This document shows positions 1 through 51,373 of a stretch of 51,373 nucleotides of DNA, one piece after another (position 1 is the first letter of the stretch; each line of letters starts with the position of its first letter). Position numbers and translations under genes: made by a program. Location: positions 1 to 51,373 of the forward strand of contig JAKPQE010000051.1 in assembly GCA_029572955.1 (NCBI GenBank). The letters are read 5' to 3'. The notes below the pieces were generated by a model, which saw nothing but the letters and a program-made list of their open reading frames with translations, had not been told where the DNA came from and did no database searches. This DNA comes from Pseudomonadota bacterium. Lineage in GTDB: Bacteria > Pseudomonadota > Alphaproteobacteria > Rhizobiales > JAKPQE01.

Positions 1-1537
1 CGAGCGACAGCGCCCTGCCGTCGACCGACAGCTCGCCCTTGGCCAGCTTGTTGTCGAGATAGCAGTTGCGCAGATAGAAGGAATGGTTCGCCGCCGGCAT
101 CCGCGTCGCGTCGGAGTTCCAGTAGAGCAGGTCGAAGGGGAAGGGCTCCTTGCCCATCAGGTAGTAGTTGCGCAGGTAGTAGGAGTGGTTCGCCGCCGGC
201 ATCCGCGTCGCGTCCGAGTTCCAGTAGAGCAGGTCGAACGGGAACGGCTCCTGGCCGCGGATGTAGTTGTTGACGACATAGGGCCAGATCAGGTCGTTCG
301 AGCGCAGCATGTTGAACGTGTTCGCCATGCTCTTGCCCTCGAGGTAGCCCTTCTCGGCCATCTTCCGGTCGAGCGCGTCGAGCTGGTCCTCGTCGACGAA
401 CACCATCAGGTCGCCGGCATGGGTGAAGTCGACCTGGGTGGTCAGGAACGTCGCCGTCTTCACCCGGTCGTCGCCCTTCGCCGCGAGATAGGCGAGGGTG
501 GTGGCGAGCAGCGTGCCGCCGACGCAATAGCCGACGACATTGACCTCGTCCTGGCGCGTCGCGCGGCAGACGACGTCGATGGCGTTAATGACGCCCTCGT
601 GCATGTAGTCCGGGATGCCCTTGTCGCGCAGGCCCGCGTCCGGGTTGACCCAGGACACCATGAACACCGTGTGGCCCTGCTCGACCGCCCATTTGACGAA
701 GGATTTCTCGGGCACCAGGTCGAGGATGTAGAACTTGTTGATCCACGGCGGGATGATCAGCAGCGGCCGCTTCAGCACCTTGGTGGTGGTCGGCTCGTAC
801 TGGACGATCTGGGTGATCGCGTTCTGGTGGATGACCTTGCCGGGTGTCACCGCGAGGTTCTCGCCGACCTTGAACTTGGTCGGGTCGGTCTGGCGGATCC
901 TGAGGTCACCGCCGCCGGCGCGGATGTCGGCGGCGAGGTTGTTCATGCCGCGCACCAGATTCTCGCCGTTCGATTCGATCGTCTCGCGCAGGAGTTCCGG
1001 GTTGGTCAGCACGAAATTCGACGGCGACAGCGCGTTGGCGATCTGCGTCACGTAGAAATCGGCCTTGTGCCGGGTGTGCGGATCGAGGTCGGAGGCCTCG
1101 TCGACAAGCGACTCGGCCCATTGCGAGGTGATGAGATAGGCCTGCTTGCAGAAGTCGAAGAACTGGTTCTGCGACCACTCCGGGTCCTTGAAGCGCTTGT
1201 CGCTGCGCGCCGGCGCGATCACCTCGTCGGCCGGATCGCCTAGCATGCGCCGGGTCGAGTTCTGCCAGAGCTCGCCGAACTGGGCAAAGAGCCGCGTCTG
1301 CGCCTCGAAGGCGCGTTGCGGCTCCGACATCCAGTACTCGCCGACCCGCCCGAGCGTCTTGATCATGTCGACGATGTTGTCGGTAAAGCCGGTCGGCGCG
1401 CGGCCTTCCTCGCGCGGCTCGATATAGGCGGCGAGCGCCTTGCCCGCCCCCTCCATCACGCGCGCCAGATTGTGCGCGAACGCCTCGGGATCCTTTATGC
1501 CGAACGCCTCGACGTTCTTGCCATCCTTGTCGGACAT
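1..1537 (-). CDS. phaC: Class I poly(3-hydroxyalkanoate) synthase, 5' part (runs off the left edge)
   Basis: Polymerises (R)-3-hydroxyacyl-CoA into PHB at the surface of cytoplasmic granules. About 512 residues are visible; the C-terminal catalytic Asp and His lie beyond the edge. The ATG at 1537 begins [13 protein letters not shown] and has a GGGGAGG ribosome site directly upstream. The N-terminal PhaC_N region is followed by the lipase-like box GYCVGG, with the nucleophilic Cys near residue 338. Downstream is the typical rhizobial [18 protein letters not shown] block. The oddity is that this block occurs twice in tandem (see repeat at 65-268), lengthening the cap region by 34 residues without breaking the frame. 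It is divergent from the lipoprotein gene at 1924. Family call is certain; whether the duplicated enzyme is active is unknown. Confidence 0.96.
65..268 (-). repeat. In-frame 102-bp (34-codon) tandem duplication inside phaC
   Basis: Positions 65-166 and 167-268 align end to end without gaps and differ at roughly a dozen bases, several of them synonymous. In protein order the first copy runs from [10 protein letters not shown] to NYYLMGK. The second starts again with [10 protein letters not shown] and ends [12 protein letters not shown], the form expected in rhizobial PhaC. The flanking NNYIRGQ and NYYLMGK look alike, which could have allowed misaligned recombination. The base differences argue against a simple assembly artefact or a very recent event. 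Confidence 0.93.
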
Positions 1538-1923
1538 TCAACCTCCCCGCATACCCCCACTTCGACCGGACCAGATTACGCAGCCTTGCGACGGTCGAAT
1601 GCCTTTTTTGTTCATATTAGCTCGCAAAAGATCGGAACCTGCAAGGGCGACGAACGCCGAATCCGACGCTCGCCTCGCCGCCGATGTCGCCGGCCATCGG
1701 TTGCGCGACGCTCGCCGGTGGCGCCATTCCCCCGGGCCGCCGCCATGCGACAAACGGGGGGTGGCGCAAAATGTGAATTTCGGTGTATCTCAGGCGACAT
1801 AGATAGGGGTGGATAACGAGTCGTTAACCACCACCGAGAATAAACCATCCGAAGGGCGGCTATCCACGCCGGTCGGCGGGTGGTATTAGCTGCGGGAAAT
1901 CCCGGCGCAATACGGACGCTTCG
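1538..1923. other. Divergent intergenic region phaC / lipoprotein gene
   Basis: No credible gene was found here. The region must hold the promoters of both flanking genes. The only distinct structure is the inverted repeat at 1808-1832. The long reading frames crossing it on both strands have no ribosome site or family resemblance. Confidence 0.7.
1808..1832. promoter_or_regulatory. 25-bp near-perfect inverted repeat, candidate operator
   Basis: The arms are GGTGGATAACGA and TCGTTAACCACC around a central G, with a single mismatch over 12 bp. It lies 92 bp upstream of the lipoprotein start and 271 bp upstream of phaC. A dyad this long with a one-base centre is more typical of a dimeric regulator site than of a hairpin, since the loop would be too short. 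The regulator is not identified. Confidence 0.5.
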
Positions 1924-2523
1924 ATGACGACTGGAAGGCAGGCAGGCAAGGGTTCGAGGGGGCTGCTGCTGGCGCTGCTGGCAACGCTCGCCGCGGCCGG
2001 TTGCGCCTCGCCGCGCCAGCATGCCGCCGTCGCGCCGCAGCAGGCGCCCGCCGGCATCATCGAGCCGGGCACCACCGAAAAACCGCGTGTGATGACCGCC
2101 GCCAGCGACACGGCGCCGATGGCGCTTGAGCCGGCAGCGGCCAAGTCCGTCTACGTCGCCGAGGCGCCGAGCGTCGCGCCGGCCCATGGCTATGCGCCCG
2201 ATGCGGCGCCCAGGACCGCGACCGCCGCCGTCGAGGCGGCCGCCAACGGCCTTGCCCGCCCGGCGACGACGATTCCGACGATCGGCGGCGTCTATCCGAA
2301 CATCAACGAGGCTCCCGGTACGTCCGGCGTCGCGCTGATGACACCGGAAGAGCGCGCCGCGATGGAAGCCCAGCTGCGCGGCCTCAGCTCGGCCCACGCC
2401 GCCGCCGCCACCTCCGGCTCGGCCGCGCGCCGCGCCGAAATCGAGGCGGCGCTCCGCGATCTCGCGGCGACCCATCGCAAGCAGGCGGCCGCTAGCGAGG
2501 GCGAGGCCGCGGCGACAAACTGA
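1924..2523 (+). CDS. Putative lipoprotein of unknown function
   Basis: 199 residues. A basic N-terminus (GRQAGKGSR) leads into a hydrophobic stretch (LLLALLATLAAA) and then Gly26-Cys27, so a lipoprotein signal is likely although Ala at -3 is not the ideal lipobox residue. The mature part is rich in Ala, Pro and Thr and looks disordered up to about residue 110. It ends in a helical segment (about 135-185, TPEERAAMEAQLRGL and a similar second stretch RRAEIEAALRDLA) that reads as two related short helices. No domain was recognised. It stands alone 222 bp upstream of the aminotransferase gene; that gap contains a tandem 10-bp CGAACCGGCT-type repeat near 2546-2564. Probably an envelope protein. 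Confidence 0.72.
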   Translation: MTTGRQAGKGSRGLLLALLATLAAAGCASPRQHAAVAPQQAPAGIIEPGTTEKPRVMTAASDTAPMALEPAAAKSVYVAEAPSVAPAHGYAPDAAPRTATAAVEAAANGLARPATTIPTIGGVYPNINEAPGTSGVALMTPEERAAMEAQLRGLSSAHAAAATSGSAARRAEIEAALRDLAATHRKQAAASEGEAAATN

Positions 2524-2745
2524 CATAAGTCGCTGCCAATCGCCCCGAACCGGCTCGAACCGGCATATTTTCGACCCTTTTTCAGCGTCATCATCGGCAA
2601 AATTGGCCGGCAGGCCCTTCCGGGCGTATTCCGACCGCTGAAAAGCCGCTAGAAGCCCGTTATTCTGGCCGAATACCAGCGTGGCCGCCGCGAGTCGGTC
2701 CCGCCCGAGATCGAGCCCCTGAAGACCCAACCGAGGCTGAGCCCC

Positions 2746-3963
2746 ATGGAAGACTTCTACAAGATCAAGCGCCTCCCGCCCTACGTTTTCGAGCAGGTCA
2801 ACCGGGTGAAGGCTGCGGCACGGGCGCGGGGCGCCGACATCATCGACCTCGGCATGGGCAATCCGGACCTGCCGACGCCGCAATACATCATCGACAAGCT
2901 GGTCGAGACGGTGGCCAAGCCGCGCACCAATCGCTATTCGGCCTCCAAGGGCATCGCCGGCCTGAGGAAGGCCCAGGCCGGCTATTACGAGCGCCGCTTC
3001 GGCGTGAAGCTCAATCCCGACACCCAGGTCGTGGCGACGCTGGGCTCCAAGGAAGGCTTCGCCAACATGGCCCAGGCGATCACCGCGCCGGGCGACGTGG
3101 TGCTGGTGCCCAATCCGACCTATCCGATCCACGCCTTCGGCTTCATCATCTCGGGCGGCGTCATCCGCTCGATCCCGGCCGAGCCGAACGAGGAGTTCTT
3201 CCGCTCGATCGAGCGAGCGGTCCATCATTCGATCCCCAAGCCGATCGCGATGATCCTCAACTATCCGTCCAATCCGACGGCCTACACCGCCGACCTCGAC
3301 TTCTACGCCGATGTCGTCGCCTTCGCCCGCAAGCACGAGATCTTCATTCTCTCCGACCTTGCCTATTCGGAGATCTATTTCGACGGCCCGCCGCCGCCCT
3401 CGGTGCTGCAGGTGCCGGGCGCCATGGACGTGACGGTCGAGTTCACCTCGATGTCGAAGACCTATTCGATGCCGGGCTGGCGTATCGGCTTCGCCGTCGG
3501 CAACGAGCGGCTGATCGCCGCATTGGCCCGCGTGAAGTCCTATCTCGACTACGGCGCCTTCACGCCGATCCAGGTGGCGGCCTCGGCGGCGCTCAACGGC
3601 CCGGACGACTGCATCGTCGAGGCCCGCGAGATCTATCGCAAGCGCCGCGACATCCTCGTCGATTCCTTCGAGCGTGCCGGTTTCCCGGTGCCGGCCCCGT
3701 CCGCGACGATGTTCGCCTGGGCGCCGATCCCGGAGAAGTTCCGCGCCCTCGGGTCGCTCGAGTTCTCCAAGCTGCTCATCGAGAAGGCCGATGTGGCCGT
3801 GTCGCCCGGCCTCGGCTTCGGCGAGCAGGGCGACGACTATGTCCGTATCGCCCTTGTGGAAAACGAGCAGCGCATCCGCCAGGCGGCGCGGAATATCCGC
3901 CGCTTCCTTGCGTCGGCCGACGAAACGTTGCACAACGTGATCCCCATCAGCGCGCGTCGCTGA
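2746..3963 (+). CDS. alaC: AlaC-type pyridoxal-phosphate aminotransferase (often labelled LL-diaminopimelate aminotransferase)
   Basis: Fold-type I class I/II aminotransferase, 405 residues. The N-terminus (KIKRLPPYVFEQVN) and the motifs GMGNPD, YSASKGI, GSKEG, NYPSNPTA and DLAYSEIYFDG match the AlaC family closely over the full length. The Schiff-base lysine is Lys238 in SMSKTYSMPGWRIGF, and VRIALVENEQRIRQA is the usual C-terminal signature. E. coli AlaC makes alanine from pyruvate and glutamate. In rhizobial genomes the same protein is commonly annotated as an LL-diaminopimelate aminotransferase. Its position directly before hom, 36 bp away, fits an amino-acid pathway role, possibly in the aspartate family. 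The fold is certain and the substrate is inferred. Confidence 0.88.
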   Translation: MEDFYKIKRLPPYVFEQVNRVKAAARARGADIIDLGMGNPDLPTPQYIIDKLVETVAKPRTNRYSASKGIAGLRKAQAGYYERRFGVKLNPDTQVVATLGSKEGFANMAQAITAPGDVVLVPNPTYPIHAFGFIISGGVIRSIPAEPNEEFFRSIERAVHHSIPKPIAMILNYPSNPTAYTADLDFYADVVAFARKHEIFILSDLAYSEIYFDGPPPPSVLQVPGAMDVTVEFTSMSKTYSMPGWRIGFAVGNERLIAALARVKSYLDYGAFTPIQVAASAALNGPDDCIVEAREIYRKRRDILVDSFERAGFPVPAPSATMFAWAPIPEKFRALGSLEFSKLLIEKADVAVSPGLGFGEQGDDYVRIALVENEQRIRQAARNIRRFLASADETLHNVIPISARR

Positions 3964-3999
3964 GCCCTCTGTGAACGTTCGTTTCGGATCGAAAGTGCG

Positions 4000-5322
4000 A
4001 TGAGCGACCCTCTGAAACTGGGCATCGCCGGCCTTGGTACGGTCGGCGGTTCCGTCGCCCGCCTCCTGCATGTCCATGCCAACGACCTCGCGGTGCGCGG
4101 CGGTCGCGCCATGCCGCTGGTGGCGGTCTGCGACAAGGATCGCGACCGCGATCGCGGCGTCGACCTCTCGGCCCTCGAATGGTTCCCCGATCCGGTCACG
4201 CTCGCGACCTCCGACAGGATCGACGTCTATATCGAGACGATCGGCGGCGAGGGCGGCATCGCTTATGATTCGGTGCGCGCCGCGCTCGAGGCCGGCAAGC
4301 ACGTCGTCACCGCCAACAAGGCGCTGCTCGCCAAGCACGCGGTCGAGTTCGCGCGCATCGCCGAGCGCACCGGCGCCAGCCTCAATTTCGAGGCGGCGGT
4401 CGCCGGCGGCATTCCGGTGGTCAAGACCCTGCGCGAGGCGCTCGCCGGCAATTCGATCAACCGCGTCTACGGCATCCTCAACGGCACCTGCAACTACATC
4501 CTGACCCGGATGGAGCAGGAGCGCATCGACTTCGGCGACTGTCTCGCCGCGGCCCAGAAGCTCGGCTATGCCGAGGCCGACCCGACCTTCGACATCGAGG
4601 GCAACGACACCGCCCACAAGCTGGCGCTGCTGACCAGCCTCGCCTTCGGCACCGAGACGGCGAGCGAGGAGATCTATGTCGAGGGCATCACCTCGGTCAC
4701 CCTCGCCGACATCGAGGCGGCCGACGAGCTCGGCTATCGCATCAAGCTGCTCGGCGTCGCCATGCGCACCGACACCGGCATCGAGCAGCGCGTCCACCCG
4801 ACCATGGTGCCGAAGTCGACGGCGATCGCCCGCATCGACGGCGTGCTCAACGCCGTTGCCATCGATGGCGACTTCGTCGGCGAGGTGGTCCTCGTCGGCC
4901 GTGGCGCCGGCGGCAACGCCACCGCCTCGGCGATCGTGTCCGACATCGTCGACATCGCCCGCGACGTGAAGGTGCCGATGCTCGGCCGCCCGGCCGACAC
5001 GCTGGAACCCTATCGCCGCGCCGCCATGCGCGCCCACGAGGGTGGCTACTACGTGCGCTGCATGGTCCACGACCGACCGGGCGCTTTCGCCGCCATTGCG
5101 GCGCGGATGGCCGAACACAAGATATCGTTGGAGAGCATCGTCCAGCGTCGCCGCGCGCCGCGCGCGGATGCGCCGGGTGGAACGGTGGCGGATGAACCGC
5201 AGCCGGTCATCATGATCACCTATGAGACGAGCGAGGCCGAAATGCGGGCGGCGCTCGACGCCGTGGAGGCCGACGGCCATGTCGCCGCGCCGCCGCGCAT
5301 GATCCGCATCGAACGTCTCTGA
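4000..5322 (+). CDS. hom: Homoserine dehydrogenase
   Basis: Reduces aspartate semialdehyde to homoserine with NAD(P)H, the branch step toward threonine and methionine. 440 residues, the usual length of the ACT-containing form. An N-terminal Rossmann motif GIAGLGTVGGSVARLL is at residues 7-22. The catalytic/substrate region includes TANKALLA and LNGTCNYIL near residue 160. A C-terminal ACT domain starts near residue 350 (VRCMVHDRPGAFAAIA) and is expected to mediate feedback inhibition by threonine. It follows the aminotransferase by 36 bp and precedes glpX by 81 bp on the same strand, so co-transcription is plausible. Confidence 0.97.
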   Translation: MSDPLKLGIAGLGTVGGSVARLLHVHANDLAVRGGRAMPLVAVCDKDRDRDRGVDLSALEWFPDPVTLATSDRIDVYIETIGGEGGIAYDSVRAALEAGKHVVTANKALLAKHAVEFARIAERTGASLNFEAAVAGGIPVVKTLREALAGNSINRVYGILNGTCNYILTRMEQERIDFGDCLAAAQKLGYAEADPTFDIEGNDTAHKLALLTSLAFGTETASEEIYVEGITSVTLADIEAADELGYRIKLLGVAMRTDTGIEQRVHPTMVPKSTAIARIDGVLNAVAIDGDFVGEVVLVGRGAGGNATASAIVSDIVDIARDVKVPMLGRPADTLEPYRRAAMRAHEGGYYVRCMVHDRPGAFAAIAARMAEHKISLESIVQRRRAPRADAPGGTVADEPQPVIMITYETSEAEMRAALDAVEADGHVAAPPRMIRIERL

Positions 5323-5403
5323 ACGGACGGGGCGGCTGCATCGTCGGATGAAGGGCGCGCCGGCTTGCGCGGCCGGCGCTCGGCTCCGACAGGGAGAGAG
5401 CGA

Positions 5404-6399
5404 ATGAACGAGACTGTCGCACTGCCCACCAGCTTGGCGCTCGACCGCATCCTCACGCTCGAGGTCGTCCGCGTGACCGAGCGTGCCGCCATTGCCGCCG
5501 CCCTGCTGCGCGGTCGCGGCGACGAGGTCGCCGCCGATCAGGCCGCCGTAGACGCCATGCGCAGCGAGCTCAACCGCCTGCCGATCGACGGCACCGTCGT
5601 CATCGGCGAGGGCGAGCGCGACGAGGCACCGATGCTCTATATCGGCGAGAAGGTCGGCGTCGGCGGTCCGGCCGTCGACATCGCCCTCGACCCGCTCGAG
5701 GGCACGACGATCTGCGCCAAGAACCTGCCGAATTCGCTCGCCGTGATCGCCGTGGCCGAGCGTGGCAGCCTTCTCAACGCCCCCGACGTCTACATGCAGA
5801 AGATCGCCATTGGCCCCGGCTATCCCGACGGTATCGTCACGCTCGACATGCCGGCCTCCGAGGCCATCCGGGCGCTCGCCAGGGCCAAGGGCGTCGCCCC
5901 GCGCGAGATCTCGGCCTGCGTACTCGACCGGCCGCGCCATGCCCGCCTCATCGAGGAAATCCGCACCACCGAGGCCGCCATCCGCCTCATCGGCGACGGC
6001 GACGTCGCCGGCGTGATCCATACGGCAAATCCCGAAGAGACCGGCATCGACATCTATTTCGGCGTCGGCGGCGCCCCCGAGGGCGTGCTCGCCGCCGCGG
6101 CCCTGCGCTGCACCGGCGGTCAGATGCAGGGCCGGCTGGTGATCTCCTCCGACGAGCAGCGCGAGCGCGCCGAGCGCCTCGGCATCTCCGATGTCGGCAA
6201 GGTCTTCACCATGGAAGAGATGGCGCGCGGCGACGTGCTCTTTGCCGCGACCGGCGTCACCGACGGCAATCTCCTCTCCGGCGTTCACTTCGGGCGCACC
6301 CAGATCGAGACCGAGACCATCGTCATGCGGTCGTCGACCAAGACCGTGCGCTGGATCAGGACGGTCCATCACCAGCTCGAGAAGTTCAATCTCGGCTGA
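5404..6399 (+). CDS. glpX: Class II fructose-1,6-bisphosphatase
   Basis: Hydrolyses fructose-1,6-bisphosphate to fructose-6-phosphate in gluconeogenesis. The lithium-sensitive class II motifs are present: GEGERDEAPMLYIGEKVG near residue 68 and DPLEGTT near residue 97, which bind the metals and the phosphate. 331 residues, normal for GlpX. I chose the ATG at 5404, which has GGGAGAGAG just upstream, rather than an in-frame start 39 bases earlier that lacks such a site. It sits between hom and recJ on the same strand, an arrangement common in Rhizobiales. No glycerol genes are nearby, so a general gluconeogenic role is more likely than a link to glycerol use. Confidence 0.96.
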   Translation: MNETVALPTSLALDRILTLEVVRVTERAAIAAALLRGRGDEVAADQAAVDAMRSELNRLPIDGTVVIGEGERDEAPMLYIGEKVGVGGPAVDIALDPLEGTTICAKNLPNSLAVIAVAERGSLLNAPDVYMQKIAIGPGYPDGIVTLDMPASEAIRALARAKGVAPREISACVLDRPRHARLIEEIRTTEAAIRLIGDGDVAGVIHTANPEETGIDIYFGVGGAPEGVLAAAALRCTGGQMQGRLVISSDEQRERAERLGISDVGKVFTMEEMARGDVLFAATGVTDGNLLSGVHFGRTQIETETIVMRSSTKTVRWIRTVHHQLEKFNLG

Positions 6400-6447
6400 T
6401 CGGCGCGCCTGCCGGGGCGGGCGCGCGACCTCTGGAGCCCTTTCGCG

Positions 6448-8253
6448 ATGACCGCCGCCGCGAGCGACCGGCCGTTCCTCGACGTTGCGCGCTCGGTGAC
6501 CGGGCGGACCTGGCGCGATCGCCTCGATCGCGGCACCACCAACACCGCCCTTGCCATCGCCGAGCGTTTCGACATCCCCGAACTGGTCGCCCGGGTGCTG
6601 GCGGCGCGCGGCGTCGGTCTCGCAGAGGCCGAAGGCTATCTCGACCCGACGCTGAAAGGCCTCTTGCCCGATCCGGCCCGCCTCACCGACATGGAGGCCG
6701 CCGCCGCCCGCATCGCCGATGCCGTCGAGCGCCGCGAGTCGATCGCCGTCTTCGGCGACTACGACGTCGACGGCGCCACCTCGTCGGCGCTGCTCGGGCG
6801 GTTCCTGCGGGCGCTCGGCGTCGAGCCGCGCATCTACATCCCGGATCGCATCTTCGAGGGCTACGGCCCCAATCCGGCGGCGATCGACGCCCTTGCCGAC
6901 GACGGCGCCGGCCTCATCGTCACCGTCGACTGCGGCGTGACCAGCTTCGAGGCGCTGGAGCGGGCCCGCGCACGTGGCGTCGACGTCGTCGTCCTCGATC
7001 ACCACCAGGTCGGCGAGACGCTGCCGCCGGCCGTCGCCATCGTCAATCCGAACCGCGCCGACGATCTCTCGGGGGAGGAGCACCTCGCCGCCGTCGGCGT
7101 GTCGTTCCTCGCCGCCGTCGCGATCAACCGCGAGCTGCGCCGGCGCGGCTTCTTTGCCGGGCGGGCCGAGCCGGACCTCCTCGCGCTGCTCGACCTCGTC
7201 GCCCTCGGCACGGTCGCCGACGTCGTGCCGCTGCGCGGCGTCAACCGCGCCTTCGTCGTCAAGGGGCTGGTGCCGCTGCGCCGCCGCGCCAATCCCGGCC
7301 TTGCGGCGCTGCAGGATGTCGCCCGGCTGACCGGTCCGGCCGCGCCCTATCACCTCGGCTTCCTGCTCGGGCCGCGCATCAATGCCGGCGGGCGCATCGG
7401 CGATGCCGCCCTCGGCGCCCGGCTCCTGATGTGCGACGACCCGGACGAGGCCGCCGCCATCGCGCTGCGCCTCGACCAGCTCAACGCCGAGCGCCAGGCG
7501 ATCGAGGCCGAGACGCTCGCCGCCGCCGACGCCGAAGCCGCCGCCGAGATCGGCGACGGGCCCGGCCCCTCGGTCCTCGTCACCGTCGGCGCCGACTGGC
7601 ATCCCGGCGTCGTCGGCCTCGTCGCCTCGCGCCTCAAGGATCGCTGGCGCCGGCCGACCTTCGCCGTCGCCATGGCCGGCGAGACCGGCACCGGCTCGGG
7701 CCGCTCGCTCCCCGGCGTCGATCTCGGCCGCGCAGTGCGCGACGCGGTCACGGCCGGCATCCTCGAGAAGGGCGGTGGCCACGCCATGGCCGCCGGCATC
7801 ACCGTGCGGCGCGGCGCGCTGATCGAGTTCCGCGCCTTCCTCGAGGAACGGCTCGGCGCCGATGTCGCCGCCGCCCGCAGCCGCGACGCGCTGAAGATCG
7901 ACGGCGCGATGACGGCCGCCGGCGCCAGCCTCGACTTCATGGCGACGATCGAGCGCGCCGGCCCCTTCGGTGCCGGCCACCCCGAACCGGTCTTCGCCTT
8001 CCCGGCCCACCGCGTCGCCTTCGCCGATCGCGTCGGCCAGAACCACATCCGCCTGTCGCTTTCCTCGAGCACCGGCGCGAGCCTCAAGGCGATTGCCTTC
8101 CGCGCCGTGGGCGAGCCGCTCGGCAACGCCCTCGAAGCGGCGCGCAACGGCGCCCCGCTGCACATCGCCGGCAATCTCTCGGTCGATCATTGGGGCGGCA
8201 GCCCGCGCGTCCAGCTGCGCGTCGTCGACGCCGCCGAGATGCGCCCACGCTGA
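6448..8253 (+). CDS. recJ: Single-stranded-DNA-specific exonuclease RecJ
   Basis: 5'-3' exonuclease on single-stranded DNA in recombinational and mismatch repair. 601 residues. DHH-family metal motifs are clear: FGDYDVDGATSSALL near residue 101, VTVDCGV near 158 and the signature DHHQ near residue 184. The DHHA1 motif GGGHAMAAG lies near residue 442, followed by the C-terminal OB-type region. It starts 48 bp after glpX on the same strand. It is the last gene before an 876-bp island, and its own intrinsic terminator is not obvious: the nearest plus-strand terminator is over 700 bp away at 8971. No truncation or lost motif was seen. Confidence 0.96.
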   Translation: MTAAASDRPFLDVARSVTGRTWRDRLDRGTTNTALAIAERFDIPELVARVLAARGVGLAEAEGYLDPTLKGLLPDPARLTDMEAAAARIADAVERRESIAVFGDYDVDGATSSALLGRFLRALGVEPRIYIPDRIFEGYGPNPAAIDALADDGAGLIVTVDCGVTSFEALERARARGVDVVVLDHHQVGETLPPAVAIVNPNRADDLSGEEHLAAVGVSFLAAVAINRELRRRGFFAGRAEPDLLALLDLVALGTVADVVPLRGVNRAFVVKGLVPLRRRANPGLAALQDVARLTGPAAPYHLGFLLGPRINAGGRIGDAALGARLLMCDDPDEAAAIALRLDQLNAERQAIEAETLAAADAEAAAEIGDGPGPSVLVTVGADWHPGVVGLVASRLKDRWRRPTFAVAMAGETGTGSGRSLPGVDLGRAVRDAVTAGILEKGGGHAMAAGITVRRGALIEFRAFLEERLGADVAAARSRDALKIDGAMTAAGASLDFMATIERAGPFGAGHPEPVFAFPAHRVAFADRVGQNHIRLSLSSSTGASLKAIAFRAVGEPLGNALEAARNGAPLHIAGNLSVDHWGGSPRVQLRVVDAAEMRPR

Positions 8254-8335
8254 ACCCGCTGCGCCACGCGCCGCGACCGGCGCCATTGGCGCAGGTGAAA
8301 AATCCGTTAAAAACAAATCGATAATGGGTCCCGCT

Positions 8336-8468
8336 GAATCGGTTTCGCGGCCTGTTGAATCACTTTCTGAGCGACTTGAATCGGTTTCTTACGCCGCCTG
8401 AATCAATATCTGAGGACAGTTGAATCGGATTGTGAGGCCGCCCGGCCGGCGGTCCCGCCACTTGAATC
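8336..8468. repeat. Phased direct-repeat array built on GAATC, period 21-22 bp
   Basis: GAATC begins at 8336, 8357, 8378, 8400, 8422 and 8464, giving steps of 21, 21, 22, 22 and 42 (one slot degenerate). The surrounding consensus is about TTGAATCrrTTTCTGAG, and three copies contain GAA-N5-TTC. A 21-bp period is two helical turns, so the boxes face the same side of the DNA. GAATC is also a GANTC site, the target of the alphaproteobacterial methyltransferase CcrM. No protein partner can be named from sequence. Confidence 0.85.
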
Positions 8469-8513
8469 AATGTCTGAGCGAGCGGACCGCGCCGCTACCC
8501 GCCGGCCCTCGGG

Positions 8514-8543
8514 AAAAAGGCCCGGACGTCGCCGCCCGGGCCT
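8514..8543 (-). terminator. Intrinsic terminator (minus strand) after the 57-residue gene
   Basis: On the minus strand an 8-bp stem, AGGCCCGG paired with CCGGGCCT across a 10-base loop, runs directly into TTTTT. It lies 112 bases after the stop of the small gene at 8655-8828, the only minus-strand gene upstream of it. Confidence 0.75.
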
Positions 8544-8654
8544 TCGAATCTGTTTGGCAGGCTCTCCGGCGAAGCGATTCAGAAGACCCAGGTTTTCTTC
8601 CGTCACCTGAACCGTCCGATGATCTCGACGGACCATCGTCACCCTTGGCAGGCC

Positions 8655-8828
8655 TTACTTTTCTTTTCGAACACCCTTGAAGGGGGTTCCATCCTTTTTG
8701 CCGTCCATGAAGCGACCGTTCTCGGTGTTTCGCTTGGTCCACGTTTCCGTTTTCGGATTGTAGACTTGCGATCGATCGCGAACGGCACCGTTTCGATGCC
8801 CGTCACCGGAAGGAGGGTTCGTAGCCAT
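8655..8828 (-). CDS. Conserved small basic protein of unknown function (57 residues)
   Basis: Translated directly from the minus strand; the protein begins MATNPPSGDGHRNGAVRDRS and ends GRFMDGKKDGTPFKGVRKEK. An AAAGGA ribosome site lies about eight bases before the ATG. The protein is hydrophilic and basic, has no cysteine or membrane segment, and its Gly/Asn/Lys-rich pattern with a terminal KGVRKEK resembles short uncharacterised proteins I recall from many proteobacteria; this resemblance was not searched. The leader holds an ATATCC/GGATAT dyad (8834-8852) overlapping the ribosome site, which might tune translation. Transcription would end at the terminator at 8514-8543. Function is unknown; the basic character allows nucleic-acid binding, but that is a guess. 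Confidence 0.75.
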   Translation of the reverse strand: MATNPPSGDGHRNGAVRDRSQVYNPKTETWTKRNTENGRFMDGKKDGTPFKGVRKEK

Positions 8829-8855
8829 GTACGATATCCTTTCTTTGGATATGTG

Positions 8856-8905
8856 CCAAAGTGCCGCTCGACTCCTGCTGACGAATCCCTACCATCCAAA
8901 GTGCC
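8856..8905. repeat. Direct repeat CCAAAGTGCC, two exact copies 40 bp apart
   Basis: Exact 10-mers at 8856-8865 and 8896-8905, upstream of the minus-strand small gene. They fall where its promoter would be, so they may be regulator half-sites. Confidence 0.6.
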
Positions 8906-8970
8906 AACTAGGGATGTTGTTCACCAGCATTCATCGCCCGTCAGTCCTTTGACTGGAACTACACGGGTAG

Positions 8971-9002
8971 AGGCCGGAGTTCTGCTCCGGCCTTTTCTTT
9001 TT
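8971..9002 (+). terminator. Intrinsic terminator on the plus strand, source transcript unknown
   Basis: A perfect 9-bp stem (AGGCCGGAG / CTCCGGCCT) with a TTCTG loop is followed by TTTCTTTTT. A smaller hairpin (CAGTC-N4-GACTG, 8942-8955) precedes it. The nearest plus-strand gene upstream is recJ, more than 700 bp away, so an unannotated RNA may end here. Confidence 0.8.
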
Positions 9003-9071
9003 GTTTGCAGCAACCGGCAAGCGATTGCCGCTACAACTTCTATAATCGAACTCGTTTTGTTCCGGTTGTGC

Positions 9072-9096
9072 TTTCCGAGCGCTTTGCGCTCGGAAA
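9072..9096 (-). terminator. Hairpin after nrdJ, probable terminator
   Basis: TTTCCGAGCGC and GCGCTCGGAAA form a perfect 11-bp stem around a 3-base loop, 34 bases beyond the nrdJ stop codon. The stem ends are A/T tracts but there is no long T run after it on the minus strand, so the efficiency is uncertain. Confidence 0.6.
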
Positions 9097-9129
9097 ACCG
9101 TTGTCGTTAGCCGTTTGGCCCGCAGCCGC

Positions 9130-12100
9130 TCACGAGCAGCCGCTGGTCGCGCCGCAGGTGTCGCACTTCAGGCAGGTGCCGTTGCGCACCATGGTGAAGT
9201 TGCCGCATTCGCCGCAGGACTCGCCCTCGTAGCCCTTGAGGCGGGCGAGGGCCACCTGCTCGGCAACGTCCGGCTCGGCGCTTTCCTCGACCGGCAGGGC
9301 CGCCGCGTTGGGCGCCCGGCTGACGTCGGCCTCGGCCGAGAAGTCGGGCTTGAGGGCGGTCGCGAGATTGCCGCCGCGGCCGGAGAGGCTCGTCACCGTG
9401 CTCGCCTTGGTGCCGCTGCCGCCGGCATTCTTGGTCTCGCCCGACTGGCGTCCGTCGACGACCTTGAAGCGCTCGGCGATGCGGCCGCGCACGAGGCCCT
9501 TGGAGACGATCATCTCGGCCGCCGGCGCCTTGCCTTCGGAGACGCCCGAGCCCATCGCCGTGTTGCCGATCTCGGACGGATCGACATGGGCGAGGTCGTG
9601 CCGCGAAAGGTACGAGATGGCGAGCTCGCGGAACACGTAGTCGAGGATCGACGTCGCGTTCTTGATCGCCTCGTTGCCCTGCACGATGCCGGCCGGCTCG
9701 AACCGGGTGAAGGTGAAGGCGTCGACATACTCGTCGAGCGGCACGCCGTATTGCAGGCCGAGCGAGATGGCGATGGCGAAGTTGTTCATCAACGAGCGGA
9801 AGGCCGCGCCTTCCTTGTGCATGTCGATGAAGATCTCGCCGAGTCGTCCGTCGTCGTACTCGCCGGTCCTCAGGTACACCTTGTGGCCGCCGACGACGGC
9901 CTTCTGGGTGTAGCCCTTGCGCCGGTCGGGCAGCTTCTCGCGATCGCGGATCCGCTCGACGATCTTCTCGACGATGCGCTCGGCGACCGCCGCCGCGCGC
10001 TGCTGCGCCGGCTGGTGCGCCGCCATCTCCTCGATCGCCTCGTCCTCGTCCTCGTCGTCGGCGATCAGCTGGGCCGACAGCGGCTGCGACAGCTTGGAGC
10101 CGTCGCGATAGAGCGCGTTGGCCTTCACGCCGAGGCGCCAGGACAGCATGTAGGCTTCCTTGCAGTCCTCGACCGTGGCGTCGTTCGGCATGTTGATCGT
10201 CTTGGAGATCGCGCCGGTGATGAACGGCTGCGCCGACGCCATCATGCGGATGTGGCTCTCCACCGACAGGTAGCGCTTGCCGAGACGGCCGCACGGATTG
10301 GCGCAGTCGAACACCGGCAGATGCTCGGCCTTGAGGAACGGTGCGCCCTCGAGGGTCATCGCGCCGCAGCAGTAGATGTTGGCCGCCTCGATCTCGGCCT
10401 TGGAGAAGCCGAGCGCCGAGAGCATGTCGAACGACGGATCGTCGAGTTCGGCGTCGCCGCCGAGCAGGTCGCGGCAGAAGCTCTCGCCGAGGGTCCACTT
10501 GTTGAAGGCGAACTTGATGTCGAAGGCGGCGACGAGCGCCTTTTCGACCGCGGCGATCTTCTCTTCCTCGAAGCCCTTGGCGGCGAGCGCCTGGTGGTTG
10601 ATGCCCGGCGCGCCGTCGAGCGTGCCGCGGCCGACCGCGTAGTCGACGATCTCCTGGATCGCCCGGGCGTCGTAGCCGAGGGTGCGCAGCGCCTCCGGCA
10701 CCGCCCGGTTGATGATCTTGAAGTAGCCGCCGCCGGCCAGCTTCTTGAACTTGACGAGCGCGAAGTCCGGCTCGATGCCGGTCGTGTCGCAGTCCATGAC
10801 GAGGCCGATGGTGCCGGTCGGGGCGATCACCGAGACCTGGGCGTTGCGATAGCCGTGCCGCTCGCCGAGATCGAGGGCGCTGTCCCAGGCCGCGATGGCG
10901 TGGGCGACGAGCTTCTCCTCGGGGCAGTTGGCCTGGTCGAGCGGCACCGGCAGTGTCGACAGCTTCTCGTAGCCCGTGCGCTCGCCATGCGCCGCCCGGC
11001 GATGGTTGCGCACGACGCGCAGCATGTGCTCGGCGTTCTTCTTGTAGCCCGGGAAGGTGCCGAGCTCCTTGGCCATCTCGGCCGAGGTCGCGTAGCACAC
11101 GCCGGTCATCAGCGCCGAGATGGCGCCGCACATCGCCCGACCCTCGTCGGAATCGTAGGGGATGCCCGACGACATCAGGAGGCCGCCGATATTGGCATAG
11201 CCGAGGCCGAGCGTGCGGTACTCGTAGGACAGGCGCGCGATCTGCGGCGAGGGGAACTGCGCCATCAGCACCGAGATCTCGAGGACGACGGTCCACAGCC
11301 GCACGCCGTGCTCGAACGCCTCGACGTCGAAGCTGCGGTCCTCGGCGCGGAACTGCATCAGGTTCAGCGAGGCGAGGTTACAGGCCGTGTCGTCGAGGAA
11401 CATGTATTCCGAGCACGGATTGGAGGCCTGGATGCGGCCCGACGCCGGGCAGGTGTGCCACTCGTTGATGGTGGTGTCGAACTGGATGCCGGGATCGGCC
11501 GAGGCCCAGGCGGCGTTGCCGATCTGCTCCCAGAGGTCCCGCGCCTTCAGCGTCTTGCCGACCTTGCCGTCGGTGCGCCGGATCAGGTCCCAGGTGCCGT
11601 CTTCCTCGACCGCGACGAGGAACTGGTCGGTGACGCGCACCGAATTGTTCGAGTTCTGGCCGGAGACGGTGAGATAGGCCTCCGAATCCCAGTCGGTGTT
11701 GTAGGTCGGGAAGTCGATCGCCGTGTAGCCCTGGCGCGCGAACTGGATCACCCGGCGGATGAAGTTGTCCGGCACCTGCATCTTGCGGGCGGCGCGGATC
11801 TCGCGCTTCAGCGCCGGGTTCTTGGCCGGATCGAAGCAGTCGTCACCCGAGCCCTCGCAGTTCACGCAGGCCTTCATGATGAGGTTGAGGTGGCGCGAGC
11901 AGACCTTCGAGCCGGTGACGAGGGCCGCCACCTTCTGCTCTTCCTTGGCCTTCCAGTTGATGTAGGCCTCGATGTCGGGATGGTCGACGTCGACGACGAC
12001 CATCTTGGCCGCGCGGCGGGTCGTGCCGCCCGACTTGATGGCGCCGGCCGCCCGGTCGCCGATCTTCAGGAAGCTCATCAGGCCGGAGGAACGGCCGCCG

Positions 12101-12840
12101 CCGGAGAGGCGCTCGCCTTCGCCGCGCAGCCGCGAGAAGTTGGAGCCGGTGCCCGAGCCGTACTTGAACAGGCGCGCCTCGCGCACCCACAGGTCCATGA
12201 TGCCGTTCTCGTTGACGAGATCGTCCTCGATCGATTGGATGAAGCAGGCATGCGGCTGCGGATGCTCGTAGGCGGACTGCGAGCGGGTCAGCCGGCCGGT
12301 GCGGTAGTCGACATAGTGGTGACCCTGGCCGGGGCCGTCGATGCCATAGGCCCAGTGGAGGCCGGTGTTGAACCACTGCGGGCTGTTCGGCGCCACCTTC
12401 TGGGTCGCCAGCATGTAGGCGAGCTCGTCACAGAAGGCGCGGGCATCGCGCTCGCTGTCGAAATAGCCGCCCTTCCAGCCCCAGTAGGTCCAGGTCGCCG
12501 CGAGCCGGTCGAACACCTGCCGGGCATCGGTCTCCGAACCGGTGCGCTTGCCCTCCGGCAGCTCGTCGAGCGCCGCCTCGTCGGGCACCGAGCGCCACAG
12601 CCAGGACGGAACGGAATTCTCCTCGACGCGCTTCAGGCGCGCCGGCACCCCCGCCTTGCGGAAGTATTTCTGGGCGAGCACGTCGCAGGCGACCTGCGAC
12701 CAGGTCGCCGGCACCTCGATATTCTCCAGCCGGAAGACCACCGAGCCGTCCGGGTTCCGGATTTCGCTCGTCGTGGTGCGAAACGCGACATCCGCATAAG
12801 GGGAGGCCCCTTCCTTGGTGTATCGCCGCTCGATCCGCAT
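9130..12840 (-). CDS. nrdJ: Adenosylcobalamin-dependent (class II) ribonucleotide reductase
   Basis: Reduces ribonucleotides to deoxyribonucleotides using adenosylcobalamin, independent of oxygen. 1236 residues, the long proteobacterial form. Visible motifs: [16 protein letters not shown], the redox Cys in HACFIQS near residue 200, the radical-site Cys in [11 protein letters not shown] near 472 and its partner in [10 protein letters not shown] a few residues on. [16 protein letters not shown] lies near residue 680. A C-terminal zinc-finger-like tail has four CxxC-type cysteine pairs (from CGECGNF through CDTCG). Assignments of individual cysteines follow the Thermotoga enzyme and are inferred. 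The ATG at 12840 has GAGAGGT upstream. The gene stands alone, with a structured leader and an NrdR box. Confidence 0.97.
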
Positions 12841-12903
12841 GTGTTCGACCTCTCGTTCGTGGTGCTCGGCCCAGGCCCTCTTCGGGGCAAAGACGTGCCG
12901 CGA

Positions 12904-12991
12904 CCGGTTCCTGCAAAACCGGCTCCCGCAGCTCTGTTCAACATGTTCCCTGGTGTGGGGGTTGGCCCCATCTCGATCGGGGCTACACCCC
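12904..12991 (-). promoter_or_regulatory. Structured nrdJ leader
   Basis: Between the NrdR box and the nrdJ ATG lie about 175 bases. They contain a CCGGTT/AACCGG hairpin (12904-12922) and a compound hairpin (12952-12991; inner GCCCC/GGGGC, outer GTGT/ACAC). I looked for a B12 box and the cobalamin-riboswitch core and did not find them. Confidence 0.45.
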
Positions 12992-13017
12992 TTATCTCGT
13001 ATCCAGCCTCGGCGTAA

Positions 13018-13033
13018 ACACTAAATATAGTGT
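13018..13033 (-). promoter_or_regulatory. NrdR box in the nrdJ promoter
   Basis: ACACTAAATATAGTGT is a 16-bp dyad with perfect ACACTA/TAGTGT half-sites, matching the known NrdR consensus. It overlaps a TATATT on the minus strand that could be the -10 element. NrdR represses reductase genes when dATP is high. NrdR sites usually come in pairs; the nearest second candidate, weaker and about 235 bp further upstream (13251-13266), is too far to be a standard partner. Confidence 0.8.
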
Positions 13034-13514
13034 TATCAACCGTGCTTTGCCAGTTGGTTTTCCGCTTCTCCTCGGACGCAAAATCCCGGTCCCGGAACGG
13101 CAAAAACCGTCACCGGGCTGCTCACTCCGACGCTTCATGAGGGGGACTTCAGGACGCGGCCCCAACAAGCCGCCGCAGACGTGACTGCGACCTGAGCAAG
13201 CTAGTCCGAGTCGTTTTGAGGCGTCAAGCACTTGTGCGCGGGCTTGACAGTGACGCTAGATGTTGTGGACGGGCTGTGGATGTCGTGATTTTCGGGGTTT
13301 TCGAAGGGCTTGCCGTCGATCGCGGGGCCGATCGATTCGCCGGATCGCCTGAAATTTGACCATGTTCGACGGTGATCGGCTGTCCCCGAAACGAAAGCGA
13401 TGTGTCGACAATTCTAACGTTCCGGCAAAACCCGCCTTAACGCGGCTGTGCCATTCTCCCTTTCCAACGAGACGAAACCGGCGCCAGGCCGGGACGGACA
13501 GGGGAGCACTAGCT
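13034..13514. other. Divergent intergenic region nrdJ / receiver-protein gene
   Basis: Apart from the NrdR box at its edge I see no gene here. The stretch must carry the promoter of the receiver protein. It is less GC-rich than its surroundings in places, for example around 13255-13330 and 13400-13440. Confidence 0.6.
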
Positions 13515-14231
13515 TTGGTCCATCACGCCGCCTACGGGCTGCCCGTCGAGATGCTCGACGTCATCGTCATCGATGATTCGCGCCCGATGCAGACGATCTT
13601 TCGCTCGATCCTCTCGGCTTTCGGGATCGCCCGGCTCAGGGTTTTCGACAATGCCGGCGATGCCCTCGAAGCGATGCTCGCCGAGCCGCCGACCGTCATC
13701 ATCACCGACTGGAAGATGCGCCCGATCAGCGGCTACCGGCTTCTCAGATCGATTCGACACCGCAACATGGCGCCACTCTGTTTCGTGCCGGTGCTGATGG
13801 TGACCGCGCACGGCACGCGGGCCCTCGTCGACAAGGCATTCCGCGCCGGCGCCCACCAGTTCATGGTCAAACCGGTCTCGCCCAACATGCTGCAGCAGCG
13901 GCTGCGCCATCTGGTACGCGACGACCGTGAATTCATCCTCGACGGCGAGACCTATGTCATCGAGGGCGTCGACATGGTGCTCGACGCCCATGCCGACAAG
14001 CTGACCGCCCTCGAGCACGCCCGCAAGCACCACCACGACGCCGTCAAGAAGGTCGGCGTCATGCAGAGCGTCGTCGATCGCATCGTCGAGGGCACCCTGA
14101 CGGAGGAGGACGCCCCGCCCGACCTGACGATGCCGGTACCGGCGCGCCCGGCGCCCGTCTCGGTGTTCCGCCTGCGGGCCGGCTCCTCCTCGACGACGAC
14201 GGTCATGCGCTCGTCGCGCCGGACGGGGTAG
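13515..14231 (+). CDS. Response-regulator receiver protein with a short C-terminal extension
   Basis: 238 residues. A CheY-like receiver domain fills about residues 12-130: acidic pair in VIVIDDSRP near residue 19, phospho-acceptor Asp in ITDWKMRP near 65, Thr in VTAHG near 96 and Lys in MVKPVSP near 118. The remaining 100 residues have no recognised DNA-binding or enzymatic domain, so this is a stand-alone receiver-type regulator. I start it at the TTG at 13515 because GGGGAG sits eight bases before it; an ATG at 13551 would also keep the receiver intact, and an upstream TTG at 13356 has no ribosome site. No histidine kinase gene is adjacent, so its partner is unknown. Confidence 0.88.
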   Translation: MVHHAAYGLPVEMLDVIVIDDSRPMQTIFRSILSAFGIARLRVFDNAGDALEAMLAEPPTVIITDWKMRPISGYRLLRSIRHRNMAPLCFVPVLMVTAHGTRALVDKAFRAGAHQFMVKPVSPNMLQQRLRHLVRDDREFILDGETYVIEGVDMVLDAHADKLTALEHARKHHHDAVKKVGVMQSVVDRIVEGTLTEEDAPPDLTMPVPARPAPVSVFRLRAGSSSTTTVMRSSRRTG

Positions 14232-14330
14232 GGGGGCTCACCCTAGCCCTTCTGGCAAGGCCGCGAGACTGGACAGACGCGCCGCCAGCCTTCATAGTCC
14301 GGCCGGTTCGCCAAACGGAGCGGCGCGACG

Positions 14331-14726
14331 ATGAAAGACTTCCTGCTTCAGTTGTTCACCTGGTGGAACGGCCAGACCATGGGCACCCGGTTCTTCACCT
14401 GGCGCAAGGGCGAGTATGTCGGCAGCGACGAGTTCGGCAACAAATACTACCGCAATCCCAACATTCCCCCGCTCGGCGAGCGCCGCTGGGTGATCTTCAA
14501 CGGCCCGGTCGACGCGACCATGATTCCGGCCGGCTGGCACGGCTGGATGCACCATCGCACCGACACGCCACCGACCAAGTCGGGCTACCAGCCGCGTCCC
14601 TGGGAAAAGCCGCATCAGCCGAACATGACCGGGACCGCTGCGGCGCATCGTCCCAAGGGCTCGATCCTGACGCCGGACCACGCCGCCGCGCCGGCGAGCG
14701 GCGATTACACGCCCTGGACGCCGTGA
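14331..14726 (+). CDS. NDUFA12-type accessory subunit of NADH:ubiquinone oxidoreductase
   Basis: Homologue of the 17.2-kDa complex I subunit, found in mitochondria and alphaproteobacteria. 131 residues. Conserved features include the aromatic N-terminus (FFTWRKGEYVGSDEFGNKYY), RRWVIFNGPVDATMIPAGWHGWMHH and the PWEKPHQPNMTGT block. No signal peptide or membrane helix is seen; it should bind the peripheral arm of complex I at the inner membrane. The rest of the nuo operon is not in the window, as is usual for this gene. Its stop is followed after one base by the start of a methyltransferase gene, so the two are probably co-translated. Confidence 0.94.
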   Translation: MKDFLLQLFTWWNGQTMGTRFFTWRKGEYVGSDEFGNKYYRNPNIPPLGERRWVIFNGPVDATMIPAGWHGWMHHRTDTPPTKSGYQPRPWEKPHQPNMTGTAAAHRPKGSILTPDHAAAPASGDYTPWTP

Positions 14727-14727
14727 G

Positions 14728-15501
14728 ATGGGCGCCGGTGGCGGCAGCGACCCCTCCCGGCAGAGCTGGACCTCCGATTCCTACGACCGCAACGCCCGCT
14801 TCGTCTCCGACCTCGGCGCGGGCATTCTCGGCTGGCTCGCGCCGCGGCCCGGCGAGCGCATCCTCGATCTCGGCTGCGGCGACGGCGTTCTGACCGAACG
14901 GCTCGTGGCCGCCGGCGCCGATGTCGTCGGCGTCGACACCAGCGAGGACTTCATCGCCGCCGCCCGCGCGCGCGGCCTTGACGCCCGCTACATGGACGGC
15001 CACGCGCTCGCCTTCGAGCACGAGTTCGACGCCGTCTTCTCCAACGCCGCGCTGCACTGGATGACCCGCCCGGCCGAGGTCGTCGCCGGTATTGCCAGGG
15101 CCCTCGAGCCCGGCGGCCGCCTCGTCGCCGAGTTCGGCGGCCACGGCAATGTCGCCGCCGTCACCACCGCGATGCGCGCCGTCGGCGCCTGCATGGCGGG
15201 CGATGTCGGCCTCGCCGGCCCCTGGTACTACCCGACCGAGGCGGAATATTCCGAGCTCCTCGAGGCGGCGGGCTTCACCGTGCGCCGGATCGAGCGATTC
15301 GCCCGCCCGACGCCGTTGCCGACCGGCATCGAGGGCTGGCTCGCGACCATGCGCCAGCCCTTCTTCGACCAGTTCGGGGCGCGGTCCGGCGAGGCGCTGG
15401 CCCGCGTCGTCGCCGCGCTCGAGCCCTCGCTTCGCGACAGCCGCGGCACCTGGACGGCCGACTACGTGCGCCTGCGCGTCGAGGCGATCGCCCCGGCCTG
15501 A
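14728..15501 (+). CDS. Class I SAM-dependent methyltransferase
   Basis: 257 residues. SAM-binding motif I is LDLGCGDGVLTERL near residue 46, followed by acidic VVGVDTSEDFIAAARARG. Motifs resembling FSNAALHWM and ALEPGGRLVAEFGG are typical of the trans-aconitate/ubiquinone-type small-molecule methyltransferase group. The substrate cannot be told from the sequence. It starts one base after the NDUFA12 stop, which suggests translational coupling. In the rhizobial gene orders I know, NDUFA12 and DUF2155 genes are often direct neighbours, so this may be an inserted gene; a role in modifying complex I or a quinone is possible but unproven. Confidence 0.9.
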   Translation: MGAGGGSDPSRQSWTSDSYDRNARFVSDLGAGILGWLAPRPGERILDLGCGDGVLTERLVAAGADVVGVDTSEDFIAAARARGLDARYMDGHALAFEHEFDAVFSNAALHWMTRPAEVVAGIARALEPGGRLVAEFGGHGNVAAVTTAMRAVGACMAGDVGLAGPWYYPTEAEYSELLEAAGFTVRRIERFARPTPLPTGIEGWLATMRQPFFDQFGARSGEALARVVAALEPSLRDSRGTWTADYVRLRVEAIAPA

Positions 15502-15668
15502 TCCCGCCCGCGGCGCTCGCCCGCCGCTTCCCGCCGCCGCTGCCTTTTCCTTGCCGGAATGCCGTGCTAAGAGCCGGTCACCCTCGCAGTTCGGGGGCGG
15601 GCGGCCGGTCCCGGTACCGCTCAGGTGCGGCGCGTGGCCGGCGACGGCCAAGGGACGAAGTCTGACGG

Positions 15669-16106
15669 ATGTTTTTTTCGACGGCGATTCGGGGGCTGAA
15701 GGGCGTGTTCGCTCCGGCCGCGCTGGCTTTTGCCGCCACCATGGCGTTCGGCGCCGAGGTGGCCCTGGCCGAGAAGATCGAGAACCCGGTCGCGGTGTTC
15801 TCCGGTCTCGACAAGATCACCGGCCGCATCATCAGCTTCGACGTCTACATCAACGAGACGGTGCAGTTCGGCGCCCTGCAGGTGACCCCGCGCGCCTGTT
15901 ACACCCGGCCGGCGACCGAGGCGCCGCAGACCGACGCCTTCGTCGAGGTCGACGAGATCACGCTGAACCGCGAGGTGATGCGTATTTTCACCGGCTGGAT
16001 GTTCGCCGACAGCCCGGGCCTGCACGCCATCGAGCACCCCGTCTACGACATCTGGCTGCTCGACTGCAAGCAGAACTCCGACGTCGCCCCGCCGGACAAT
16101 CGCTGA
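15669..16106 (+). CDS. DUF2155 secreted protein
   Basis: 145 residues. An N-terminal signal peptide (hydrophobic core around residues 12-30, probable cleavage after ALA near residue 34) precedes a domain of about 100 residues typical of alphaproteobacterial DUF2155: KITGRIISFDVYINETVQFGALQVTPRACY and DIWLLDCKQNS. The two cysteines (ACYTRP and LDCKQ) could form a disulfide in the periplasm. Function is unknown. It converges with aat, the stop codons being seven bases apart. That neighbourhood (DUF2155, aat, accC, accB, aroQ) is conserved in Rhizobiales and supports the call. Confidence 0.92.
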   Translation: MFFSTAIRGLKGVFAPAALAFAATMAFGAEVALAEKIENPVAVFSGLDKITGRIISFDVYINETVQFGALQVTPRACYTRPATEAPQTDAFVEVDEITLNREVMRIFTGWMFADSPGLHAIEHPVYDIWLLDCKQNSDVAPPDNR

Positions 16107-16112
16107 TCCCGT

Positions 16113-16723
16113 TCAGAACGCCGCCGGCTTCGCCAGCGCCCTGTCGAGCAGCTCCTGATAGTCGCGCCGGCTGATCTCGATCGCGCCGAAGCGGGCAAGG
16201 TGCGGCGTTACGAACTGCGTGTCGAGCAGGCTGAAGCCGTGCGCCGTGAGGCGCTCGACGAGGTGGACGAGCGCCACCTTCGAGGCGTCGGTAACCTTCG
16301 AGAACATGCTTTCCCCGAAGAACGCGCCGCCGAGGTGGACGCCGTAGAGCCCGCCGACGAGCGCGCCGTCCTGCCAGACCTCGACGGTGTGGCAGTGGCC
16401 GAGCGCGAACAGCTCGCCATAGAGCTGGCGGATCGGGTCGTTGATCCAGGTCCGCAGCCGGTTCGGCGCCGGCGTCGCGCAACCCTCGATGACACCCTCG
16501 AAATCGCTATCGAAGCGCACCTCGAACCGACCCGAGCGGATCGTCTTGGCAAGGCTGCGCGGCACGTGGAAATCGCCGAGCGGAATGATGCCGCGCAACT
16601 CCGGCTCGACCCAGTAGAGCGTCGGATCCTCGGCGCTCTCGGCCATCGGGAAGATGCCGCAGCTATAGGCCTTCAGCAGAACCTGCGGCGTGATCGCCGG
16701 CAGCGGGTGGTCGGGACCGGCCA

Positions 16724-16724
<1 letters not shown>
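16113..16724 (-). CDS. aat: Leucyl/phenylalanyl-tRNA--protein transferase
   Basis: Transfers Leu or Phe from its tRNA to N-terminal Arg or Lys of proteins, marking them for ClpAP by the N-end rule. 203 residues, typical of the shorter alphaproteobacterial form. Motifs: [60 protein letters not shown] and the [13 protein letters not shown] region. The ATG at 16724 overlaps the accC stop by one base (TGATG), so translation is coupled and it is the last gene of the aroQ-accB-accC-aat operon. A longer in-frame extension toward 17078 lies inside accC antisense-free coding space and has no start signal, so it is not used. Confidence 0.96.
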
Positions 16725-18082
<1,358 letters not shown>

Positions 18083-18098
18083 CGGCGCTGCCCCGCGC

Positions 18099-18554
18099 CT
18101 ATTCGATGACGATGAGGGGTTCGCCGAATTCGACCGGCTGGCCGTCCTCGACGAGGATCGCCGTGACCTTGCCGGCGACCGGGGCCGGAATGGCGTTCAT
18201 CGTCTTCATGGCTTCGACGATGAGCAGCGTCTGGCCGACCTTCACGTCGCTGCCGACCTCGACGAAGGTCGCCGAGCCCGGTTCCGGCGAGCGATAGGCG
18301 GTGCCGACCATCGGCGAGGTGACCGTGCCGGGCTTGGGCTTGCCCTCGCCGGCCGGAGCGGCCGCTGCCACCGGCGCGGCTGCCGCCGCCGCCACCGGCG
18401 CGGCGACGTGCACCGGCGCCGAAACCGAGAGGTTGCGGGCGACGCGGATGCGCAGATCGTCCTGCTCGACCTCGATCTCGCTGAGGTCGGTCTCGACCAG
18501 CAGCGAGGCGAGTTCCCGGATGAGGTCCTGATCGATGAGTTGTTTCTTGGTCAT
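18099..18554 (-). CDS. accB: Biotin carboxyl carrier protein of acetyl-CoA carboxylase
   Basis: Carries the biotin that shuttles carboxyl groups between AccC and the carboxyltransferase. 151 residues. The N-terminal part ([19 protein letters not shown]) binds partner subunits. A flexible Ala/Pro linker spans about residues 50-75, and the C-terminal biotinyl domain carries the acceptor lysine in EAMKTMN near residue 117, flanked by [12 protein letters not shown] and VGQTLLIV. The ATG at 18554 gives the normal length. It lies 20 bases after aroQ and 16 bases before accC on the same strand. Confidence 0.97.
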
Positions 18555-18574
18555 TCTATATCGGGTCCAGAGCG

Positions 18575-19015
18575 TTATCCGGCGGTGCGGGCGGCGAGGG
18601 CGGCAAGGGCCAGGCCGTAGCCGGTGGCGCCGAAACCGCACAGGACACCGCTCGCCACCGGCGAGACGTAGGAATGATGTCGGAAAGCTTCGCGGGCAAA
18701 GATGTTCGAAAGATGGACCTCGACGACCGGCACCGCGATCGAACGGATCGCGTCGTGCAGGGCGATGGAGGTGTGGGTGTAGGCGCCCGGATTGAGAACG
18801 ATGCCGATCGCCGCCTCGCCGGCCTCCTGGATCCAGTCGACGAGGGTCCCCTCGTGATTGGTCTGGCGGAAGTCGACGGCAAGCCCCAGCCGGTCCGCCT
18901 CGTGCCGGCACAGTGCCTCGATGTCGGCGAGCGTCGCGGCCCCATAGACGGAGGGTTCGCGCTTGCCAAGCATGTTGAGGTTGGGACCGTTCAGGATGAA
19001 GACGGGTTTCGGCAT
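18575..19015 (-). CDS. aroQ: Type II 3-dehydroquinate dehydratase
   Basis: Dehydrates 3-dehydroquinate to 3-dehydroshikimate, the third step of the shikimate pathway. 146 residues forming the small dodecameric type II enzyme. Signatures: [19 protein letters not shown] with the catalytic Tyr, [15 protein letters not shown] with the active-site Asn, and EVHLSN with the catalytic His. The ATG at 19015 matches the family start, although the ribosome site before it is weak. It opens the aroQ-accB-accC-aat transcript. Pairing of aroQ with accB and accC is widespread in proteobacteria. Confidence 0.96.
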
Positions 19016-19286
19016 CAGGAGTACCGCGCGGCAGCGGCCCGGTCGACACGCCATCCCCCTGACGCGGCCGCCGTGCCTTCGACGGAAGTCTCGTTTATAG
19101 GCGGTCCGGAGGCGGATTGAAAGCCCCGGCCGGCCGGCCCCCGGCCAGCCTGGGGACAACGACGGCGTTGATTTTCGTAGCGAAACGGATCGCGGCGGCG
19201 ATCCGGCTCACCAAACGGAAACCGGCGGCGGATTTGTCTCCGCCGCCGGCTAAAATTTCGTTTCCGCCGGAGCGATTTCCGCCCGA

Positions 19287-21836
19287 TCAGAAGAACGAGC
19301 GCCGCTGCCACCAGCCGCTGCGCTTCGGCCGGTCGGGATCGTCGTCCTCGACCGGGGCGGTGACCGCGGCCGGCTCGGCCGGCTTGGCCGGCTCGGCCTC
19401 GGCCGCGACGGGCTCTTCCGCCGCCTCGGGCGCTTCGGCCTCGCTGCCCGCGTCCGCCTCCTCGGCTGCTTCCTCGGCTGCTGCCTCGACCTCGACGACC
19501 GCCTCGGCCGCGACCGCTTCCGGCTCGACCGCGACCGCTTCCGGCTCGGCCTCGGGCGCCTCGACGACGACCGGCAGGGTCTCGCCTTCCTCGGCGTCGG
19601 CGATCATCGCGACCGCCTCGTCCGCTTCGCTGGCGTCCTCGATCGCGCCCTCGGCGGAAGCCTCCAGGGCGTCTTCGGTCGCCTCGGCATCCTCGCCGAC
19701 GGCCTCGCCGTTGCCATCGCTGCGCGAGCGCCGCGAACGCCGTCCGCCGCGCCGGCCGCGCCGCCGGCTCTTCTTCGGCTCGCCGTCGGTGGTCTCGGCC
19801 TTGGCCTCCTCGGCGCCGTCTTCGCTTTCCTCGTCCTCGTCGGACTCGTCGGCGATCGCCTCGGCACCGGCACCGGCCTCGGCACTGCGCGTCGCGCCGT
19901 CACCGGCGGGCTTGCGCCGCTTACGCCGCCGCCGCTTGCCACGGCGGCCGCCGTCATCCTCGCCCTCGGCCTCGGCCTCGTCCGCCGCGAAGGCCTCCTC
20001 GGGCTCCTCGTCGCGCTGGTCGACGGGGGCGATGGTGTCGACCTTGATCGTCGTCGGGGCCTCGACCTCGCGCGGCGTCACCACATCGCCCCGCTCGACG
20101 ATGAAATGCTGCCCGTTGATGCCGTCGTCGGCGAGGATCGACAGGTTGAGGCCGAAGCGCTGCTCGAGTTCGGTGAGGTGGGCGCGCTTCTGGTTGAGAA
20201 TGTAGAGCGCGACGGCGGTGCGGGTGCGCACCGACAGATGATGCGAGACGCCCTTGAGCAGGTGATCCTCGAGGGCGCGCAGCACGTGCAGCGCCACCGA
20301 CTCGGTCGAGCGCACGATGCCGGCACCGCGGCAATGCGGGCAGATCTCGGTCGAGCCTTCGAGCACGCCGGTGCGGATGCGCTGGCGCGACATTTCGAGC
20401 AGGCCGAAATGCGAGATCCGGCCGACCTGGATGCGCGCCCGGTCGTTCTTCAGGCATTCCTTCAGCTTGCGCTCGACCGACCGGTTGTTGCGCTTCTCCT
20501 CCATGTCGATGAAATCGATCACGATGAGGCCGGCAAGGTCGCGCAGGCGCAGCTGGCGGGCGATTTCCTCGGCCGCCTCGAGGTTGGTCGAAAGCGCCGT
20601 GTCCTCGATATTGTGCTCGCGCGTCGAGCGTCCCGAGTTGACGTCGATCGAGACCAGCGCCTCGGTCTGGTTGATGACCAGATAGCCGCCCGAGCGCAGC
20701 GTCACCTGCGGACTGAACATCGCGTCGAGCTGGGATTCGACGCCGTGGCGGGCGAACAGCGGCTGCGAGTCCTTGTAGGGCTGCACGTGCCGGGCATGGC
20801 TCGGCATCAGCATCCGCATGAAGTCCTTGGCCTCGCGGTAGCCGTCGTCGCCGGCGACGAGAACCTCGTCGATGTCCTTGTTGTAGAGGTCGCGGATCGA
20901 GCGCTTGACGAGGCTGCCTTCCTCGTAGACCAGCATCGGCGCCGACGACTTCAGCGTCAGCTCGCGCACGTTCTCCCACAGGCGCAGCAGATATTCGAAG
21001 TCGCGCTTGATCTCGGCCTTGGTGCGGCTCGCCCCGGCGGTGCGCAGGATGACACCCATGCCCTCGGGCACCGAGAGATCGCTGACGACCGACTTCAGCC
21101 GCTTGCGGTCGGCCGGGCTGGTGATCTTGCGCGAGATGCCGCCGCCGCGCGCCGTGTTCGGCATCAGCACCGAATAGCGGCCGGCGAGCGACAGATAGGT
21201 GGTCAGCGCCGCGCCCTTGTTGCCGCGCTCTTCCTTGACGACCTGGACCAGAAGCACCTGGCGGCGCTTGATCACTTCCTGGATCTTGTACTGGCGTGCG
21301 CGGCGCTGGGCATGGCGCCCGCCGCCGCGCTCCACGACCTCCTCGAGCGCATCGCCGGCGCCGACGGATTCGACCGTATCCTCGCCGTTGTGCTCGTCGT
21401 CGTGATCGGTGTCGCCGTCGCCGTCGCCGTCCTTTTCGGCTTCGGCCTCGCCGTCGCCCTCGGCGCCGGCCTCGACGCTGTCGGCCTCGGCCGCGGCGGC
21501 AGCCTGCTCGGGCTGCGCCTCGGCGACGTCGTCATCGTGGCCCTCGTCCTCGTCCGCTTCCTCGGCGAGCAGCGCCTGCCGGTCGGCATAGGGAATCTGG
21601 TAGTAGTCGGGATGGATTTCGCTGAACGCGAGGAAGCCGTGGCGATTGCCGCCATAGTCGACGAACGCCGCCTGCAGCGACGGCTCGACCCGCGTCACCT
21701 TGGCGAGATAGATGTTTCCGCGCAGCTGCTTTTTGTTGGCGGCCTCGAAGTCGAACTCTTCGACCCTGTTTCCGCGAACCACCACGACCCGGGTCTCCTC
21801 CGGGTGGGCGGCATCGATAAGCATCTTGTTTGCCAT
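19287..21836 (-). CDS. rne: Ribonuclease E
   Basis: Endonuclease that starts mRNA decay and matures rRNA and tRNA, and the scaffold of the degradosome. 849 residues. MANKMLIDAAHPEETRVVVV is the usual start. The S1 domain is interrupted by a very acidic insertion of about 90 residues (starting EEADEDEGHDDDV), as known in alphaproteobacteria. Catalytic DVNSGR lies near residue 399, DFIDMEEKRN near 442 and the zinc-link CPHC near 497. The C-terminal 270 residues are Ala/Glu-rich with an arginine patch (RRRGRRGGRRSRRSR) for RNA binding. They end in GWWQRRSFF, a tail like those proposed to bind PNPase. The ATG at 21836 has GGAG upstream. A long leader probably precedes it. Confidence 0.97.
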   Translation of the reverse strand: MANKMLIDAAHPEETRVVVVRGNRVEEFDFEAANKKQLRGNIYLAKVTRVEPSLQAAFVDYGGNRHGFLAFSEIHPDYYQIPYADRQALLAEEADEDEGHDDDVAEAQPEQAAAAAEADSVEAGAEGDGEAEAEKDGDGDGDTDHDDEHNGEDTVESVGAGDALEEVVERGGGRHAQRRARQYKIQEVIKRRQVLLVQVVKEERGNKGAALTTYLSLAGRYSVLMPNTARGGGISRKITSPADRKRLKSVVSDLSVPEGMGVILRTAGASRTKAEIKRDFEYLLRLWENVRELTLKSSAPMLVYEEGSLVKRSIRDLYNKDIDEVLVAGDDGYREAKDFMRMLMPSHARHVQPYKDSQPLFARHGVESQLDAMFSPQVTLRSGGYLVINQTEALVSIDVNSGRSTREHNIEDTALSTNLEAAEEIARQLRLRDLAGLIVIDFIDMEEKRNNRSVERKLKECLKNDRARIQVGRISHFGLLEMSRQRIRTGVLEGSTEICPHCRGAGIVRSTESVALHVLRALEDHLLKGVSHHLSVRTRTAVALYILNQKRAHLTELEQRFGLNLSILADDGINGQHFIVERGDVVTPREVEAPTTIKVDTIAPVDQRDEEPEEAFAADEAEAEGEDDGGRRGKRRRRKRRKPAGDGATRSAEAGAGAEAIADESDEDEESEDGAEEAKAETTDGEPKKSRRRGRRGGRRSRRSRSDGNGEAVGEDAEATEDALEASAEGAIEDASEADEAVAMIADAEEGETLPVVVEAPEAEPEAVAVEPEAVAAEAVVEVEAAAEEAAEEADAGSEAEAPEAAEEPVAAEAEPAKPAEPAAVTAPVEDDDPDRPKRSGWWQRRSFF

Positions 21837-22611
21837 GAGGGGAATGCTCCTCGATCCCGCAAGCGCCTGACCACAGCCGCCGGCTGTCGCGGCGCGGCCG
21901 AAAGGCTCGCAGGACCGTCTTGTCGTTGAACTGGAAATGAAGCGCGTCGGTCGACGGACCGCCGGGACGTCCCCGCTGCCGCGCCCGCACTCACGTGCGC
22001 GCCGGTCTTGGCCAGGGGTCGGGCGGTTGCTTGATGCATCGTCTTCCGAGCGGCGAACCGTTTGTATCGAGTTGCGCTTGCAGGGTTTTCGCCCTGCAGT
22101 GAAATGCCTGTCGGCAGCGTGCGTGGGAAAGCCGCTTCCGACCACACGGCGATCGAGGCAACCCTTCCTCTGAGGGACGCCGCACCGGGGAGCCGGCGAG
22201 CGCGGGGAGGGGCGCATCGTTTACGTTTGTCCGGTCGGTCGCACATCGCATATGGCGACAGCGGCCTCAGAATGCCATCCCGGCAGTCGGTCGGTCCTGC
22301 GGCTCGCCCTCGGTCGGCTCCTCGAACAAGGCGCCCCGCGAAGGGCGCCATCGAAGCCGACCATCGATAGTCTCCGGCCGGAAAACGAATTCCGTACAGT
22401 CCTTTTAGCTGTAGGAAACGATTCTTGGCAAGGTTCGCGAGGCGCTTTGGTGTCTTCGATCATCGAAATGTGATGCGACCATCCTGCAACGGTGCGGGGC
22501 GAAAGCGCGCGGCCGGCTTTTCGTAAACAGCCGGTTAACCTATTCTGCGAGAGCATCCGGATCGTCTATCGGCATGTCGTGAACGCAGCCTCGGGCAGGA
22601 GATCCCTGGCA
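21837..22611. other. Divergent region rne / amiC with candidate rne leader hairpins
   Basis: 775 bases without a credible gene. On the rne (minus) strand, two hairpins stand out: TGCAGGG/CCCTGCA with a six-base loop (22079-22098) and GGCGCCC/GGGCGCC with a six-base loop (22330-22349). In E. coli rne is autoregulated through a long, structured 5' untranslated region, so a similar leader here is plausible but inferred. The short reading frames across it lack ribosome sites. Confidence 0.5.
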
Positions 22612-23886
22612 ATGCGGTGGCCCGCAATCGCCAAAGCGCTGACGCTCGCCGGCCTCGCCGCAACCGCGGCCGGGGCCGTGCCCGCGCGTGCCGCGCCCGA
22701 GGACAAGGCCGCGCCCGCCGCCACCGCGCCGGCGACCGAGGCCGGTGCCGCCGTCGCCACCGATGCGCGGCTTGCCGGCGACAAGGCCCGCACCCGCTTC
22801 GTCGTCGACCTCGACCGCAGCGTCGACATCGCCGTCTTCGCGCTCGCCGATCCTTATCGCGTCATCGTCGACGTGCCGCAGATCGAGTTCCGCATGCCGC
22901 CGGGCAGCGGCGAGGAGGGCAAGGGTCTGGTCTCGGCCTTCCGCTATGGCACCTTCGCGCCCGGCCGCTCGCGCATCGTGCTCGACGCGACCGGCCCGGT
23001 CGCCATCGACAAGTCCTTCGTGCTGCCGCCGATCGAGGGCCAGCCGGCCCGTCTCGTCGTCGATCTCGTCGAGACCAGCCGCCCGCGCTTCCTTGCCGCC
23101 GAGGCCGAGTATCTCGCCAACCTGAAGCGCAGCGGCAACGCGCTCGCCAAGGCCGACCGCCCGCCGGTCGCCGCCGTCGATACCGACACCAACAAGCCGG
23201 TCGTCGTCATCGATCCCGGCCATGGCGGCATCGATTCCGGCACCGTCGGCGTCGCCGGGTCGATCGAGAAGGTGGTCGTGCTCGAATTCGGCCGCGTCCT
23301 CAAGGCGGCGCTCGAGAAGACCGGTGCCTACCGGGTGCTGATGACCCGCGACGACGACACCTTCGTCGCCCTCGGCGACCGGGTGAAGTTCGCCCGCGAC
23401 AATCACGCGGCGCTCTTCGTCTCGATCCACGCGGATTCGCTCTCCGACGACGATTTCCGCGGCGCCACCGTCTACACCGTCGGCGACAAGCCGTCCGACG
23501 ACGAGGCCGCCGCCCTCGCCGAGAAGGAAAACCGCGCCGACATCGTCGCCGGCCTCGCCATGGAGGACGCCGAGGGCGATGTCGCCGACATCCTCTTCGA
23601 GCTGACCGAGCGCGAGACCCGCGTGTTCTCGGTCGGCTTTGCCCGAAATCTCGTCGGCGAGCTGAAGAGCGCCATCAAGCTCGTCCACAATCCGCACCGC
23701 TCGGCCGGCCTGCGCGTCCTGCGCGCCCCCGACGTGCCCTCGGTGCTGGTCGAACTCGGCTATCTCTCCAACGTCCAGGACGAGAAACTGATGGCGACGC
23801 CGGAATGGCGCGAGCGCACCGCGACGGCGATCGTCGAGGCGATCGGCGGGTTTTTTTCCCGCCGCGTCGCCCAGGCGCCCGATTGA
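22612..23886 (+). CDS. amiC: N-acetylmuramoyl-L-alanine amidase (AMIN plus Amidase_3)
   Basis: Periplasmic zinc amidase that cleaves the peptide from glycan strands during cell separation. 424 residues from the ATG at 22612, preceded by AGGAG. A signal peptide occupies about residues 1-29 (cleavage after ARA). An AMIN localisation domain covers about 50-150, and Amidase_3 about 195-415. Zinc ligands are in VIDPGHGGIDSG near residue 200, the Glu in VVLEFGRVL, the His in SIHADS, and the catalytic Glu in LVELGYLSN. A T7 run flanked by GGCGGG and CCCGCC lies near the 3' end (23845-23863). It precedes mrcA on the same strand, a neighbourhood common in alphaproteobacteria. Confidence 0.95.
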   Translation: MRWPAIAKALTLAGLAATAAGAVPARAAPEDKAAPAATAPATEAGAAVATDARLAGDKARTRFVVDLDRSVDIAVFALADPYRVIVDVPQIEFRMPPGSGEEGKGLVSAFRYGTFAPGRSRIVLDATGPVAIDKSFVLPPIEGQPARLVVDLVETSRPRFLAAEAEYLANLKRSGNALAKADRPPVAAVDTDTNKPVVVIDPGHGGIDSGTVGVAGSIEKVVVLEFGRVLKAALEKTGAYRVLMTRDDDTFVALGDRVKFARDNHAALFVSIHADSLSDDDFRGATVYTVGDKPSDDEAAALAEKENRADIVAGLAMEDAEGDVADILFELTERETRVFSVGFARNLVGELKSAIKLVHNPHRSAGLRVLRAPDVPSVLVELGYLSNVQDEKLMATPEWRERTATAIVEAIGGFFSRRVAQAPD

Positions 23887-24291
23887 TCTCCAGTGACGTC
23901 GTGAGTGACGTCTGGCGCCTTGCCAAACCGCCGCCGGCGGCCTAAACCCCGGCGGTCGCGGCCGCTGGCGCGCAACGGGCACCGCCCGGACATGCGACGA
24001 AGCGCGGGCTTGGAGCCGTTCGTCGTTTCTGGGAACGGATGAACGGCGCAAAACGAAGACGAGGCGCCGTTCGTCGATTCCGTGAAGAGACGAAGGGCTC
24101 TAGAGTGCGCCAAGGGTTCGGTCGAGATTCGGCGCCCCGGATATCGCCGATTGAAATGCGGGGCCTGTCCCAAAATTGCCACCAGTTTCTGGGATGAGAC
24201 CGACGACAGCGACAAAGCCGGCGCCTGGCGCGTCGAATCATCATGAGGCCGCGGCCATGCCCGGCCGCTCGGGACGAAGACGACCAGCACC
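23887..24291 (+). other. Intergenic region amiC-mrcA
   Basis: 405 bases without a credible gene. It contains GCCGTTCGTCG twice (24015-24025 and 24066-24076), each able to pair with GAACGGC-type sequence between them, so one or two hairpins can form and may attenuate read-through from amiC. The mrcA promoter should lie here. Short frames have no family resemblance. Confidence 0.55.
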
Positions 24292-26742
24292 ATGTTCGTG
24301 AGACTCATCGGCTATCTGTTCGGCATCGGCGCCGCCCTGTTCATCATCGGCGCGGCGATCGCCGGGTACTTCATCTACCAGTACCAGCAGGACCTGCCGG
24401 ACTACACGGTGCTGAAGAACTACGAGCCGCCGATCATGACCCGCATTCACGCGGGTGACGGCCAGCTCGTTGCCGAATACGCCCGCGAGCGCCGCCTCTA
24501 TCTGCCGATCCAGGCGATCCCGGACCTCGTCAAGCACGCCTTCATCTCGGCCGAGGACAAGAATTTTTACCGCCACGGCGGCCTCGACTTCGAGTCGATC
24601 GCCCGCGCGGTCATCGTCAACCTGCAGAATATCGGCTCGCGCCGCCCGATCGGCGCCTCGACGATCACCCAGCAGGTCGCCAAGAACTTCCTTCTGACCA
24701 ACGAGGCCACCCTCGACCGCAAGATCAAGGAAGCGCTGATCTCGCTGCGCATCGAGCGCGCCTTCCCGAAGGACAAGATCCTCGAGCTCTATCTCAACGA
24801 GATCTATCTCGGCATCGGCTCCTATGGCGTCGCCGCCGCCTCGCTGCTCTATTTCGACAAGTCGGTGCACGAACTCAACGTGCAGGAGGCCGCCTACCTC
24901 GCCGCCCTGCCGAAGGCGCCGAACAACTATCATCCGTTCCGCTATCCCGACCGGGCGATCGAGCGCCGCAACTGGGTCATCGATCAGATGGTCGAGAACG
25001 GCTACACGACGCTGGAGGAGGGCGAGAAGGCCAAGGTCGCCCCGCTCGAGGTGACGCCGCGGCGCACCGGCGCCCATCTCTTCGCCGCCGACTACTTCGT
25101 CGAGGACGTCCGCCGTCAGCTCCAGACCATGTATGGCGAGGAGAAGCTCTATGGCGGCGGCCTGTCGGTGCGCACCACGCTCGATCCGAAGATGCAGCTC
25201 GTCGCCCGTCGCGCGCTGATCGACGGCCTGCTGCGCTTCGACATGCAGCGCGGCTGGCGCGGCCCGGTCGCGCAGATCGCCGCCGGCGGCGACTGGGGCG
25301 CCAGTCTCGCCGAGGTCAAGGTGCTGACCGACGTGCCGGAATGGCGGCTCGCGACGGTTCTGGCCGTCGACGCCAAGGAGGCCCGGATCGGCCTGCAGCC
25401 GCCGCTGCTCGTCTCCGGCGAACTCTCGACCAAGCGCGAGACCGGCACCGTCGCCTTCGAGGAGATGAAGTGGGCGCGCTGGGCGACCGGCCCGAAAAAG
25501 GGCGGCCGCATCAAGGGCTCCGACGACGTGCTCGCCGTCGGCGACGTCGTCTATGTCGAGGCCCTCGAGGACGGCAAGGGCTATCGCCTGCGCCAGCCGC
25601 CGGAGATCGGCGGCGCCCTCGTCGCCATGGACCCGCACACCGGCCGCGTTCTCGCGATGGTCGGTGGCTTCTCCTTCGCCGACAGCCAGTTCAACCGCGC
25701 CACCCAGGCGATGCGCCAGCCCGGCTCCTCGTTCAAGCCGTTCGTCTATTCGGCCGCCCTCGACAACGGCTACACGCCGTCGAGCGTCATCATGGACGCG
25801 CCGATCTCGCTGCCCATGGGCAACGGCCAGGTCTGGCAGCCGAAGAATTACGGCGGCAAGTTCTACGGCCCCTCGACCCTGCGCCTCGGCATCGAGCGTT
25901 CGCGCAACGTCATGACCGTGCAGCTCGCCCGCGACATGGGCATGCCGCTGGTCGTCGAATACGCCCGCCGTTTCGGCATCTACGACGACCTGATGCCGGT
26001 GCTCGCCATGGCCCTCGGCGCCGGCGAGACGACGGTCATGCGCCTCACCTCGGCCTATGCGACGATCGCCAATGGCGGCCGCAAGATCGACCCGACGCTG
26101 ATCGACCGCATTCAGGACCGCACCGGCAAGACCATCTACCGGCACGACCAGCGCATCTGCGACGGCTGCGAGGCGGCCCGCTGGACCGGCCAGGACGAGC
26201 CGCAGCTGATCGACAAGCGCGACCAGATCCTCGATCCGATGACCGCCTACCAGATCACCTCGATGATGGAAGGCGTCGTCCAGCGCGGCACGGCGACCGT
26301 CGTCAAGGATGTCGGCCGTCCGCTCGCCGGCAAGACCGGCACGACCAACGACGAGAAGGACGCCTGGTTCGTCGGCTTCTCGCCCGACCTCGTCGTCGGC
26401 GTCTTCATGGGCTACGACACGCCGCGCCCGATGGGCCGCGGCGCCACCGGCGGCCAGCTCTCGGCGCCGGTGTTCCGCGACTTCATGAAGACGGCGCTCG
26501 CCTACAAGCCGCCGGTGCCGTTCCGCGTGCCGAAGGGCATCCGCCTCATTCCGATCGACCGCACGACCGGCCTGCGCGCCTCGCCGGGCGGCGCCAACGT
26601 CATCATGGAAGCCTTCAAGCCGGGCACCGAGCCGGGCGACACCTATTCGATCATCGGCTACGACGGTCAGATGGGGAATGCCACCTCGGTGACGCCCGAG
26701 GCCAACAAGGCCGTGATTTCCGGAACCGGCGGTCTCTACTGA
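24292..26742 (+). CDS. mrcA: Penicillin-binding protein 1A, bifunctional
   Basis: Inner-membrane glycosyltransferase and DD-transpeptidase that polymerises and cross-links peptidoglycan. 816 residues. One membrane helix at about residues 5-27. The GT51 domain has the catalytic Glu in SAEDKNFYRHGG near residue 88 and STITQQVAKNF. An OB-like insertion is expected between the domains (about 320-440). The transpeptidase motifs are SSFK near 479, SRN near 540 and KTGTTN near 682. It lies 136 bp before prfB on the same strand, an order conserved in many Rhizobiales. An inverted repeat at 26762-26804 separates them. Confidence 0.97.
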   Translation: MFVRLIGYLFGIGAALFIIGAAIAGYFIYQYQQDLPDYTVLKNYEPPIMTRIHAGDGQLVAEYARERRLYLPIQAIPDLVKHAFISAEDKNFYRHGGLDFESIARAVIVNLQNIGSRRPIGASTITQQVAKNFLLTNEATLDRKIKEALISLRIERAFPKDKILELYLNEIYLGIGSYGVAAASLLYFDKSVHELNVQEAAYLAALPKAPNNYHPFRYPDRAIERRNWVIDQMVENGYTTLEEGEKAKVAPLEVTPRRTGAHLFAADYFVEDVRRQLQTMYGEEKLYGGGLSVRTTLDPKMQLVARRALIDGLLRFDMQRGWRGPVAQIAAGGDWGASLAEVKVLTDVPEWRLATVLAVDAKEARIGLQPPLLVSGELSTKRETGTVAFEEMKWARWATGPKKGGRIKGSDDVLAVGDVVYVEALEDGKGYRLRQPPEIGGALVAMDPHTGRVLAMVGGFSFADSQFNRATQAMRQPGSSFKPFVYSAALDNGYTPSSVIMDAPISLPMGNGQVWQPKNYGGKFYGPSTLRLGIERSRNVMTVQLARDMGMPLVVEYARRFGIYDDLMPVLAMALGAGETTVMRLTSAYATIANGGRKIDPTLIDRIQDRTGKTIYRHDQRICDGCEAARWTGQDEPQLIDKRDQILDPMTAYQITSMMEGVVQRGTATVVKDVGRPLAGKTGTTNDEKDAWFVGFSPDLVVGVFMGYDTPRPMGRGATGGQLSAPVFRDFMKTALAYKPPVPFRVPKGIRLIPIDRTTGLRASPGGANVIMEAFKPGTEPGDTYSIIGYDGQMGNATSVTPEANKAVISGTGGLY

Positions 26743-26761
26743 CCGCGACGGGCGCCGATGA

Positions 26762-26804
26762 GGGCATGTCCACCCGCCGAACGGGCTGCGGGCTGGACGT
26801 GCCC
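26762..26804 (+). repeat. Inverted repeat between mrcA and prfB
   Basis: GGGCATGTCCA and TGGACGTGCCC can form an 11-bp stem with one G-U pair around a 21-base loop. There is no T run after it, so it is probably an mRNA hairpin or a weak terminator. Confidence 0.5.
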
Positions 26805-26878
26805 CGTGCCATTGGCTAAACCCCGTCCATTGCCCATTTGCGCCGGCGCGCCGGCAAGACGAGGACGACCCGACCGAC

Positions 26879-28007
26879 ATGAGAGCCGAAACCGAGACGC
26901 TGGTCGACGAAATCAAGCAGGCCATCAGCCTGCTGAGGAGGCATCTTTGACTGGGACAAGGCTCAGAAGCGGCTCGCCGACCTGAACGCCCTCGCCGAGG
27001 ACCCGGACCTGTGGTCCGATCCGCAGAAGGCGCAAAAGGCGATGCGCGAACGCCAGCAGCTCGAGGAAGCGATCGGCGGCATCCGTCGCGTCGAGACCGA
27101 GCTCAACGACAATCTGGAGCTGATCGAACTCGGTGAGATGGAGGACGACGAGGGCGTCGTCACCGAGGCCGAGGCGGCGCTGAAGGACCTCAACACGACG
27201 ACCGCCCGCATGCAGGTCGAGGCGCTGCTCTCCGGCGAGGCCGACGGCAACGACACCTACGTCGAAATCAACGCCGGCGCCGGCGGCACCGAGAGCCAGG
27301 ACTGGGCCTCGATGCTGATGCGCATGTATCTGCGCTGGGCCGAGCACCGCCGCTACAAGACCGAGATCATCGGCGTCTCCGACGGCGAAGAGGCCGGCAT
27401 CAAGTCGGCGACGATCCTCATCAAGGGGGCGAACGCCTATGGCTGGCTGAAGACCGAGTCGGGCGTGCACCGTCTCGTGCGCATCTCGCCGTTCGATTCG
27501 CAGGCCCGCCGCCACACCAGCTTCGCCAGCGTCTGGGTTTATCCGGTGGTCGACGACTCGATCGACATCGACGTCAGCGAAGCCGACGTGCGCATCGACA
27601 CCTACCGCGCCTCGGGCGCCGGCGGCCAGCACGTCAACACCACCGACTCGGCGGTCCGCATCACCCATCTGAAGAGCGGCATCGTCGTCGCCTGCCAGAA
27701 CGAGCGCTCGCAGCACAAGAACCGGGCGACGGCCTGGGCCATGCTGCGCGCCCGCCTTTACGAGGAAGAGCTGAAGAAGCGCGAGGCCGAGGCGATGGCC
27801 CAGGCGGCTTCCAAGACCGACATCGGCTGGGGCCACCAGATCCGCTCCTACGTGCTGCAGCCCTATCAGCTGGTGAAGGACCTTCGGACCGGGATCGAGA
27901 GCACGAGCCCCGGCGACGTGCTCGACGGCGAGCTCGATGCCTTCATGGAAGCGGCGCTCGCCCAGCGCGTCCATGGCGGTGGCGGCGACGTTGCCGACAT
28001 CGACTGA
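26879..28007 (+). CDS. prfB: Peptide chain release factor 2, with programmed +1 frameshift
   Basis: Terminates translation at UGA and UAA. The gene is read as 26879-26947 joined to 26949-28007, giving 375 residues. The first 23 codons end in AGG AGG CAT CTT and then an in-frame TGA at 26948-26950. Slippage by one base at CTT-T continues as [13 protein letters not shown]. The SD-like AGGAGG lies three bases before CTT, the same geometry as in E. coli, so low RF2 lets ribosomes shift and make more RF2. Downstream are the stop-codon motif SPF near residue 203 and GAGGQHVN (the GGQ peptidyl-hydrolysis loop) near 248. An intrinsic terminator follows at 28036. It is not a pseudogene despite the early stop. 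Confidence 0.97.
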
Positions 28008-28035
28008 TCGCCGCATACGGCCTTGAAAAGAAACG

Positions 28036-28065
28036 AAAAACCCGCGGTGATGCCGCGGGGTTTTT
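28036..28065. terminator. Bidirectional intrinsic terminator between prfB and the LytM peptidase gene
   Basis: AAAAACCCGCGG and CCGCGGGGTTTTT form a strong stem around TGATG, with an A tract before and a T tract after it. It therefore works for the convergent genes on both strands: prfB ends at 28007 and the peptidase ends at 28084. Confidence 0.92.
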
Positions 28066-28083
28066 CATTGGCCGAAGCGGCCG

Positions 28084-29463
28084 TCAGAGCGTCGAGCGGA
28101 TGCGCCGGCCGGCTTCGAGGAAGCGCATCGGATCGACCGCCTCGCCGTTGATGCGCGTCTCGTAGTGGAGGTGCGGCCCGGTCGAGCGGCCGGTGCTGCC
28201 GAGCTTGCCGACCGCCTGACCGACACGCACGGTCGCGCCCTTCTCGACGAGGATGGCGCTGAGATGGGCATAGCGTGTCGTCACGCCGTTGCCGTGGTCG
28301 ATCTCGACGAGCTTGCCGTAGCCGCCGACATAGCCGGCGCGCACGACGGTGCCGCGGCCGGTGGCCAGCACCGGATGGCCCGGCGCGGCCTTGAAATCGA
28401 TCCCGGCATGCAGCGCCGGAGTGTTGAGGAACGGATCGAGCCGCACGCCGAACCGGCTCGTGGTGCGCGCCGCGCCGCGGATCGGACGGGCGAGGGGCAC
28501 GATGTCGAGCTGCTGGCGCAGGTGGTCGAGGTCGGAAAGGCTGCGCGCCACGGCATCGACCTGATCGCCGAACGCCATCGCCCGCAGGTTCGGCACCGGC
28601 ACGAACGGTCCGCCGACCGACTTGCGGTTCTGCGGCTCGCCGACCAGCTTGTCGGCATCGTAGCCGAGCCCGCTGAGGGCCTTGCGGATCTGCTTCACCT
28701 TGGCGGCGGCCTTCTCGGCGAGCTGCGTCACGGTGGTCGCCTGCTGCGCCTCGATCGCCGCGAAATCGTGCTCGATGCGGGCGATTTCCGGCAATGCCGG
28801 GTCGTCGGCGGCGGCAAGCCGGCTGTCCGGCTGGCGCGGCGGCGTCGCCTCGTCGAGGAACGAGGCATCGGAGCTGCGAAGGCCCATTTCCTCGGCGAGC
28901 GACGCGGGCAGGGCGGCCGGCGCTTCGGCCGCCTCGGCCTTGGCCGGGCCGATGCTGCCGGTCACGTCCGGCACCTCGATCTTGGCGAAGGCGGTGGCGA
29001 CGCGGCTCGGATTGGGCTCGGGCAGGGGCCCGGCGATCGGTGCGGCGATGCCGACGCCGCGGGCCCGGTCGATCAGCACGGCGACCTGCTCGGTGCGCGT
29101 GTCGAGCGACTGCTTGCGGTCGAGGAGCAGGTCGATCTTGGCCTCGACCGCTTCCTTGTCGATCATCTGGCGCGAGGTGATGCGGTCGATCTCGGCCCGC
29201 AGCGTGGCGATGCGGTCTTCGTAGCGGTGCTGCATCGCGGCCTGGCGGGCGTAGTGGCCGGCCAGGATCTGGTCGCGGTAGACGAGGTATCCGGTCGCGG
29301 CGAGATATCCGCCGCCGACGATCACCGCCGCTGCGGCGGCCGCCCCGATGGCCCAGGGCCGTACCGTGAAGGAGCGCGTGCGGCCTTCCCGGGCGATGGT
29401 GATCTTGTGGGGTTCGCTGCGACGCCCGAATGGACGCTCGACGGCTTCGTCCTTGCTCGTCAT
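28084..29463 (-). CDS. M23 (LytM-type) peptidase, membrane-anchored
   Basis: 459 residues. A basic cytoplasmic start (GRRSEPHKITIAREGRTR) is followed by one membrane helix at about residues 38-60 and a long periplasmic coiled-coil region (about 70-310). The C-terminal LytM domain has the zinc ligands in HAGIDF near residue 349 and HLHYE near 432. All three metal-binding positions are intact, so it can be an active endopeptidase rather than an EnvC-like activator, though the coiled coil resembles such regulators. I start at the ATG at 29463, with GGAG five bases before it; a TTG six codons upstream is less likely. Likely role: cell-wall remodelling or division. Confidence 0.92.
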   Translation of the reverse strand: MTSKDEAVERPFGRRSEPHKITIAREGRTRSFTVRPWAIGAAAAAAVIVGGGYLAATGYLVYRDQILAGHYARQAAMQHRYEDRIATLRAEIDRITSRQMIDKEAVEAKIDLLLDRKQSLDTRTEQVAVLIDRARGVGIAAPIAGPLPEPNPSRVATAFAKIEVPDVTGSIGPAKAEAAEAPAALPASLAEEMGLRSSDASFLDEATPPRQPDSRLAAADDPALPEIARIEHDFAAIEAQQATTVTQLAEKAAAKVKQIRKALSGLGYDADKLVGEPQNRKSVGGPFVPVPNLRAMAFGDQVDAVARSLSDLDHLRQQLDIVPLARPIRGAARTTSRFGVRLDPFLNTPALHAGIDFKAAPGHPVLATGRGTVVRAGYVGGYGKLVEIDHGNGVTTRYAHLSAILVEKGATVRVGQAVGKLGSTGRSTGPHLHYETRINGEAVDPMRFLEAGRRIRSTL

Positions 29464-29607
29464 GGCACTCCAGACCTTCAAACGCGTGGGGGGCCGACGA
29501 GGGACGCCCCGAACTCTGGAGCAATTTAATGCCCGGTTAGGGTTAACATTCGGTTTGAAACCGGCGGGTTTACGTGAAAAACGGAAAGGCCGAGTCGTCT
29601 CGCCGCA

Positions 29608-30429
29608 TCAGCGGGCGATGCCGGCGATCGGCTTGTAGAATCCCGGCGTCAGTCCGGCCTCGGAGCGGGCGCGGTCGTTGAAGGGCGGCTTGATGCCGCC
29701 GCGGAAATGCCGCCGCACCAGATCCTGGAACAGGCGCACCGGGTCGTGGCCGTCGCGCTCGCAAAGGAAGCGGAACCAGGTCATGCCGGTCGCGACGTGG
29801 CCCTTCTCGTCGCGATAGACGATCTCGAGGGCGGCGGCCGCCTGCGCCTCGCCGGTCTCCACCATCTTGTCGATGATGCCGGGCGTGACGTCGAGGCCGC
29901 GTGCCTCGAGGACGAGCGGGATGATCGCGAGCCGCGCGACGAGGCTGTGGCCGGTCTCGGTCGCCGCCTCCCAGAGGCCGTCATGGGCCGGCAGGTCGCC
30001 ATAGGCGGCGCCGGCCGCCCGGAGCCGCGCCTCGAGCAGCTGGAAATGATACGCCTCCTCGCAGCCGACCGTGACGAAGGCGTCGAAGAAGGCGCGCGGC
30101 ATCGGCTCGGCGACGAACCGGCCGAGGAGGTCGAAGGCGAGATCGAGAGCGTTGAGCTCGATGTGGGTGAGGGCGTGCAGCAGCGCGATCCGCCCGTGCG
30201 CCGAATTCAGCGAGCGCTTGGGCATGTCGCGCGGCGGCAGGAGTACGGGCCGGGCAGGGCGGCCCGGCCGGTCCGGCATCGGCGCCTCGCCGGTGCCGCG
30301 ATGGAGCGACAGCCGGCCGGCCCGCCAGGCCGCGCAGGCCGCCTCGGCGAGCCGCACCTTCTCGGCCGGCTCCACCGCCGAAACGACGGCCCGCGCATAG
30401 CCCGCCAGCGTGTCCGGCGCTTCGCTCAC
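29608..30429 (-). CDS. DUF455 ferritin-like protein
   Basis: 273 residues of the DUF455 family, a helical ferritin-like fold. Candidate di-iron ligands are the Glu and His in ALTHIELNALDLAFD, the EEAYH of VGCEEAYHFQLLEARL and the ExxH pair in YRDEKGHVATG. No signal peptide. The enzymatic activity is not established for this family; relation to tRNA hydroxylases such as MiaE is only structural. It lies 16 bases downstream of bcp on the same strand, so the two are likely co-transcribed, which hints at an oxidative-stress or iron-linked role. Confidence 0.9.
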   Translation of the reverse strand: MSEAPDTLAGYARAVVSAVEPAEKVRLAEAACAAWRAGRLSLHRGTGEAPMPDRPGRPARPVLLPPRDMPKRSLNSAHGRIALLHALTHIELNALDLAFDLLGRFVAEPMPRAFFDAFVTVGCEEAYHFQLLEARLRAAGAAYGDLPAHDGLWEAATETGHSLVARLAIIPLVLEARGLDVTPGIIDKMVETGEAQAAAALEIVYRDEKGHVATGMTWFRFLCERDGHDPVRLFQDLVRRHFRGGIKPPFNDRARSEAGLTPGFYKPIAGIAR

Positions 30430-30445
30430 TGCTGCCTCCCGTCCG

Positions 30446-30916
30446 TCAGAGCGCCCTGGCCGCCTTCAGCACGGCGGCGGCGTGGCCGGTGACCTTCACC
30501 TTGCGCCAGATGCCGGCGATCCTGCCCTCGGCGTCGACGAGATAGGTCGCCCGCTCGACGCCCATGTATTTGCGCCCGTACATGCTTTTCTCGACCCAGG
30601 CGCCATAGGCCTCGACCACCACCTTGTCGGTGTCGGCGGCGAGGACGACGCCGAGCTCGTGCTTGGCCTTGAACTTGTCGTGCTTGGCGACGCTGTCGGG
30701 CGAGACGCCGATGACGGTGACGCCGGCCTCGGCGAAGGCCGCGCCATGGGCGGTGAAATCGATCGCTTCGGCGGTGCAGCCGGAGGTGTCGTCCTTGGGA
30801 TAGAAATAGACGACGACGGGCTTGCCCTGCAGCGCCGACAGACTGACGTTGCCGCCGCCGTCGCGCGGCAGGTCGAAATCGGGGGCCGGATCGCCCATTT
30901 TCAGTGCAGCGGTCAT
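30446..30916 (-). CDS. bcp: Thiol peroxidase of the Bcp/PrxQ family
   Basis: Reduces peroxides with thioredoxin as electron donor. 156 residues. The peroxidatic residue is Cys47 in KDDTSGCTAEAIDF; most family members have TPGCT, so Ser replaces the usual Pro here. It is the only cysteine in the protein, so this is a one-Cys form that must be resolved by an external thiol. The AhpC/TSA fold continues with VIGVSPDS and TYLVDAEGRI. It is transcribed with the DUF455 gene, 16 bases downstream, and is divergent from the AsmA-like gene. Confidence 0.94.
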   Translation of the reverse strand: MTAALKMGDPAPDFDLPRDGGGNVSLSALQGKPVVVYFYPKDDTSGCTAEAIDFTAHGAAFAEAGVTVIGVSPDSVAKHDKFKAKHELGVVLAADTDKVVVEAYGAWVEKSMYGRKYMGVERATYLVDAEGRIAGIWRKVKVTGHAAAVLKAARAL

Positions 30917-31096
30917 CTATGCCTTCCTTTCGTCCATGTTCCGGGTTCCAAAGGGCAATTCGCCGGCGATTATGCGAGTGCCCGACGCGAAGTCCAGCTG
31001 CCGGCGTTTTGCCCGGTGCGATGGGGATCGTGTCTGTAATATGTGCCAGATTCGCGGTGCCGGGCATCGCGCCTCCAGCTAACGACACGACGGTTG

Positions 31097-34000
31097 ATGC
31101 TCGACTTCCTGAGGCTGCGCCACCACCGCCTGCATGACTTCCCCTCGAGCGGGACGGACTGGCGCGCCCACGGTCTGGCGAAGGCCGGGCACGAGCGTCA
31201 TGTCTGGCGCGCCGTCGCCATCGTTTTCGGCGCGGCGGTGCTGCTCGTCACCGCGCTGTTCTTCACCCTCCTCCTGGCGCCGCTGCCGCTCAACACCGTC
31301 TCGCCGCGCCTCGAGCGCCAGCTCGCCGCGGCGATCGGCCCGGGCTGGCAGGTCGATATCGGCGACACCGCGATCGAGATCGCCCCGACCGGCGGCCTCG
31401 CGGTCGAGTTGCGCGACGTCGAGGTGCTGGCGCCGCAGGGCTGGCGCGCCGTCCGCGTGCCGCTCGCCACCGCTTTCATCGATGCCGGGGCGCTGATGAC
31501 CGGCCATCTCGCGATCCGCGAGGTCGTGCTGGAACAACCCTCGGCGACCGTCGTGCTCGACGAGGCGGACGATCCCGAGGGCGGCATGGCCGGCTTCTTC
31601 GGCGAGATCGCCGAGGCGACGCCGCAGGGCTTCGCCACCGCCCTCGACCAGGCACTCGCCGGCCTCGCCCACGACGTCATCTCGGCCGGCTTCCGCCGCG
31701 TCGCCATCGCCAACGGCACCCTGCGCCTGAGGAAGGGCGAGCGCGGCACCCTGCGCGCCATCTCGGGCATCGACGCCGAGGCCCTCGCTGGTCCGCAGAA
31801 GGGCCGGTTTTCCGGCGGCATCTCCGCCTTCGGCGCGAGCGGGCGCTGGGTCGTCCAGTTCGACCGGCACATGACCGAGGACGGCGGCTCGACGGTGGAG
31901 CTGCGCTTCTCCGACCTCACGCCCTCCGACTTGCTTCCGATCGTGCGCCGGGTGCGCTCGCCGCTGCGCGCCGACATGCCGGTCTATGGCGTCGCCAACC
32001 TGACGCTCGGGCCGGATTCGGCGATCCTGTCCGGCGCCCTTTCCGCCGATGTCGGCGCCGGCCTCTTCCGCATCGGCCGCGAGGCCCCGGTGCTTCTCGA
32101 CGAGGCTTATCTGCGCGTCCATTACGACACCCCGACCAAGGCCGTGCTGCTCGACGAGCTGCGCTATTACATCGGCGGCACCCATGCGAGCTGGACCGGC
32201 CGCCTCGACGTCGGCAAGGACGGCGGGCCGATGCCGTTCATGATGGTCGCCTCGGAAATGACCGCGGGGCCGGCCGATGTCGCGGCGCCGCCGCTCGCCA
32301 TGGATGCCGCCCGCGTCACCGGCCAGTGGAACCCGAACACCCGCATCCTGTCGCTCGCCGGCATCGAGATCGTCGGCAGCGGTGTCGGGCTCGCCGCCGC
32401 CGCCGACATCGGGCTGTTCGAGAACGGCACCTCGTTCGCCGCGGCCCTGCGCCTGAAGCCGACCGATATCGACGTCGTGAAAAGGCTCTGGCCGCGCTTC
32501 CTCGGCTCCGGCGCCCGCCGCTGGGTGATCGAGAACATCCATTCGGCCGCCGTCGAGGATCTCAGCCTCGACATCTCGGTGACCGCCCAGATGATCAAGG
32601 ATGCCGGACGCGGCGTCGCCCTGCCGCCGGAAGCGGTCAAGGGCGTGTTCCGCCTCTCCGAGGCGACCTTCTCGACCTATGGCGAGATGCCGCCGATCTC
32701 CGGGGCGAATGCCGTCGGCCACCTGTCGAGCCGCGACTTCCACGTCGACGTGAAGGACGGCCGCATCGACCTGCCGAGCGGCCGCAAGCTCGCGGTCGGC
32801 GACAGCACCTTCGACATTCCCGATCTCCTCGAACCGGTCGGCGAGGGCCGCATCGAGGTCGCGCTCGAGGGCACCGCGTCGGCCGTCGCCGAACTCGCCG
32901 ATTCCGAACCGCTCGCCGTCATGCGCGCCGAGGGCATCGACATTCCCGGCCTCACCGGCACGGCGCAGGCCCATGTCTCGGTGCAGGTGCCGCTGCTCGA
33001 CGACGTCGAGGCGGAGGACGTCGACTACAAGGTGGTCGTCGACCTCGACCGCTTCGCCAGCAAGGCGCCGATTGACGGCCGCATGGTCTCGGGCGGCACG
33101 CTCGAGGTCACGGTCGACGGGCGCACCGTCGCCATCCGGGGCAAGGCGACCGTCGACGGCGTCGTCGCCGGCCTCGACATGACGCGGCCGCTCGATGCGA
33201 GCGAAGGCGGCGGCGCCCGTCTCGACGTGACCGCGGTGCTCGGCGACGAGGATCGCGCCAAGCTCGGCATCGACCTCGGCGGCCTCGTCAAGGGGCCCGT
33301 CGGCGTCGCGGTGCAGGAACTCGGCGCCGACAAGGGGGGCGCCCGTCACATCGTCGCCGACCTCGGCAAGGCCGAAATCGTCATTCCGCAGCTCTCCTGG
33401 AAAAAGCCGGCGGGCCGGCCGGCGAAGGCCGCGTTCGACCTCGTGCCGCAGGACGGCGGCTTCAAGGTGGTCGGCCTCGAGGTGTCCGGATCCGGCCTCG
33501 ACATCGCCGGCAGCGCCGAGGTGCGCGACGGCGTCGGCCTCGTCACCGCCGATCTCGCCCGCTTCTCCGTGCGCAACGGCGAGGACGCCCACCTCACCAT
33601 CGAGGCGCCGCAGAAGGGGCGCCGCAAGATCACCATGGTCGGCGACGTGATGGCCGCCGAACATCTGCTCGGCGGATCGAGCGGTGCCGACGCCGGCAGC
33701 AAGGACGATGTCGACATGGACATCCGCTTCAAGCGGATGGTCGGCGGCGCCGGCGCCGAGATCCGCAATCTCGTCCTCAAGTCCTCGACCCGCGGCGGCA
33801 AGATGACGGCGCTCGAGATGTCCGGCCAGCTCGGCGATTCCCACTTCGTCGGCCGCATCGATCCGAAGAACAAGGAGCGCATCCTCATTGAGACGGCCGA
33901 CGGCGGCGCCTTCCTGCGCTTCGCCGGTCTCTACGACCGGGCCCGGAACGGCAATCTCCAGCTCTACCTGCCGTTCCCGCTCGATACCGCCGACATGGCC

Positions 34001-34483
34001 GGCAATCTCTACATGACCGACTTCCAGGTGGTCGACGAGCCGGCGCTGTCGCGCCTCGCCACCACCGACGCCCAGGCCCCGCACGGCGACCGCGCCGTCG
34101 ATTCCGGGCCGATCCGCAAGGCCAAGCCCGGCGAGGGCGTGCCGATCGACAAGCTGCTCATCGATTTCCGACGCATCGGCAAGGTGCTGCATATCGACCG
34201 GGCGATGCTGAAGAGCGATTCCATCGGCGGCACCCTGTCCGGCCGCATCGACCACGGCGCCAACAAGGTGGCGCTGGCCGGCACCTATGTCCCGGCCTAT
34301 CGCCTCAACAACTTTTTCAGCCAGTTGCCGCTGCTCGGCCGGGCCCTCGGCAATCGCAAGAACGAGGGCCTCATCGCCGTGACCTTCGCCATCACCGGCG
34401 CCCCCGGGGCGCCGGAGCTGAAGATCAACCCGGTCTCGGTCATCGCGCCGGGCGCCCTGCGCAAGATTTTCGAGTTCCGTTGA
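31097..34483 (+). CDS. AsmA/YhdP-like inner-membrane protein (DUF3971)
   Basis: 1128 residues. One N-terminal membrane helix at about 38-60 (VAIVFGAAVLLVTALFF) anchors a very long periplasmic part built of beta-rich, Asp/Gly-rich repeats. It ends in an AsmA-like C-terminal region (YMTDFQVVDEP, GTLSGRIDHGANKVALAGTYVP). This architecture matches DUF3971/YhdP-type bridge proteins of the AsmA clan, known in E. coli to carry phospholipids between the membranes. Start at ATG 31097, the first codon of LDFLRLRHH; an upstream in-frame ATG at 31043 would add 18 residues but has no better ribosome site. It stands alone. The transport role is inferred from the family. Confidence 0.88.
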   Translation: MLDFLRLRHHRLHDFPSSGTDWRAHGLAKAGHERHVWRAVAIVFGAAVLLVTALFFTLLLAPLPLNTVSPRLERQLAAAIGPGWQVDIGDTAIEIAPTGGLAVELRDVEVLAPQGWRAVRVPLATAFIDAGALMTGHLAIREVVLEQPSATVVLDEADDPEGGMAGFFGEIAEATPQGFATALDQALAGLAHDVISAGFRRVAIANGTLRLRKGERGTLRAISGIDAEALAGPQKGRFSGGISAFGASGRWVVQFDRHMTEDGGSTVELRFSDLTPSDLLPIVRRVRSPLRADMPVYGVANLTLGPDSAILSGALSADVGAGLFRIGREAPVLLDEAYLRVHYDTPTKAVLLDELRYYIGGTHASWTGRLDVGKDGGPMPFMMVASEMTAGPADVAAPPLAMDAARVTGQWNPNTRILSLAGIEIVGSGVGLAAAADIGLFENGTSFAAALRLKPTDIDVVKRLWPRFLGSGARRWVIENIHSAAVEDLSLDISVTAQMIKDAGRGVALPPEAVKGVFRLSEATFSTYGEMPPISGANAVGHLSSRDFHVDVKDGRIDLPSGRKLAVGDSTFDIPDLLEPVGEGRIEVALEGTASAVAELADSEPLAVMRAEGIDIPGLTGTAQAHVSVQVPLLDDVEAEDVDYKVVVDLDRFASKAPIDGRMVSGGTLEVTVDGRTVAIRGKATVDGVVAGLDMTRPLDASEGGGARLDVTAVLGDEDRAKLGIDLGGLVKGPVGVAVQELGADKGGARHIVADLGKAEIVIPQLSWKKPAGRPAKAAFDLVPQDGGFKVVGLEVSGSGLDIAGSAEVRDGVGLVTADLARFSVRNGEDAHLTIEAPQKGRRKITMVGDVMAAEHLLGGSSGADAGSKDDVDMDIRFKRMVGGAGAEIRNLVLKSSTRGGKMTALEMSGQLGDSHFVGRIDPKNKERILIETADGGAFLRFAGLYDRARNGNLQLYLPFPLDTADMAGNLYMTDFQVVDEPALSRLATTDAQAPHGDRAVDSGPIRKAKPGEGVPIDKLLIDFRRIGKVLHIDRAMLKSDSIGGTLSGRIDHGANKVALAGTYVPAYRLNNFFSQLPLLGRALGNRKNEGLIAVTFAITGAPGAPELKINPVSVIAPGALRKIFEFR

Positions 34484-34490
34484 GGCGGGC

Positions 34491-34519
34491 GGAAAAGGGG
34501 GCCGTCGGCCCCCTTTTCC
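34491..34519. terminator. Bidirectional intrinsic terminator between the AsmA-like gene and tyrS
   Basis: GGAAAAGGGGGCC and GGCCCCCTTTTCC form a perfect 13-bp stem around a GTC loop, only eight bases after the AsmA-like stop codon. The A4/T4 tracts inside the arms give it polarity on both strands. Confidence 0.85.
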
Positions 34520-34546
34520 CGGATTTCCGTCGTGTCGGCCGGCCGC

Positions 34547-35800
34547 TCAGGCCGGCTTGACGAGGATGTGGCGCTTGCGCCCGAGCGACAGCTTGATGAC
34601 GCCCTCGGCGGTGACGTCGGCGCCGCTGATCTGGGCCCGCTCGTCGGTGACGGTCGCGTCGTTGACCTTGAGGCCGCCGCCGCGGATCTGCCGCCGCGCC
34701 TCGCCGTTCGAGGCGACGAGCCCGGCCTTGACGAAGGCGACGAGCACGCCGAGGCCGGCCTCGATCTCCGCCGCCGGCACCTCGATCGTCGGCAGGGTAT
34801 CGGCGAGCGCCCCTTCCTCGAAGGTCTTGCGTGCCGTCTCGGCCGCTTCCTCGGCCGCCGCCCGGCCGTGGATCATCGCCGTCGCCTCGGTGGCGAGCAC
34901 CTTCTTGGCCTCGTTGATCTCGGCGCCGCCGAGGCTGGCGAGCCGGCCCACCTCGTCGAGCGGCAATTCGGTGAACAGCGACAGGAACCGGCGCACGTCG
35001 TCGTCCTCGGTGTTGCGCCAGAACTGCCAGTATTCGTAGGGGCTCTTCATGTCGGCGTTGAGCCAGACGGCGCCGGCGGCGGTCTTGCCCATCTTGGCGC
35101 CCGACGCGGTGGTGATCAGCGGGCTCGTCAGGGCGAAGAGCTCGGTCTCGGCGATACGGCGGCCGAGATCGATGCCCGAGATGATGTTGCCCCACTGGTC
35201 CGAGCCGCCCATCTGCAGCCGGCAGCCGGTGCGCCGGTACAGTTCGACGAAATCGTAGGCCTGCAGGATCATGTAGTTGAATTCGAGGAACGACAGATGC
35301 TGCTCGCGCTCGAGCCGCAGCTTGACCGACTCGCGCTGGATCATCTGGTTGACCGAGACGTGCCGGCCGACCTCGCGCAGGAAGTCGACGTAATGGAGCG
35401 ACAACAGCCAGTCGGCATTGTCGATCATGATGGCGTCGCCAGGGCCCTCGCCGAAGCCGAGGAACTTGTCGAAGACCGTGTGGATGCCGGCCTTGTTGGC
35501 GTCGATCTCCTCGCCGGTGAGCAGCTTGCGCGACTCGTCCTTGCCAGAGGGGTCGCCGACCCGCGTCGTGCCGCCGCCCATCAGCACGATCGGCCGGTGC
35601 CCGGTCTTCTGCAGCCAGCGCAGCATCATGATCTGCAGGAGCGAGCCGACATGCAGGCTCGGCGCCGTGCAGTCGAAGCCGATATAGGCGGTGACCGTCT
35701 CCTCGGTCATCAGCTTGTCGAGCCCTTCGGGATCGGAAAGCTGGTGAATGAAGCCGCGGGCGGTGAGGGTGTGGAGGAAATCGGATTTGAAGGCGGTCAT
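34547..35800 (-). CDS. tyrS: Tyrosyl-tRNA synthetase
   Basis: Charges tRNA-Tyr. 417 residues, class I synthetase of the TyrRS type. The HIGH-like motif is [10 protein letters not shown] near residue 48, the tyrosine/tRNA region includes [12 protein letters not shown], and the KMSKS loop is KMGKT near residue 236. The C-terminal 60 residues form an S4 RNA-binding domain ([19 protein letters not shown]). The ATG at 35800 gives the usual start [17 protein letters not shown]; the in-frame extension to 35992 overlaps the divergent anmK promoter and is unlikely. It is divergent from anmK across 170 bp. Confidence 0.97.
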
Positions 35801-35970
35801 CGGTCTCGACGTGTCCGTTTGAAGGTCGAACGGCCAAGGATCGTCCCGAACGTCGCGGGCGGCAAGCCGGCCTCGCAGCGGTGGTCGACCTTGCGGCCGG
35901 TGCGGTGATGTAACAGGATCGCCCGGCGCATGCCACCGGCAAGGCAGCAGCAGGAGCGAGAAAGACGCAG

Positions 35971-37074
35971 ATGGCGACGGTCCTGAAGGCACTCGGGCTG
36001 ATGAGCGGCACCTCGATGGACGGCATCGACGCCGCCATTGTCGAAACCGACGGCGCCGGCATCCTGCGTCCGGGTCCGGCCCGCGCCCGGCCCTATTCGG
36101 CCGGCGAGCAGGCGTTGGTGCGCGCCGCGCTGCCCGTTGCCCGCACGCTGGCCGACCGCGCCGCCCGCCCGCCGGAGCTTGCCGCCGCCGAGGCGGCGGT
36201 GACCGCAGCCCATGCCGAGGCCGTCGAAGCGCTCATCGCCGAGGCCGGACTGACGCTCGCCGATATCGACGTCGTCGGCTTCCACGGCCAGACCGTTTTT
36301 CACGATCCGGCCCGCCGCCTCACCATCCAGCTCGGCGACGGCGCGGCGCTGGCGCGCCGGCTCGGCATTCCCGTCGTCTATGATTTCCGCGCCGCCGACG
36401 TCGCCGCGGGCGGCGAGGGCGCGCCCTTCGTGCCGGTCTATCACCGGGCGCTCGTCGGCGCCGCCGGGCTCGCCCTGCCGGCCGCCGTCGTCAATATCGG
36501 CGGCGTTGCCAACATCACCTGGATCGGCGCCGATGGCGGCCTCCTTGCTTGCGACACCGGGCCGGGCAACGCACTTCTCGACGATCTGATGCGCGAGCGG
36601 GCAGGGCGCGCCTTCGACGAGGGCGGGCGCCATGCGCTCGCCGGCCGCGTCGACGCTGCCGTGCTGGCCCGCCTTCTCGACGATCCCTATTTCGCCCTGC
36701 CGGCGCCGAAGTCGCTCGATCGCGATCATTTCTCGGCCGCTCCCGTCGCCGGCCTTGGCCTCGAGGATGCGGCGGCGACCCTTGCCGCCTTCACGGCGGC
36801 GGCCATCGCCGGCGAGATCGGTCGCCACGGCACGCCGGCCGCGGTGGTCGTCTGTGGCGGCGGCGCCCGCAATCCGGCGATCCTCGGCGAACTTGGCCGC
36901 CGGCTCGGCGGCCCCGTGCGGACCGCCGACGACATCGGCTGGCGCGGCGATTTCGTCGAGGCCGAGGCCTTCGCCTATCTTGCGGTCAGAAGCCTCAACC
37001 ACCTGCCGCTGTCGTTTCCGGGCACGACCGGCGTGCCGCGCCCGACGACGGGCGGCGTCCTTGCCCGGCCCTGA
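35971..37074 (+). CDS. anmK: Anhydro-N-acetylmuramic acid kinase
   Basis: Phosphorylates and opens 1,6-anhydro-MurNAc released by lytic transglycosylases, the first dedicated step in recycling the sugar. 367 residues. [16 protein letters not shown] at residues 9-24 is the phosphate-binding signature, followed by [39 protein letters not shown] and the [13 protein letters not shown] motif. [14 protein letters not shown] marks the C-terminal actin-like lobe. The divergent partner is tyrS, an arrangement seen in many alphaproteobacteria. No lytic transglycosylase gene is next to it. Confidence 0.96.
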
Positions 37075-37158
37075 CGGCGCAAGGCAGGGAAAACCGGAAG
37101 AATATCGTCGTCCGGCGGCCGCGGCGCAGTGCGAGATGCGCCGCGGGCCGGCCCGCGA

Positions 37159-37818
37159 TCAGTCCTCGACGGCCGGAACGGGGCCGAGGCGCTTGTCGAG
37201 ATAGGAGTTGCAGACGCCCATCAGCTCGTCGACCTTGGTGTCGAAGAAGTGGTTGGCCCCTTCGATCACCTGCTGCTCGATGACGATGCCCTTCTGGGTC
37301 TTCAGCTTGTCGACGAGGCCCTGCACGTCCTTCAGCGGCACCACCTTGTCCTGGTCGCCATGGACGATGAGGCCGGACGACGGACAGGGGGCGAGGAACG
37401 AGAAATCATGCAGGTTGGCCGGCGGGGCGACCGAGATGAACCCTTCGATCTCGGGCCGGCGCATCAGCAGCTGCATGCCGATCCAGGCGCCGAACGAGAA
37501 GCCGGCGATCCAGCACTCGCGCGCCTCCGGATTGAAGGTCTGCACCCAGTCGAGGGCGGCGGCGGCGTCCGAGAGTTCGCCCGGTCCGTGGTCGAAGGCG
37601 CCCTGGCTGCGTCCGACCCCGCGGAAATTGAAGCGCAGCACCGCGCAGCCGCGCTGCGCGAACATGTAGAACATGTTGTAGACGATCTGATTGTTCATCG
37701 TCCCGCCGAACTGCGGGTGCGGATGAAGTATGATGGCAATCGGCGCGTTCTTGTATTTCGGCGGCTGGTAACGCCCCTCGATACGCCCGGCCGGGCCGTT
37801 GAAAATCACTTCCGGCAT
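37159..37818 (-). CDS. Alpha/beta hydrolase of the YdjP/dienelactone-hydrolase-like type
   Basis: 219 residues. HPHPQFGGTMNNQ forms the oxyanion-side loop, AGFSFGAWIG carries the nucleophilic Ser, and GDQDKVVP and GANHFFD carry the Asp and His of the triad. The substrate is unknown. I start at the ATG at 37818 (MPEVIFNGPAGRIEG) since the extension to 37899 is arginine-rich and lacks a ribosome site. The gene is divergent from the suf operon across 335 bp, and it is a frequent neighbour of suf in Rhizobiales, so it may be linked to that locus by position only. Confidence 0.88.
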   Translation of the reverse strand: MPEVIFNGPAGRIEGRYQPPKYKNAPIAIILHPHPQFGGTMNNQIVYNMFYMFAQRGCAVLRFNFRGVGRSQGAFDHGPGELSDAAAALDWVQTFNPEARECWIAGFSFGAWIGMQLLMRRPEIEGFISVAPPANLHDFSFLAPCPSSGLIVHGDQDKVVPLKDVQGLVDKLKTQKGIVIEQQVIEGANHFFDTKVDELMGVCNSYLDKRLGPVPAVED

Positions 37819-38153
37819 TCGACGTGTTGTCCTTTTTCTCTGGTGCTCGCCAGGTGCACGGTCCGTGACGTCGCCAACGCGGCATCTTGCGGACGGCAAT
37901 CCAAGAACTCTGCCTGTCCTTGACTTGAGGTAGGGGGCTCCCTAGAACTTCCTGTCGAGAAGCTACGGTCGTACCGGACCTTGAATCCGGCCTCGGCCGA
38001 GCCGATAAGTCGCGGGGCTCGTTGCCGATCCCCGTTTTGCGGACCTTCTTCTTACCACAAGGAGAGGGGCTGATTACAAGGCTGTTCGGAGGTGTCCGAC
38101 AGTCGGCTTGCGGCTCGCCCCTGAGGCACAAGGTCCTAAGGGGGAGAATCCGC
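37819..38153. other. Divergent region hydrolase / suf operon
   Basis: 335 bases without a credible gene. It holds the predicted suf promoter at 37920-37948 and a leader of about 200 bases before the first start codon. No iscR-type regulator gene is present, unlike some alphaproteobacterial suf loci. Confidence 0.6.
37920..37948 (+). promoter_or_regulatory. Predicted sigma70-type promoter of the suf operon with an internal dyad
   Basis: TTGACT and TAGAAC are separated by exactly 17 bp. The spacer contains a TAGGG-N4-CCCTA dyad (37931-37944) that could be an operator for an iron or Fe-S regulator such as RirA, IscR or Irr. No exact match to the motifs I know for these was found, so the regulator is open. 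Confidence 0.5.
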
Positions 38154-39356
38154 GTGTCGCAGGCGCGATCCTATCTCGATTGGAACGCGACAAGCCCGCT
38201 GAGGCCGGAGGCCGCAGCGGCGATTTCCGACGCGCTCGCCCGCGCCGGCAACCCCTCTTCCGTCCATGCCGAAGGCCGCGCCGCCCGCGCGATTCTCGAG
38301 CGCGCCCGCGACAGCGTCGCCTTCCTCGTCGGCGCTCCGGGCGCCAATGTCGTCTTCACCGGCAGCGGCACCGAGGCGAACGTCACGGCGCTATGCCCGG
38401 AAATCGTCGTCGACGGCGATGCGGTCCGGGTCGATACGCTGTTCGTCTCGGCGATCGAGCATCCGTCCGTTCTTTCCGGCGGGCGTTTCGCCGCCGAGCG
38501 CGTGCGCCGCATCCCGGTCGACGGCGAGGGCCTCGTCGACATCGACTGGCTCGCCCGCGAACTCGTCCTGGAAATGGCCGAAGGCCGCCGCTCGCTCGTC
38601 TCGGTGATGCTCGCCAACAACGAGACCGGGGTCGTCGAGGACGTCGCCGAGATTGCCCGCGTCGCCCGCGCCGCCGGTGCCTTCAGCCATTGCGACGCGG
38701 TCCAGGCGGCGGCCAGGATGCCGGTTGCGATCGGCATGCTCGGCGTCGACTTCCTGACGCTCTCCGGTCACAAGATCGGCGCCCCGGCCGGCGTCGGCGC
38801 CCTCGTCCTCGGCAGTCCCGATGTCGCGCCCGCCCCGCTGCTCGTCGGCGGCGGCCAGGAGCTGCGCCGCCGCGCCGGCACCGAGAACGTCGCCGGTATC
38901 GCCGGCTTCGGCGCCGCTGCCGAGGCCGCCCGCGAGGCGGTGCTGCACGCGCCAGCCATCGCCGCCCTGCGCGACCGCATCGCGGCCGGCATCGCCGCGA
39001 TCACGCCCGACGCCGTCGTCTTCTCGGCCGGTGCCGGGCGCCTCGCCAATACCCTTTGCTTCGCCGCCGCTGGCCTTCGCGCCGAGACGGCGGTGATCGC
39101 CTTCGATCTCGAGGGCGTGGCGCTGAGTTCCGGCTCCGCCTGCTCGTCCGGCAAGGTCGCCGCCTCGCACGTCCTTGCCGCGATGGGCGTGCCGGCCGAT
39201 CTCGCTCGCGCCGCCCTGCGCGTCTCGATCGGCGCGACGACGGACGAGGCCGACGTCGAGCGGTTCCTCGACGCCTGGAAGAAGATTTCGGCCCGCCGTC
39301 GGCCGATCGACGAAACACTCGGGCAGGACCGGCCGGCAGCCGGCCGCGCCGCCTGA
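38154..39356 (+). CDS. NifS/IscS-like cysteine desulfurase, first suf gene
   Basis: Takes sulfur from cysteine as a persulfide for Fe-S cluster assembly. 400 residues from a GTG start at 38154, preceded by GGGGGAG. The PLP lysine is in LSGHKIGAPAGVG near residue 207 and the active-site Cys in SSGSACSSGK near 330, the loop type of the IscS/NifS group. It is distinct from the SufS gene at the far end of the same operon, so the operon encodes two desulfurases. It precedes sufB by 33 bases. This desulfurase-before-sufB order is common in Rhizobiales. Confidence 0.93.
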   Translation: MSQARSYLDWNATSPLRPEAAAAISDALARAGNPSSVHAEGRAARAILERARDSVAFLVGAPGANVVFTGSGTEANVTALCPEIVVDGDAVRVDTLFVSAIEHPSVLSGGRFAAERVRRIPVDGEGLVDIDWLARELVLEMAEGRRSLVSVMLANNETGVVEDVAEIARVARAAGAFSHCDAVQAAARMPVAIGMLGVDFLTLSGHKIGAPAGVGALVLGSPDVAPAPLLVGGGQELRRRAGTENVAGIAGFGAAAEAAREAVLHAPAIAALRDRIAAGIAAITPDAVVFSAGAGRLANTLCFAAAGLRAETAVIAFDLEGVALSSGSACSSGKVAASHVLAAMGVPADLARAALRVSIGATTDEADVERFLDAWKKISARRRPIDETLGQDRPAAGRAA

Positions 39357-39389
39357 CGACAAGACTTTCCCTGGAGGGTGAACGACAAG

Positions 39390-40840
<1,451 letters not shown>

Positions 40841-40859
<19 letters not shown>

Positions 40860-41652
40860 TGAGTGGTAGGCGCAATGAACTCCGGGAATTTCCTCCGGGC
40901 GTCGGTGAGGCGCTGCAGTACTATGTATACCGATATGTTGATCCAAGAAACGATGAGACTTTCTATGTCGGTAAAGGTGTCGGAAATCGCATTTTTGCAC
41001 ACCTAAATGAAGCCGACGATGCTCAGCGAAAAGGCAAGAAAGTTTCGAGAATTCGCGACGTATGGAATAGTGGAAATGACGCAAGGCTGGTGATTCATCG
41101 CCATAAAATGACAGAAAAAGAGGCGTTCAACGTTGAAGCGGCACTTATTGAGCTGTTTCCGCAAGCCACGAACGAGGTGAGTGGGCACCATAGTTTTGAT
41201 TTTGGTGCTCAGACGATCGATGATTTGATCGTCAAATATGCGGCTGCTCCAGCAACGATCAATTTTCCCGCCGTCTTGATCAACATCAGACAGCTCTGGA
41301 ATGCTGCCAGGATTGACAGGACCATTTCCGTGGATGCCGTTGCTCTCTACGAGGCAACCCGGAAAGCATGGAAGATCAACCCAAATCGACATTTTGATGT
41401 CAAGCACGCCATAGCATGCGCCGATGGAGTCATCCGACAAATCTACTCAATTGACCATTGGAACGTCGCGACAATGGAAAACGGTAACTCAACGGACGAA
41501 CCGGACAGATGGTTGTTCGAAGGTCGTGCGGACGAGGAAAAGGCAAATCTCATAGGGCGATCGATCCGACATTTGCAGGAACCGGGCGCGCAAAATCCAA
41601 TTCTGTGGCTCGACAAAGGCAGCACGGCGGTGAGTGACGAGGGGAGCGTCGG
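40841..41652 (+). repeat. 15-bp direct repeat flanking a 797-bp insert in the suf operon
   Basis: CGAGGGGAGCGTCGG is found exactly at 40841-40855 and at 41638-41652. Each copy is followed by a stop/start overlap (CTGATG and GTAATG). The first copy is the sufB 3' end; the second ends the GIY-YIG gene and supplies the ribosome site (GAGGGGAG) for the small membrane protein. The unit between the starts of the repeats is 797 bp. Confidence 0.93.
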
Positions 41653-41656
41653 GTAA
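40859..41656 (+). CDS. LEM-3/COG3680-like GIY-YIG nuclease domain protein, inserted in the suf operon
   Basis: 265 residues. The N-terminal 90 residues form a GIY-YIG fold of the LEM-3-like type: YYVYRYVDPRNDETFYVGKG holds the two tyrosine motifs, NRIFAH the conserved Arg, and the helix FNVEAALIELF offers the metal-binding Glu. The remaining 170 residues resemble nothing I recognise. The gene is far poorer in G+C than its neighbours: 23 of 60 bases at 40921-40980 are G or C, against 38 of 60 at 40621-40680 in sufB. Its start overlaps the sufB stop, its stop overlaps the next start (TAATG), and its last five residues, EGSVG, repeat the SufB C-terminus. It was most likely acquired as a unit. 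Nuclease activity is inferred from intact motifs. Confidence 0.9.
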
Positions 41657-41856
41657 TGGAAGAAAAGAAGGGTTGGGACTTCTGGAACATCGCGACGCCG
41701 GTGACCGGCCTTGGCTTCGGCTTTGCGGTCGCGAGCCAGTCGGAAGGCTTCTGGCCGCCCGTCATCGCGGCTTTCATCGGCGCCGGCCTGGTGCGCGGCG
41801 TCCAGTATCTCGCCGTCAAGAGCGGCGCCGAACCGGGACCGGACAACGAGGAATGA
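41656..41856 (+). CDS. Small membrane protein of unknown function in the suf operon
   Basis: 66 residues. It has a charged start (MEEKKGWDFWN) and a hydrophobic middle that could form one or two short helices (residues 12-26 and 34-50). The tail is Glu-rich and hydrophilic. No family was recognised. Translation would use the GAGGGGAG inside the duplicated sufB end, and the start overlaps the preceding stop (TAATG). Base composition is high-GC like the rest of the operon, so it is probably the original neighbour of sufB. It lies 77 bases before sufC. Confidence 0.75.
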   Translation: MEEKKGWDFWNIATPVTGLGFGFAVASQSEGFWPPVIAAFIGAGLVRGVQYLAVKSGAEPGPDNEE

Positions 41857-41933
41857 CCGGGCGCGCCGCGCGCGGACACCGGAACGAAATTCGCACAGCC
41901 GGTTCAGGGGCTGACAGGGACAGGAAAAGAGAA

Positions 41934-42682
<749 letters not shown>

Positions 42683-42683
<1 letters not shown>

Positions 42684-44014
42684 TGGCCGCCCCGAGCACC
42701 GTCCGCCGCACGCCGGCCGAGGATGCGCTGATCGAGCGCTTCGGCGCCGTGCGCGCCGAGCTGCCCGGCAGCGCCGAGGTCGCCGGCTGGCGCGAAGCCG
42801 CGTTCGAGCGTTTTGCCGAGGCCGGCCTGCCGCATCGCCGCGTCGAGGCCTGGAAGTACACCGACCTGAAGCGCCTGATGGCGAGCGCCGCCCCGGTCGC
42901 CGCGCCCGTTGCCGACCTCTCCGGCGTCGCGGCGATGGACCTCCTCGCCGGTGTCGAGCGCCATCGCCTCGTCTTCGTCAACGGCCGCTTCGCGCCGGCG
43001 CTCTCCGACGCGGGCCTTCCCGAGGGCGTCGCCGTGACGACCATCGCCGAGGCCCTCGGAGCCGGCGACAAGGCCGTCGCCGATGCCCTCGCCGCGGCGA
43101 GCGCGCCGATCGCCGAGGATGCCGCGGTCGCGCTCAACACCGCGTTCCTGTCCGACGGTGCGGTGATCCGCATTGCCGCCGCGGCCGCCGTCGCCACGCC
43201 GATCGAGATCGCCAACGTCTTTGCCGGCGCCGAGGCCGGCGCGGCGACGCTGCGCCATCTCGTCGTCCTCGGCGCCGATGCCTCGGCCGACGTGATCGAG
43301 ACCTTCGCCGGCCCCGATCTCGCCTATGAGACCAATGCGCTGACGGCGCTCGATCTCGGCCTCGGTGCCCGCCTCGGCTACACCCGGCTGCAGGCCGAGG
43401 GTGGCTCGGCGCTGCATCTCGGCACGGTCAGCGCCCGCATCGCCGCGAGCGCCAATCTCCAGCTCTTCAACCTGATGATCGGCGCCGCCGTCGCCCGCGC
43501 CCAGGTCTTCTTCGCCTTCGAGGGCGAGGGCGGCAATCTCGACATCCGCGGCGCCACCCTCGGCGACGACCGTCAGCATGCCGACGTGACGCTGATGGTC
43601 GACCATGCCGTGCCTCACTGCACCAGCACCGAGACGCTGAAGGCGGTACTCGGCGGCGAGGCGCGCGCCGTCTTCCAGGGCAATATCCTCGTGCGCCAGC
43701 ACGCCCAGCACACCGACGCGCGGATGATGCTGAACGCGCTGCTGCGCTCCGAGACGGCCGAGTTCGACGCCAAGCCGGAACTCGAGATCTATGCCGACGA
43801 CGTCCAGTGCGCCCACGGCGCGACGTCCGGCGCGCTCGACGAGAACCTGCTGTTCTATCTCCTGTCGCGCGGCATCCCGCGCGCCGAGGCCGAGGAGCTG
43901 CTGATCGTCGCCTTCCTCGGCCAGGTTCTCCAGGAGATCCCGAACGAGACGGTCGCCGCGGCCGTCTCCGGCCTCGTCGAGAGTTGGTTGGCAGCGAGGA
44001 GGGGGACGAAATGA
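42683..44014 (+). CDS. sufD: Fe-S cluster assembly scaffold subunit SufD
   Basis: SufB paralogue that completes the SufBC2D scaffold and helps iron entry. 443 residues. The N-terminal region has EAWKYTDLKRL, shared by SufD proteins. The C-terminal beta-helix has TLMVDHAVPHCTSTETLKAV, FQGNILVRQHAQHTDARM, ADDVQCAHGATSGALDENLLFYLLSRG and the final helix. The ATG at 42683 overlaps the sufC stop and the TGA overlaps the sufS start (ATGA). A GTG one codon upstream is an alternative start. Confidence 0.96.
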
Positions 44015-45264
44015 GCCTCGAGACGATCGCCCGCGCCGCCGCCGCGCCCTATGACGTCGAAGCCGTCCGCAAGGATTTCCCGATCCTTGCCCGCGAGGTC
44101 TACGGCAAGCCGCTCGTCTATCTCGACAATGGCGCCAGCGCCCAGAAGCCGCGCCAGGTGATCGACGCGGTGACCAACGCCTATTCCTTCGAATACGCCA
44201 ACGTCGACCGCGGCCTGCACTATCTCTCCAACACCGTCACCGACCATTTCGAGGATGCCCGCGAGACTGTCCGGGCCTTCCTCAACGCCGCCTCGACCGA
44301 CGAGATCATCTTCACCCGCAACGCGACGGAATCGCTCAATCTCGTCGCGTCCTCGCTCGGCGGCATGCTGCTCGACGAGGGTGACGAGATCATCCTCTCG
44401 GTGATGGAGCACCACTCCAACATCGTGCCCTGGCATTTCCATCGCGAGCGCAAGGGTGCCGTCATCCGCTGGGCGCCGGTCGCCGACGACGGCAGCTTCC
44501 TCCTCGACGAGTTCGAGAAGCTGATCGGCCCGAAGACCAGGCTCGTCGCCATCACCCACATGTCGAACGTGCTCGGCACGGTCGTCCCGGTGAAGGAGGT
44601 GATCCGCATCGCCCATGCGCGCGGCATCCCGGTCGTCGTCGACGGCAGCCAGGCGACGGTGCACATGCCGGTCGACGTCCGCGACCTCGACGCCGACTTC
44701 TACATCTTCACCGGCCACAAGGTGTACGGCCCGAGCGGCATCGGCGTGCTCTACGGCAAGCGCGACTGGCTCGCCAAGATGCCGCCCTATACCGGCGGCG
44801 GCGAGATGATCAAGGACGTCACGCTCGACAACGTCACCTATGGCGAGCCGCCGCATCGCTTCGAGGCCGGCACGCCGCCGATCGTCCAGGCGATCGGCCT
44901 TGCCGCCGCGCTGAAATACATGGACGGCATCGGCCGCGACCGGATCGCCGCCCACGAGGCCGATCTCGGCGACTACGCCCACCGGCGCCTCGCCGAGCTC
45001 AACAGCATCCGCATCATCGGCACGGCGCCGGGCAAGGGCGCGATCGTCTCCTTCGAGATGGTCGGCGCCCATGCCCACGACGTCTCGACGATCATCGACC
45101 GCGAAGGCGTCGCGGTGCGCGCCGGGACCCATTGCGCCCAGCCGCTCTTGGCGCGCTTCGGCGTCACCTCGACCTGCCGCGCCTCGTTCGGGCTCTACAA
45201 CACCCGCGCCGAGGTCGACCGTCTGGTCGAGGCACTGATCAAGGCGCAGAGATTTTTCGCATGA
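44011..45264 (+). CDS. sufS: Cysteine desulfurase SufS
   Basis: Group II cysteine desulfurase delivering sulfur to the SUF scaffold. 417 residues. Signatures: FPILAREVYGKPLVYLDNGA, ATESLNLVASSL, MEHHSNIVPW, the PLP lysine in FTGHKVYGPSGIGVLYG near residue 236, and the active Cys in RAGTHCAQPLL near 375. Group II enzymes usually need a SufE or SufU partner, but no such gene is in the operon. The start overlaps the sufD stop, with AGGAGGGGG upstream. Confidence 0.96.
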   Translation: MSLETIARAAAAPYDVEAVRKDFPILAREVYGKPLVYLDNGASAQKPRQVIDAVTNAYSFEYANVDRGLHYLSNTVTDHFEDARETVRAFLNAASTDEIIFTRNATESLNLVASSLGGMLLDEGDEIILSVMEHHSNIVPWHFHRERKGAVIRWAPVADDGSFLLDEFEKLIGPKTRLVAITHMSNVLGTVVPVKEVIRIAHARGIPVVVDGSQATVHMPVDVRDLDADFYIFTGHKVYGPSGIGVLYGKRDWLAKMPPYTGGGEMIKDVTLDNVTYGEPPHRFEAGTPPIVQAIGLAAALKYMDGIGRDRIAAHEADLGDYAHRRLAELNSIRIIGTAPGKGAIVSFEMVGAHAHDVSTIIDREGVAVRAGTHCAQPLLARFGVTSTCRASFGLYNTRAEVDRLVEALIKAQRFFA

Positions 45265-45275
45265 GGGACGAGACC

Positions 45276-45701
45276 ATGCACGAAGATGCCGCCGTAACGG
45301 ATGGCGAGGCCGCCAAGACCGAGGCCGCCGGCGAGATGTTCGTCGACGGGGCCAAGGCCGAGACGGTTGCCGGCGCCTCCATCCCGCAGGAAGAGATCGA
45401 CCGGATCACCCGCGACATCGTATCGGCCCTGAAGACCGTCTACGATCCGGAAATCCCGGTCGACATCTACGAACTCGGCCTTATCTACCGGATCGATATC
45501 GACGATGACCGCAACATCGCCGTCGACATGACGCTGACCGCGCCCGGCTGCCCGGTCGCCGGCGACATGCCCGGCTGGGTCGAGAACGCCATCGGCACCG
45601 TGCCCGGCATCGCCGACGTCAAGGTCAAGCTGGTGTTCGATCCGCCCTGGACCCCGGACCGCATGTCCGACGAGGCCCGCATCATGCTCGACTGGTACTG
45701 A
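45276..45701 (+). CDS. sufT: MIP18-family (DUF59) Fe-S assembly protein SufT
   Basis: Helper for Fe-S cluster maturation. 141 residues from the ATG at 45276, which has AGGGA seven bases upstream; an ATG at 45261 overlapping the sufS stop would add five residues. The N-terminal 40 residues are Ala/Glu-rich and probably flexible. The DUF59 domain follows: VYDPEIPVDIYELGLIYRIDI, VDMTLTAPGCPVAGDMPGWV with the conserved Cys, and VKVKLVFDPPWTPDRMS. It lies between sufS and sufA. Confidence 0.94.
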   Translation: MHEDAAVTDGEAAKTEAAGEMFVDGAKAETVAGASIPQEEIDRITRDIVSALKTVYDPEIPVDIYELGLIYRIDIDDDRNIAVDMTLTAPGCPVAGDMPGWVENAIGTVPGIADVKVKLVFDPPWTPDRMSDEARIMLDWY

Positions 45702-45736
45702 GCCGCCGCCGAACGCGCCATCGCGAGGATAGATCC

Positions 45737-46105
45737 ATGTTGAAAGCCCGCAGTGTGATGTCCGTGACCGATGCCGCCGCCGCGCGCATCCGCGAGATCA
45801 TCGAGAATGCCGACCGCCCGGTCGCCGGCATCCGGGTCGGCCTCAAGACCTCCGGCTGCGCCGGCATGGCCTATCAGGTCGACCTCGTCGAGACGCCGGA
45901 CCCGCGTGACGACGTTGTCGAGGAGAAGGGGGTCAAGGTGTTCATCGACCCGGCCGCCGTGCTCTACGTCATCGGCTCGACGATGGACTTCCGGACGAGC
46001 AAGCTCTCCTCCGGCTTCGTCTTCGACAACCCGAACCAGACGTCGGCCTGCGGCTGCGGCGAGTCCGTGGCGCTCGCACCGGCCAATCCGGCCAATGTCG
46101 GCTGA
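45737..46105 (+). CDS. sufA: A-type Fe-S carrier protein SufA
   Basis: Carries clusters from the scaffold to apo-proteins. 122 residues. The three conserved cluster ligands are in GLKTSGCAGMAYQVDLV and SACGCGES. FIDPAAVLYVIGSTMDF is the family hallmark. It lies 35 bases after sufT, and its end overlaps the tenA start by 11 bases, so tenA belongs to the same transcript. Confidence 0.96.
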   Translation: MLKARSVMSVTDAAAARIREIIENADRPVAGIRVGLKTSGCAGMAYQVDLVETPDPRDDVVEEKGVKVFIDPAAVLYVIGSTMDFRTSKLSSGFVFDNPNQTSACGCGESVALAPANPANVG

Positions 46106-46784
46106 GGCATCGCCCGCCGGCTCGCTCTTTGCGCGCCTGAAGGCCGCCGCCGCTCCGACGTGGGGCGAATATGTCGGCCATCCCTTCGTCGAGGCCATGG
46201 CCGACGGTACGCTGCCCGAGGCGGCGTTCCGGCACTATCTGGTGCAGGACTACCTGTTCCTCATCCATTTCGCCCGTGCCTATGCGCTCGCGGCCTACAA
46301 GGGCGCGAGCCTTGCGGAAATTCGCGCCGGCGCAGCGGGGCTGTCCAATATTGTCGACAACGAGATGGGCCTGCATGTGAAGCTCTGCGCGAGCTGGGGG
46401 CTCTCGCCGGCCGACCTCGAGGCGGCGCCCGAAGCGCGCGCCACGATGGCCTACACTCGCTTCGTGCTCGAGACCGGCCTGCGCGGCGATCTCCTCGATC
46501 TCCACGTCGCGCTCGCCCCCTGCATGGTCGGCTATGCCGAGATCGCCGAGGCCCTTGCCGCCCGGCCCGGCGCGCTCGCTCCGGAAAACCCCTATGCCGT
46601 CTGGATCGGCGAATATGCGAGCGACGGCTACCAGGCCGTCGCAGCCGCAGCGATCGACAATCTCGACCGCCTCGCCGGCGAGGTCATGACCGAGCGGCGC
46701 TTCCCGAGGCTTGCCCGCATTTTCGAGCAGGCGACCCGTCTCGAAGCCGATTTTTGGCAAATGGGTCTCACTCTGGCAGTCTGA
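46095..46784 (+). CDS. tenA: TenA-family aminopyrimidine aminohydrolase (thiaminase II)
   Basis: Salvages thiamine pyrimidine by hydrolysing 4-amino-5-aminomethyl-2-methylpyrimidine. 229 residues, all-helical fold. The family motifs are FRHYLVQDYLFLIHFARAYA, the active Cys in ALAPCMVGYAEI, YAVWIGEYAS and a C-terminal FWQMG. The ATG at 46095 lies inside the sufA 3' end (11-base overlap), which gives the full TenA length. It extends the suf operon; a functional link is possible since thiamine synthesis depends on the Fe-S enzyme ThiC, but that is inference. Confidence 0.93.
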   Translation: MSAEASPAGSLFARLKAAAAPTWGEYVGHPFVEAMADGTLPEAAFRHYLVQDYLFLIHFARAYALAAYKGASLAEIRAGAAGLSNIVDNEMGLHVKLCASWGLSPADLEAAPEARATMAYTRFVLETGLRGDLLDLHVALAPCMVGYAEIAEALAARPGALAPENPYAVWIGEYASDGYQAVAAAAIDNLDRLAGEVMTERRFPRLARIFEQATRLEADFWQMGLTLAV

Positions 46785-46818
46785 GCGCCTGTTGACGCGC
46801 GCGCCGCGGGGAGGGGGT

Positions 46819-47181
46819 ATGACCAACGAGTTCGACAACTTCCTGCAGGAACAGTTCGCGCCGCTCGGCGATATCCGCATCAAGCGGATGTTCGGCGGCC
46901 TCGGCGTCTTCAAGGGCGACCTGATGTTCGCCCTCGTTGCCTATGACGTCCTCTATTTCAAGGCCGACGCGGCGACCATTCCCGCCTTCGAGGCCGAGGG
47001 CTGCGGGCCGTTCGTCTACGAGGGCAGGGCCGTCAGGCGGCCACTTCGATCTCGCCGGCGTCGCTCTTGGTCTGGTTGCGGCCGCCGCGCTTGGCGGCGT
47101 AGAGGCAGGAGTCGGACCGCTCGATCAGGGTCTGCACCGAGTCGCCCTCGCGATAGGTGGCCGCGCCGATCGAGATGGTGA
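46819..47181 (+). pseudogene. Truncated TfoX N-terminal domain protein
   Basis: The first 70 residues are a typical TfoX_N domain (FAPLGDIRIKRMFGGLGVFKGDLMFALVAY and VLYFKADAATIPAFEAEG). Similarity ends at FVYEGRA around 47031. Full-length relatives continue with a conserved SYWRLPE segment of about 30 residues, which is missing. The frame instead runs on as arginine-rich sequence antisense to the 3' end of the GGDEF gene, whose stop codon lies at 47033-47035, and stops at 47181. The ATG has a strong GGAGGGGG site and lies 34 bases after tenA, so it may be expressed as a fragment. Probably a broken gene left by a rearrangement. Confidence 0.75.
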
Positions 47182-48079
47182 TCCGGCCGAGATTCTCGCC
47201 GGTCGAGCGCTTGACCAGCTCCTTCGACATCACCGCCATGCGGATGTGCTCGGCGACGGCGACGGCCTGCTCGGAATTGGTCTTCGGCAGCACCACGGCG
47301 AATTCCTCGCCGCCGTAACGGCAGGCGATGTCGCGGCCCTTGACGTTCTGCTTCAGCGCCATCGCGACGAGGCGCAGCACCTGGTCGCCGGTCTGGTGGC
47401 CCCAGGTATCGTTGAACTTCTTGAAGTGGTCGATGTCGGTCAAGAGCAGCGACAGCGGCTCGCCGCTCTCGCGGGCGATCGTCAGCTCGCGCTCGATCGA
47501 CATGTCGAAGCACTTGCGGTTGGCAAGCGTGGTCAGCGGGTCGGTCAGCGACTCGAAGCGGATCGCCTCGAGGTTCTGCTGCAGCTCGTCGATCTGGCGC
47601 TTCGATTCGGCCAGCTTGCCCTCGAGCTTGCGGTTGTTCGCCTCGACGCTCTTGGTCGTCGCGATGAGGTCGGCGACGATCGCCTTGACCGTGTCGCGGT
47701 CCTCGGTCCGCGACAGCTCCTTGGTGGCGCCGCGCAGGGACTGGTTGAGGGTGTGGGTCTCGCCGAGGGCGGATTCGACGAGGGCGAGGATCTCGCTGAC
47801 CTCGTCCGACATGCGGTTGCCGACCTGCTCGACACGGTCGCTGACCTTCAGCGGCGACAGGAACTGGTCGTAGAGATGGCCGGTCTCCTCGGAGGTCAGC
47901 CGGCCGCGGGCGCGCAGGATCTCGTTGACCGACTTGTTGAGGTCGTGATTGAAGCCGGCGGCGTAGGTGTACCAGAGCTCGTAATTGCGCGGATAGGCGG
48001 GCAGTTCGCTGATCTTGAGCTGACCGAGCGCGTTTTCTGCGTAGGACAGGGTTCGCTTCAGTTCCACCACGTCAAACAT
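47033..48079 (-). CDS. GGDEF-domain protein, probable diguanylate cyclase
   Basis: 348 residues. The N-terminal part (residues 1-165) has no membrane helix. It opens with YPRNYELWYTYAAGFNHDLNKSV and ends in a coiled coil (LEGKLAESKRQIDELQQNLE). The GGDEF domain covers about 175-335 with LTDPLTTLANRKCFD, DIDHFKKFNDTWGHQTGDQVLR and the active-site RYGGEEFAVVLP near residue 257. The inhibitory I-site RxxD is not evident: the place holds KGRD. It should therefore make cyclic di-GMP without classic product inhibition. The gene is downstream of the DEAD-box gene on the same strand (197-bp gap) and converges on the tfoX fragment. Confidence 0.92.
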   Translation of the reverse strand: MFDVVELKRTLSYAENALGQLKISELPAYPRNYELWYTYAAGFNHDLNKSVNEILRARGRLTSEETGHLYDQFLSPLKVSDRVEQVGNRMSDEVSEILALVESALGETHTLNQSLRGATKELSRTEDRDTVKAIVADLIATTKSVEANNRKLEGKLAESKRQIDELQQNLEAIRFESLTDPLTTLANRKCFDMSIERELTIARESGEPLSLLLTDIDHFKKFNDTWGHQTGDQVLRLVAMALKQNVKGRDIACRYGGEEFAVVLPKTNSEQAVAVAEHIRMAVMSKELVKRSTGENLGRITISIGAATYREGDSVQTLIERSDSCLYAAKRGGRNQTKSDAGEIEVAA

Positions 48080-48276
48080 TTCTTATCCTTTGTGCGCCCA
48101 CCGGCCATGTCTTGTCGCCTCGTCACCCCCGTGATGGAGAGTCGAACAAGCTGGTCTTTTTCCGGAGGTTGCGGGAAATCGATAAACGCGCGGTTAAAAA
48201 TGCCCATACCCTTACGGATTTGGCCATCTGCGCGTTTTTGTCCGAGTGTTTCGTGCCCGCCGGCCGGCGGCGGGCG

Positions 48277-49836
48277 TCAGTCGTCCGCTTTCGGCGCCCG
48301 GACCGGGCGCAGCAGGAAGGCCGGGACGTGGTCGCCGAGACCCACCACCGGCGGCTCGCGGTCGTTGTCGCGGCGGCCGCGATCGCGTCGCGACGAGCGG
48401 TCCGACCGCGAGCGATTGCCCTCGGTCCGCTCGGGAGCGGGGCGTTCCTCACGCGGCTGGCGTTCCGCGCGCGGCTGACGCTCCTCGCGCGGCTGGCGCT
48501 CCTCGCGCGGCTGACGCTCTTCGCGGGGCTGGCGTTCTTCTCGCGGCTGGCGCGGTTCGGCGGCGGGCCTGGCCTCGGCGGCCGGCTTGCTCTCGCCGCT
48601 GGAGCGCGACTCGCCCGGCTTGCCGCGCCGCGACGGTCGACCGCCACGCCGGCGGCTGCCGCGATCGCGCTCGCCGTATGCCTCTTCGTCGCCCTCGTTT
48701 TCCGCGTCGATCGGCATCTCGGCGGACCAGACGATCTCCTTGCCGATCAGCTTCTCGATCGCCGAGACGTATTTCTTCTCGTCCGGCGTCACGATGGTGA
48801 AGGCGGTGCCGCTGCGGCCGGCGCGGCCGGTGCGGCCGACGCGATGGACATAGTCCTCCGCGTGGGTAGGAACGTCGTAGTTGAAGACGTGGCTGACATC
48901 GGGGATGTCGAGGCCGCGCGCCGCGACGTCGGAGGCGACGAGCAGCGTGATCTCGCCCTCGCGGAACTTGCCGAGGGTCGCCATGCGGGCGTGCTGGTCC
49001 ATGTCGCCATGCAGCGCGCCGACGTTGAATTCGTGCCGTTGCAGCGAGCGGTGGACGGTCGCCACGTCGCGCTTGCGGTTGCAGAAGACGATGGCGTTCT
49101 TGAGGTTTTCCGCCGAGCGGATGAGCGCGCGCAGGGTCTGGCGCTTGAAATGCGGCTCGCGGCGCGAGCCCGTCAGGAAATGGCTGACGGTCGTCGCCAT
49201 CGACGCCGGCCGCGCCACCTCGATCTTCACCGGCGCCTGCAGGAAGGCGTCGGCGAGGCGCTGGATCTCCGGCGGCATGGTGGCCGAGAAGAACAGCGTC
49301 TGGCGGGTGAACGGGATCAGCTTGCAGATGCGCTCGATGTCCGGGATGAAGCCCATGTCGAGCATGCGATCGCCCTCGTCGATGACGAGGATCTCGACGC
49401 CGGTGAGCAGCAGCTTGCCGCGCTCGTGATGGTCGAGCAGGCGGCCGGGCGTCGCGATCAGCACGTCGGCGCCGCGCGTCAGCTTGCGGTCCTGCTCGTC
49501 GAAGGAGACGCCGCCGATCAGCAGCGCGACGTTGAGCTTGTGATTGATGCCGTAGGTGACGAAGTTCTTTTCGACCTGGGCGGCAAGCTCGCGCGTCGGC
49601 TCGAGGATCAGCGTGCGCGGCATGCGCGCCCGCGCCCGTCCGCTCTCCAGGAGCGTTAGCATCGGCAGCACGAAGGACGCCGTCTTGCCGGTGCCGGTCT
49701 GGGCGATGCCGACGATGTCCTTGCGCTCCAGGACATGCGGGATCGCCTGCTCCTGGATGGGCGTGGGGTTGGTGTAGCCCGCTGCCGTGACGGCGGCGAG
49801 GACCTTTTCGCTAAGTCCGAGTTTGTCGAAGCTCAT
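48277..49836 (-). CDS. DEAD-box RNA helicase with repetitive basic tail
   Basis: 519 residues, RhlE-like. Q motif GYTNPTPIQEQAI, Walker A AQTGTGKTAS, PTRELAAQ, ATPGRLLD, the DEAD position as DEGD (VIDEGDRMLD), SAT, then the second RecA domain with ASDVAARGLDIPD and HRVGRTGRAGRSG. From about residue 375 the tail is a disordered, arginine-rich low-complexity stretch with six 18-bp repeats coding QPREER (see 48447-48555). Such tails bind RNA and, in some bacteria, RNase E. DEGD instead of DEAD is a known variant in some RhlE relatives. The start MSFDKLGLSEKVL is typical. Confidence 0.94.
   Translation of the reverse strand: MSFDKLGLSEKVLAAVTAAGYTNPTPIQEQAIPHVLERKDIVGIAQTGTGKTASFVLPMLTLLESGRARARMPRTLILEPTRELAAQVEKNFVTYGINHKLNVALLIGGVSFDEQDRKLTRGADVLIATPGRLLDHHERGKLLLTGVEILVIDEGDRMLDMGFIPDIERICKLIPFTRQTLFFSATMPPEIQRLADAFLQAPVKIEVARPASMATTVSHFLTGSRREPHFKRQTLRALIRSAENLKNAIVFCNRKRDVATVHRSLQRHEFNVGALHGDMDQHARMATLGKFREGEITLLVASDVAARGLDIPDVSHVFNYDVPTHAEDYVHRVGRTGRAGRSGTAFTIVTPDEKKYVSAIEKLIGKEIVWSAEMPIDAENEGDEEAYGERDRGSRRRGGRPSRRGKPGESRSSGESKPAAEARPAAEPRQPREERQPREERQPREERQPREERQPRAERQPREERPAPERTEGNRSRSDRSSRRDRGRRDNDREPPVVGLGDHVPAFLLRPVRAPKADD
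48447..48555 (-). repeat. 18-bp minisatellite in the DEAD-box tail
   Basis: Six units with the core GCGGCTGGCG or GCGGCTGACG (one GGGGCTGGCG) begin at 48453, 48471, 48489, 48507, 48525 and 48543, exactly 18 bp apart. On the coding strand each unit adds QPREER or QPRAER, so copy number can change without breaking the frame. Confidence 0.9.
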
Positions 49837-49996
49837 GCCGATTGGGACGCGTGTCCTTGTCCATCCGTTCGCCGGAAGGTCAAGACGGCTATCCGGTCGT
49901 TTTTCTGATGATGCCGGGGCAACATACGATTGCCCACGGCTTTGTCAATGATACGCTGGCAGCAAGCCGGGTTTTGCCGGCGTGAGGGAGGTAGCC

Positions 49997-50689
49997 ATGG
50001 CCGATCCGCTCGTCCTCGTCCCGGGTCTCAACTGCACGGCGCGCCTGTGGAGCCACCAGATCGTCGCGCTCGGGGGATCGCGGGCGATCGAGGTTGCCGA
50101 CCATCGCGGCCACAACACCGTCTCGGCGCTGGCCTTCGCGATTCTCGCCGATGCGCCGCCGAAATTCGCGCTCGCCGGCCTTTCCATGGGCGGTTATGTC
50201 GCCTTCGAAATCATGCGCGTCGCGCCCGAACGGGTGACGCGCCTGGCTCTTCTCGACACGACGGCCAAGCCCGACAGCGACGAGCGCCTCGCCGCCCGCC
50301 TCGCCCAGATCGAACTCGCCCGCACCGGGCGCTTCGGCGAGGTCCCCGACATCCAGTATCCGATGCTGGTCCATGCCGACCGCGAGAGCGACGCCGACCT
50401 GAAGGCGGTGGTGCGCGAAATGGCCGAGGAGACCGGCCCGGAGGCCTTCATCCGTCAGGTGACGGCGATCATGGGCCGGCCGGATTCGCGGCCGGGCCTC
50501 GGGGCGATCGGCTGTCCGACGATGGTGCTGGTCGGCGAGGGCGATCGCCTGACGCCGCCCGCCGAGGCGGCCGAGATGCACGCCGCGATTCGCGGCAGCC
50601 GGCTCGTCACCATCCCCGGTTCGGGCCACCTCTCCTCGATCGAGAAGCCCGAGGCCGTCGCGACCGCTCTCGCCGAGTGGCTTGCCTGA
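49997..50689 (+). CDS. Alpha/beta hydrolase
   Basis: 230 residues. VLVPGLNCTARLW near the start forms the oxyanion loop, AGLSMGGYVAFE carries the nucleophilic Ser near residue 64, and GEGDRLTPP and GSGHLSSIEKP give the Asp and His. Best described as a lipase/esterase-like fold of unknown substrate; it resembles the pimeloyl-CoA methyl ester esterase-type family only at fold level. The ATG at 49997 has GAGGGAGGT upstream. Divergent from the DEAD-box gene (160 bp) and convergent with the secreted-protein gene. Confidence 0.88.
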   Translation: MADPLVLVPGLNCTARLWSHQIVALGGSRAIEVADHRGHNTVSALAFAILADAPPKFALAGLSMGGYVAFEIMRVAPERVTRLALLDTTAKPDSDERLAARLAQIELARTGRFGEVPDIQYPMLVHADRESDADLKAVVREMAEETGPEAFIRQVTAIMGRPDSRPGLGAIGCPTMVLVGEGDRLTPPAEAAEMHAAIRGSRLVTIPGSGHLSSIEKPEAVATALAEWLA

Positions 50690-50702
50690 TTCGGCGCGCC
50701 GC

Positions 50703-51149
50703 TCAGTTGCTGATCGGCTGGAAGATGTAGTCGTCGGGCGCCTTGAGATAGAGCTCGTAGCCGAGTTCGAGTTCCTTTGCCGGATCGAAGCTCTCGATGA
50801 AGAGGGCAAGGCCCTCGTCGTCGACCTCGTAGGCGAAGTCGTAGACGACGATGCCGAGCTGGCCGAGTTCGGGGATCTCGATCGAGCGCTCGACCACCGG
50901 CGTGTTGCCGTCGGTCGTCAGCCACTGGACGAAGAGGCGCGAGGTGCCGCCGGTCTCGGGATCGCCGACGAAGAGGACGCGATAGACGCCGTCGCGCCCG
51001 TCCGTGTGCCATTCGCCGACGAGACGCACATCGGTCACCGAGGCGCCGAGCGCCGCCACGGCGTCGCCGACCTGATCGGCCCGCGTTTCCCCCGGTGCAA
51101 AGACGAGCAGGGCCGCGATGGCCGCGGCCACGAATGTTTTCCCCAGCAT
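50703..51149 (-). CDS. Secreted protein of unknown function
   Basis: 148 residues. A clear signal peptide (MLGKTFVAAAIAALLVFAPG, cleavage after TRA near residue 24) is followed by a compact beta-rich domain of about 120 residues, with VRLVGEWHTDG, VYRVLFVGDP, TSRLFVQWL and VVYDFAYEVDDEGLALF. There are no cysteines in the mature part. No family was recognised. It ends 13 bases from the convergent hydrolase stop. Directly upstream, 85 bases away, is an IS element end, so its promoter may lie in or next to that element. Confidence 0.75.
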   Translation of the reverse strand: MLGKTFVAAAIAALLVFAPGETRADQVGDAVAALGASVTDVRLVGEWHTDGRDGVYRVLFVGDPETGGTSRLFVQWLTTDGNTPVVERSIEIPELGQLGIVVYDFAYEVDDEGLALFIESFDPAKELELGYELYLKAPDDYIFQPISN

Positions 51150-51233
51150 GGCCCCTCCTTGGCTTCCAGCGGCACGAGGCTACATGAAAACGCGAAAACC
51201 GGGCAAGCTGGCCGCCCCCCGAAAGGCATGGTG

Positions 51234-51373
51234 CTAGGTCGTGGACTCATAATGCCGGGTCCACAATCGGATTGACGCGAGGGCGACTGCGGCGAGGAAG
51301 TTTCTGGCGAGTTTGTCGAAGCGTGTTGCGATGCGACGGAAGTGCTTGAGTTTGCAGAAGAAGCGTTCGACGA
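51234..51373 (-). mobile_element. IS5-family transposase, C-terminal part (runs off the right edge)
   Basis: 46 residues are visible, including VERFFCKLKHFRRIATRFDK, LARNFLAAVALASIRLW and a terminal YESTT followed by TAG. This is the C-terminal end of an IS5-type DDE transposase with the conserved ERxxxxxK helix (VERFFCKLK), which contains the last catalytic Glu. The element's outer end probably lies just beyond the stop, near 51221, but the terminal inverted repeat cannot be confirmed without the other end. Confidence 0.85.

Follow-up and report, generated by a model that had tools for sequence, protein, structure and literature searches.

What is a row of evenly spaced GAATC boxes doing behind recJ in a genome of the Rhizobiales? 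The stretch of DNA analysed here (the window) is 51,373 nucleotides long and contains six such boxes downstream of recJ, separated by steps of 21, 21, 22, 22 and 42 bp (Table 1). These coordinates confirm the preliminary description, which reported six boxes at 21-22 bp steps with one empty slot; that slot, which falls between 8422 and 8464, is indeed vacant. Two further GANTC sites listed there, GAATC at 8546 and GATTC at 8576, are also present and make eight sites in 245 bp, but they are probably not members of the array and were not counted as such because of their low matrix scores and because neither is in the 21-bp phase. With the unit matrix, the six boxes score 16.5-27.8 bits, against 15.2 for the best match elsewhere in the window; the matrix was partly built from five of the six window units, and its scores in the window are therefore not independent. 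A putative 57-codon gene (MATNPPSGDGHRNG...) at 8655-8828 on the minus strand, between the array and the reductase gene, has no match in Pfam.

Table 1. The array behind recJ and the features around it, in window coordinates
Feature	Position	Strand	Score or basis
Array unit 1 (core GAATC 8336)	8333..8351	+	matrix score 16.5
Array unit 2 (core GAATC 8357)	8354..8372	+	matrix score 27.8
Array unit 3 (core GAATC 8378)	8375..8393	+	matrix score 21.9
Array unit 4 (core GAATC 8400)	8397..8415	+	matrix score 25.4
Array unit 5 (core GAATC 8422)	8419..8437	+	matrix score 22.3
Array unit 6 (core GAATC 8464; one empty slot before)	8461..8479	+	matrix score 26.6
Two extra GANTC sites, probably non-members of the array	8546..8580		matrix scores 12.8 (8546) and 8.6 (8576, on the other strand); out of phase
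G+C-rich inverted repeat adjoining the array, possibly a terminator (judged from the repeat)	8517..8544		repeat pair I5
recJ, upstream neighbour	6448..8253	+	Pfam DHH, DHHA1, RecJ_OB
Class II ribonucleotide reductase gene, converging neighbour	9130..12840	-	Pfam Ribonuc_red_lgC, Ribonuc_red_2_N

The GAATC boxes are each embedded in a longer repeat unit of 19 bp, approximately SYTGAATCRNTTTYSTSARS, whose core they form. A collection of 187 distinct units from 77 arrays shows the preferences S Y TGAATC R N T T Y S T S A R S, in which TGAATC is invariant by the collection rule, as the arrays were gathered via TGAATC steps of 20-23 or 41-44; in a looser set, T precedes GAATC in 69 of 80 units. The outer arms SYTGA and TSARS form an imperfect dyad around an asymmetric middle. 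Among the 130 steps in the 77 arrays, 113 are of 21 bp, ten of 22, three of 23 and four of 41-42. A two-unit array in a small 2.5 Mb genome of the order (L055, genome G083) has almost perfectly dyadic units, the second being CTTGAATCAATTTCTCAAG.

The unit could in principle act as RNA, as coding sequence or as DNA. An RNA element or hairpin was rejected, since the arms lack covariation (positions -3/15, p 0.75; -2/14, p 0.06) and an Rfam search gave matches below the gathering scores only. A coding repeat, with the unit read as xESxSxx in one frame, was rejected by inspection for most arrays, given the 22-bp steps, stops and antisense placement. One array (L130) seemed to match the unit by chance, within an E/S-rich protein, and was excluded from the sets used for unit preferences, degenerate slots and linker identity.

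A recent tandem duplication, and with it a minisatellite identity, is excluded by the linkers, which are as different within arrays as between them: identity at the five variable positions is 34.4% within arrays (57 pairs) and 32.7% between arrays (6271 pairs), while the core and the 21-bp step are retained. The same result bears on a wider alternative, a selfish or mutational repeat of minisatellite or REP-like type without any function. Such a repeat would be dispersed and patchy among genomes, as the arrays are, and one array, in G015, does have locally repeated linkers. Nevertheless, linkers that are no more alike within than between arrays, occupation of the same ycjX site in either orientation, and the single orientation and terminus-half location described below make it a very improbable explanation. 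The suggestion that the array is an iteron-like binding platform is, on the other hand, well supported by the same-face spacing, the 19-bp unit, the diverged linkers and the occurrence at many loci in many genomes of the order. Plasmid iterons likewise consist of direct repeats, about 20 bp long and helically phased; unlike them, the arrays have no replication gene among their named neighbours and occupy many chromosomal loci, mostly far from the origin.

The window array belongs to a family. A 62-position sequence model was derived from 12 three-unit stretches, five of them from the own genome or window region (the window, L030, L034, L035) and the others from further genomes. At E<0.01 it detects seven array loci in the own genome, on contigs C3 (the window), C47, C96, C117, C158 and, twice, C132; at E<=0.01 it matches 45 of 150 genomes of the order, with 35 candidates scored per genome. 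A strict two-unit pattern is found in 121 of 397 genomes of the order, the own genome included. In the rest of the class it occurs in 16 of 380 genomes, 13 of which have a single match; one of the 16, G616, owes its match to a single string repeated at six places. First-unit scores are 4.5-22.0 (median 12.1) for 17 strings outside the order, among the matches listed, and 11.4-26.2 (median 17.7) for 17 sampled strings inside it. Matches outside the order are thus weaker on average but overlapping, and some may be real. Among the genomes sampled, the array family is mainly a feature of one order, possibly Hyphomicrobiales. The reversed control pattern gave one match each in five of 397 genomes, a count that understates chance because this pattern contains the rare word CTAAG. 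A scan of a separate set of genome contigs, which may omit near relatives, gave eight stretches, none titled alphaproteobacterial; one stretch in viral contigs yielded nothing useful. No such phased GAATC arrays were found among the open-access papers listed, judged by titles and abstracts outside the papers cited.

A different sequence, GAATCACACTTCGCCACCGCCGTGAATC, recurs in G000 on contigs C8, C13, C14, C15 and C16, and also C101 and C181. Its copies, at least five of which are no more than about 120 bases from a contig end, look like two-unit arrays stepping by 23 bp; the sequence is probably the terminus of an insertion sequence that broke the assembly.

The genomic context of the arrays is only partly conserved. 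A gyrase/topoisomerase IV A-subunit gene precedes both the own-genome array at 100 kb on C132 and L168 from family f43. In G001, a member of the same family as the own genome, one array is near the orthologous arginyl-transferase gene, and the pair of genes that flanks the own C47 array encloses an array there too. In other families arrays mostly adjoin different genes. Several loci of genus g71 look orthologous and hence are not independent. As to conservation of the window array itself, which the preliminary description proposed to check in relatives, such arrays are present there, while the recJ locus compared, that of G118, has no array behind the gene.

Some arrays follow a gene, others lie in the spacer between two genes or within coding sequence, and both strands are used; in relatives they occur within ycjX, a FemAB-like gene and miaA. 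This distribution leaves a promoter operator unsupported. More generally, the arrays might be ordinary operators or transcription-linked elements of neighbouring genes, read by a repressor or as GcrA-type sites, and the window array, being intergenic with a terminator-like inverted repeat alongside, would suit that role. We consider it quite improbable, however, given placement on either strand of the same gene, the absence of a common function among the named neighbours and the poor fit to the GcrA motif (see below). The arrays also resemble CIR elements (CcrM-associated intergenic repeats; Chen and Shapiro 2003) in carrying GANTC inside dispersed repeats of alphaproteobacteria. The accessible portions of two reviews (PMC2229807, PMC10969869) describe CIR elements as about 110 bp long, with two inverted-repeat arms, and strictly intergenic, whereas the arrays are 21-bp direct repeats that also lie inside genes; a repeat search of 8200-8700 detected direct repeats, and no long inverted repeat that extends across the window array.

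All six window cores are GANTC, that is, CcrM sites by sequence. This word is strongly avoided in the window, with 87 occurrences against a mean of 300 in 100 dinucleotide shuffles, all of which had at least 87. The densest stretch, eight in 245 bp, is at the array, and the next separate stretch has four; the Poisson probability of at least eight is about 1.5e-8 per place. Counted within the window, the enrichment at the array is therefore far above background, in agreement with the earlier expectation. We further considered in-phase slots that are one base off GAATC. GANTC is kept in nine of 20 such slots and at nine of 48 control offsets (one-sided Fisher p 0.03); among the 154 outward slots examined, 118 have nothing near GAATC and 16 have GAATC itself. 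The result is weak and hints that methylation matters for the arrays. More than GANTC must be read, since the flanks are conserved and A is preferred in the middle. The earlier CcrM reading thus stands as far as the degenerate slots go, at the weak level of that test, and falls short of the conserved flanks and the middle A. The proposed link to GcrA fared worse. Its motif, YGAKTCK as quoted in an excerpt of PMC8725594, is unmet by the units: GAATC in the forward direction lacks K in the middle, and a match on the reverse strand needs C or A before GAATC, found in four of 80 units.

A second GANTC module, GATTC-N4-GACTC, in several cases followed by CTTTTC, was seen by eye near arrays L031, L033, L061, L122, L135, L164 and L197; it may be a separate binding site or part of a promoter.

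These data bear on the alternative that the arrays are sensors of CcrM methylation. Clustered GANTC sites would become hemimethylated when the fork passes in late S phase, and a methylation-sensitive protein would bind or leave; SeqA acts comparably on GATC. The packing of an otherwise avoided word, its retention in degenerate slots and the recurrence of the GATTC-N4-GACTC pairs beside arrays speak for such a sensor, as do the similar parS distances of loci on both arms (see below), which imply replication at about the same time. The substitution test gave a weak result, though, the conserved bases outside GANTC and the middle A exceed what a methylation mark needs, and a clock of this kind needs no single orientation. 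On balance a methylation sensor appears unlikely, without being far-fetched.

The position of the arrays was measured from parS, mapped by pattern and used as a proxy for the origin, on 16 chromosomes having parS and arrays on one contig. Among the matches listed, 33 of 39 loci lie at 0.25-0.45 chromosome length from parS, a band chosen after seeing the data, with four closer and two farther; the two arms hold 16 and 23 loci. Outside family f45, 12 of 13 loci among the matches listed are in this band (binomial p 1.4e-4 for the post hoc band). The main exception is G118, with 0.18-0.49; its terminus, the only one judged from GC skew, is at about 3.6-3.9 Mb by sampled skew rather than opposite parS. 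Two loci are near the origin (G058, 4666494; G315, 2036838). Control stretches of G118 away from arrays (20 of 15 kb, 300 kb in all) contained one strong single unit, on the opposite strand. The 51-kb window contig has no parS match, and both own-genome matches are on C141, so the window array is unplaced. A dif pattern, of a type known from other proteobacteria, matched in four of 24 genomes and gave no usable site.

The position and orientation counts rest on pattern matches, among the matches listed. Chromosome lengths of G315, G329, G356 and G368 are rounded genome sizes. The position count excludes chromosomes split over several contigs (G092, G126 and others) and also, for want of the length of the contig that carries both parS and array, G029, G237, G377 and G391. 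Eight matches failing the R/Y/A filter were not counted in either tally (G020 508715; G045 365046, 465815 and 1812610; G058 624708; G135 2273486 and 3642511; G145 792307), nor were the two loci of G084, 3.4 kb apart and both on the plus strand.

The orientation of the arrays is more uniform still. Among the matches listed, all loci are co-oriented on 20 of the 21 contigs with at least two loci, whichever arm they are on. The exception is G315, with three to one, where the first unit of the minority match scores 12.2. Taking one contig per family or genus, the chance probability is 1.5e-5, or 6e-5 without two doubtful loci, again among the matches listed. Two of the matches removed by the filter were on the minority strand (G045 465815 and G135 3642511); without the filter, the ratios would be 4:1 in G045 and 3:1 in G135. 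Local GC skew on the array strand, taken over a 20-kb context, is positive for ten of 20 sampled arrays and negative for the other ten. Both signs are found within each of G058, G118, G145 and G218, and also within G092 if the doubtful L130 is kept; the negative-skew locus of G145 is 792307, which fails the unit filter. Our first idea, a polarity linked to the replichore, is contradicted by these data: the direction of the arrays is absolute, not relative to replication.

The ycjX gene (DUF463) is the clearest single case. In G118, G218 and G097 it carries an array on its sense strand, which after the FPGDLP motif reads ESVFKPVESLS in G118 and, translated by eye, ESVFEHPESIF in G097. In G058 the array is at the same point of ycjX but the gene is reversed, and the array reads EILIQQVETLI. 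Here the protein yields and the orientation of the array is kept.

Polar sites that flank the terminus recall a replication-fork barrier of Tus/Ter type or a guide for a translocase of KOPS type. KOPS and Tus/Ter-type sites, however, reverse their orientation at the terminus, whereas the arrays are constant in orientation within a chromosome and evenly divided between the two skew signs. We rejected a KOPS or fork-trap identity for this reason and regard any function as barrier or guide as extremely improbable. We know of no DNA signal with one absolute direction across the terminus, and the open-access literature listings on GAATC repeats and terminus domains showed none. A single absolute orientation would call for a geometric explanation rather than one based on replication.

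The two-turn spacing, the dyad arms and the many loci argue for a protein that binds the arrays, and the best candidate is ZapT, a MerR-type protein. In Caulobacter, according to the available sections of PMC7188993, ZapT gives ten ChIP peaks, nine of which fall at 1.3-2.2 Mb, in the terminus and its flanks; the peaks are mostly inside open reading frames, and the motif search reported there found none. ZapT joins terminus DNA to the division ring (excerpts of PMC7188993 and PMC7858052), dimerises, and clusters with ZauP and ZapA (excerpt of PMC7858052). The arrays are similar to ZapT sites of Caulobacter crescentus in their location in the terminus and flanks, often inside open reading frames, at about ten loci. 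They differ in that no motif is reported for ZapT in those excerpts, in being rare outside their order, and in being known here from sequence.

As excerpted, its authors recognised zapT as a MerR gene adjoining ihfA in genomes that also have zapA and zauP; the zapT-like gene was assigned here from the MerR gene in the ihfA locus alone. Of 30 genomes examined in the order, 29 carry such a gene, with a nearly invariant helix-turn-helix, at the ihfA locus (3.1-3.3 kb), a likeness to the ZapT system shared by array-negative genomes. It is found in 20 of 20 array-positive and nine of ten array-negative genomes, with nearly the same helix-turn-helix, and therefore co-occurrence does not single out ZapT. 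Two scanned zapT-like proteins match Pfam MerR_1, with CarH and HspR as the nearest NCBIfam models, far below the cut-offs; the helix-turn-helix gives weak PDB matches including CarH and GlnR (E 1e-4 to 0.01). Among the ihfA loci (L203, L209, L207), that of G118 (3.67 Mb) is near the terminus by GC skew. The ihfA locus of the own genome is on C132, the contig carrying two arrays.

Purified ZapT bound peak and non-peak DNA alike, with PCR products as ligands (PMC7188993, accessible part). Being made by PCR, these ligands were unmethylated, so that a methylation-dependent preference would be missed with them. Since the arrays are rare outside their order, they may not explain the Caulobacter ZapT sites unless the motif differs there.

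Two related types of operator show how such a unit might be bound. The HspR site (HAIR) is given in an excerpt of PMC7464140 as CTTGAGT-N7-ACTCAAG, of which Campylobacter conserves the left arm better. Like the array unit, whose arms SYTGA and TSARS include CTTGA...TCAAG, it is an imperfect dyad; the CTTGA/TCAAG arms are 11 bp apart in HAIR and nine in the unit. The MerR-like BldC binds direct repeats cooperatively and head to tail (PMC5859096, in part), but its repeats step by one helical turn. As far as those excerpts go, HAIR and BldC sites are promoter operators, unlike the arrays.

With moderate confidence, we propose that a sequence-specific protein organising the terminus half of the chromosome uses the arrays as binding platforms. 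A single protein dimer, or a single head-to-tail pair, would occupy each 19-bp unit, and the 21-bp, two-turn steps would place the bound proteins side by side on one face of the helix. ZapT, encoded near ihfA, would most likely do the binding, CcrM methylation of the core may tune it, and the arrays would serve to form a terminus domain or to link it to the divisome. The window array would then be one of about seven platforms predicted in its own genome. A point against the proposal is that most genomes of the order lack the strict pattern, which was found in 121 of 397.

A more specific possibility, which we offer as tentative and rather doubtful, is that the arrays are polar clasps joining both chromosome arms at the base of the terminus domain. 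A twofold-symmetric protein pair would align two arrays antiparallel, and if the arms run alongside each other, two arrays that are antiparallel in space point the same way on the map. A clasp would account for the two-turn phasing, the single orientation and the similar origin distances on both arms, and hemimethylation at CcrM sites could open the arrays at fork passage. We know of no aligner for the terminus half beyond the stretch served by SMC. In Caulobacter, SMC-dependent arm alignment covers about 600 kb near the origin (PMC11043382, accessible part).

As dispersed sites marking the terminus region, the platforms proposed here would resemble matS, which MatP binds in the Ter macrodomain of E. 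coli. A matS site is a single 13-mer. The arrays, being phased multi-unit 21-bp repeats with one orientation, are not matS sites. In the available sections of PMC7858052 and PMC7188993, MatP is reported only in Enterobacteriaceae and Vibrionaceae. ZapT is the terminus binder known in Caulobacter; a motif with a defined phase, place and orientation provides testable loci for the study of terminus organisation outside the enteric and Vibrio families.
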